In this document: positions 1 through 36,229 of the stretch, one piece after another | Numbering within the stretch: the stretch's first letter is position 1 | How the letters are laid out: each line of letters starts with the position of its first letter | IMG/VR virus record: IMGVR_UViG_3300018046_000004 | Coordinates: 1 to 36,229 of that record | Direction: 5' to 3' (one strand) | Length of the DNA: 36,229 nucleotides | Source: a virus | The notes under the pieces: model-generated | Databases searched by the model: none | What the model was told of the DNA's origin: nothing | What the model saw: only the letters and a program-made list of their open reading frames with translations | Position numbers and translations under genes: made by a program

Positions 1-1
1 C

Positions 2-180
2 AGAATATCCACTATAACCTGATGTTGAGCTGTATCCAGAATAGCCAGAACTAGAATATCCACTATAACCTGAAATGCCGTTTTGAGAACTATAACCCGA
101 ATATCCTGAAAATCCTAATCCGGAATACCCACTAAAACCTGATGTTCCTGGAGCCCCAGAGTATCCTGAATGACCAGAAT
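2..180 (-). repeat. Collagen-like SGYSG coding repeat
   Basis: About 60 codons in which Gly occurs every third residue, with units such as SGYSGYS, SGFSGYSG and SGHSGYSG. At the DNA level the unit is close to TCAGGTTATAGTGGATAT. The pattern continues to the window edge, so total length is unknown. Gly-X-Y repeats of this kind form collagen-like trimeric stalks in phage fibres. The same SGYSG unit recurs in the 804-aa protein encoded at 22666-25080. Confidence 0.85.
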
Positions 181-3100
181 TTCCAGATCCATCATATACT
201 ATAGGACCCGATCCCGTCAATCCAAAATTTTCACCAACAGTGCCTATAATTTTTGCACCTGTATGACCGTCATCATCAAATAATGGAAAAGCTGATTGTA
301 ATATATAAGGAATTGTGGCAGTAATTTCTGTATAAGGATTCACCAATTGAATAGATGAATCGTTAACAACTTCAGATATTTGATATAATATTGTAGAATC
401 ATAACGTCCTATATAATTTCCAGCCCGGACCTGTTTTGTCCATGCGTGATCAACCAGCGATGATATCGCTTGGACATCCGATCTTCCATTGATAAATTGG
501 GCTTCATCTAAAAGACCCTTAGGGGGCTTATTTGGACCCGCTGATGCATATGGAATAGTTTGACCAGTTAATCCAGCAACCACCCATGGGGCATTACCTG
601 TATAATCTAAATACGGAAAAAATCTATTAAAAGTAAACGTACCTGCGGACATATCTGTAGTAGAAACTAATCCGTCATTATTACATAATTTATACCCAAA
701 TGCTGCATAATATTCATCCCCGTAAGCTTGAGCACGGGTATTAAAAAAGTTAAATATATTTGCAAAAATTTCTGATTCAATAACTTGATCAACTCTCGTA
801 TCTTCTACATTTGTCAATCCCCCAGCACTGTTTCCTGTATCAGTATCGTTGGGTAAAGACCCTCCTTGACCTATAGAATCCGATTGCTGTTGTATTCCCG
901 ATGTACGATTAGGTATAATAACGTTTTCTAAGAAATTTTTTTGAGAAGTTACTTGAATATAAAATTGATCTACATTATCATATTGAAACGAAGCGGTTAA
1001 AGAGCTTTGCGCAGGTAATGTTACAAAATAATTACCATTAAAACCTACAGTAGTAGTATCTAAAATAGTTTGTCCAAGATAATCAAAGTTATACCGGTCT
1101 CCTCGATATATACTTGGTATAGTTAATTGATTTCCAGATAAAAGAGTGAAGTTTGTTGTATCAATATTATTATATCTTAAACACGCCGGTGCATTTAATA
1201 CAGCAGTAAAATCAGTGGACACGGATAAAGGAGATGTAGTAATCAAAATTTTACTAGTAGTCCAATCTGGAGCATAGACATTATCTGTAAAACCTAAATT
1301 TAACAATTCAGTAGATAAACTTGAAACGGTAGGATAGTTAGTGTCAAGTAAAACTGCACTAGTAGTATCAGTAATAACAATAGTTGAGGTCAAATCTTTT
1401 TGTATAGACCCGTATCCATTAAGAGATATTACTGCTGCTTGTGGATCAGTGATAATAGATTTAGAACTTGTAACTTCAGTAGTACCCTCAAAATAGATGG
1501 GGACATCCGAAACGGAAACTTGAACATTTGTATAGTTTTGATAAAAAGGAACGGAAACTAAAACAGTAGTATCCACCCCATCAAACATAGAACTACTTAT
1601 ATAATAAAAATCCGAACCCACATTTAATAACTGACCAGAACGGTATATTTGAATTAAATCTCCAGTTAATATTAAAGCATTGGCTCCCGAAAAAATATTA
1701 TTTACAGTAATGGGTTCTATAAAATTAAAAGACATAGAATCCGAAATGTAAATTTGTGGATTAGTTATATCAACCGGACACTGACTCGATAAATAAACTA
1801 TGGTATCTTCACCATCATAAATAGATCCAGATGTATCAACTTGAAAATAATAATCCCCTGGAGTCTCTACTCCAGTTATACGTAACATTATTCCAGGTAC
1901 AAATAATGTTGATAAATTTTGATTTATAAATGCTATATAATCGTCACCCTGAGCAACATGAAATATAATTGTATTTACAGGATAAGAAGATAAACCGCTT
2001 CCCGGAAAACTGTAATCAATAGTTATAAAATCTGTCAAACGAGTAGCTATATTATTATTTGGAATCGCAATCCCAGAAGTAGATAAATATAAATCGTTAA
2101 TATTATATGTTGCGTCTTGACTAATATTTATAATATTAGAAATCGTGACTGTGTTTAAATCTGATATATCAGGATTAGGAAAATTTATAACTAGGGGAGT
2201 TATAGATGAAACAGTAGTGGTTGCATCAAAAGTATAACAAATATTCGTCCCATCAATAGAAGTAAGTGTGTTATGACACGGTAACAATTGAGAATAGGAC
2301 ACACTTATAATATCACTTGTTTGTAAAGGAGTAAAAAATACTAATCCGCCAGTAAGATATCGAACTCTGTAATCTATATCTTCATTTAAAAATACTCCAT
2401 TTTTCATAACTATAACGGATTGATATTTTAAAGGGAATTGAGATATAGTAATGGCTATAGTATTATTAGAAGCCAAAACCCCATTGGTTATTCCATCAAT
2501 AGATGTAAAAATTTGATCACTAAAATACGAACCCTCTATATAATAATAAATATCATACAGGTCACCGGGCCCTGGCCCGTCTTTTGCAACCGGTTTAAAA
2601 CCACCCGATTGCAGATCAACGTACACATCATCCCCAGATGCATATGGAACCGAAACTTGAACCGGAACAGAATTCAAAAAAACTTGTAATCCTGTACTAT
2701 ATAAATTTGTAGTATCGTTGTAAAATACATATTTAACTATAGGCTCATTAGTAATAATTTCTGAAGCATATCCATATCCTGCTTGATATTCCATCACATA
2801 ATTTACATACGGAGTTTGATCTACACCATTAAAAGTTACGGTTTCAGATCCCGGCATAATATCCACAATAGAATTCCCGTGGATATCAGAAACTTTAAAT
2901 TGTCCAGATGTAGTATTTTTTAAAGCTGAATTTGATATTGGATTCAAGAACATCAAATTTGCTATATTTCTATCTTCAGGAGGTGGGGGGGCTGTATAAA
3001 CTGGATTTTGAGAATAATTAATGATATAATCTCGCGTACCATTAGGATACATATCCACATCTATACCGTTAATTTGTAAACTAAAACTGTCTTCAGGGTC

Positions 3101-3997
3101 TGGAACTGCTGGCAATGGAAATTGAAAAGAAGGGTTTGGAGTAGAACGAGTTAATATCAAACCACTAACTACTGTATTATCCATTAAATCAGGAGACCCA
3201 GATGGATTTAATGTTGGAGAAAATTCTAAATTTAATCCATCTATAAAAGGCGTATACGAAGAAGATGTCGTATAATCTCCACCCGTAACAGTATTATATA
3301 CCCATTTCCCAGAATTATTATCATATGTAAAATTATTTTTTACATATTGATATACTTCTCTTCCTAAACGCCATCTTTTCACCGTATAAGGTTCAAAACT
3401 TGTTGTAGACCCTGTAAAAGGTTCAGTAATTATACAGGTCGTATCATTTATTACTGATTCCACAGTAAAATATTTAGGTAACGAATCGAGTTGTATTACA
3501 TCAGATGAATCAAGATTTGACAACCATTCCGTAGATTGACCAACAATAATTGTGGACCCATTAGTAAACTGTGCAAGACCAATATTATAAGTATTTCCAA
3601 TTGGGTCTGGTTGAATAAGATATTCTCGGTCCGTCAATAAAAGTGATGCTGTATATGGGTAAGAACTATTCGGGATTGTATTACCTGTAATAACTATACT
3701 GGAATCCGATAATATTGAAGAAACAGTAAACGTGCTATCAGCAAAAAATAAAGTATCATTTATTACTAAATCTGATACCCCATTAGGTGTATTTATAGTC
3801 AGACCAACCGTTTGATCCGAACCTGCAAATATAGTACCTGTATAATCCGTAACTTGTGCAAGATAATAATTCCCTGAAGAATCAAAAAGAGGACCCGTTG
3901 TAGAAGCATTTCCAATACCAGGTTTTGCCCCACGGACCTCAAAGAGATTTAAATTAATTGAAGAAAAATCAATTATATTATTTAATGGAGTAGACAT
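2..3997 (-). CDS. Giant tail fibre / baseplate-associated structural protein (partial, 3' end outside window)
   Basis: Reading from ATG at 3997 the frame stays open to the left edge, giving at least 1332 residues; the C-terminus lies outside the window. The start MSTPLNNIIDF is preceded by GGAAAAAG as a weak ribosome site. The visible protein is beta-rich, Ser/Thr/Asp/Asn-rich and has recurring blocks of the kind DGVDTTVLVSVPFYQ and YDGEDTIVYLSSQ, suggesting repeated beta-sandwich modules. The last ~60 residues in view switch to collagen-like Gly-X-Ser repeats (SGYSGYS, SGFSGYSG, SGYSGAPGTSG). It is the last gene seen of the tail operon, 55 bp after a spike-associated gene, as expected for a fibre or baseplate-periphery protein. 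I recognise no enzymatic motif. The exact family is unknown; a virion adsorption or structural role is inferred from size, repeats and position. Confidence 0.75.
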   Translation of the reverse strand, partial: MSTPLNNIIDFSSINLNLFEVRGAKPGIGNASTTGPLFDSSGNYYLAQVTDYTGTIFAGSDQTVGLTINTPNGVSDLVINDTLFFADSTFTVSSILSDSSIVITGNTIPNSSYPYTASLLLTDREYLIQPDPIGNTYNIGLAQFTNGSTIIVGQSTEWLSNLDSSDVIQLDSLPKYFTVESVINDTTCIITEPFTGSTTSFEPYTVKRWRLGREVYQYVKNNFTYDNNSGKWVYNTVTGGDYTTSSSYTPFIDGLNLEFSPTLNPSGSPDLMDNTVVSGLILTRSTPNPSFQFPLPAVPDPEDSFSLQINGIDVDMYPNGTRDYIINYSQNPVYTAPPPPEDRNIANLMFLNPISNSALKNTTSGQFKVSDIHGNSIVDIMPGSETVTFNGVDQTPYVNYVMEYQAGYGYASEIITNEPIVKYVFYNDTTNLYSTGLQVFLNSVPVQVSVPYASGDDVYVDLQSGGFKPVAKDGPGPGDLYDIYYYIEGSYFSDQIFTSIDGITNGVLASNNTIAITISQFPLKYQSVIVMKNGVFLNEDIDYRVRYLTGGLVFFTPLQTSDIISVSYSQLLPCHNTLTSIDGTNICYTFDATTTVSSITPLVINFPNPDISDLNTVTISNIINISQDATYNINDLYLSTSGIAIPNNNIATRLTDFITIDYSFPGSGLSSYPVNTIIFHVAQGDDYIAFINQNLSTLFVPGIMLRITGVETPGDYYFQVDTSGSIYDGEDTIVYLSSQCPVDITNPQIYISDSMSFNFIEPITVNNIFSGANALILTGDLIQIYRSGQLLNVGSDFYYISSSMFDGVDTTVLVSVPFYQNYTNVQVSVSDVPIYFEGTTEVTSSKSIITDPQAAVISLNGYGSIQKDLTSTIVITDTTSAVLLDTNYPTVSSLSTELLNLGFTDNVYAPDWTTSKILITTSPLSVSTDFTAVLNAPACLRYNNIDTTNFTLLSGNQLTIPSIYRGDRYNFDYLGQTILDTTTVGFNGNYFVTLPAQSSLTASFQYDNVDQFYIQVTSQKNFLENVIIPNRTSGIQQQSDSIGQGGSLPNDTDTGNSAGGLTNVEDTRVDQVIESEIFANIFNFFNTRAQAYGDEYYAAFGYKLCNNDGLVSTTDMSAGTFTFNRFFPYLDYTGNAPWVVAGLTGQTIPYASAGPNKPPKGLLDEAQFINGRSDVQAISSLVDHAWTKQVRAGNYIGRYDSTILYQISEVVNDSSIQLVNPYTEITATIPYILQSAFPLFDDDGHTGAKIIGTVGENFGLTGSGPIVYDGSGNSGHSGYSGAPGTSGFSGYSGLGFSGYSGYSSQNGISGYSGYSSSGYSGYSSTSGYSGYS
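2565..2579. repeat. GC-rich hexamer element A
   Basis: CCGGGCCCTGGCCCG inside an AT-rich gene; read on the minus strand it gives GPGPG. Member of the dispersed GC-rich family described under findings. Confidence 0.5.
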
Positions 3998-4052
3998 TCT
4001 TTTTCCGTTGTATATCTTTAATATATTACAATAAAATTAATAGAATAGAATA

Positions 4053-4664
4053 TTATACTAACTTTCCAGTACCTATCAAACCTGGAATAGGGATAGGACC
4101 TGTAGGAGGTGGCGCAAAGAAACCTATACAGGTTGCAATTATAGTTGCTGCAGATAATATATAAGTACAAATACCATACGCAACAGCACTTATAACTGGG
4201 TTCGTCTTTCCACCAACCAATAATTGTTGCCCCAAATTAAGAACTATTTGTTGCTCTAAATTAGAAGGAACAAGACCCGTTACTTTTCCAGTCCCAGTTC
4301 CAGGCCCTCCACCAACAACAGTCCCTTGAGCAATAACTGAAGACATTATAGTTTGGCAAACTCCAAACGAAATTGCATCGAAAAATTTTCTAGTGTCTCT
4401 CCCTACAACCATTGATTCCGAAGCTTTAAGTATCATCATCGAAGACATACTATTAGGAATAAGTGCTGTAACAGGCCCTGTCCAAGTCCCTGTCCCGGGC
4501 CCTAGAACTACATTGGTTGTAGTTACAATTGCTGATAAAGGTATATAAGTACATATTCCATTTGATATAGCTATAAATTCTGGCATTACTTTTGAACCAG
4601 CAAGACCCAATGAGCTTGCTTTTTGAACCATACTAAGAGCCATTGTTTGTGGGACAAAGGGCAT
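4053..4664 (-). CDS. Spike-adjacent triple-repeat hydrophobic protein
   Basis: 203 aa from ATG at 4664. An upstream in-frame ATG at 4751 exists but lies inside the spike gene; 4664 begins one base after the spike stop codon and is preferred. Three imperfect repeats of ~55-60 residues are visible, with anchors FIAISNGICTYI (~res 30-41), FDAISFGVCQTI (~96-107) and ISAVAYGICTYI (~158-169). Each is followed by a small/hydrophobic stretch and a Gly/Pro/Thr-rich turn (GPGTGTWTGP, GGGPGTGTGK, PPPTGPIPIP). Each repeat carries a Cys in the motif G(I/V)C. Immediate coupling to the spike suggests a baseplate-centre or spike-associated role. I do not recognise a family. Two of the Gly-rich turns are encoded by GC-rich elements B and C. 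Confidence 0.7.
   Translation of the reverse strand: MPFVPQTMALSMVQKASSLGLAGSKVMPEFIAISNGICTYIPLSAIVTTTNVVLGPGTGTWTGPVTALIPNSMSSMMILKASESMVVGRDTRKFFDAISFGVCQTIMSSVIAQGTVVGGGPGTGTGKVTGLVPSNLEQQIVLNLGQQLLVGGKTNPVISAVAYGICTYILSAATIIATCIGFFAPPPTGPIPIPGLIGTGKLV
4288..4310. repeat. GC-rich hexamer element B
   Basis: Contains CAGTCCCAGTTCCAGGCCC; read on the minus strand it encodes GGGPGTGTG. It occupies the turn between repeats 2 and 3 of the 203-aa protein. Confidence 0.5.
4471..4504. repeat. GC-rich hexamer element C
   Basis: On the minus strand it is a run of hexamers GGGCCC, GGGACA, GGGACT, TGGACA, GGGCCT, read in phase as GPGTGTWTGP. One of the longest and clearest members of the family. Confidence 0.6.
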
Positions 4665-4665
4665 A

Positions 4666-6624
4666 TTATATACTCGCTGAAATTGTGGCTGATCCTTTAT
4701 ATGGAAGGCCAGTAATATAACACTGACAAGAGGGGATTCCAGGTAATCCAACTAGAGCCCCACCTCTAATCGGGTTTATCCCCAAATTTACTTTCGGGGC
4801 ATTAAGATTTATAACAGCCGCTGAAGTTGCATTTATTTTTGTAGTACCAGTAAGATTTACAGCACCAGTTGCTGCAGTTAAAGAAACATTTCCTACACCC
4901 GTTGATACAGAATAATTTCCTGTAACAATATTAGTGGTTCTGTTGCCAGCTGTAAGGGTTTCTGTAAGATTACCAGCGGTTATTGTGGTTAATAGATTTC
5001 CTAAAACCAAAGTTTCGGATTTGTTTCCACTTGTAATCGTAAGATCTTGACCATTCAAAACTGTTTCCGAACGGGATCCAAATTTACCTTGCATCTCTTT
5101 TACTACTATTTGGGTATAAGTATCTAAACAGCTGTCGGTTTTAGTTCCATGACATTCTAGAGATACTGCCCCGTATATTTGTTCTCTTCGAAGACCTTGT
5201 ACTGTACTATCTGAATTTCCTATAACATAAAACTGTTCGGATCCGTTAATAGTTTCAGATTTATTACCGTTATATATTTCTTGGCACGCATAATTTTCGG
5301 CATCTTGAGATTGGACCTCTATTTTTATTCCGGAAGATGCATTAATATCTATACTACGACTATTCTCAGTATCATTAGCATTTCCTATGTTCCACCGTAC
5401 ACCGCCTGTAGTAGATAAATCCCAAGATAGACCTTCTTCTGCGTCTTGCCCCCAAATTTCTTTAAGATTTCCTGTTCCTAGAATAGACATTGATCTACCA
5501 GAACCTAGTGGGTTCGCGGTAGTAGAAGCATTCATATTTAAATAAAAATGCCCTTCTTTATCAAATCCCATAAAAGAATCGTTTTCAAGGAGATGTATAG
5601 CGAAAGCGGTTCCTATTGTTCCGGGTTCGTCGACCCCATTAAATTGATCACATTCAACCATTTCAAATTGCCCATTAAAATCATCTGCATCTTGAAATAA
5701 AACTGGGCGGAGCATTTTACCATAATCATTTCTTATATCATATGACCCAACATAATTACCCATCGCAAGAGTCACTATAGGAGTCTTGTTTGTAAGAGAA
5801 CTCTGACTATTAATTTCGTTAATGTCAAGGGATCCATTTACAAGATCACTTACATCTATTCTATATTCAGAATAGAACTGGGATTTTTCATCTATAGGAT
5901 CTCCATGTGGAACATAATAAATATGATCTCTACCGTCTGGGAGTGATAATTCTCTTGCAAGTTGATTTGGAAGTCTGTTACCATAAGCATCAAAAATAAC
6001 AACTTTGTTACGAATTATTTGTCCAGAACTTATTGACACTCCATTAGCAAAAATAAAATTATTAAGTGATGTCGATATAATAGATTGATCTGAACTGCGC
6101 ATTAAAATGGTGTCGAGCAAATTATCTTTAATTTCTATATCGTGATTGACAAATATATGACCTCCCTCACTGGAAGTCATTACTACATCACCCTTTTGCA
6201 TTTTTCTGAATTTATAATAAAAAATATTTTGTTCGTCTGTAGGAATGGAATCGGGCATCCGCTGTACAGCATTGAAATCCAATGCTGTTTGTAAACCCGG
6301 GGAAAGATATGCAACTGAAATAGGGGACCCCATTCCTAAAGTCCCTTGATCTACATAACCGCATATAACGTTGGCCCCTATTTCAGGCATAGCACCTATA
6401 CAACCACCGGGTCCCGCATAAGCAAAATGTATTGGGATCCACCCAGGAGATCCTGATCCCGATAGCCATTCTACTTTAAATTTATATTGATCATAATCAA
6501 TATCTACAATACGCCCGATCTTAAGATAAAAATATCTATTAAGTTTATTCGGGCCTTTTAGAGACGAAAGGATTTCGTGCGGTTTTTCACCTGGTGTATA
6601 GTGTCTATTATCCCAACCCGGCAT
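4666..6624 (-). CDS. Baseplate central spike protein (gp5/VgrG/gpV-like)
   Basis: 652 aa. The N-terminal part (res ~25-105: YFYLKIGRIVDIDYDQYKFKV, WLSGSGSPGWIPIHFAYAGP) has the look of the OB-fold of phage baseplate spike proteins. The C-terminal ~130 residues are a repetitive beta-helix: LTITSGNKSETL, LTTITAGNLTETL, TAGNRTTNIVTGN, then INLNAPKVNLG. That pattern is typical of the triple-stranded spike of T4 gp5, Mu gp45 and VgrG proteins. The tail end contains CQC (GIPSCQCYITG), possibly a tip metal site. I see no lysozyme catalytic region in the middle (res ~110-470), so it may lack the muramidase of T4 gp5. The gene sits between the large hub-like gene and the 203-aa spike-adjacent gene, 3 bp from the former. 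Function: membrane-puncturing tip of the tail tube. Confidence 0.85.
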   Translation of the reverse strand: MPGWDNRHYTPGEKPHEILSSLKGPNKLNRYFYLKIGRIVDIDYDQYKFKVEWLSGSGSPGWIPIHFAYAGPGGCIGAMPEIGANVICGYVDQGTLGMGSPISVAYLSPGLQTALDFNAVQRMPDSIPTDEQNIFYYKFRKMQKGDVVMTSSEGGHIFVNHDIEIKDNLLDTILMRSSDQSIISTSLNNFIFANGVSISSGQIIRNKVVIFDAYGNRLPNQLARELSLPDGRDHIYYVPHGDPIDEKSQFYSEYRIDVSDLVNGSLDINEINSQSSLTNKTPIVTLAMGNYVGSYDIRNDYGKMLRPVLFQDADDFNGQFEMVECDQFNGVDEPGTIGTAFAIHLLENDSFMGFDKEGHFYLNMNASTTANPLGSGRSMSILGTGNLKEIWGQDAEEGLSWDLSTTGGVRWNIGNANDTENSRSIDINASSGIKIEVQSQDAENYACQEIYNGNKSETINGSEQFYVIGNSDSTVQGLRREQIYGAVSLECHGTKTDSCLDTYTQIVVKEMQGKFGSRSETVLNGQDLTITSGNKSETLVLGNLLTTITAGNLTETLTAGNRTTNIVTGNYSVSTGVGNVSLTAATGAVNLTGTTKINATSAAVINLNAPKVNLGINPIRGGALVGLPGIPSCQCYITGLPYKGSATISASI

Positions 6625-6627
6625 TTT

Positions 6628-8991
6628 TTAAGCCCCCATTGTTTCAGGATAAGTTTGCGGGGTATTTACCAACGGAACTGATGAAACAGATCCACCAGAA
6701 TACGAAGCCCCATTAGTTACCAATTGTGCAGCAGAGGCAGGAGAAATATTTTGAGCAAGAGAATCTAAATTTAACGGGGCTGGTATAAGTCCAGCTATGG
6801 GTCGTCTTCCAGTTGCTGCAGATTGATATGCCCCCATAATAACTCCCTCTTGTTCTGCCCCACTACTATAAGCTACAGCATTTGTAACTGTAGATGCTTG
6901 ACTTGCTACAGGATTTGGTGTGTATCCTTGAGGTAAAGGCTGATTAATTTCAAATCCTTCTACACTATTAAGTTGAATATCCCTTCCATATTTAAAAGCC
7001 CCTATAACTCTATAACCGTTTTCATCTGTATATGGGACGCTATCAGATTGAAGAGTTGTCCTATCAACTGGAGCAGGGGGTCCAACTAGATTAGCCTGTA
7101 AAGGAGACGTTTTGGGAGCAGCAGATATAGGTATTAAATTATATTTACCAGTAGCTGTTGATTGTACCATCCCTGCTGCTCTACTTTGTTGTGCAATTAA
7201 AGTGCTATTATTATCTAAAGCCCCCAAAATTCTTTGTTGAGTTGTAAGAGATTCGTCTATTGTTTCTCCAGGTGGAATAGCTTCATAATTATAAACTGTC
7301 TGTGTTTGTCCATTAGGAAGTTTCGTAGTCACACCTACAGTTGAGTTAGCCATATAAATTAAATTTGGACGGATTTGCCATTGACCATCAATAATATCGT
7401 AAATCCTGGGACGTTGGCCATTTAAAGACAAAGATGTTACAAATTCTCCTCCAGCTTCAAATGTGTGGTTAATAGAAGTAGGGTAATAAAAACAATCTTT
7501 GTGTACAATATATACTGGATACCCAAGTTTTATTTCTGGTCGACCCGGAATAACTACGGTTGCATTAAAAGCTTTTACATTTATAAAGGACATTTGTCCA
7601 GCAGCAACAGTCCATTGTGTGGCCATATCATTTCCAGATAAATACCATAATGGTACACTTTTGTGTCGTTCTCCAAATCTGTTTGTTAAATCTATATCGA
7701 CAAAATAAGCAATTTTATTTACCCAATCATCTTTTTGAATTGCTAAAAAAGGAGAAGAAACGATTTCTAAAGATGTTACAATTTCTTCAGAATTTATATT
7801 TGCGGCATAACTTCTTAATTCACCCGGTTCCAATCTATATGCCATTACTCCTGCAGTATTTAAATTATAAAAGGGAGGTTTAAATATAAAACATCCGTCA
7901 ACATCTTGATAAAATTCGTACTGTACCAAAGTTTTTATTTGAGTGGCTATTTCTAAACGAGAAAAATATTCGGCCTGATCTAAATGTCCCATATGTTCAA
8001 ATTGAAATAATATGCCCGTTCTTCCAGAATAATTTTTATCGTCAACTCCATATCCTACTAAAGTACCTATATCTGGAGTAAAAGCATTATTATTTGAAGC
8101 CCCACCAGGATTATTAGCATCAAATGTTTGCGACCCGGGAGAAATAACAGTAGAAGCAGCTTGAGATACTTGTGATGAAATTTGCGGGACAATAGAATTT
8201 CCGCTTGCCCCATACATTCTTAAATAACTCGCCAGATTTTGAAAACGTTTATTCCAATAAGATAAAATATTAAACCAAGTTGCTCTTAAATCTAAAGGGG
8301 ATAAAATTTGATCAAGAGGAGTAGATTTTCCCAACCATTGAGGAGTAATAAAATTTGACATATCACAATTTTTTACAAGTGAGTATATTATTTCAAAGGC
8401 ATTAGCGTATAAATATCTAGAAGGAAAAACTGTAAGACCTTGCTGATGTTCAGCTACAATATCTGATTGTGTTGATGGATGATAAGCAACTTGAATATAA
8501 GTCCACCAATGAAGCATATCTGCACACTGTAATGTAAGTTTAAAAACTCCACCCGAGAATGTTTCTTCAACATTTAATATAAATCCCCAAAATGATGGAT
8601 AATAAGCAGGCTGACCATTTACAAGATATCGACCCTTAAAAAAAATTTTTACTTCCATCATAGGAACGAAATACGAATAATAAAATTGTTGAGGATTAAC
8701 CGTTCCTTGTGTAATAGCTATCCAATAATTAGATTGTATATCATATAAAGGGGTAACCATTTCTATCGTTGCTGTTGAAGATCCGGGGGGATCTATAACA
8801 TTTTGAACAGAGACTGCTTGCACCCCATCTTTAAAATCTACCCTCTGATTTTGCCCCGACACAGGAGCTACAACTGCAGTCCCAAAATTACCACTAATAA
8901 ATACTAAAACATCCGGACCAAGTTTAATTATCCCACGATTCTTAAACTCTTGCATCGTAAATAAACCAGAATCACTGTTATAAAGTCCCAT
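6628..8991 (-). CDS. Baseplate hub protein (gp27/late-control-D-like position)
   Basis: 787 aa from ATG at 8991, which overlaps the preceding stop by one base (TAATG) and has AGGAAG upstream. The N-terminal half contains beta-rich segments with large aromatic content (YYPSFWGFILNVEETFSGG, LQCADMLHWWTYIQV) resembling the pattern in which hub proteins define a coordinate change and then a layered beta domain. The C-terminal ~250 residues are low complexity and Ala/Ser/Thr/Pro-rich, probably an extended or flexible arm. Its place directly before the spike gene, and after two tail-tip proteins, matches the hub that joins tube to spike. No peptidase or lysin motif is seen. Identity is from position and general sequence character; a fold comparison would be needed for certainty. 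Confidence 0.6.
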   Translation of the reverse strand: MGLYNSDSGLFTMQEFKNRGIIKLGPDVLVFISGNFGTAVVAPVSGQNQRVDFKDGVQAVSVQNVIDPPGSSTATIEMVTPLYDIQSNYWIAITQGTVNPQQFYYSYFVPMMEVKIFFKGRYLVNGQPAYYPSFWGFILNVEETFSGGVFKLTLQCADMLHWWTYIQVAYHPSTQSDIVAEHQQGLTVFPSRYLYANAFEIIYSLVKNCDMSNFITPQWLGKSTPLDQILSPLDLRATWFNILSYWNKRFQNLASYLRMYGASGNSIVPQISSQVSQAASTVISPGSQTFDANNPGGASNNNAFTPDIGTLVGYGVDDKNYSGRTGILFQFEHMGHLDQAEYFSRLEIATQIKTLVQYEFYQDVDGCFIFKPPFYNLNTAGVMAYRLEPGELRSYAANINSEEIVTSLEIVSSPFLAIQKDDWVNKIAYFVDIDLTNRFGERHKSVPLWYLSGNDMATQWTVAAGQMSFINVKAFNATVVIPGRPEIKLGYPVYIVHKDCFYYPTSINHTFEAGGEFVTSLSLNGQRPRIYDIIDGQWQIRPNLIYMANSTVGVTTKLPNGQTQTVYNYEAIPPGETIDESLTTQQRILGALDNNSTLIAQQSRAAGMVQSTATGKYNLIPISAAPKTSPLQANLVGPPAPVDRTTLQSDSVPYTDENGYRVIGAFKYGRDIQLNSVEGFEINQPLPQGYTPNPVASQASTVTNAVAYSSGAEQEGVIMGAYQSAATGRRPIAGLIPAPLNLDSLAQNISPASAAQLVTNGASYSGGSVSSVPLVNTPQTYPETMGA

Positions 8992-10019
8992 TATTGAAAA
9001 CTTCCTGTATTAGGATCCCAAGTTGTAGACGGATCTATTAATATACTCATTAAACTTGCATTTCCTTCTATACTCCCATCTGTGAAACCAGAATTTACAG
9101 CAACAGAATAAGGAGCTCCCCCTGTTTTTAATGCCCATAATCTTTGCACAGTATTATTATCAGTAGGAAATTGATAAGAAGGCGAAGAAGTAGTTCCCGA
9201 TACTGAAATAGGATAAACATTATCTACAAGGACAGGGCCCTGTCCCGGGCCCTGTGCCTCGGTACTTGCTGGTATAGGGACATAATGTCCACGAACTTCG
9301 CTATGAGTTCCACATAAAACTCCAGCTATAAATTCAAAGTTATAATTAAACAAATAAGGATGTTCTTCATCTTCATCAATTGTAAAATTATTAAAATGTC
9401 CTAGCATAATATTATTATCATAAGATATTTCTACACCGTGAACTGTACTTATAACTCTAGAAAGAGATGTAGTTGCAAGTGGGTCTAAAAATGTATACCC
9501 ATTATTTCTATAAGCGTCTATAGTTGCCAGAAAATTCAAGAAAGATAAAGATCTATATCGAGTATAATAATCTGTTCCTTGACCAGATGTCATAAAAGCT
9601 GCTGTTTTTCCAGTAGAGCTAATAGTGTCTTGGTTAGGTCCCCATAATTGTATGACCCATCCTTTACGAGTATATTCATGTTGAAAAGAATTTACTTTAC
9701 CTTGGTTCCATACCTCAGGGGCAATTAACATTGTAAATGTAATTCTTTTTAAAGATGGGGCTGATAAATCAAGACCAAAATTTGCAGAAAGATTTGTTAT
9801 AGCTGAATTATTACCGGCCATAGAAATCTGCATTGGTAAAATACGACCAGATTGTTTTCTAGGATCAACCCCAGTTAAAGCTTGGTTAGGGGCAATTACA
9901 TCACCGTTAGAAGATGTAATATTTTGCAGATCTTTTATATCGTTAATCTGAAATGATAAACTATTATCAGGGTGAACGGTAAGAAAATCTGAAGTCTGAG
10001 CTTGTACGACTTGGTCCAT
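8991..10019 (-). CDS. Tail-tip / baseplate protein, paralogue of the preceding gene product
   Basis: 342 aa; ATG at 10019 with AGGAAAAAG upstream. It shares an organisation with the 312-aa protein encoded just upstream at 10048-10986: an IxPEVWN or INPRSMG strand, a W-rich segment ending in TGKTAAF or QGNTAAF, a helix-rich part (YRSLSFLNFLATIDAYRNNG), and a closing G-x-F-x-x-(F/V)-x-(I/V) strand pair followed by YxFxFxF. It therefore looks like a divergent duplicate. Such paired proteins between tape measure and hub are commonly tube-distal or LysM-like baseplate components. The ~80 C-terminal residues are low complexity and carry GC-rich element D (QGPGQGPV). Function by context only. Confidence 0.6.
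   Translation of the reverse strand: MDQVVQAQTSDFLTVHPDNSLSFQINDIKDLQNITSSNGDVIAPNQALTGVDPRKQSGRILPMQISMAGNNSAITNLSANFGLDLSAPSLKRITFTMLIAPEVWNQGKVNSFQHEYTRKGWVIQLWGPNQDTISSTGKTAAFMTSGQGTDYYTRYRSLSFLNFLATIDAYRNNGYTFLDPLATTSLSRVISTVHGVEISYDNNIMLGHFNNFTIDEDEEHPYLFNYNFEFIAGVLCGTHSEVRGHYVPIPASTEAQGPGQGPVLVDNVYPISVSGTTSSPSYQFPTDNNTVQRLWALKTGGAPYSVAVNSGFTDGSIEGNASLMSILIDPSTTWDPNTGSFQ
9231..9257. repeat. GC-rich hexamer element D (perfect palindrome core)
   Basis: GACAGGGCCCTGTC (9231-9244) is a perfect palindrome, followed by CCGGGCCCTGTG. Read on the minus strand in a phase one base off from elements C, G and H, giving AQGPGQGPVL in place of GPGTG. Confidence 0.6.
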
Positions 10020-10044
10020 TGTCTTTTTCCTATTTATTTACCAC

Positions 10045-10064
10045 CTTCTAGAAGCTTCTAGAAG
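10045..10064. repeat. 20-bp perfect palindrome overlapping a stop codon
   Basis: CTTCTAGAAGCTTCTAGAAG is self-complementary over 20 bases and is two copies of a TTCTAGAAGC unit. It covers the last codons and TAG stop of the 312-aa gene (residues SRSF). It has no following T-run, so it is not a standard terminator; it could form a hairpin in mRNA between two tail-tip genes. Confidence 0.7.
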
Positions 10065-10986
10065 CTCCTGCTGATGTGAAGGGGGGTGGAGGATATGGAA
10101 TATATGAAGGTAATTCGGGTTGATTATTTTGGCTATCATTATTAAACCATCCAACAGGAAATTGATTACTCCCACCGTTATTAGGGGGAGGAGTTGCAGC
10201 TAATGGTGTTGGAGTCAAATTAGGGCTAGGATAAACCGGAATCGTAGTTCCATATGACGGAGTAAGAGTTTGAAGTGTGTTTGAATTAATTCCTGTAGGT
10301 ACAGAAGTTGGAACCACTACAGATGCAGGCTGCGGAGCAGGAACACTATTACTATAATTATAAAGCGTTGCTTCAGATTTAAATGTTATAGTAAATTGAT
10401 AACGAAAAGGGTCCGCAGCGTTTTCTGTAACATCAACAGATTCAAAAAACCCCTTATAAGCTTGTTGGCCATAAGACAACATTATATAATATCTATAAAT
10501 TATTCTTCCGAAATTATCAAAATAGCATCCATTAAGACGAATTAAATCTATGAGCCTTTTAAATTGGCGGTATGAGATAGAAACTCTTCTATTAGCAACT
10601 GTTAATCCATAAGGTTCTAAAGTTTCTCCCGTTACAGGATTTACAGATGGGGTTACGAAAGCAGCTGTATTACCCTGCAAAGAAAGGGTATCGAGTTCTT
10701 CGCCCCAATGGTCTTCATGCCATGACGTCATAGTTGGGGTACGGGATATCATTTTAGAAAGGTTGCTCCCCATAGATCTAGGATTAATCATTAATTCAAT
10801 TCCATAAATTATATTTCCAGGATCCAATCCAACAGCAGGAGACATTGCTTGAATTAAATTTCCTTGGGGCGGAAAATCTATTGCAACAAACACGCTTGTT
10901 AAAGGATCTATTAAAGCAATTATAACTGGAATTTTGGCATAATTAGGTCCAAAATTTTCATACCATATATTATTTTTAAGAGGCAT
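10048..10986 (-). CDS. Tail-tip / baseplate protein following the tape measure
   Basis: 312 aa, starting 4 bases after the tape measure stop codon, so translation is probably coupled. Residues ~1-215 appear folded: INPRSMGSNLSKMISR, TMTSWHEDHWGEELDTLSLQ, then YRQFKRLIDLIRLNG and GFFESVDVTENAADPFRYQF. The closing block (a tolerance to a shift of residues around the last strand pair, then YQFTITFK) is common in small baseplate/tail-tip proteins of myoviruses. Residues ~215-312 are Pro/Asn/Ser-rich and probably disordered. It resembles the next gene product (342 aa) and is probably its paralogue. No enzyme motif. Confidence 0.6.
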   Translation of the reverse strand: MPLKNNIWYENFGPNYAKIPVIIALIDPLTSVFVAIDFPPQGNLIQAMSPAVGLDPGNIIYGIELMINPRSMGSNLSKMISRTPTMTSWHEDHWGEELDTLSLQGNTAAFVTPSVNPVTGETLEPYGLTVANRRVSISYRQFKRLIDLIRLNGCYFDNFGRIIYRYYIMLSYGQQAYKGFFESVDVTENAADPFRYQFTITFKSEATLYNYSNSVPAPQPASVVVPTSVPTGINSNTLQTLTPSYGTTIPVYPSPNLTPTPLAATPPPNNGGSNQFPVGWFNNDSQNNQPELPSYIPYPPPPFTSAGASRSF

Positions 10987-10990
10987 AATA

Positions 10991-13900
10991 TTATCTCAAA
11001 TATTCTGCATATAAAACTGATCGAACTTGGTTCGCTATACGATCCCCAAGATTCTTCTCAGTAGCTGTCACATTAACCACAATATTTTTATTACTTGTGG
11101 GGGCTGGCATTTGATTCTGATTTGTAGAGCCTAAAACGGGGGCTAAACGTCTGGTTTGTGCACTATCAAATATTTGGGCTCCTCGTTTCATATTTACAAG
11201 TTCAGGGCCTTTTTCTCCTACTAATGTCATACCGCCGTGTGCAAAAGAAGTTCCGGAAGCATGTCCAGGGACTGTTGACATTTGTGGACCTCCTAATGTT
11301 AAAAAACCTGCAGCCAATCCAGTCATTAACGCAGGACCTCTTAATGGTAAAAAACCTTCAGCCAATCCAGTCATTAACGCAGGATAATATTCGAATCCCG
11401 GAAGCGGAGCAGAAAACAATTTATTTTTTTTTGCATAATCTGAAGCTATTTGTCCACCAACATTACCTCCATATTTAAATAGATCCTCAGGAGTTATTGT
11501 ATCCTCGCCCGCTGCTTTGGCTCTTTGTTTTATATATTCTAACATTTTTTCTCCAGCATCTGGATCTTGAGACGCTTGAGAACCTAATAAATCTACAATA
11601 TCTTCTGCATGACTATCCACACTATTAATAGCATTAATTTGATCTTGATCATTATTTAAAGCTTTAGTAGCATTAGTAGAATTAAGTATAGCATATTTTG
11701 TAGAGACATCATATTGTTTTTTCATAAGTTGACGATCTGTGGTATTTCCACCTGCTTTTAAAATTCCCTGTAATAATTGTATTTGCTCTTTATTATCTTC
11801 AGGATTTGTTTTTAAATCTGATAATGTAGAATTAAGTTTATTAGTATCTATATTACCATTTACATCTACTATACTTTTAAGAAGTGTTTTTGAGTCTTCA
11901 GCAGTATCCAATTGTTTTTGATCAGTGTCTTGCTTATCTTTAAGTTCTTTTAACATTTGAGGATAATCTGTTCGACCGGCATATCCAGCTTTATCAAGTA
12001 TTTTTTGAGCTTCTTTTTGTTCAGTTGTAATCTCTTCTTTAAGATATTTATTTGCTATACGACCTATCCACTCAGAAATTTTTGCAACTTTAAAAAATAC
12101 AGCCCCCTGCCACTTAGCCGCATCTTGTGCAATAGTCATCGCGTCTTGCAACGATAATGTTTGAGCAGTTACTTCCCGGTATGTTTTATCATATTGTTTT
12201 TTTTGTGTTTTAGCATCTTGGACTCCTGTCTTAAGAGTACTATGATTTACCGCTAACCCCTCTTCATCTGTATTTATTAATTTATCTAAAACATCATATA
12301 ACTGATCAGAATTCATATTTCCATCTTTTAACCCAAGTTTAAATTGAGATAAAAGTTTTTTATTTACTACTAATCCTTTTATTAAATTTTTGGCTTGAAT
12401 TGAACTTATATGTAATTCCTTAGAAAAAAATTTACCTTCTTCTTCCAAATTCTTTTGACCTTCTTCTCCTGTCCACACCATTTTTTCTATACGATTGTTT
12501 ATTTCATCTAAAATTTTTGTTGATTCCTCAGGTCCCCCTGCTTTAATATTTTTTAAAGCATCTTTTAATCCGTCTTCTATACCATATAATGCTTGTTTTG
12601 TTGTTTCTATTACATAACGTATTGTTTCTTCTGAAATATTTGCACCGCCTGGCATTGCGTGTATACCTTGAACAGCTGTTATAAGATCTTGTCCTGATTT
12701 AGCTAATATACCAGTTCCTTTAGCTTGTTTATCCATACCACTAATAATTTGAGACAAAACATCTAAGGTTTTATCACTATACATAGGCAAGTCTTGAGCC
12801 AAGGCAAGATCACTTGTCCCGGTATTTTTTATACGATCTAATTTTTGATTTGCTGCAGAAAATTTATTATTAAGATCTTCTAATAATTTAGTAGTTTCTG
12901 GATTTTCTTCTCCTGTTTCATTGAATTCTTGGGTTTGTTTAGCTTTAGCGAGATTTATTTGTTTTTGTATATCACCAACATCAGACTGTAATCCTTTTGC
13001 TATTTCTTTTCCAATTTCTGGCCACTTAACTCCATATTGTTTTCCTAATTGTACAACACCAAGTCTCTCTGTGTCCGTCATTTTATTAAAAAAATTCTGT
13101 ATTTCCTCAGTAGCTTTAGCTGCCGCATCAGCGCTCATTAATCCGGAAGAAGAAAATTTACTCATTAAAGTAGAAGTTGAGGATAAAAATTTTCCATAAA
13201 AAGCAAGAGAATTTGAAGCGTTCAATACAGAATTCCAAAATTTGTCAGTTGATAATCCACTTTTTTCTGCATCAAATGCAACTTGTACAAAAGCAGAATC
13301 TATCTCTTTTAAGTCCATTCTATAATCAAGCATCATTTTAGATTGATACTGAGCCATATTAACCATATCCCCACCAAATATTTTATTTGCTTTTGCAGCA
13401 ACATGTACAACATCTCGATAACTTTGAAACTCTGTATTCAACGAAGATACGCTGACTCCCATTGAATTCATACCTTCCAAAAATCCATAAACTTCTTTAG
13501 AAGTCAACCCATCCCTCAAATTATCAAAAACACTCGTAATAGCGGTATTAAAATCTTTAAACTGTTTATTAACATCTGTTGTTAAAGAAGGTCCTCTAAT
13601 ATATGCAAAAGATTTATTAAGTTTCTTAACATACCCGTCTAATGAGTTTACAACTTCAAAAACGGCTTTAAAACCCATTAAAACAAGTCCGGGCCACCCA
13701 GCTAATGCTTCTGCTACACCTCCTACAGCTTCTCCCATCATAATAGTCATTTTACCAGCCGCTGTCATCGCGCCTGCTAAATCTTTAGAGTCTCTACCAA
13801 CTTCTTTCATTTTTTCTGCATAGTTACCCCAAGCTTTAGCTTGCCCAGCAATATTTTTTGCTGGAGACTTCCACATATCTTTTAAAATTCCAAAACCTTG

Positions 13901-14176
13901 TAAAACATTTGTAGTTTTAGCTGCGGCACCAGTATATTTTTTTAAAGCTTCTGTATCTTTATACCAAGCTTCGGCATCTGCTTCTCGTTTTTTTCTTTCT
14001 TTATCAGAAACTGCATTATTTTCTTCAGTTATCTTTGTTCCCTTAGCCATTTCTGCATAAAGAGAATGAATATTTTCTTTTAAATCTTTAAGAGTATCAT
14101 TCAAAGTTTGATTGGTCTTATTAAGATCATTAAGTCCTCTCAATTGATCTTCAATATTTTTAGACTTAATTGGCAT
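10991..14176 (-). CDS. Tail tape measure protein
   Basis: 1061 aa. N-terminal ~120 residues are coiled-coil-like (LNDTLKDLKENIHSLYAEM), followed by a hydrophobic Gly/Ala segment (GVAEALAGWPGLVLMGFKAVF, res ~150-175) and long charged helical regions. Near the C-terminus it has the motif AHGGMTLVGEKGPELVNMK, typical of tape measure proteins (GG-x-T-x-VGE-x-GPEL). Length predicts a tail of moderate length. The start overlaps the previous stop by one base with GAGGTAGAG upstream. It lies between the chaperone-position genes and tail-tip genes, as expected. A 48-bp tandem duplication near the C-terminus repeats PALMTGLAEGFLPLRG as PALMTGLAAGFLTLGG. Confidence 0.9.
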   Translation of the reverse strand: MPIKSKNIEDQLRGLNDLNKTNQTLNDTLKDLKENIHSLYAEMAKGTKITEENNAVSDKERKKREADAEAWYKDTEALKKYTGAAAKTTNVLQGFGILKDMWKSPAKNIAGQAKAWGNYAEKMKEVGRDSKDLAGAMTAAGKMTIMMGEAVGGVAEALAGWPGLVLMGFKAVFEVVNSLDGYVKKLNKSFAYIRGPSLTTDVNKQFKDFNTAITSVFDNLRDGLTSKEVYGFLEGMNSMGVSVSSLNTEFQSYRDVVHVAAKANKIFGGDMVNMAQYQSKMMLDYRMDLKEIDSAFVQVAFDAEKSGLSTDKFWNSVLNASNSLAFYGKFLSSTSTLMSKFSSSGLMSADAAAKATEEIQNFFNKMTDTERLGVVQLGKQYGVKWPEIGKEIAKGLQSDVGDIQKQINLAKAKQTQEFNETGEENPETTKLLEDLNNKFSAANQKLDRIKNTGTSDLALAQDLPMYSDKTLDVLSQIISGMDKQAKGTGILAKSGQDLITAVQGIHAMPGGANISEETIRYVIETTKQALYGIEDGLKDALKNIKAGGPEESTKILDEINNRIEKMVWTGEEGQKNLEEEGKFFSKELHISSIQAKNLIKGLVVNKKLLSQFKLGLKDGNMNSDQLYDVLDKLINTDEEGLAVNHSTLKTGVQDAKTQKKQYDKTYREVTAQTLSLQDAMTIAQDAAKWQGAVFFKVAKISEWIGRIANKYLKEEITTEQKEAQKILDKAGYAGRTDYPQMLKELKDKQDTDQKQLDTAEDSKTLLKSIVDVNGNIDTNKLNSTLSDLKTNPEDNKEQIQLLQGILKAGGNTTDRQLMKKQYDVSTKYAILNSTNATKALNNDQDQINAINSVDSHAEDIVDLLGSQASQDPDAGEKMLEYIKQRAKAAGEDTITPEDLFKYGGNVGGQIASDYAKKNKLFSAPLPGFEYYPALMTGLAEGFLPLRGPALMTGLAAGFLTLGGPQMSTVPGHASGTSFAHGGMTLVGEKGPELVNMKRGAQIFDSAQTRRLAPVLGSTNQNQMPAPTSNKNIVVNVTATEKNLGDRIANQVRSVLYAEYLR
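11288..11383 (-). repeat. 48-bp tandem duplication in the tape measure gene
   Basis: Two adjacent 48-bp units (11288-11335 and 11336-11383), identical at all but three positions by eye, encode 16-residue hydrophobic repeats. The near identity suggests a recent slippage or duplication event. Confidence 0.9.
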
Positions 14177-15225
14177 TATGCTCTACCTCTAGCTGTTAAA
14201 ATACGAGGATTTGTTTTCTTAAAAAACCGTGCGCTTCCCATTTCGTTACCAGTAGTTGATGGAACAAGTTTCTTTTTTTTAGATTCTATCATTTTAGAAA
14301 CTTCTTCAGTAGTCATAGCACGTTGGCTACCTTCAATAAGAGGAGTATATCCACGCTCAATTCGTATACGTTTAATTCTCTCTTCAGCTTCTCGTCGCTT
14401 TTGTTCAGCACTATCTTTAACTTGTTTTAAATGAGCTTCTATTAATAAATCATGTCTGTCTTTTTGACCTTTCATTTGTCTATCCAATTCCGCTACTAGT
14501 TCTTCCGCTGTATCTGTCCGTGCCGCCCATCCTTTAGAAGACCACTCTTTTGAATCCATATACCCTATATCTGCAAGATGTGCTCTACGATCTTCCAACC
14601 CGTGTACAGCCCCACTATGTTGATTACGAATTTGACGAGCTCCTTTGGGATTAGAAGCAGATGTTATTAACAATGCCATCGAAAAATCAGTATCATATTT
14701 TTCTTCGTTATCTAAGCTTTTATTAATAAGTATCCAACTTTCTTGACAGGAATTTGTACCTATATTTTCTGTTCCAGGAATTCCAGTAAATTCAGGATTG
14801 GTTAATAACGTCTCAGATGCTATTTTCCAAATAGATCTGGACCTGTCTGTATAACTGAATCCTTCTAAATATTTACTTGCTTCTAGTGTTCTTGCATCTT
14901 CAGTATTTAATAAATCAATCATTTTTCTTAAAATATATTGGGGTAATGAAGAAAATAAAGTAAAGAGTTCATCTATATGTTTATCCCGGTCGATTAAAAC
15001 ATTTTGATTACTGATTATAAGAAGACTAAAAACTAAAAAATAAATATTAAATCTAAATTGATAATCATAAGAATTAGTATTTCCTGCATAAATTTTCATT
15101 AATTCAAATTCTTTATCATTTATGGTTTTGAAAATTATATGATTAGAATCGAAATAAAAATCCGATACAATAAAGCCTTTAAAAATTATTTCGGCTAAAG
15201 TATTATATGCTTCATTTTTTGTCAT
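14176..15225 (-). CDS. Protein in tail-assembly-chaperone position, coiled-coil C-terminus
   Basis: 349 aa; ATG at 15225 overlaps the stop of the upstream gene (TAATG). The N-terminal ~150 residues are helical with a hydrophobic core (FNIYFLVFSLLIISNQ, res ~59-74). The C-terminal ~140 residues are highly charged and helical (KDSAEQKRREAEERIKRIRI) and end in a basic tail. It directly precedes the tape measure gene. In many phages two chaperone genes, sometimes joined by programmed frameshift, occupy this site and coat the tape measure protein during tube assembly. I see no convincing slippery site here. Assignment rests on position. Confidence 0.5.
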   Translation of the reverse strand: MTKNEAYNTLAEIIFKGFIVSDFYFDSNHIIFKTINDKEFELMKIYAGNTNSYDYQFRFNIYFLVFSLLIISNQNVLIDRDKHIDELFTLFSSLPQYILRKMIDLLNTEDARTLEASKYLEGFSYTDRSRSIWKIASETLLTNPEFTGIPGTENIGTNSCQESWILINKSLDNEEKYDTDFSMALLITSASNPKGARQIRNQHSGAVHGLEDRRAHLADIGYMDSKEWSSKGWAARTDTAEELVAELDRQMKGQKDRHDLLIEAHLKQVKDSAEQKRREAEERIKRIRIERGYTPLIEGSQRAMTTEEVSKMIESKKKKLVPSTTGNEMGSARFFKKTNPRILTARGRA

Positions 15226-15893
15226 TATTTTGGCAAAATCCTTGGTGTAGATAATGCAGCTTTTTGTCCCTCAGATAAAGGAATTGATCCGCTAGCAAAA
15301 TTTCCTGTGTTTTGGTTTGTTATAGGTTGCTGTCCTAAATTTTGTTGGGCTCGTTCAACTTCTTCTGTAGCTTGTTTACTTAATTTTTCCGTTGCAGTCA
15401 TTTCAGGACCTACGTCGGAGACCTTTGAATACCCTTCAGGAACATCTGCGGATTTCTTTTTATATTCAGCTGGTTGTCTTACCATAAACTTTTCAAATTT
15501 TATAGAATCTCGAACCCGCTCTTCAGCTTCATTTTGCATATCATTAAATCCTTCAAACAATCTATCTCTTAAGACTGCTGGCCATTGCTCAATTTGATTT
15601 CTAAAATAAATATATTTAGAAACTTTTTGCCCATCTTCGGTTTCATATTGTATTGTATCATCCCGCAAATCAATATCATTAATTTGTTTTATTCCATATG
15701 CGAGCGTAATTTTTTTAAATTCTGGAAAAAATTGCGGTTGATCAGCAAAATCCTTGCAAGCTTCAAGAGCTTTAATTTCTTCACCTGATGTCAAAGGCTC
15801 CAAATAAAACGTAAAATCGAGATCTTTAAATTCAATTTTTTTGACAACAGTAAACTTCTTTTTTAAGGAGCTAAAAACAGAAAAAAGATTCAT
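15225..15893 (-). CDS. Small protein in tail-assembly-chaperone position
   Basis: 222 aa starting MNLFSVFSSLKKKF, with AGAGG upstream. Residues ~18-120 contain alternating strand/helix segments (IEFKDLDFTFYLEPLTSGEEIKALEAC) reminiscent of the beta-start then helix layout of phage tail chaperones, in which a DUF-like domain binds the tail tube or tape measure protein. The C-terminal ~80 residues are polar, Gln/Pro/Ser-rich and likely disordered. It is the first gene after the terminator that closes the tube transcript, so it begins a new transcription unit with the tape measure. Function from position only. Confidence 0.5.
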   Translation of the reverse strand: MNLFSVFSSLKKKFTVVKKIEFKDLDFTFYLEPLTSGEEIKALEACKDFADQPQFFPEFKKITLAYGIKQINDIDLRDDTIQYETEDGQKVSKYIYFRNQIEQWPAVLRDRLFEGFNDMQNEAEERVRDSIKFEKFMVRQPAEYKKKSADVPEGYSKVSDVGPEMTATEKLSKQATEEVERAQQNLGQQPITNQNTGNFASGSIPLSEGQKAALSTPRILPK

Positions 15894-15973
15894 AAATATA
15901 CCTCTTATTTAGATTGTGAAATAACTTTAACAGAATGGGATTTTCAAATTCGGTAGGGATTTAAATTTCATTT

Positions 15974-15981
15974 TATTTATA
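15974..15981 (-). promoter_or_regulatory. TATAAATA box, possible T4-type late promoter
   Basis: TATAAATA on the minus strand, 81 bp upstream of the 15893 start and downstream of the 16033-16058 terminator, where a new promoter would be expected. TATAAATA is the T4 late promoter core, but AT-rich DNA makes chance matches likely. Confidence 0.3.
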
Positions 15982-16032
15982 CAAACTATTTTTGTTATTT
16001 AAATTTTATATTATTTAAGAATCCCAAAATTT

Positions 16033-16058
16033 TAAAAAGGGGCTTATCCGCCCCTTTA
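16033..16058 (-). terminator. Rho-independent terminator after the tail-tube gene
   Basis: Minus strand stem AAAGGGGC / GCCCCTTT with a 6-base loop GGATAA, followed by TTTTT overlap and TTTAAAATTTT. The stem is strong against the AT-rich background. It ends the transcript that carries the tail tube gene and the solitary CRISPR-like repeat. Confidence 0.85.
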
Positions 16059-16071
16059 AATTACTTAGTTT

Positions 16072-16103
16072 GTTTCAATCCACGCGCCCATATGGGACGC
16101 GAC
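16072..16103 (-). CRISPR. Solitary type I-C-like CRISPR repeat (candidate RNA anti-CRISPR)
   Basis: A 32-nt unit on the minus strand: it opens GTCGCG, has an inverted repeat around CCCATATGGG flanked by CGCG on both sides (one bulged T), and ends GCGTGGATTGAAAC. This is the length, stem layout and 3' handle of type I-C repeats. There is one copy only; no second repeat, spacer series or cas gene occurs in the window. It is in the sense orientation of the tail-tube transcript, 43 bases after its stop codon. Its 3' handle is followed by 13 bases up to the rho-independent terminator stem. Phages are known to carry solitary repeat units that act as RNA anti-CRISPRs by occupying Cas proteins; that function here is inferred. 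Confidence 0.75.
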
Positions 16104-16117
16104 AGTGAAATATACTC

Positions 16118-16146
16118 ATAAACATCCCCGTTTACACGGGAAAAAA
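16118..16146 (-). repeat. Hairpin resembling a degenerate type I-E CRISPR repeat
   Basis: Directly after the tail-tube stop codon the minus strand reads TTTTTTCCCGTGTAAACGGGGATG. It forms a CCCGT/ACGGG stem and matches the TTCCC...CGGGGATG core of type I-E repeats, though the outer bases differ. It lies 14 bases upstream of the I-C-like unit. It could equally be a simple structured 3' UTR hairpin. Confidence 0.45.
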
Positions 16147-16911
16147 TTACGCTGGATTATTCAATGAAATCGATCCAGGAAGAGCTGGAGAAACAGATGT
16201 TATTCCACTCGCTGAAGTTAATCTCATCGAAATTGCATCCAGATTAAATGTGTCCAAAGTCTCTGATAACGGGTTATAAGCTGCTTCGAAAGATTCGCTA
16301 AGAATATCAGAAACGTTAATAGTTACTGTTTCTTGTACAAGAGCCGTATCAGAAGCATAAGAAACTGAATAGTCCGACATCCAGCATGCTTCATAATATG
16401 TAATCAAAGCAATAAGACCTTCACCTGCTCCCGGAGTTCCACCTGTTGATGTACCAGTATCCACACCAGGCTCTAATGGAGTATCTACGTTATTTGCATT
16501 AATTGTAGGTCCATAATCGTTATAAGTTAATTGACTAAAAACAAGCTCTTGACGAATATCAAAAGGCCATCGATGATGTCTAAGAGATCTTACGATACCG
16601 TCAACCCCAGATTTATATCCAAAAACTTGGTAAAGATTAGAAATATATAATGCACTTCGTGTAATAGAAATCGTCATAGGATCCGTTACACCAGGTACTA
16701 GTTCTGCAATGTGATCACCAAAACCGATACCACGAATTGGTTCCACTGTTCGTGCTTCTGATGGATCAAAAGTAGAAACAACACCTATTTGTGTAGCCCC
16801 TCCTGAATCAGAAGCATTATATGCATAGATTCGATTTTTTGAACTTATGACGGACAAAGTGTTAGGAGTAACACCGCGTCTAAATATGTAACTGTCTTTA
16901 TCGGTAGGCAT
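16147..16911 (-). CDS. Tail tube protein
   Basis: 254 aa; ATG at 16911 with AAGGAG upstream. The N-terminal half is beta-rich and has the segment RGIGFGDHIAELVPGVTDP followed by MTISITRSALYISNLYQVFGY, a tube-like pattern in which the phage subunit forms a hexameric ring with a short helix. A later block (ALITYYEACWMSDYSVSYAS) followed by a VTINVSDIL strand resembles the closing strands of tube subunits. The gene follows the sheath (with one Cys-rich gene between) and precedes the chaperone and tape measure genes, the classic site. Its stop codon is followed by two CRISPR-repeat-like sequences and a terminator, so its mRNA 3' UTR is unusually structured. Confidence 0.7.
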   Translation of the reverse strand: MPTDKDSYIFRRGVTPNTLSVISSKNRIYAYNASDSGGATQIGVVSTFDPSEARTVEPIRGIGFGDHIAELVPGVTDPMTISITRSALYISNLYQVFGYKSGVDGIVRSLRHHRWPFDIRQELVFSQLTYNDYGPTINANNVDTPLEPGVDTGTSTGGTPGAGEGLIALITYYEACWMSDYSVSYASDTALVQETVTINVSDILSESFEAAYNPLSETLDTFNLDAISMRLTSASGITSVSPALPGSISLNNPA

Positions 16912-16967
16912 CTCAAATGCTCCTTATTTAAATGTTTACTAAATTTATAACTACTCAAAACTGAACA

Positions 16968-18095
16968 TTAAAATAACTGTTCAAGTCTTGTTTTCTCTTC
17001 AACAGAAAGAGCTCCAACATCTTCATCCATAATCAAACCTGCATCCATTTCTATCCCACCAAAATTGTATGAGGCTAGAACGTCTGTATTCACTACAGAC
17101 ATATCCGCTTTTTTGGATTCGTCTTTCTTTGAATCTTCTTTCTCTTTTTTAGACTCTTCTTTCTTGGCTTCTACTTTAATTTCAGAAACTGGCTTCACTT
17201 CTGGTGTCACAACAGTTTCAATAGTTGCTTTTTTAGCAGCCTGTGGAATCTCTTTTTTCTTTTCGTCTTCTTTTGGAGCCGGTGTTTCTTCTTTATCCGC
17301 CTCTTCATCTTTATCATCATCAGGTTCTGAATTAGTTTCAGGTTCTGGCATCGGAGATTGTGCTGCGTAGTCTCCACCATTAGCATCAATTTCTACATCT
17401 GCAACAAGAGTATGCATAACGGCTGTAGAAGCTTCAACTGGCCAAAAATCTATATCAATAGTAGCTTTCTTTACTTTAGCCTTACACTTTACACAATAAC
17501 CCGTCTTTTCTAGAACATTTGTTCCACATTTGGGGCATTTAAAGGTGGCAGCTTTGGCTTCTACTGAAGCTTCGCAGCTGCAAGCCTCTTCGCTCATCCC
17601 GCAACCCTTGCACTTTTTATCAGAAGCTTCTTTATCGTCCTTTTTGCATTCGCAAGGATCCTTGCCACAATCTTTACAAACTTTTCCAGCTTCGATTGTT
17701 GTTTCAGAGGCAATTTGAGAAAGTCTTTGTTTCAAAACTTCTTCATCCATCTTTGCTACAGCAGTAGCCATAGTTCTTAATTCTACTGCAATAACATCAT
17801 CTTCTTTAAAATTTTTAGAAAGAATGTCTAAACTTGCAATTATTGATTTCCGGTCCATTTTTAAAGCCCCCTGTTTCGGTAACGGTAATGGGCAGTTTCT
17901 TCCGGGATAAGTATCCGAATTATGCCGCTCATCTCTATATGTTTTATAAGCATTTTCTTTTGCTTTTTCGAAAAACGAATTATCTAAATGTTCATTAGGC
18001 CCAAAATAAACCCTTTTTGTTATTTCTACTTTAGTAGGGTCTATTAAGAATTCTAAAATGTTATTAGCTAATATTTTTTTTACAGTATCTTCCAT
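16968..18095 (-). CDS. Cys-rich, acidic/basic low-complexity protein between sheath and tube
   Basis: 375 aa. Residues ~1-135 look folded (KVEITKRVYFGPNEHLDN...). Three clustered Cys modules follow: CKDCGKDPCEC (res 140-150), CKGCGMSEEACSC (162-174), and a zinc-ribbon CPKCG...CVKC (187-204). Residues ~250-335 are Lys/Glu-rich with repeats of the kind KKEESKKEKEDSKKDESKK, probably disordered. The C-terminal ~40 residues are ordered-looking (VLASYNFGGIEMDAGLIMDEDVGA). It shares a general layout (zinc ribbon, acidic tail, KKA(T/A)I-like segment) with the 141-aa protein at 29472-29897. Location between sheath (15 bp gap) and tube suggests a virion or assembly role. No family recognised. Confidence 0.6.
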   Translation of the reverse strand: MEDTVKKILANNILEFLIDPTKVEITKRVYFGPNEHLDNSFFEKAKENAYKTYRDERHNSDTYPGRNCPLPLPKQGALKMDRKSIIASLDILSKNFKEDDVIAVELRTMATAVAKMDEEVLKQRLSQIASETTIEAGKVCKDCGKDPCECKKDDKEASDKKCKGCGMSEEACSCEASVEAKAATFKCPKCGTNVLEKTGYCVKCKAKVKKATIDIDFWPVEASTAVMHTLVADVEIDANGGDYAAQSPMPEPETNSEPDDDKDEEADKEETPAPKEDEKKKEIPQAAKKATIETVVTPEVKPVSEIKVEAKKEESKKEKEDSKKDESKKADMSVVNTDVLASYNFGGIEMDAGLIMDEDVGALSVEEKTRLEQLF

Positions 18096-18109
18096 AATAT
18101 TTTACCTAT

Positions 18110-20974
18110 TTAAATAGTGGATACTAAACTAAAAGTAACTACAATCCACCGTAATGGAAATACAGGGCTATAAGTAGCTGTAACATTAACAGTCGTAGGC
18201 TCGTCAGGATCCGGGACTGCAGTAACACTCGCAAAAGCTGCAATTATATTAGCTTTCTGAAGAGCACTAAAGAACGATTTTACTTTAACTTCTATATCAC
18301 CAGTTCTGGAATTTAAAAACTTCCCACCAATAAACTGATTAAGTGTGAGTCGTACCCCTTGCTGTACATAATCTTTGATACGGATAACTGAAGGGATTTG
18401 AGTAAGAACCGATGTAAGATCAGTCGTTAAATCCATTTTAATTATAATCCCTGCGCTTTCATTATCAAGTAATGTAATACCAGCATTTGCAACTTGTGCT
18501 TGTGTTACTGCATCCAAATTGCGATATAGACTAATAAATCCAGAAATCTGTTTCCGTTCAAGAGGTTCAGCAACATCATATGCAGCAGCAGTATCAATAC
18601 CAGCAACTGCAGCAGCTACTAACGAGCCATCCACCAAGAATGAGGTCGTATTACCAGCCGAATCTGTAATACTCATTAAAGCTCCGTCAGGATAAATTGC
18701 TATCATTCGTTCGGAATTCATTGATTGAGCAATTACGATAGCTGAAGAAGGAGATGTATTTAACGGAAACCCAAAATACGACATACGTTCATTAGCATAT
18801 CGAATTGAAGATTGCTGAGAATTAGTAGTACGTAAATAGTTTATAACATTGATAGAAGTTGTAACCGGCTGTATTAAAGCTCCTCGTAATCCACCCGGAA
18901 GCGGAGTATTAAACAAATCAATAGCAGACATATAAAGACTGTCTGGGGCATCAGTTTGTCCTGAAGGAACTTGAATTTGGCAAAGAATAATTCCGCCCGT
19001 TCCATTAAGAAACGCAAGATGAGCAGCCAAGGATAATTTATTCGAAGCGCTTAATGGACCCGAATAATTAAGAGCATCTTTTTCAGTTGTAACATAAACT
19101 GGTGTAGCAATTCCATTATCATTAAATTGAGTCCCTTGCAAAAAAGATATATAATAAAAATCTCCTACTGCGGGCTCATTTCCACTCTTTACATAGGTAT
19201 TTATTATACCAGTATCCCCCGCATAATTAGTAAGGGACGAAACTACAAATTTAATACCGGGAATCCCATATTGATTGGAACTCGAAGCAGTAAAAGTAGA
19301 AGTAACAAGATATTTAAATATCATACCAGCACTGTATAACGATGTACTTGGATTTACAGAACCTAATGTAATTCTAAAACCTGTTACTGGATCAATATAA
19401 GTCTGATTAACATATCCAGTAGCATCTGCAACTATCGAACCTGTACCACCAGCAACATTGGATGAAACCACATATTGGGTAGAATCAATAAAAGTAGTTG
19501 TTATAACTTCATTATTTATTCCTGTTGCAGGGGGAACAACTGCACAAGTCACATTTCCAAGAGATAAATTTGACGCCCCATTTTGTGGGTAGTACGGTAA
19601 ATTCGATATAGATGAAGAATCGAACAATACTGTAAAAGCTGAAGAATCTTCAGAATTCACAACTGAAAATGTAGATCCATCGGTTACTAAATTAGAAAGA
19701 GTCCACACATTATCAGTCATGAAATTCTCATATTGGGTTACATAAACATGATTCCCTTGTGCTGGAGCATTTTGTAAAACTATTGTATCAGTTGCGGAAG
19801 TAAGTGTAGCAATCGGAACCGGACCAGCTGAAACAGCAGCAAAAGGATTAGCCCCAACATATGCTGATACTGTACTAGTATTATCAGTGGATATTCCTTG
19901 TCCACTACCTGAAACTGGGGTACCAGCTAAAACGAAAGTCTTATTTGTCCCATCATTAGTTCCATCTACAGCTCCATTAATAGGAGATGCAACTTGGGCA
20001 AAAATTCTAGTATCTACATCTAAGGCAGTTGTAATTTCAGCTGCTAAAGAAGTAAAATCGCTTGTAATAATTCCTGGAAGAATAGCATTACTATTTCCCC
20101 AAGTAATAATATTAAAAGTACTTTGAGCATTAGTATTATCTATAATTGAAACGCCAGTTTCAAGCTCATAATCTTTATCACGAATAAAATCTGTTGAAGT
20201 TGAATTCAAACCAACATTAGTTATAGAAAGGACATTTGGAGGAAGAATATCATAAGTATATTGATAAGAATTACCATAATAAGTGATAAGAACTGTGGCA
20301 TTTGATAACGGGGCAGTTGGAAGAACAACTATACTCTCTGCTCCATTTACAGATGTAGGAACTACACCCACACCATTTACTGTAACAGTTACATTTGCTG
20401 GGTTGGTGGAAACTATTCCCCCATTTTCACCAGTTACAATAGGTCCATTTCCAACTTGAAAGGATAAATTAGTGCCATTAGCTTGTGCACTTACATTTTC
20501 ATTTGTATAAAGAGTATCAGTCCGTTTAAAATAATAACTTACTGTTACTGTGTCTCCTGTTTGTGGGGGATTTACAAGATAAATTTGTCCCGCCGACCCG
20601 TCAATAGAGGCTACAGGTACTGATATTCCATTATCATAAACAGTAACATCGGAAGGATCAGTAGTTGTAATCCCCGCCCCAGATCCAGTTACTATTGGAT
20701 AAAAAGTCACATTTATTGTACGATTATTACCATTAGGATTATTGGCAATAGAAAATTGATATGAAACATCTTCTTTGGTAATTGGGTTATCAGCCATCGC
20801 ACTTGATCCACGAATTACTTCATATGCGGATACAGGAGTAGACGAAGACCCAATACCAATAAAAACAGGAATACGAGCACCAGGAGTAACAATTCCTGTT
20901 GGAGCGGAATCGAATGTTTGGGTATATACACCCGGAAAAACGAACCCGGAAGGAAAAGGACCAATGTTTGCCAT
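18110..20974 (-). CDS. Contractile tail sheath protein with inserted beta repeats
   Basis: 954 aa; ATG at 20974 with GGAGG. The N-terminus (SGFVFPGVYTQTFDSAP, then IPVFIGIGSSS) and the C-terminal ~300 residues (ANERMSYFGFP, SMNSERMIAIYPDG, RRTGDIEVKVKSFF-like end) follow the sheath pattern: N-terminal arm, subtilisin-like core, and a C-terminal domain that handles subunit linkage. Contraction of this protein drives the tube into the cell. It is longer than common sheaths (~400-700 aa) because at least three related beta units are inserted at residues ~84-149, ~168-233 and ~345-416. Each has the pattern G(P)-x-(V)TG-x-G-x-GI, a V-x-V strand and a closing (T)V-x-(V/I)-x-Y-Y. These probably decorate the outer surface. 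Confidence 0.9.
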   Translation of the reverse strand: MANIGPFPSGFVFPGVYTQTFDSAPTGIVTPGARIPVFIGIGSSSTPVSAYEVIRGSSAMADNPITKEDVSYQFSIANNPNGNNRTINVTFYPIVTGSGAGITTTDPSDVTVYDNGISVPVASIDGSAGQIYLVNPPQTGDTVTVSYYFKRTDTLYTNENVSAQANGTNLSFQVGNGPIVTGENGGIVSTNPANVTVTVNGVGVVPTSVNGAESIVVLPTAPLSNATVLITYYGNSYQYTYDILPPNVLSITNVGLNSTSTDFIRDKDYELETGVSIIDNTNAQSTFNIITWGNSNAILPGIITSDFTSLAAEITTALDVDTRIFAQVASPINGAVDGTNDGTNKTFVLAGTPVSGSGQGISTDNTSTVSAYVGANPFAAVSAGPVPIATLTSATDTIVLQNAPAQGNHVYVTQYENFMTDNVWTLSNLVTDGSTFSVVNSEDSSAFTVLFDSSSISNLPYYPQNGASNLSLGNVTCAVVPPATGINNEVITTTFIDSTQYVVSSNVAGGTGSIVADATGYVNQTYIDPVTGFRITLGSVNPSTSLYSAGMIFKYLVTSTFTASSSNQYGIPGIKFVVSSLTNYAGDTGIINTYVKSGNEPAVGDFYYISFLQGTQFNDNGIATPVYVTTEKDALNYSGPLSASNKLSLAAHLAFLNGTGGIILCQIQVPSGQTDAPDSLYMSAIDLFNTPLPGGLRGALIQPVTTSINVINYLRTTNSQQSSIRYANERMSYFGFPLNTSPSSAIVIAQSMNSERMIAIYPDGALMSITDSAGNTTSFLVDGSLVAAAVAGIDTAAAYDVAEPLERKQISGFISLYRNLDAVTQAQVANAGITLLDNESAGIIIKMDLTTDLTSVLTQIPSVIRIKDYVQQGVRLTLNQFIGGKFLNSRTGDIEVKVKSFFSALQKANIIAAFASVTAVPDPDEPTTVNVTATYSPVFPLRWIVVTFSLVSTI

Positions 20975-21083
20975 TTTAAAGCCTCCGTTATTTCTTCTTT
21001 TTCTTACAGTTTAAAAGTTCAATTTTTTAGTTTGATCCGATCCTATTTTCTATACATATTATTTATTATCTATTTTCGGAGAT

Positions 21084-21512
21084 TTAGAAAGCCCCTCTTT
21101 TATCAAACTGTGGGATCCCTTTCTCAATTCTTTCTTTCCTGTGCTGTTGTAAAGCCCCAACATAATCTTTACGCTTTTCTTTTTCAGATTGATCCCCTAA
21201 ACCCATAACCGGGGTATAAGACCCTTCTTTAGTTTTAGGAATATTAGTCAAAACTTCAAGCTTATTATTACCACGTCGTTTAGATTGCAAATCACTATAT
21301 CGTTCCCATCTTTTATTAGCTTCACGACCTATATTCATATCAGCGGATTCATTCGTACTCCCACCCGCAATTACCGTCGCACAAGAACTCACTATTTTTT
21401 GTGCCTGAGATCCACAATCTATACACGATGTAGTTGCTCCGGCTTCTTTATATGTTTTTAATTCTTCAAAGACAAAACCACAATGATCACACTTGTATTC
21501 ATAGAGTGGCAT
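21084..21512 (-). CDS. FmdB-family zinc-ribbon protein
   Basis: 142 aa starting MPLYEYKCDHCGFVFEELK, the signature of the FmdB / CxxC regulatory domain. The second Cys pair (CIDCG, res ~35-39) completes a zinc ribbon, followed by AQKIVSS as in the family. Residues ~60-142 are charged and helical, longer than the domain alone, and carry GSYTPVMGLGDQSEKEKRK. ATG at 21512 has AGGAG. The 14-bp candidate promoter motif lies 49-62 bp upstream. Small FmdB-like proteins occur in phage structural regions, but their job there is not established. Confidence 0.75.
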   Translation of the reverse strand: MPLYEYKCDHCGFVFEELKTYKEAGATTSCIDCGSQAQKIVSSCATVIAGGSTNESADMNIGREANKRWERYSDLQSKRRGNNKLEVLTNIPKTKEGSYTPVMGLGDQSEKEKRKDYVGALQQHRKERIEKGIPQFDKRGAF

Positions 21513-21560
21513 ATTATATTATCTCCTATAATGAAAATTTCCAACTGTTTTTAAACAAAT

Positions 21561-21574
21561 TATTAAAAGATTAT
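21561..21574 (-). promoter_or_regulatory. 14-bp repeated upstream motif, copy 1
   Basis: ATAATCTTTTAATA on the minus strand, 49 bp upstream of the FmdB-type gene start. It is identical to copies at 29384 and 29958, each in a short intergenic gap upstream of a minus-strand start. Candidate promoter or operator. Confidence 0.5.
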
Positions 21575-21714
21575 TTTCTTACTATTCTATAAATATATAC
21601 ACACACACTCGTTCATTTTAAATTGAAAATTTTATTAGGAGATTATAGTGATATAAAAACAAAAATATCTTTATTTTTTCGTGACAAGATTATATAATAT
21701 ATAGAGGATTAAAC

Positions 21715-21831
21715 ATAGGAAAATTTTGTGATAATCCTTGTGATCTAAAAAAAGAAACTGATCTAAAAACTGAACAATTAAAAGCTGAAAAAGAATTAAA
21801 TGATTTCCTTAATGAAATAGTCCCCCAATGA
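21715..21831 (+). CDS. Small ORF with non-standard ATA start at the head of the plus-strand cassette
   Basis: A 38-codon frame (IGKFCDNPCDLKK..., ending NEIVPQ) runs to TGA at 21829-21831. It has a Cys pair and then a charged amphipathic helix. AGAGGA sits 8 bases before codon 1, but the codon in starting position is ATA and no ATG, GTG or TTG is available in frame before an upstream stop. Its stop overlaps the next ATG (ATGA). The coding look, ribosome site and overlap suggest a real gene whose start has mutated, or one using a rare start. Confidence 0.4.
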   Translation: MGKFCDNPCDLKKETDLKTEQLKAEKELNDFLNEIVPQ

Positions 21832-22065
21832 AGATAAAACAAATGAATTTTAAAAAAGGAGATTTGATCATTTATTCAGAGTTTTATACAGAAATTTTAG
21901 AAGGTACTAAAAATAGCAAGTGATCAAGAAAAAAATAATTTTATAGGAACTTTTCAAGTTTATAATCTAGCGAACGGAGCGACAAAAATTCCTATTAATA
22001 TTAAGGACCTAATCTTGTACACGCATTGGGGTGTACATAGCCAACGATTCTGGGATCTTTTAAAA
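21828..22065 (+). pseudogene. Broken first copy of the KKGDLI tandem paralogue family
   Basis: ATG at 21828 starts MKIKQMNFKKGDLIIYSEFYTEILEG, then stops at TGA 21921 after a deletion of ~33-37 bases relative to copy 2 at the position of its CYKIYENKKVKV segment. The remaining body (IASDQEKNNFIGTFQVYNL ... LYTHWGVHSQRFWDLLK) is in another frame and runs without a stop into copy 2, because a homopolymer of A is one base shorter than at the copy 2/copy 3 junction (AAAAATGG against AAAAAATGG). The 3' part is almost identical in DNA to copy 2. A stretch GCGAACGGAGCG replaces part of the segment found in copy 2. Confidence 0.75.
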
Positions 22066-22374
22066 ATGGAAGTGAATAAAACGGATGTTAAAAAAGGGGA
22101 TTTGATCATTTATTCAGCGTTTTATACAGAAATTTTAGAATGTTATAAAATTTATGAAAATAAAAAAGTTAAAGTACAAAAAATAGCGAGTGATCAAGAA
22201 AAAAATAAATATATAGGAACTTTTCAAGTTTATAATCTTTCTTCTCCAGATCCTTCTAAAGCGGGAATTCCTGTTACGATAATTCCTATTAACACCAAGG
22301 ATCTAATCTTGTACACGCATTGGGGTGTACATAGCCAACGATTCTGGGATCTTTTAAAAAATGGGGATAAATAA
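22066..22374 (+). CDS. Small protein, copy 2 of KKGDLI tandem paralogue family
   Basis: 102 aa from ATG at 22066, chosen because it aligns with the start of copy 3 (MGINKMDVKKGD against MEVNKTDVKKGD); the reading frame is open further upstream only because it reads into the broken copy 1. The pattern is KKGDLIIY, a short beta segment, then TKDLILYTHWGVHSQRFWDLLK at the C-terminus. The beta-rich look, starting with a K-K-G-D-L turn, suggests a small SH3-like or barrel fold; this is a guess. It is one of very few plus-strand genes here, convergent with the tail operon. No known family. Confidence 0.65.
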   Translation: MEVNKTDVKKGDLIIYSAFYTEILECYKIYENKKVKVQKIASDQEKNKYIGTFQVYNLSSPDPSKAGIPVTIIPINTKDLILYTHWGVHSQRFWDLLKNGDK

Positions 22375-22669
22375 AATGGATGTTAAAAAAGGGGATCTTA
22401 TATTTTATTTTTTTCGCTATTATGAAATTGTAGAATGTCAAGAATCTGTGAAGGAAGGAAAATCCGGAGATGTAGTGAACATAGCCATTAAGAATATTGA
22501 AGATAAATATTTTTTCGAAAAAAATTGTTCTTATTCGTTTCCAAAAACGGATCCTTGGGACAGCGAGCCTCGTCCAACTATTTTTCGTATCAATTCAAAA
22601 GACTTGATCCTGTACACACATTGGAAACTGCTCAGCCCCAGATTCTGGGAACTTTTAGAAAACAACTAA
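22361..22669 (+). CDS. Small protein, copy 3 of KKGDLI tandem paralogue family
   Basis: 102 aa; start ATG at 22361 overlaps the end of copy 2 by 14 bases. Shares MDVKKGDLIFY at the N-terminus and SKDLILYTHWKLLSPRFWELLEN at the C-terminus with copy 2, but the centre has diverged, so it is an older duplicate. Its TAA stop (22667-22669) overlaps the TAG stop (22666-22668) of the convergent 804-aa gene. Function unknown. Confidence 0.65.
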   Translation: MGINKMDVKKGDLIFYFFRYYEIVECQESVKEGKSGDVVNIAIKNIEDKYFFEKNCSYSFPKTDPWDSEPRPTIFRINSKDLILYTHWKLLSPRFWELLENN

Positions 22670-25080
22670 ATCTTAGAATATCCCACAATTGGTATTTTCA
22701 TAACGGGACGTATATCAGGAACCGCTCGAATATGTAAACCAAAATATTTAACTGTAAAATTATAAGGTATAAATCTCTGCCATTCTGTCATTACAGAAAT
22801 ATCAACTGATTGTTCGTAATACATTGTCCCTGATAAATCATCAAAAGATTCTTCAGATTCACCTGTAGGTTCTACACTATTTAATGTAATACCCTCAAAT
22901 TCCAACTGATTTTTCCTCACACCCCATAACCAATTTACAATTTGATCAGTCATTTCTTCAAGCTGTACCGTGTCCTTGGAAATCACGGACAGGGACAGGG
23001 CCATGTCCCAGTGCCCGCCGTATATGTCAGCCTGCTTTTCTCTCGTAGGTGTTATAAAGACCAATTGCTGGTCTCCAGCCCGGGCCCTGCGTCCTATACT
23101 GAGCACAACCCCGGGAATAGCCGTATGATTCTCCTGATAAGGTTTAAATGGATATGAAGATGTAGGTGGTAATGAAGTGGCATAATCCGCCACGATCTGT
23201 AGACCAGGTTCTAATGGATTCAAAAATGTAAGAGTACCTGTCGGGTAATCCATAGAATAATCTATACCCCGTTTCAATAAATAAGAATATCCCCCCTTAT
23301 ACAAAGATTTTACAAATATTTGTTCGGATCCTGGAGGTTCATACCCACTGTATCCGCTATAACTTGAATAACCCGAAAAACTATTATTTACACCGCCATA
23401 TTTTATAGTTACAGGAACTGAGACCCACCCATACCCATAATTATTAGAAAAGAAAACACCCGTATCTGTACCTGCAAAAACATTACCATTTGAAATATTT
23501 ATAGTCAAACATTGAATATTTGTATTAGTAAGACCAGAATTTATAGCAGTCCATACTCCACCCGATAAAATATAAGCTCCGGTCGGAGTTCCTGCTAATA
23601 TAACCCCATTCCCAGAAACAAGACATTGTACATCTGCATCAACAAGACCAGTACTATAAGAATTCCAAGTTGTTCCATCCGTAGAAAGAAATATACCGGT
23701 TGAAGTCCCCACATAAAGACAAGGATAAGGCCCTGTCCCGGGCATTGCAGTAATACAGGAAATATTAAGGTTTGTAAGACCTGTATTCATAGAAGACCAA
23801 TTTGTTCCTGCATTAGAAGAAACCTGTACACCAGACCCCTCAGTTCCGGCATATAAATTACCATTTAAAGTTGCAAGACAAGTAAAAGCTATCATATCTT
23901 CAGATCCAAGACTTGTTACAGTACTCTGTGTAGTAAAAGTCCCGCCATTAAACCACGCAGAGCGACCATTAGAAGCAACTACATAAACGTTTCCTGTAGA
24001 ACTATCTGTAGCTATAGCAGGGACTTCTAAATTTGAAAAAAAATCAGAAGCTATCCACTGTATTCCATTACCTATAGAAAGTCCAGTAGTAGTACCGGCA
24101 AATAAAAAAGTTTCCGCAAGTTGAGATGTAGTTGAAATTTGAGGCCCTGTACAGGATAAGGTAAGAATTTCAGAAGGTAAAGGATTAGAAAAACCAAAAG
24201 TCCACGTTGTGCCAGAAGAAGTAGAATAATAAATATCATTGGTTGTACCAGCAATAACAGTGTTTTGACCAGATAAAATAAATGGACTTACAGCTAAAGC
24301 TTGAACATCTATATTTATATCCACTGTAATTGGAGTAGAAGGATAAGGTCCTGAATAACCGGAGAAACTTGGATAGGGCCCTGTCCAAGGCCCTGTGGGA
24401 CCTATAGGAACGTGATCAAACACTACTGTCGTTTCAAGACCTGTAGTTTTATTTACTAAGACTTCATTTGTAATAAAAAGAGTGGGGTTGATAATAAATG
24501 AATTATCATTATTAAAAATAACATTATAGACACCCGGATGGGACATTTGACTTTGCCAATATGTTACCGTTAAAGTATCCCCAGAAGACAAAGCTATAGG
24601 TAATACAATAAATTGTTTATATCCATCAACGAATTCTGCCTCTATATGATGACCATTAACTTTTATCTGTACTTCTGACGGGGCCCGGGCCAAGGTCAGG
24701 TCCATTTTACCACGACAAAATTGATATGTAGTATTAAATTTTCTTTGAGGAACAGATGTTATTTGAGAGGTTAAATTATCACAAAATTCTACAGCCAAAT
24801 AATCTTGGTTTTCGCGGACCCATTCGATACCTAATCCCGGATAATTTTCAAACTTGGCGAGACGAACATAGGAATGCTGTACATTCAGGAAATTAGAAGC
24901 AGACATCCGGATTTGAGACGCACTTGAATTAGAGAGTATAATGCCATACTGTGGACGTTGCTCGTATGGAAACTTATTATAAATAAGAGTTTTTTCAGAG
25001 AATCTTGGATGATTTAGAAAAGCTGACTCTACTTCATCCAAGATTCGATGTTTAACGCCATATAAAAGATTATTATACAA
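22666..25080 (-). CDS. Virion structural protein with inserted Asp-box beta-propeller
   Basis: 804 aa. The flanks (res 1-225 and ~583-804) look like one phage structural protein: LLYGVKHRILDEVESAFLNHP, RPQYGIILSNSSASQIRMSA at the N-terminus and HWDMALSLSVISKDTVQLEEMTDQIVNWLW at the C-terminus. Between them (res ~250-565) are repeated Asp-box-like motifs, IYYSTSSGTTW, VQVSSNAGTNW, IFLSTDGTTW, VFFSNNYGYGW, spaced as in sialidase-type or photosynthesis-assembly-type beta-propellers. The propeller is bracketed by SFSGYSGPYPS (res ~238-248) and SFSGYSSYSGYSGYE (~567-581), collagen-like linkers. The start codon is TTG at 25080, with AAAGGA supplied by the adjacent transposon end; an in-frame TAA lies just upstream. 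Five GC-rich elements (E-I) occur in it. Likely a tail/neck or baseplate component with an added ligand-binding head; not certain. Confidence 0.7.
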   Translation of the reverse strand: MYNNLLYGVKHRILDEVESAFLNHPRFSEKTLIYNKFPYEQRPQYGIILSNSSASQIRMSASNFLNVQHSYVRLAKFENYPGLGIEWVRENQDYLAVEFCDNLTSQITSVPQRKFNTTYQFCRGKMDLTLARAPSEVQIKVNGHHIEAEFVDGYKQFIVLPIALSSGDTLTVTYWQSQMSHPGVYNVIFNNDNSFIINPTLFITNEVLVNKTTGLETTVVFDHVPIGPTGPWTGPYPSFSGYSGPYPSTPITVDINIDVQALAVSPFILSGQNTVIAGTTNDIYYSTSSGTTWTFGFSNPLPSEILTLSCTGPQISTTSQLAETFLFAGTTTGLSIGNGIQWIASDFFSNLEVPAIATDSSTGNVYVVASNGRSAWFNGGTFTTQSTVTSLGSEDMIAFTCLATLNGNLYAGTEGSGVQVSSNAGTNWSSMNTGLTNLNISCITAMPGTGPYPCLYVGTSTGIFLSTDGTTWNSYSTGLVDADVQCLVSGNGVILAGTPTGAYILSGGVWTAINSGLTNTNIQCLTINISNGNVFAGTDTGVFFSNNYGYGWVSVPVTIKYGGVNNSFSGYSSYSGYSGYEPPGSEQIFVKSLYKGGYSYLLKRGIDYSMDYPTGTLTFLNPLEPGLQIVADYATSLPPTSSYPFKPYQENHTAIPGVVLSIGRRARAGDQQLVFITPTREKQADIYGGHWDMALSLSVISKDTVQLEEMTDQIVNWLWGVRKNQLEFEGITLNSVEPTGESEESFDDLSGTMYYEQSVDISVMTEWQRFIPYNFTVKYFGLHIRAVPDIRPVMKIPIVGYSKI
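22987..23017. repeat. GC-rich hexamer element E
   Basis: GGACAGGGACAGGGCC followed by ATGTCCC. Here the gene reads the opposite strand of the unit, giving HWDMALSLSV in place of Gly-Pro-Thr, so the DNA motif is kept while the peptide is not. Confidence 0.55.
23075..23093. repeat. GC-rich hexamer element F
   Basis: CCAGCCCGGGCCCTGCGTC, read as RRARAGD, a third reading phase relative to elements C and D. Confidence 0.5.
23728..23744. repeat. GC-rich hexamer element G
   Basis: AGGCCCTGTCCCGGGCA, read on the minus strand as PGTGPYP within the beta-propeller. Confidence 0.5.
24375..24402. repeat. GC-rich hexamer element H
   Basis: Contains AGGGCCCTGTCCAAGGCCC. Minus-strand hexamers GGGCCT, TGGACA, GGGCCC encode GPTGPWTGPYP, immediately next to the first SGYSG linker of the propeller insert. 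Confidence 0.55.
24680..24703. repeat. GC-rich hexamer element I
   Basis: GGGGCCCGGGCCAAGGTCAG and neighbours, read as MDLTLARAPSE in a third phase. Confidence 0.5.
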
Positions 25081-25157
25081 AAAACCGTTCCTTTAAACTT
25101 GGACAATTCCAAGATGTTGAGGTTTGCAACAGGCACCGTAGGGCCGTTCTGAAAAAC
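25081..25157 (-). ncRNA. Candidate omega RNA 3' region / right end of the TnpB element
   Basis: Downstream of the tnpB stop the minus strand contains two foldable parts: a CGGCCCTACGG-type segment and a perfect CTTGGA-ATTG-TCCAAG hairpin preceded by CCTCAACAT. This is the place and general form of the omega RNA scaffold and right-end hairpin in IS200/IS605 elements, where the RNA overlaps the end of tnpB and its guide is copied from sequence just outside the element. If the end is near 25081, the guide would match the first codons of the 804-aa structural gene. Confidence 0.55.
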
Positions 25158-26414
25158 TTATAGAATCTTTGCAAGACTCAAGTTTCCTTCCTGCTTCACT
25201 GAAACAGCCTTTTCAATCATACAGACTTGAACAGGTCTTACACTTTCTCCACAGGCTTTAATTCCCGACAAACTATCGGTATGTTTAAGTTTAATTAATC
25301 CATACTTCTCTAAGTTAATAGATGCATTTAAGTCTCTATCTATGACATTTCCACAATCGCATATATAAATCCTATCTTCAAGAGTTAAATCTTCCTTTAA
25401 ACAACCACAAACAGAACACATCTTACTTGAAGGGAAGAATCTATCTACTTCGATTACTAAACCACCAAACCAAGCAGTCTTATAGGTAAGTTGCCTTTTA
25501 ATTTCACTAAAAGAAGCATCACCTATAGCACCTGCAAGTTTATGGTTCTTCATCATACCAGAAACATTCAAATCTTCTAAGACTATATATCTTGGTTTGG
25601 TTTTCACCAAAATACTTGTCATCTTATGAAGAGCATCTATTCTTTGATTACTTATTCTTTTATATATCTTTTGTACTTTTAACTTAGCTTTATTTCTGTT
25701 GTTACTTGACCTTTTAGTTTCTTTATTAAACTTCTTACGTGCTAAATTCTTTTGTGCACGAGCTAACTTTTTCTTTGATTTTTTTAGATACTTATTATTT
25801 TCAAATGTTTCTCCATTAGAACAAGTAGCTAAAGTCTTTATACCTACATCTACACCCAAAACGGATTCTATCTGATTAGAAGGTTCTGGTATATCTTGTT
25901 CAACCTGAACAGATATAAACCATTTATCAGCATCTTTAGATACTGTCATAGAGTTTATTTTAACGTCTTTAGTTGGGATGTAACCTTTTTCTTTAAGTCT
26001 AACATAACCGACTTTAGGAATATTAATTGTTTCATTGGTTACATAAAATCCAAATGAAATAGAAAATGACTGCTTGGATTTATGTTTACTTTTAAATTTA
26101 GGAAAACCAACTTTTTGACCTTTTTTGATTCCTCGATAGAAGTTTTTGAAGGCAGTATCTAAGTCTCTAAGAGCTTCTTGAGGAGCCATTTTTGAAACTT
26201 CATACATCCAAGGGAACTCTGTTTTCTTTTTACTACATAAAATTTTATGTTGATCTATAGCGGTTAAGGATTTCTTTTCAGATTTATAAAGTTCTATACG
26301 TTCATTCAATCCCCAATTATAAGCAAAACGAGCTACACCAACACTCTTTTCTAAAAGAGTGCGTTGTTTATTATTAGGACTCAGTTCTACTTTATAAGCT
26401 CTATTTATCTTCAT
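25158..26414 (-). CDS. tnpB: TnpB RNA-guided endonuclease, intact
   Basis: 418 aa. The N-terminal wedge/recognition part (res 1-~175) begins MKINRAYKVELSPNNKQ, followed by a bipartite RuvC nuclease: D189 in GVDVGIKTLA, E280 in VLEDLNVSGM and D361 in DRDLNAS. The zinc finger CSVCG (C333, C336) with CDCG (C352, C354) lies between the last two, as in functional TnpB. All catalytic residues are therefore present and length is normal. TnpB cuts DNA guided by an omega RNA from the same element and helps keep the transposon in place. It lies in an island between the actin-like gene and an 804-aa structural gene. Confidence 0.93.
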   Translation of the reverse strand: MKINRAYKVELSPNNKQRTLLEKSVGVARFAYNWGLNERIELYKSEKKSLTAIDQHKILCSKKKTEFPWMYEVSKMAPQEALRDLDTAFKNFYRGIKKGQKVGFPKFKSKHKSKQSFSISFGFYVTNETINIPKVGYVRLKEKGYIPTKDVKINSMTVSKDADKWFISVQVEQDIPEPSNQIESVLGVDVGIKTLATCSNGETFENNKYLKKSKKKLARAQKNLARKKFNKETKRSSNNRNKAKLKVQKIYKRISNQRIDALHKMTSILVKTKPRYIVLEDLNVSGMMKNHKLAGAIGDASFSEIKRQLTYKTAWFGGLVIEVDRFFPSSKMCSVCGCLKEDLTLEDRIYICDCGNVIDRDLNASINLEKYGLIKLKHTDSLSGIKACGESVRPVQVCMIEKAVSVKQEGNLSLAKIL

Positions 26415-26492
26415 TTTCTTTATTCTTCTTAGTCATAAAAAATGCAAAAATTCGCTAAATTTCTTCAACTTTCTATAAATTATTTATATCTG

Positions 26493-27275
26493 TTAGATTC
26501 CCAAATTCTTCAATCTCTCAACCACAATCAAGCCCGGATCAAGAGCCATTATTTCCTTTACAGATTCATTTATGTACTGCTTTATCGCCCTACGGGCCCG
26601 TTTTTGCCCATTTGAGCCGTGCTTGCACCTCTTTACACGTTCAATCATCTGTTTTATTTCTGTACCAATCTGTATTCCATTATTCAAAGAGGCTAAGGCG
26701 TTTATTCCGGTGTCTATTCCTATACAGTTTACAAAAGGTTTCTTTGCGCCGGTTTCAATCTCGAAAACAAACTGAACATACCGGTCGGTTATGATATAAC
26801 TGTTCAGCCTCTTGCCCAAAAATGCAAGCTTATTGTAGTGCTTGTGGTACTTCACCGGCAAGTCAAGTATGTGCTTGTTTCCGACTGAGGCAATATGAAG
26901 CCACGCATCGAACTCTGTTGCTTCTTCAGAATTGTTCAATCCAGCAATGGTGCATGAAACATACATTCTCTTGCCTTTGTGAACTGGCATGGACACCTTA
27001 TTCGGTTTATTTTTCCATCGTTCTTTTATGGACCGGATCATATCTATAGCTTCACGGGCAGCAACCTTTCTGAGCCGGGCAGAGAGCCAAGTGTCTTGAG
27101 GCAAATCAACTATATTTTTTAGTAACTTTGCTTTATCGGGACATCCATTCTTCCAGAAATGTTCAATGAACACATTACAGACCTTACCATACTCATCAAG
27201 AATGACTCTGAGTTCTTCAAGTTTAGACTGCGTAGAAAACTTTAGGCTGCATTTGGTTGATCGGATCAATTTCAT
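26493..27275 (-). pseudogene. Truncated TnpB-family protein of a different lineage
   Basis: 260 aa, MKLIRSTKCSLKFSTQ... to VVERLKNLGI and stop. It has the RuvC-I aspartate (GIDTGINALAS, D~189) and RuvC-II glutamate (IVVERLKNLG) but ends there, missing the zinc finger and RuvC-III aspartate (~100 residues), so it cannot be a normal nuclease. It shares little with the neighbouring TnpB beyond the family core. Codon choice is visibly more GC-rich than surrounding phage genes (for example the stretch near 26580-26640), pointing to acquisition from elsewhere. Its break point coincides with the start of the intact TnpB element, which suggests that insertion, or a later deletion, removed its 3' end. 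Confidence 0.8.
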
Positions 27276-27401
27276 TTTATTAAATTCTTTTTCTTTTTAC
27301 GATTTTCTGCACTTCTTTTACCATAAATTAATATATAATTAAATGTATAATTTTTTCCAGAAATGTTCAAGTTTCTATGTAGCTATCTCAAACCCCTGAC
27401 C

Positions 27402-27431
27402 AGAAACACCACCGCATAACGCGGGGAAGAC
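27402..27431 (-). CRISPR. Solitary type I-E-like CRISPR repeat
   Basis: Minus strand 30 nt beginning GTCTTCCCCGCG, a TTAT loop, GCGG, then TGGTGTTTCT. It has the form of type I-E repeats (GT.TTCCCCGC, loop, GCGGGG, TG.. 3' handle), with one extra loop base and a T in the 3' arm. It starts 5 bases after the stop codon of the actin-like gene and is in transcript sense. No second copy or spacer array is present. Alternative: a hairpin of an IS200/IS605-type end, since TnpB genes follow. Confidence 0.55.
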
Positions 27432-27436
27432 TTTGT

Positions 27437-28447
27437 TTATTCCGTATAATTAAGAGCGGCCACTAACAAACCTTGAGCTACGCTTGATAAAAGGTCATTC
27501 GCCATCCTAATCTCGGATATTGGAATTGTAAAGGTATCCTTTACATTTTTAAATCCCTCTTCAAATAATTCTTTAAAACCTTTTGGTAAAGCCGTTCCCC
27601 CACTTAAAATTAGAGGTATGGACTCCGGAAGTTCGAACCCGCTACCGGTTTTCACGAACCTGTTTTTAATAGCATCAAGAGTCTTCAATATCAAACTCTT
27701 GTAATAAATAATAAGAGCTTCTCGTTCTCTGAAAGTTTTGGGGTCTCCATCAGAGGCGTCCAATAAATTCAGATGTTTTTCTTTAATGGCTTGTATTCGA
27801 GCCATTGTGGATCCGGTAGCTTTGGCTGCCATATCATCGATGTAATCTCCAGAAGTTGAGAGACTGAAGGTCATACCGACTATCGTATTGTAAAGCAACG
27901 CAACATTCACGGCTCCCGCTCCAAAAGAAAGCGCTAATGCTGAAAACTGTTCTTTAGCACAATTTGAATAAACTATTGCAGCAGACTCATTCATAGCAAC
28001 GGCTTTATAACCTAAACTTGAAAGAATTTTCCCGCACATCGCTGCGTGATAAACAACATCTATGTTTCTATCAATGGGATTACCTGGGATAGAGTAGTAA
28101 CAAATTTCGCCGGGAGTAGAAGCTTTTCCTAAAATAGACTCGAGCAAAACAAGCAACACCTTTTCAGCTTCGAGTTCCCCTGGAGCAAGCACTCCTTTTG
28201 ATAATGGACGACGACACTCCCGTTTAAATATATTAGCCATTGTTACAGCAGAATCACCAATAATGTATAATTTTTCTCCCGCTTCAATATAATTAATTTT
28301 ACCGTTCTTTAACATATTTTTTACGGACGGGTCATTATTTTCCATATCAAAAAAAGCATCTCGAATGGATTTTGTTTTAATTTCCCCATTATCAGCTTGC
28401 TGCGCCGCCACCAAAAAGCATGTCCCGATATCCACTGATTTAGCCAT
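27437..28447 (-). CDS. Actin-like ATPase (ParM/MreB-type fold)
   Basis: 336 aa, close to bacterial actin lengths. Phosphate-1 loop VDIGTCFLVAA (res ~5-15; D6), a phosphate-2-like loop ALSFGAGAVNVALL (mid-protein), and an adenosine-type motif IPLILSGGTALPKGF near the C-terminus are in the proper order. The second loop has Ser where many actins have Asp (D-x-G-x-G becomes S-F-G-A-G), which may affect hydrolysis. SD GGGAG precedes ATG at 28447. It is unusual within a virion structural cluster. Phage actins can form filaments that segregate or position phage DNA or replication sites; a role with assembly is speculative. It is followed at once by an I-E-like repeat and a TnpB island. Confidence 0.8.
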   Translation of the reverse strand: MAKSVDIGTCFLVAAQQADNGEIKTKSIRDAFFDMENNDPSVKNMLKNGKINYIEAGEKLYIIGDSAVTMANIFKRECRRPLSKGVLAPGELEAEKVLLVLLESILGKASTPGEICYYSIPGNPIDRNIDVVYHAAMCGKILSSLGYKAVAMNESAAIVYSNCAKEQFSALALSFGAGAVNVALLYNTIVGMTFSLSTSGDYIDDMAAKATGSTMARIQAIKEKHLNLLDASDGDPKTFREREALIIYYKSLILKTLDAIKNRFVKTGSGFELPESIPLILSGGTALPKGFKELFEEGFKNVKDTFTIPISEIRMANDLLSSVAQGLLVAALNYTE

Positions 28448-28469
28448 TTGTAAAGCTCCCTGTTTGATT

Positions 28470-28634
28470 TTATTTATAAGCTCTTTTTAAATTACCTTTC
28501 TTTGTATATATGCCTGTGGAAATAAGAAATTCCTTTGCACTTTTAATGGTTAATGCCTTTTTATTTCCAAAATCTCTTATAGCTTGAATAGTAGCATTCA
28601 ATTCTTTTTTTGTCATCCACGCAGTAGTATTCAT
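28470..28634 (-). CDS. 54-aa small phage protein with KKGNLKRAYK C-terminus
   Basis: Short frame MNTTAWMTKKELNATIQAIR... ending SAKEFLISTGIYTKKGNLKRAYK. ATG at 28634 has a strong ribosome site AAGGAG six bases ahead. The layout helix, (S)A-x-x-x-L/F-x-x-x-G-I/-x-T-x-x-G-x-L-x-x-x-Y(R/K) resembles a common class of very small phage and plasmid proteins with unknown function. It ends 23 bp before the actin-like gene start, so the two are probably co-transcribed. Confidence 0.75.
   Translation of the reverse strand: MNTTAWMTKKELNATIQAIRDFGNKKALTIKSAKEFLISTGIYTKKGNLKRAYK
28471..28478 (-). promoter_or_regulatory. TATAAATA box before the actin-like gene
   Basis: TATAAATA on the minus strand, 24-31 bases upstream of the actin-like start and overlapping the end of the 54-aa gene. 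It matches the T4 late promoter core; the AT-rich context makes this uncertain. Confidence 0.3.
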
Positions 28635-28701
28635 TAGTATTCTCCTTCACCACTTTTTGAGCTACATCTTATATTATATACTTAAAATAATAAAAAATAA
28701 A

Positions 28702-29310
28702 CTATTTTTTCATTTGCTTTAAAGCCTCTAGATTTTTGGATACATTATCTGAAGAAGACTTTTCTTCGATAATTATATTGCTTTTAAAATCTTTAGCTAC
28801 TACAGTTGGAACATAAACCGGAGTGGAAGGCTTAGATAATGATTCTTTTTTTTCTGAAGATTCTACAGTCCCTGTAACTTTTCTTTTATCCAGTTCCTTT
28901 CCTACCGCTGTGTGCACTGCATCTAAAACGGTTTGCCCTAAATTTTTAAGAACTTCAGATTCTTGCAAAGCCGAATGTAATGCTGTATGAACCGCCAAAG
29001 TTATATCTGTGGAACTTGGAACAGGGACTTGGTCGCGAGCGGAGCTCGCAGGGACAGGTCCCTGTTTAGACCCTACTTCCGAAGCACTTAGCCCCCCTAT
29101 AGGCCATTGTAGCCTTTCTTCTACAGCTCCATTTGAGATATTAGGATCCGATCCCATTTTAATTAAATTTCCTGCTTTAATCTGTTTTTGTAGGTCCTTA
29201 GAACTTGCATATTCTTGGTCGGTAAAACGTTTCTTTTGATGATAATAAACTATATCATTCAAGTCGTGTAAAATTATACGTTCAATTGAATTACCAAGAA
29301 CAGTAATCAT
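28702..29310 (-). CDS. Unknown 202-aa protein, virion-region
   Basis: Starts MITVLGNSIERIILHDLNDIVYYHQ at ATG 29310 with AAAGG upstream. The N-terminal ~55 residues are compact and charged (QKKRFTDQEYASSKDLQKQIKAGNLI), resembling a short conserved phage N-terminal domain with helix-turn-like segments. Residues ~73-95 (GSKQGPVPASSARDQVPVPSS) are encoded by GC-rich element J and form a Pro/Ser-rich insertion. The following part (TDITLAVHTALHSALQ, VLDAVHTAVGKEL) is predicted helical. The C-terminal ~55 residues are Lys/Ser-rich. Family not recognised. Two small genes and the actin-like gene follow in the same direction. Confidence 0.6.
   Translation of the reverse strand: MITVLGNSIERIILHDLNDIVYYHQKKRFTDQEYASSKDLQKQIKAGNLIKMGSDPNISNGAVEERLQWPIGGLSASEVGSKQGPVPASSARDQVPVPSSTDITLAVHTALHSALQESEVLKNLGQTVLDAVHTAVGKELDKRKVTGTVESSEKKESLSKPSTPVYVPTVVAKDFKSNIIIEEKSSSDNVSKNLEALKQMKK
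29021..29064. repeat. GC-rich element J with nested palindromes
   Basis: Outer arms CAGGGAC (29022-29028) and GTCCCTG (29058-29064) enclose an inner perfect hairpin GCGAGC-GGA-GCTCGC (29035-29049). A second CAGGGAC lies at 29049-29055. It is inserted in frame in the 202-aa gene. Largest and most palindromic member of the family. Confidence 0.6.
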
Positions 29311-29347
29311 TCGAAACTATACCTTTGACATAGCAGTTGATTGTTTT

Positions 29348-29368
29348 GTCCCGAATTTTTTCGAGGAC
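29348..29368 (-). other. Leader hairpin upstream of the 202-aa gene
   Basis: Minus strand GTCCTCGAAAAAATTCGGGAC can form an 8-bp stem with one bulged T and an A-rich loop. It lies between the 14-bp motif and the gene start, so it would be in the mRNA leader. Regulatory meaning unknown. Confidence 0.35.
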
Positions 29369-29383
29369 CTCTATATAACTTTT

Positions 29384-29397
29384 TATTAAAAGATTAT
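29384..29397 (-). promoter_or_regulatory. 14-bp repeated upstream motif, copy 2
   Basis: ATAATCTTTTAATA on the minus strand, 74 bp upstream of the 202-aa gene start and just after a terminator. Downstream it is followed by AAAAAGTTATATAGAGG. Confidence 0.5.
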
Positions 29398-29409
29398 AGA
29401 CCATATACA

Positions 29410-29448
29410 AAAAAGGTCCATAGAATTACTAATTCTATGGACCTTTTT
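29410..29448. terminator. Bidirectional rho-independent terminator
   Basis: A 19-bp perfect inverted repeat with a single-base centre (core GGTCCATAGAATTA C TAATTCTATGGACC), flanked by A-run and T-run on both sides, so it works in either direction. It lies 23 bp downstream of the 141-aa gene and just before the copy-2 motif. Confidence 0.9.
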
Positions 29449-29471
29449 ATTAAATATAAATATATAAATTT

Positions 29472-29897
29472 TTAATTTTTTATATATCTGTCGAGAGAGT
29501 CATAATTGATTGCGGCTTTTTTATTTGCAATTGGTGGCTCTTCTTTTTCATCGACATCTTTCTTAGGTTCTGTTTCTTCTGGTTCAGCATCTTTTACTGG
29601 ATCATCACCGGCAGATTTTCCTTCAAAATAATAGTCTTTGGAAGCTTCTGTTTCTGTATACGACAACCTTCCATCACAACCAGGAGCCGGGCACGATACC
29701 ATATCATTAACTGTAATAGGATCAACTACTACTTCTGCATCTATTTCAGACGCGGACTTGGCTCGGACTTCATTAATCTTTGCAAGTGTACTGGTATGGC
29801 CACAACGATCACAAACAAATTTTGTTACTTCTGCAGCTTGCTTTTCAATGGTTTCAGAAATTGCAAGAAGCTCTTCAGCAATTTTCTCATGAGACAT
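29472..29897 (-). CDS. Small zinc-ribbon protein with acidic tail
   Basis: 141 aa; ATG at 29897 preceded by AGGAGG. A leading helix (IAEELLAISETIEKQAAEV) is followed by a zinc ribbon with CDRCG (res ~29-33) and CPAPGCDG (~68-75). Residues ~90-125 are acidic (DAEPEETEPKKDVDEKEEPP) and the C-terminus (KKAAINYDSLDRYIKN) looks like a short binding motif. It shares this layout with the 375-aa Cys-rich protein between sheath and tube. Transcribed alone between the 14-bp motif and a strong terminator. Function unknown. Confidence 0.65.
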   Translation of the reverse strand: MSHEKIAEELLAISETIEKQAAEVTKFVCDRCGHTSTLAKINEVRAKSASEIDAEVVVDPITVNDMVSCPAPGCDGRLSYTETEASKDYYFEGKSAGDDPVKDAEPEETEPKKDVDEKEEPPIANKKAAINYDSLDRYIKN

Positions 29898-29957
29898 AAT
29901 TTTCCTCCTAATAAAGTTCGATATCTATAAATAAGATATTAGTGATTATAGCTATAA

Positions 29958-29971
29958 TATTAAAAGATTAT
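29958..29971 (-). promoter_or_regulatory. 14-bp repeated upstream motif, copy 3
   Basis: ATAATCTTTTAATA on the minus strand, 61 bp upstream of the 141-aa zinc-ribbon gene start. It is followed by TTATAGCTATAATC, which contains a TATAAT-like box. Confidence 0.5.
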
Positions 29972-30075
29972 TTTTAAAAATTTATACATAAGATACCGTA
30001 TTGATGTTCTAAAATATTAAAAATCTTTTTAAACAAATTAGACAAATTAATAGAATTCTCCTATATTATTTAAAA

Positions 30076-31452
30076 TCAAAAAGTTATGTTCTCAAAATTT
30101 ACTGTTTTTCCTTTAATTAAATTAGGTAAAGGTACAAATGGTTTTACAGGAATCACTGGTGACGCGGGAGATTGTAAAGGTTCTCTAAAAGCGTCTGTGG
30201 AAGCAGGGACCTGGCCTTGGCCCCCTTCTATCAGGATAGAATACCGAATATCGGTATCATCAAGATGTGAGATAGTAAAAGATTGTTGAAATGTTGCGCC
30301 CCTGATACCAGTGGGATTTACAGGACCTACAATATATCGTTCATTATTTTGCCGTACTATAACATCACGTTCATTAATCAATGGAAATGGCCCCATCCAA
30401 GTCTCGTACTCATATCGTAAATGTAAACCCAGTGTTGTAAGTTCAATATTCTTTTCGGCTTCTGGAGGAGCAATAATAGTTTCAAAAGGCCCATCATACC
30501 CACCTATAAAGCGGGTTCCTTTACAAATCCTGCAATCATCGTGAGATTGTCCGTGGTCCCTATCATATTCTGGACAGATCTTTCCCATACTCTTTCTTGT
30601 AAATATTTTGACTCGTTCTCCACCTTGTTCCAAAATCCAACGATTTCTCAGTATAGCCTCTCTAAAAATCCAATCTATTTCTTCTATATCAGAGATAGAT
30701 CGCCACTCAACTTCTTCAATTGGAGTTTCAATTGTATCACCAGACTGATTTAAAGCCACTGTGGTTACTTTATAATAAATACGCTGAGACAATTTTGATA
30801 ATACCCAATTTTGTATATATGAATAAATAATTGTAACACGACCATTAGGTGGATAAGGCAATCGAGCGGGAATAATTTGGTTTACTTCATAATTATAAAT
30901 AGGTTTATCTATAAGAGTTATTTCTCCTATAGCTCCTTGTACTTTAAAAGCTGGAACTATAAGTAAATTTCCGTCACCATTATTTATTTGTACTTGTATA
31001 TCTTGAGGATTATCACAAACTTTACCATTTGAATTAGGAATTACTATGGGTTTATGTTGAGTATAGACAAACCATCTACCATCTGGTTGTTCTAAATGTT
31101 TAATTGTTGGAGTCGCGTCTTCTATTACACGATTTTCAATTGTTTCATCTCTATAAAAAAGGGACCCAACTGGACCTGATTGAGTTAGCAATTCGTATGG
31201 ACCATATGGATTATTTATAGATCTATATACATTTACCCCTAAAATTTTAAGACCGCCGTTTTGTGGAATTATTGTAGGATTATCCCATCGAATATCTGTA
31301 GCTCCTATTTTGTAAGGAGATGTAACCATCATATTACGGGGCCCTAGCGGAATCGTAAGATCTTTAGTAGAGGGGCGCAGAGGTAAATTAAAATCTGGTC
31401 GCCCTGTACGGCTAAGTTTTCCAGAATGATATGATGGAGATATTTGTGCCAT
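30076..31452 (-). CDS. Virion structural protein with FN3-like and Cys-cluster regions
   Basis: 458 aa, starting 3 bp after the fibre gene stop. Residues ~52-115 (IGATDIRWDNPTIIP, LGVNVYRSINNPYGPYELL, FYRDETI) resemble a fibronectin-type-III-like sandwich. Residues ~290-320 hold CPEYDRDHGQSHDDCRICKG, a Cys/His cluster that could bind zinc. The C-terminal part has LGLHLRYEYETWMGPFPLINE and YIVGPVNPTGIRGATFQQSF, typical of beta-rich tail or neck connectors where an OB-like domain follows. The gene is co-directional with fibre genes. GC-rich element K encodes GGQGQVPAS near the end. Neck, baseplate or tail-completion role is possible; I cannot decide. Confidence 0.6.
   Translation of the reverse strand: MAQISPSYHSGKLSRTGRPDFNLPLRPSTKDLTIPLGPRNMMVTSPYKIGATDIRWDNPTIIPQNGGLKILGVNVYRSINNPYGPYELLTQSGPVGSLFYRDETIENRVIEDATPTIKHLEQPDGRWFVYTQHKPIVIPNSNGKVCDNPQDIQVQINNGDGNLLIVPAFKVQGAIGEITLIDKPIYNYEVNQIIPARLPYPPNGRVTIIYSYIQNWVLSKLSQRIYYKVTTVALNQSGDTIETPIEEVEWRSISDIEEIDWIFREAILRNRWILEQGGERVKIFTRKSMGKICPEYDRDHGQSHDDCRICKGTRFIGGYDGPFETIIAPPEAEKNIELTTLGLHLRYEYETWMGPFPLINERDVIVRQNNERYIVGPVNPTGIRGATFQQSFTISHLDDTDIRYSILIEGGQGQVPASTDAFREPLQSPASPVIPVKPFVPLPNLIKGKTVNFENITF
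30203..30225. repeat. GC-rich hexamer element K
   Basis: GCAGGGACCTGGCCTTGGCC and adjacent C-run; the gene reads GGQGQVPAS, similar in peptide to element J (QGPVPASS). Confidence 0.5.
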
Positions 31453-31454
31453 AG

Positions 31455-33986
31455 TTATGCCACTGCAGGATATATTATACTAAACGACACATATCCACTT
31501 AAAGAGTCTTGTGAGGGAAATGATATTAAAAGTGAAGGGTAATCTATACTACTCCAAATAACACTAGCGGGTAAAAGAATTGTATTATTATTTAATACAG
31601 CTGGCCAAACAAAAGTTGGTGTCACAACCATTGGATTTGGAGCATAAAGAGTTACATAAGGAAGAATAATAACGAAACCATCAATAGGCGCTCCATTAGT
31701 AACATAAATAAGAGCATTTAATATTGCAGTGTTACCAATAGTTGTATATATTATTGTTGGGGTAGCAGAAGATATTCCAGAATAGGTAACGTCGGAAATA
31801 GTGTTCCATTGCCCTACAGGATAAGTAGTTTGATTGTTTATATATAAAGATCCAGAAAAGGATGCTGTCCCATCTGCTGAAATATGAGCATTGATCACCC
31901 CTTGAGGATAAGGACCTATAAAAAGACCACCTGTATTAGCCCCCCCTGCTTTACTATTAATTCTTACATCCCCATCAAATAGTCCACCACCAGTTGTTCC
32001 ATCACTATGAAATCCTGCATTTTGTTCTATTCCGTGTATACCCCAATTTGCAATCCCTTCTACACCAAATCCACCTATTGTTCCGGATTGACCATAAATA
32101 ATTTCTCCTCTGATAGCAGGAATTGTACTAAAAGTGTTACAACTTGGTTGTCCTGTATAAATAGAAGAAAATAATGGTAGAGAAGGTCCTATTGAATTAC
32201 TAATGGTTTGATCTATATTAGAAACCCCAGAAGCTAAAATTGAATTAAAAGTTGCCGTTCCATCTGCAGAAATATGGGCATTAAGATCCCCATTATAATC
32301 TACTACAAATATTCCACCACTGTTAGGTTCTGCATTATAAGAAAGCCCATTAACTCTTATGGCCCCATCAAACCACCCAGCTACTGAAGACCCGTCTGTA
32401 TATGTCCCTCTTCCAATATTCATTTTTCCATGAATACCCCACCACCCAACTCCTTCAACTCCAACACCGCCATATCCTATGGTTGGACATTCTACAGATC
32501 CACTAATAGCGGGAACAGGTCCAATATTTCCTCCGACAATATTACTGATAATAATTGAATTAATTAAAGGGGATGTTTGTGTTGTAGAATCATAAGTTTG
32601 ATCTACATTAACATTACTATTAAAATTTAAAATATTATTAATAGTGTTTATTGTTAATAATTGAGATCCTTCAGCATTATTAACTACAAAAGCCGTTTCG
32701 TTGTCTACTTCCGGTATAAAATTTACATTCCCATTTACATTTAAATTTCCGGTAAAAGACGTATCTCCTTCTGAAATAATTCCCCCGCCATTAATACTTA
32801 AAGTACCGGTTTCCAAAGTACATCCACTAGAAATTTCTAAATTGTTTATTTGACTGGGCCCTGAACCTTCAACAAGTATATTTCCATTTGGTACTGCTAA
32901 ACCAACATTTCCACCGATATAAATATTTCCTGCTACAGAAGCATCCCCTGTAGTTATATTAAGGTTTCCTTCTGGAATTCCTAAAGCAGTTTGATTTACT
33001 GTCCCATTGACTATAAGCCCGCGTTCAAACTCACTATTAGTACCAACTACAATTAATTTTTCCCCTATAGTAGCGTTGTCTATTATGGATAAATTTCCTA
33101 TTACAGTAGTATCGGACCCCACTAATAGAAGACCTCCTATAGAAGTCTCATTTCCCACCTTCAAATTTCTTGTGACAGTTGCGTCTTGGGACAAAACTGT
33201 ACCTTCTCCTACACACAGATTCCCTGACATAATAGAAGCATCATGTTCTACAGTTAATTCTCCCTGACCAGAAGACACAGAACTTACAGAAAGATTTCCT
33301 GTATAAATATTACACCCGTTTTGTACTTGAATATTAGAAAGATAACTTGGGGCTGTAGTAGAATCTGCAAATAATTGCCCACCAATTGTGACATTTCCAG
33401 AAGCGTTTACAGGTCCGCCAAAAGATGAGTCGGTGTCAACAAGTAAGTTTTCGTGTATTTCAACATTGTTATAAAATGTTGAATCACCGTAAAAAGTAGA
33501 ATCTGTTTCAACAGTAAACCCATATCCAGGAAAAATAGCATTTCCAATTATTACAGGACCTAAGAAAGTAGCTGTGTACCCAGTATCTACTTGAAAATCG
33601 TCTACATAAACATTATCATTAAATGAAGCCACATCATTAACTGTTAGACCGGATAGAGTCGTACCCCCATTAACTGTTAAATTACCAATATCGGGAACAG
33701 TTAAATAAGATATAGTTGCATCAAAAACTGTCATTTCTCCCGTATCAGGAACAGTTAAATTATTAATGGTTGCATCATTAATAATGGCATCGGTAATTGT
33801 GGCATCCGTAAATAACACATTAGTCGATTCAATATTTGAAGATTGTACAATAGGAGCAAACACTGTTCCATCAACGTTAATGTTTTCAGTTATGGTTAAA
33901 TTTGCCATTGTATAGGTATCAGTTGGATCTATTTTGGTAGCATCCACCGCTTCATTAGTAATCCATTTTCTTGTAAGTTGGCTCAT
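31455..33986 (-). CDS. Repeat-rich tail fibre protein
   Basis: 843 aa; ATG at 33986 with CAGGTAC. The N-terminus (MSQLTRKWITNEAVDATKIDP) resembles the opening of many fibre proteins that bind the baseplate. Residues ~30-420 are a long series of short beta units with the pattern (x)-L-x-V-x-G-(x)-x-x-x-x-G-(N/D)-L or DATI-x-x-(L/A), as in left- or right-handed beta-helix shafts. Residues ~480-725 contain two ~110-residue modules, each with GV(E)G(V/I)xxWGIHG, a (S)DG(S/T) loop, (W/L)FDG(A/D)(I/V)R(V/I)N and an ending NAHISADGTA(T/S)F. The final ~110 residues form a beta-rich C-terminal domain, likely a trimer tip. No chaperone cleavage motif was identified. Confidence 0.75.
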   Translation of the reverse strand: MSQLTRKWITNEAVDATKIDPTDTYTMANLTITENINVDGTVFAPIVQSSNIESTNVLFTDATITDAIINDATINNLTVPDTGEMTVFDATISYLTVPDIGNLTVNGGTTLSGLTVNDVASFNDNVYVDDFQVDTGYTATFLGPVIIGNAIFPGYGFTVETDSTFYGDSTFYNNVEIHENLLVDTDSSFGGPVNASGNVTIGGQLFADSTTAPSYLSNIQVQNGCNIYTGNLSVSSVSSGQGELTVEHDASIMSGNLCVGEGTVLSQDATVTRNLKVGNETSIGGLLLVGSDTTVIGNLSIIDNATIGEKLIVVGTNSEFERGLIVNGTVNQTALGIPEGNLNITTGDASVAGNIYIGGNVGLAVPNGNILVEGSGPSQINNLEISSGCTLETGTLSINGGGIISEGDTSFTGNLNVNGNVNFIPEVDNETAFVVNNAEGSQLLTINTINNILNFNSNVNVDQTYDSTTQTSPLINSIIISNIVGGNIGPVPAISGSVECPTIGYGGVGVEGVGWWGIHGKMNIGRGTYTDGSSVAGWFDGAIRVNGLSYNAEPNSGGIFVVDYNGDLNAHISADGTATFNSILASGVSNIDQTISNSIGPSLPLFSSIYTGQPSCNTFSTIPAIRGEIIYGQSGTIGGFGVEGIANWGIHGIEQNAGFHSDGTTGGGLFDGDVRINSKAGGANTGGLFIGPYPQGVINAHISADGTASFSGSLYINNQTTYPVGQWNTISDVTYSGISSATPTIIYTTIGNTAILNALIYVTNGAPIDGFVIILPYVTLYAPNPMVVTPTFVWPAVLNNNTILLPASVIWSSIDYPSLLISFPSQDSLSGYVSFSIIYPAVA

Positions 33987-34031
33987 TTTTTGTACCTGTT
34001 GTAAAAGATATATAAATTTTTTTCTTATTAC

Positions 34032-35828
34032 TTAAAAAAGAAAAGACGCTTTCTTTTTTTGAAACCAAGTTTCTATACTAGGTGTAGTATAATTAAAAGC
34101 CCCTATAGTCCATGCACCACTCGAAGGTCTTGAATTTCCGCTAGCATCAACATTTAATGTAGATATACCCAAAGAAGTGAGATTAACCCCGGCATTAATT
34201 GCAGGAGAACTCAATTGTAATTGATAATTATTACTAGTACAACTTCCAAGATTATCACTAGAATCAGTCAATATACTATATGAAAGATTTACAAATTTTG
34301 GGTCCGAATAATTACCGTGAGGTTCATAACTAGTACCATACGCTGTTCTAAACTCCGATATAGAATACCACGGGTTTTGCTTATTTTGGTCATACGATAC
34401 GCTTATAATTTGATTGGCTGATCCTGCATCTGCATAGTTTCCTGGAATAACATAATATAAATTATAATCCATAATAGTTGGAAAGCTGGGGGTTGCCCCA
34501 GTAGTATCATTATCAGCTTCTATTACTAATAATTGAAAATTATAATCAATTGTATCTGCATTATACATTATATTATTTCTTAAATCAAGAGCATATCCTG
34601 ATCTATTTAAGTCATAGCCAGGAGTCATAGATCTGAATTGAAAAGCTGTCTGTGTGTCATAAAAAGTATTGTTCCAGAAATGATAGTCTACAGCTGGGTT
34701 GTTGTCTGTAGCTAATAATCCATCTTGTACATAAATATTACCCTCTCCGCCTTGATCTTGTGGATGGCTATTTAAGAAAATATTATTATAAACATATACT
34801 GTGCCGCCCCATTGCGTCAAAAATATATAAGCAGTACCGCCACCAGATGTTATGTTGTCATTGTAGAACCAATTATTATAAATCTTTAATGGATGCGCCG
34901 GAGTTCCTAATGTACAATTTGTATAATTCTGCGTTCCCGCCTCATTAGATGTAGCAACAAATAAAATAATACCATCATCATGTGGTGTATCAGTATCATT
35001 TAGGCAAAAAGTTTGAAGAGTACCATCATATTCTGGATAATCATGAAGTTGATTTCCAAATATATTTATATCTTGCATAACAGAATTATCAGCTCCTGCC
35101 CCAATACAAATTAGCCATCGTATATAATTATGAATATTATTATAACTTACTGTAATTTGAGTTAAATTAGTATTACTAGAACCGCCAAAATTAGCAATAG
35201 TAGAAAGATTTATTGGCTGAGACATCATTGTAAAATTATTATTTGTTATAATAATGTTATTTCCACTATAAACCATTATTCCTGTTCCACTAATATCAGA
35301 ATCTCCGTTTACAGGAGCGGAATTTTGCCAAATTCCTATTTGATGAAAATAGCAATTTTGAATGGTTACATATGTTACATTTTGAAAAACCATACCAGTA
35401 CCGTCTATATCAGGTAAAGTTGTTCCTCCTACTATACAATGGTATTCTGATAATTGTGCAGATGTGTAAGCTCCAAAATAGCATACTTCAAAGTTTTGTA
35501 TTGTAATATAGTTTTTACTAATAACTGTAATACCTACTGCACCATTTACATAATTTCCATTTAAAATTGCCTGACCTGTACCCCAAGTTCCAGCAGAATT
35601 ACCATCTAAAATAATTGGATTACCTGCAGAACCTGAACCATTTACAGTAATCTGCCCTATATAATTAACACCACCCATAAAAATTACTGTGGTACCAGCT
35701 GATAAAGTTGTAGAAGACGGATGACTAGTAGCATTAGGATCACCTGGGCAGTGCTGCCAAGCAGTAGAAGTAGAAGTACCATTATTGGTATCAGAACCGC
35801 CAGTATAATTAATATAGTAAGTTGTCAT
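34032..35828 (-). CDS. Right-handed parallel beta-helix tailspike-like protein
   Basis: 598 aa starting MTTYYINYTGGSDTNNGTS, the usual N-terminal cap of secreted or viral beta-helix proteins (GGSD-x-N-NGTS). Following residues contain pectate-lyase-like coils with N-rich ladders (ITIQNFEVCYFG, VTIQNCYFHQIG, IIITNNNFTMM). The C-terminal region SSPAINAGVNLTSLG ... WTIGAFNYTTP is a common closing motif (SPAI(N/D)xG ... W-x-IGA). Such proteins act as receptor-binding spikes, often with polysaccharide-cleaving activity; no catalytic set can be named from sequence alone. It is the upstream neighbour of the fibre gene. SD TAAGG precedes the ATG. Confidence 0.85.
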   Translation of the reverse strand: MTTYYINYTGGSDTNNGTSTSTAWQHCPGDPNATSHPSSTTLSAGTTVIFMGGVNYIGQITVNGSGSAGNPIILDGNSAGTWGTGQAILNGNYVNGAVGITVISKNYITIQNFEVCYFGAYTSAQLSEYHCIVGGTTLPDIDGTGMVFQNVTYVTIQNCYFHQIGIWQNSAPVNGDSDISGTGIMVYSGNNIIITNNNFTMMSQPINLSTIANFGGSSNTNLTQITVSYNNIHNYIRWLICIGAGADNSVMQDINIFGNQLHDYPEYDGTLQTFCLNDTDTPHDDGIILFVATSNEAGTQNYTNCTLGTPAHPLKIYNNWFYNDNITSGGGTAYIFLTQWGGTVYVYNNIFLNSHPQDQGGEGNIYVQDGLLATDNNPAVDYHFWNNTFYDTQTAFQFRSMTPGYDLNRSGYALDLRNNIMYNADTIDYNFQLLVIEADNDTTGATPSFPTIMDYNLYYVIPGNYADAGSANQIISVSYDQNKQNPWYSISEFRTAYGTSYEPHGNYSDPKFVNLSYSILTDSSDNLGSCTSNNYQLQLSSPAINAGVNLTSLGISTLNVDASGNSRPSSGAWTIGAFNYTTPSIETWFQKKKASFLF

Positions 35829-35840
35829 ATAAAACCTTAG

Positions 35841-36229
35841 TTATAAAAGTCCCGTCGATATTCGTTGAGCTGTCCAAGATCCAGTTTCATACGCAAATGC
35901 ACCAACATCCCATGCAGATGTATTGTAAGTATAATTTACTATATCTGTTGTAAAATTTAATGGCGCTGAAGATCCAGTTGTATTTGTACCTTTACCTTTA
36001 AGACCTGATGTTGAGGGCAGCCCAAAATTCTCACTACCAGATGTAACGTTTTTAAAGTTTGTAGTATTGACAGCAATGCTTGTAAGACCTGTACTACCAT
36101 ATGAGTCACTACTAGCACAAGTAGTTAGATTTAATGTGCCACCATCATTATAATATGATTGACCAGAACCATTACCAGCAGCATAACAATTTTTAACATT
36201 TACGGTCCCGCCACCAACAAACACTCCAG
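35841..36229 (-). CDS. C-terminal part of a second beta-helix tailspike-like protein (partial)
   Basis: The frame is open to the right edge, so the N-terminus lies outside the window; the GTG at 36224 is not taken as a start because the preceding codon continues the same Gly-rich pattern. Visible 128 residues: VNVKNCYAAGNGSGQ, then FKNVTSGSENFGLPSTSGLKG and closing WDVGAFAYETGSW. This end matches the beta-helix closing form seen in the next gene (W-x-(I/V)GAF-x-Y). The two genes are 12 bp apart and probably encode paired spikes. Confidence 0.75.
   Translation of the reverse strand, partial: GVFVGGGTVNVKNCYAAGNGSGQSYYNDGGTLNLTTCASSDSYGSTGLTSIAVNTTNFKNVTSGSENFGLPSTSGLKGKGTNTTGSSAPLNFTTDIVNYTYNTSAWDVGAFAYETGSWTAQRISTGLL

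Follow-up and report, generated by a model that had tools for sequence, protein, structure and literature searches.

Solitary CRISPR repeats in viral genomes are known RNA anti-CRISPRs (Racrs), and candidates of types I-F, I-E, I-C, and V-A have been tested with success (Camara-Wilpert et al. 2023, PMC10651486). The described repeat units often follow a promoter; with RacrIF1, the upstream cleavage product is responsible for the effect, which is lost when the stem is damaged (PMC10651486). Host-type repeats are also borne by viruses in the form of CRISPR mini-arrays, which are associated with inter-virus competition (PMC11656645).

Here we describe a locus of this kind in the window, that is, the whole analysed stretch of viral DNA of 36,229 nucleotides (IMG/VR record IMGVR_UViG_3300018046_000004), which belongs to a huge-phage lineage. 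Like the described Racrs, whose I-E and I-C kinds were found in IMG/VR and tested (PMC10651486), it has a single host-type repeat lying between genes of a viral genome, with neither cas genes nor a second repeat. It differs from them in having no evident promoter of its own, in its position behind a phage gene in mRNA sense, in its bulged stem, and in that units of two subtypes occur in one 36-kb fragment. The difference from the mini-arrays (PMC11656645) is that the phage unit has no second repeat and therefore no spacer. With the I-E* arrays of Pseudomonas silesiensis plasmid pPL1, Klebsiella, Enterobacter, and Serratia, the unit shares the arms GTCTTCCCC...GGTGTTTC and a core stem of six G-C pairs.

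Sequence and Position of the I-E-like Unit

The solitary I-E (I-E*) repeat-like unit, GTCTTCCCCGCGTTATGCGGTGGTGTTTC(T), occupies positions 27402–27431 of the minus strand and was characterized by pattern search, covariance model, position weight matrix (PWM), and comparison with arrays. Positions 27431–27403(−) read GTCTTCCCCGCGTTATGCGGTGGTGTTTC, laid out as GTCTTCCCCGCG-TTAT-GCGGTGG-TGTTTC; the 5′ part is followed by the stem CCCCGC/GCGG-T-GG with one bulged T, the loop GTTAT, and a handle-like TGTTTC. All six G-C stem pairs and both outer arms are retained, and the unit has the features of a type I-E repeat, namely a length of 28–29 nt, a stem that pairs a C-rich with a G-rich strand over some six or seven pairs, and the fixed 3′ handle. 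The exact pattern occurs once in the window and in none of 100 shuffles.

The unit begins 5 nt past the TAA of an actin-like gene (27437–28447(−); Pfam Volactin, E 4e-62) and is intergenic, lying between this stop codon and the left end of an IS607-type element; no open reading frame of at least 60 aa crosses it. Its sense is that of the actin transcript, which would continue into it, and also the crRNA reading direction of I-E repeats. The sequence, strand, coordinates, and distance from the actin-like gene given in the original prediction are correct. It should be noted that the RNA folding energy of the unit is ordinary (z = −0.57), so that the evidence lies in the sequence and the stem and not in stability.

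Similarity to Type I-E Repeats

A BLAST search with the unit and its short flanks against plasmids gave twelve matches, all with chance-level E-values, and one of these, in P. silesiensis plasmid pPL1 (E 3), spans exactly the 29-nt unit. BLAST alone is no proof, since this E-value resembles that of the single match found in E. coli genomes, a chance-level one in yjcE (E 2); the pPL1 match counts because of its exact 29-nt span and its position within an I-E array. This array comprises 20 repeats with the consensus GTCTTCCCCGCATTCGCGGGGGTGTTTC (25/29 to the phage unit) and adjoins cas3, casA, casB, cas6e, cas7e, cas5e, and cas1e, so the locus has a working look. The copy GTCTTCCCCGCGTTCGCGGGGGTGTTTC agrees with the phage unit at 26/29 positions and is the closest repeat that we found. 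Apart from being solitary, the phage unit differs from it in the loop, which has an additional base and one change, and in the 3′ strand of the stem, where T replaces G; the stem energies are −8.4 kcal/mol for the phage unit versus −13.2 kcal/mol for the Pseudomonas repeat. SRUFinder defines a solitary repeat by a match to a known repeat (library of 17,823 repeats) with identity and coverage of at least 90% and a bit score of at least 41.1; among the few dozen repeats that we compared, the best value was 26/29 = 89.7%, and the longest ungapped match scored 28.2 bits.

For the chance estimates, we combined published Klebsiella repeats with I-E repeats taken from E. coli and from plasmid-borne cas loci in several phyla. 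A covariance model of 19 I-E repeats, none of them taken from the window, places 27431–27402(−) ahead of every other site of the window, with 13.4 bits and E 0.015 (E 0.38 for the next site), and gives no matches in the DNA of related phages and elements (159 kb). With a generic I-E PWM from the same repeats, the unit scores 27.6 versus 12.0 for the next independent site, and two positions in 616 Mb of simulated Markov DNA with the same dinucleotide make-up reach 27.6 (2.4e-4 expected per window). An I-E* PWM gives 33.6 versus a maximum of 27.6 in the 616 Mb of simulated DNA, with no simulated position as high. The generic figure of about 2e-4 per window, which still needs multiplying by the number of CRISPR families that might have been tried, is the fairer of the two, since the I-E* set was picked after the likeness had been noticed. 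When the two I-E* rows are left out of the PWM, no site of the window outscores the unit (20.9), but a score this high also turns up in 2 of 300 one-strand control windows; the generic I-E form alone is therefore weaker evidence.

Overall, the I-E plan proposed in the original prediction is borne out, a genuine I-E array contains almost the same repeat, and the identity of the unit as a repeat mimic is well supported. Rfam contains no match to the unit, exact and relaxed patterns retrieve no other virus from IMG/VR, and BLAST against phage records returns none.

The I-C Unit and Its Cassette

The same phage carries a solitary I-C repeat, GTCGCGTCCCATATGGGCGCGTGGATTGAAAC, at positions 16072–16103(−), with 28/32 identity to published I-C repeats of Legionella, P. 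aeruginosa, and Xanthomonas. Judged from this identity, it is unmistakably an I-C repeat; its PWM score is 43.8, and nothing in the 616 Mb of simulated DNA exceeds 25.1. Since this unit is real as well, the phage carries mimics of two CRISPR subtypes, as had been predicted, and each of them lies directly or shortly behind a gene.

The gene ahead of the I-C unit is a conserved phage gene of 254 aa (16147–16911(−)). The cassette behind it (16146–16034(−)) consists, in this order, of a weak I-E-like hairpin that immediately follows the stop codon (16118–16146(−)), the I-C repeat beside it, and a normal intrinsic terminator, AAAGGGGCGGATAAGCCCCTTTTT, read from the sequence 3′ of the I-C unit (16034–16057(−)). 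The hairpin is the second-best site of the generic I-E PWM (12.0) and alone is not significant (covariance model E 1.8). The cassette is retained in a second record of this phage (G008); relatives have a different sequence at its position, mostly a terminator.

The same bulged I-C form occurs singly in other viral contigs, at L045:3087–3118, L049:4854–4885, L046:448–479, and L048:1075–1106. It lies in sense behind a stop codon in L045 (3 nt after) and L049 (45 nt after), and overlaps an opposite-strand open reading frame in L046 and L048. As a separate observation, the 485-kb huge phage LR745208.1, a distant relative with a related actin, has three I-C-like GAGTGGATTGAAAC sites with hairpins, at 435250, 435355, and 481748 (L056, L058, and L059); two of them, separated by 105 nt, overlap open frames.

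The IS607-Type Element and Alternative Explanations

Downstream, the unit is bordered by an IS607-type element with a later TnpB inside (25085–27394(−)), in which tnpA is a C-terminal remnant and tnpB is truncated, and a full second TnpB (25158–26414) lies between the truncated one and the right end, GGAACGG at 25085. Intact IS607 relatives (L002 and L018) start with GGTTC(C/T)AAC and finish with GGAACGG. Left-end homology to them can be traced as far as about 27380, with 4 and 5 of 500 shuffles doing equally well, and spacing sets the left end of the element at GGT 27394–27392. Because the left end is near 27394, the unit lies 7 nt outside the element, which is not part of it and marks its downstream border. 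The close adjacency of the TnpB island could suggest that the unit is the terminal hairpin of this neighbouring TnpB element, of IS607 or IS605 type, and the original prediction had named the same sequence at the termini of related TnpB elements as the observation pointing to a transposon end. No such sequence is present at the ends of the IS607-TnpB relatives: the unit aligns with the left-end regions of four related elements no better than shuffles do, and the I-E model finds no matches in the related element loci. IS607 elements use a serine recombinase, for which a terminal hairpin is not required. With the element also stopping short of the unit, we reject the transposon-end explanation as very improbable. 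One of the intact relatives, L002, is a Candidatus Altiarchaeales MAG contig (WJJK01000240.1) with an intact IS607 tnpA-tnpB element close to that of the window; this contig may be a misbinned phage contig, since its other genes look phage-like.

The adjacency of the element bears also on whether the unit is a functionless host CRISPR repeat that was picked up accidentally, perhaps as a leftover next to a mobile element, and distant relatives without such a sequence would fit this. Against such a passive origin, which we regard as quite improbable, the unit has exactly one repeat length, the 100-nt flanks on both sides contain no partial repeat or array remnant but merely short chance alignments, and the I-C unit is placed similarly with no mobile element adjoining it. 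Somewhat less improbable, although still unlikely, is that the actin gene simply has an intrinsic terminator or mRNA 3′ hairpin of the usual kind, whose likeness to a repeat is accidental. The hairpin stands directly past a stop codon, a terminator scan lists the site, and the flank of the empty site would read CAGGGGTTTTTT, which is able to pair with the CCCC of the unit. The G-C hairpin of an intrinsic terminator is indeed present, but the T-run is broken (TGGTGTTTCT), and terminator-like sites in the stretch are near the shuffle level (8 vs. 5.2). A terminator also has no need of GTCTT and GGTGTTTC, the two arms that account for much of the score, and in relatives the downstream gene directly follows actin.

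Proposed Model of RNA Anti-CRISPR Action

We put at roughly 0.6 the probability that 27402–27431 is a solitary I-E (I-E*) repeat unit that acts, with its I-C companion, as a Racr. Counted in favour of this reading are the 26/29 identity to a repeat of an I-E array, the crRNA orientation, the position outside the mobile element, and the solitary I-C repeat in the same phage together with the single I-C forms elsewhere. Several points count against it: the stem is weakened by its bulged T, and a damaged stem made RacrIF1 inactive; no promoter of the unit's own is evident, the promoter scan being at chance level, and the described units often follow one; the unit is absent from distant relatives; and, with the few repeats compared, the identity of 89.7% is just under the 90% of SRUFinder and the bit score falls below its threshold.

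For transcription, cutting, and sequestration, we infer the course of events by analogy with the tested Racrs (PMC10651486). The actin mRNA would run through the I-E-like unit, and host Cas6e would bind the hairpin in it and cut at the 3′ base of the hairpin. The upstream RNA with bound Cas6e would then recruit Cas7 without yielding a functional Cascade, with Cas6e and Cas7 tied to phage RNA rather than to crRNA; the I-C unit may tie up Cas5c likewise. Since the effect of RacrIF1 resides in the product upstream of the cut, a unit located at an mRNA's 3′ end could work.

It is thus most likely that the phage uses a known trick, decoy RNAs that jam host CRISPR immunity, in a less usual arrangement, although we infer the function, transcription, and host of the unit. 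A more specific version, which we consider doubtful, is that promoterless decoys of two CRISPR subtypes are embedded in the 3′ transcripts of phage genes, where Cas6e and Cas5c would trim the mRNAs and be consumed in proportion to phage transcription. If the Racr reading is true, one phage fragment supplies candidate Racrs against I-E* and I-C systems (29 and 32 nt, respectively), and the question arises of whether Racrs need a promoter of their own or can ride the mRNAs of phage genes.

Distribution among Relatives

The I-E-like unit is absent from all six IMG/VR contigs whose actin is about 65% identical. In most of these contigs, a homologue of the window's 804-aa gene follows a few to tens of bases past actin; in L004 and L006, other sequence lies between the two. 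More distant actins are present in two huge-phage records (485 and 595 kb), and our searches found no close relative with the actin region. A general I-E model gave no convincing second unit in the relatives (in LR745208, the two best matches were examined), and no I-E-like unit turned up when 29 genomes from the phylum to which L002 led were scanned with a pattern. As far as can be seen from these sequences, the unit appears to be lineage-specific.

The closest I-E* and I-C repeats that we found are all proteobacterial, which gives a hint of a proteobacterial host for the huge-phage group. Elsewhere in the window, at 21827–22669(+), there are three tandem related stretches whose short open reading frames face the opposite way from the phage genes.
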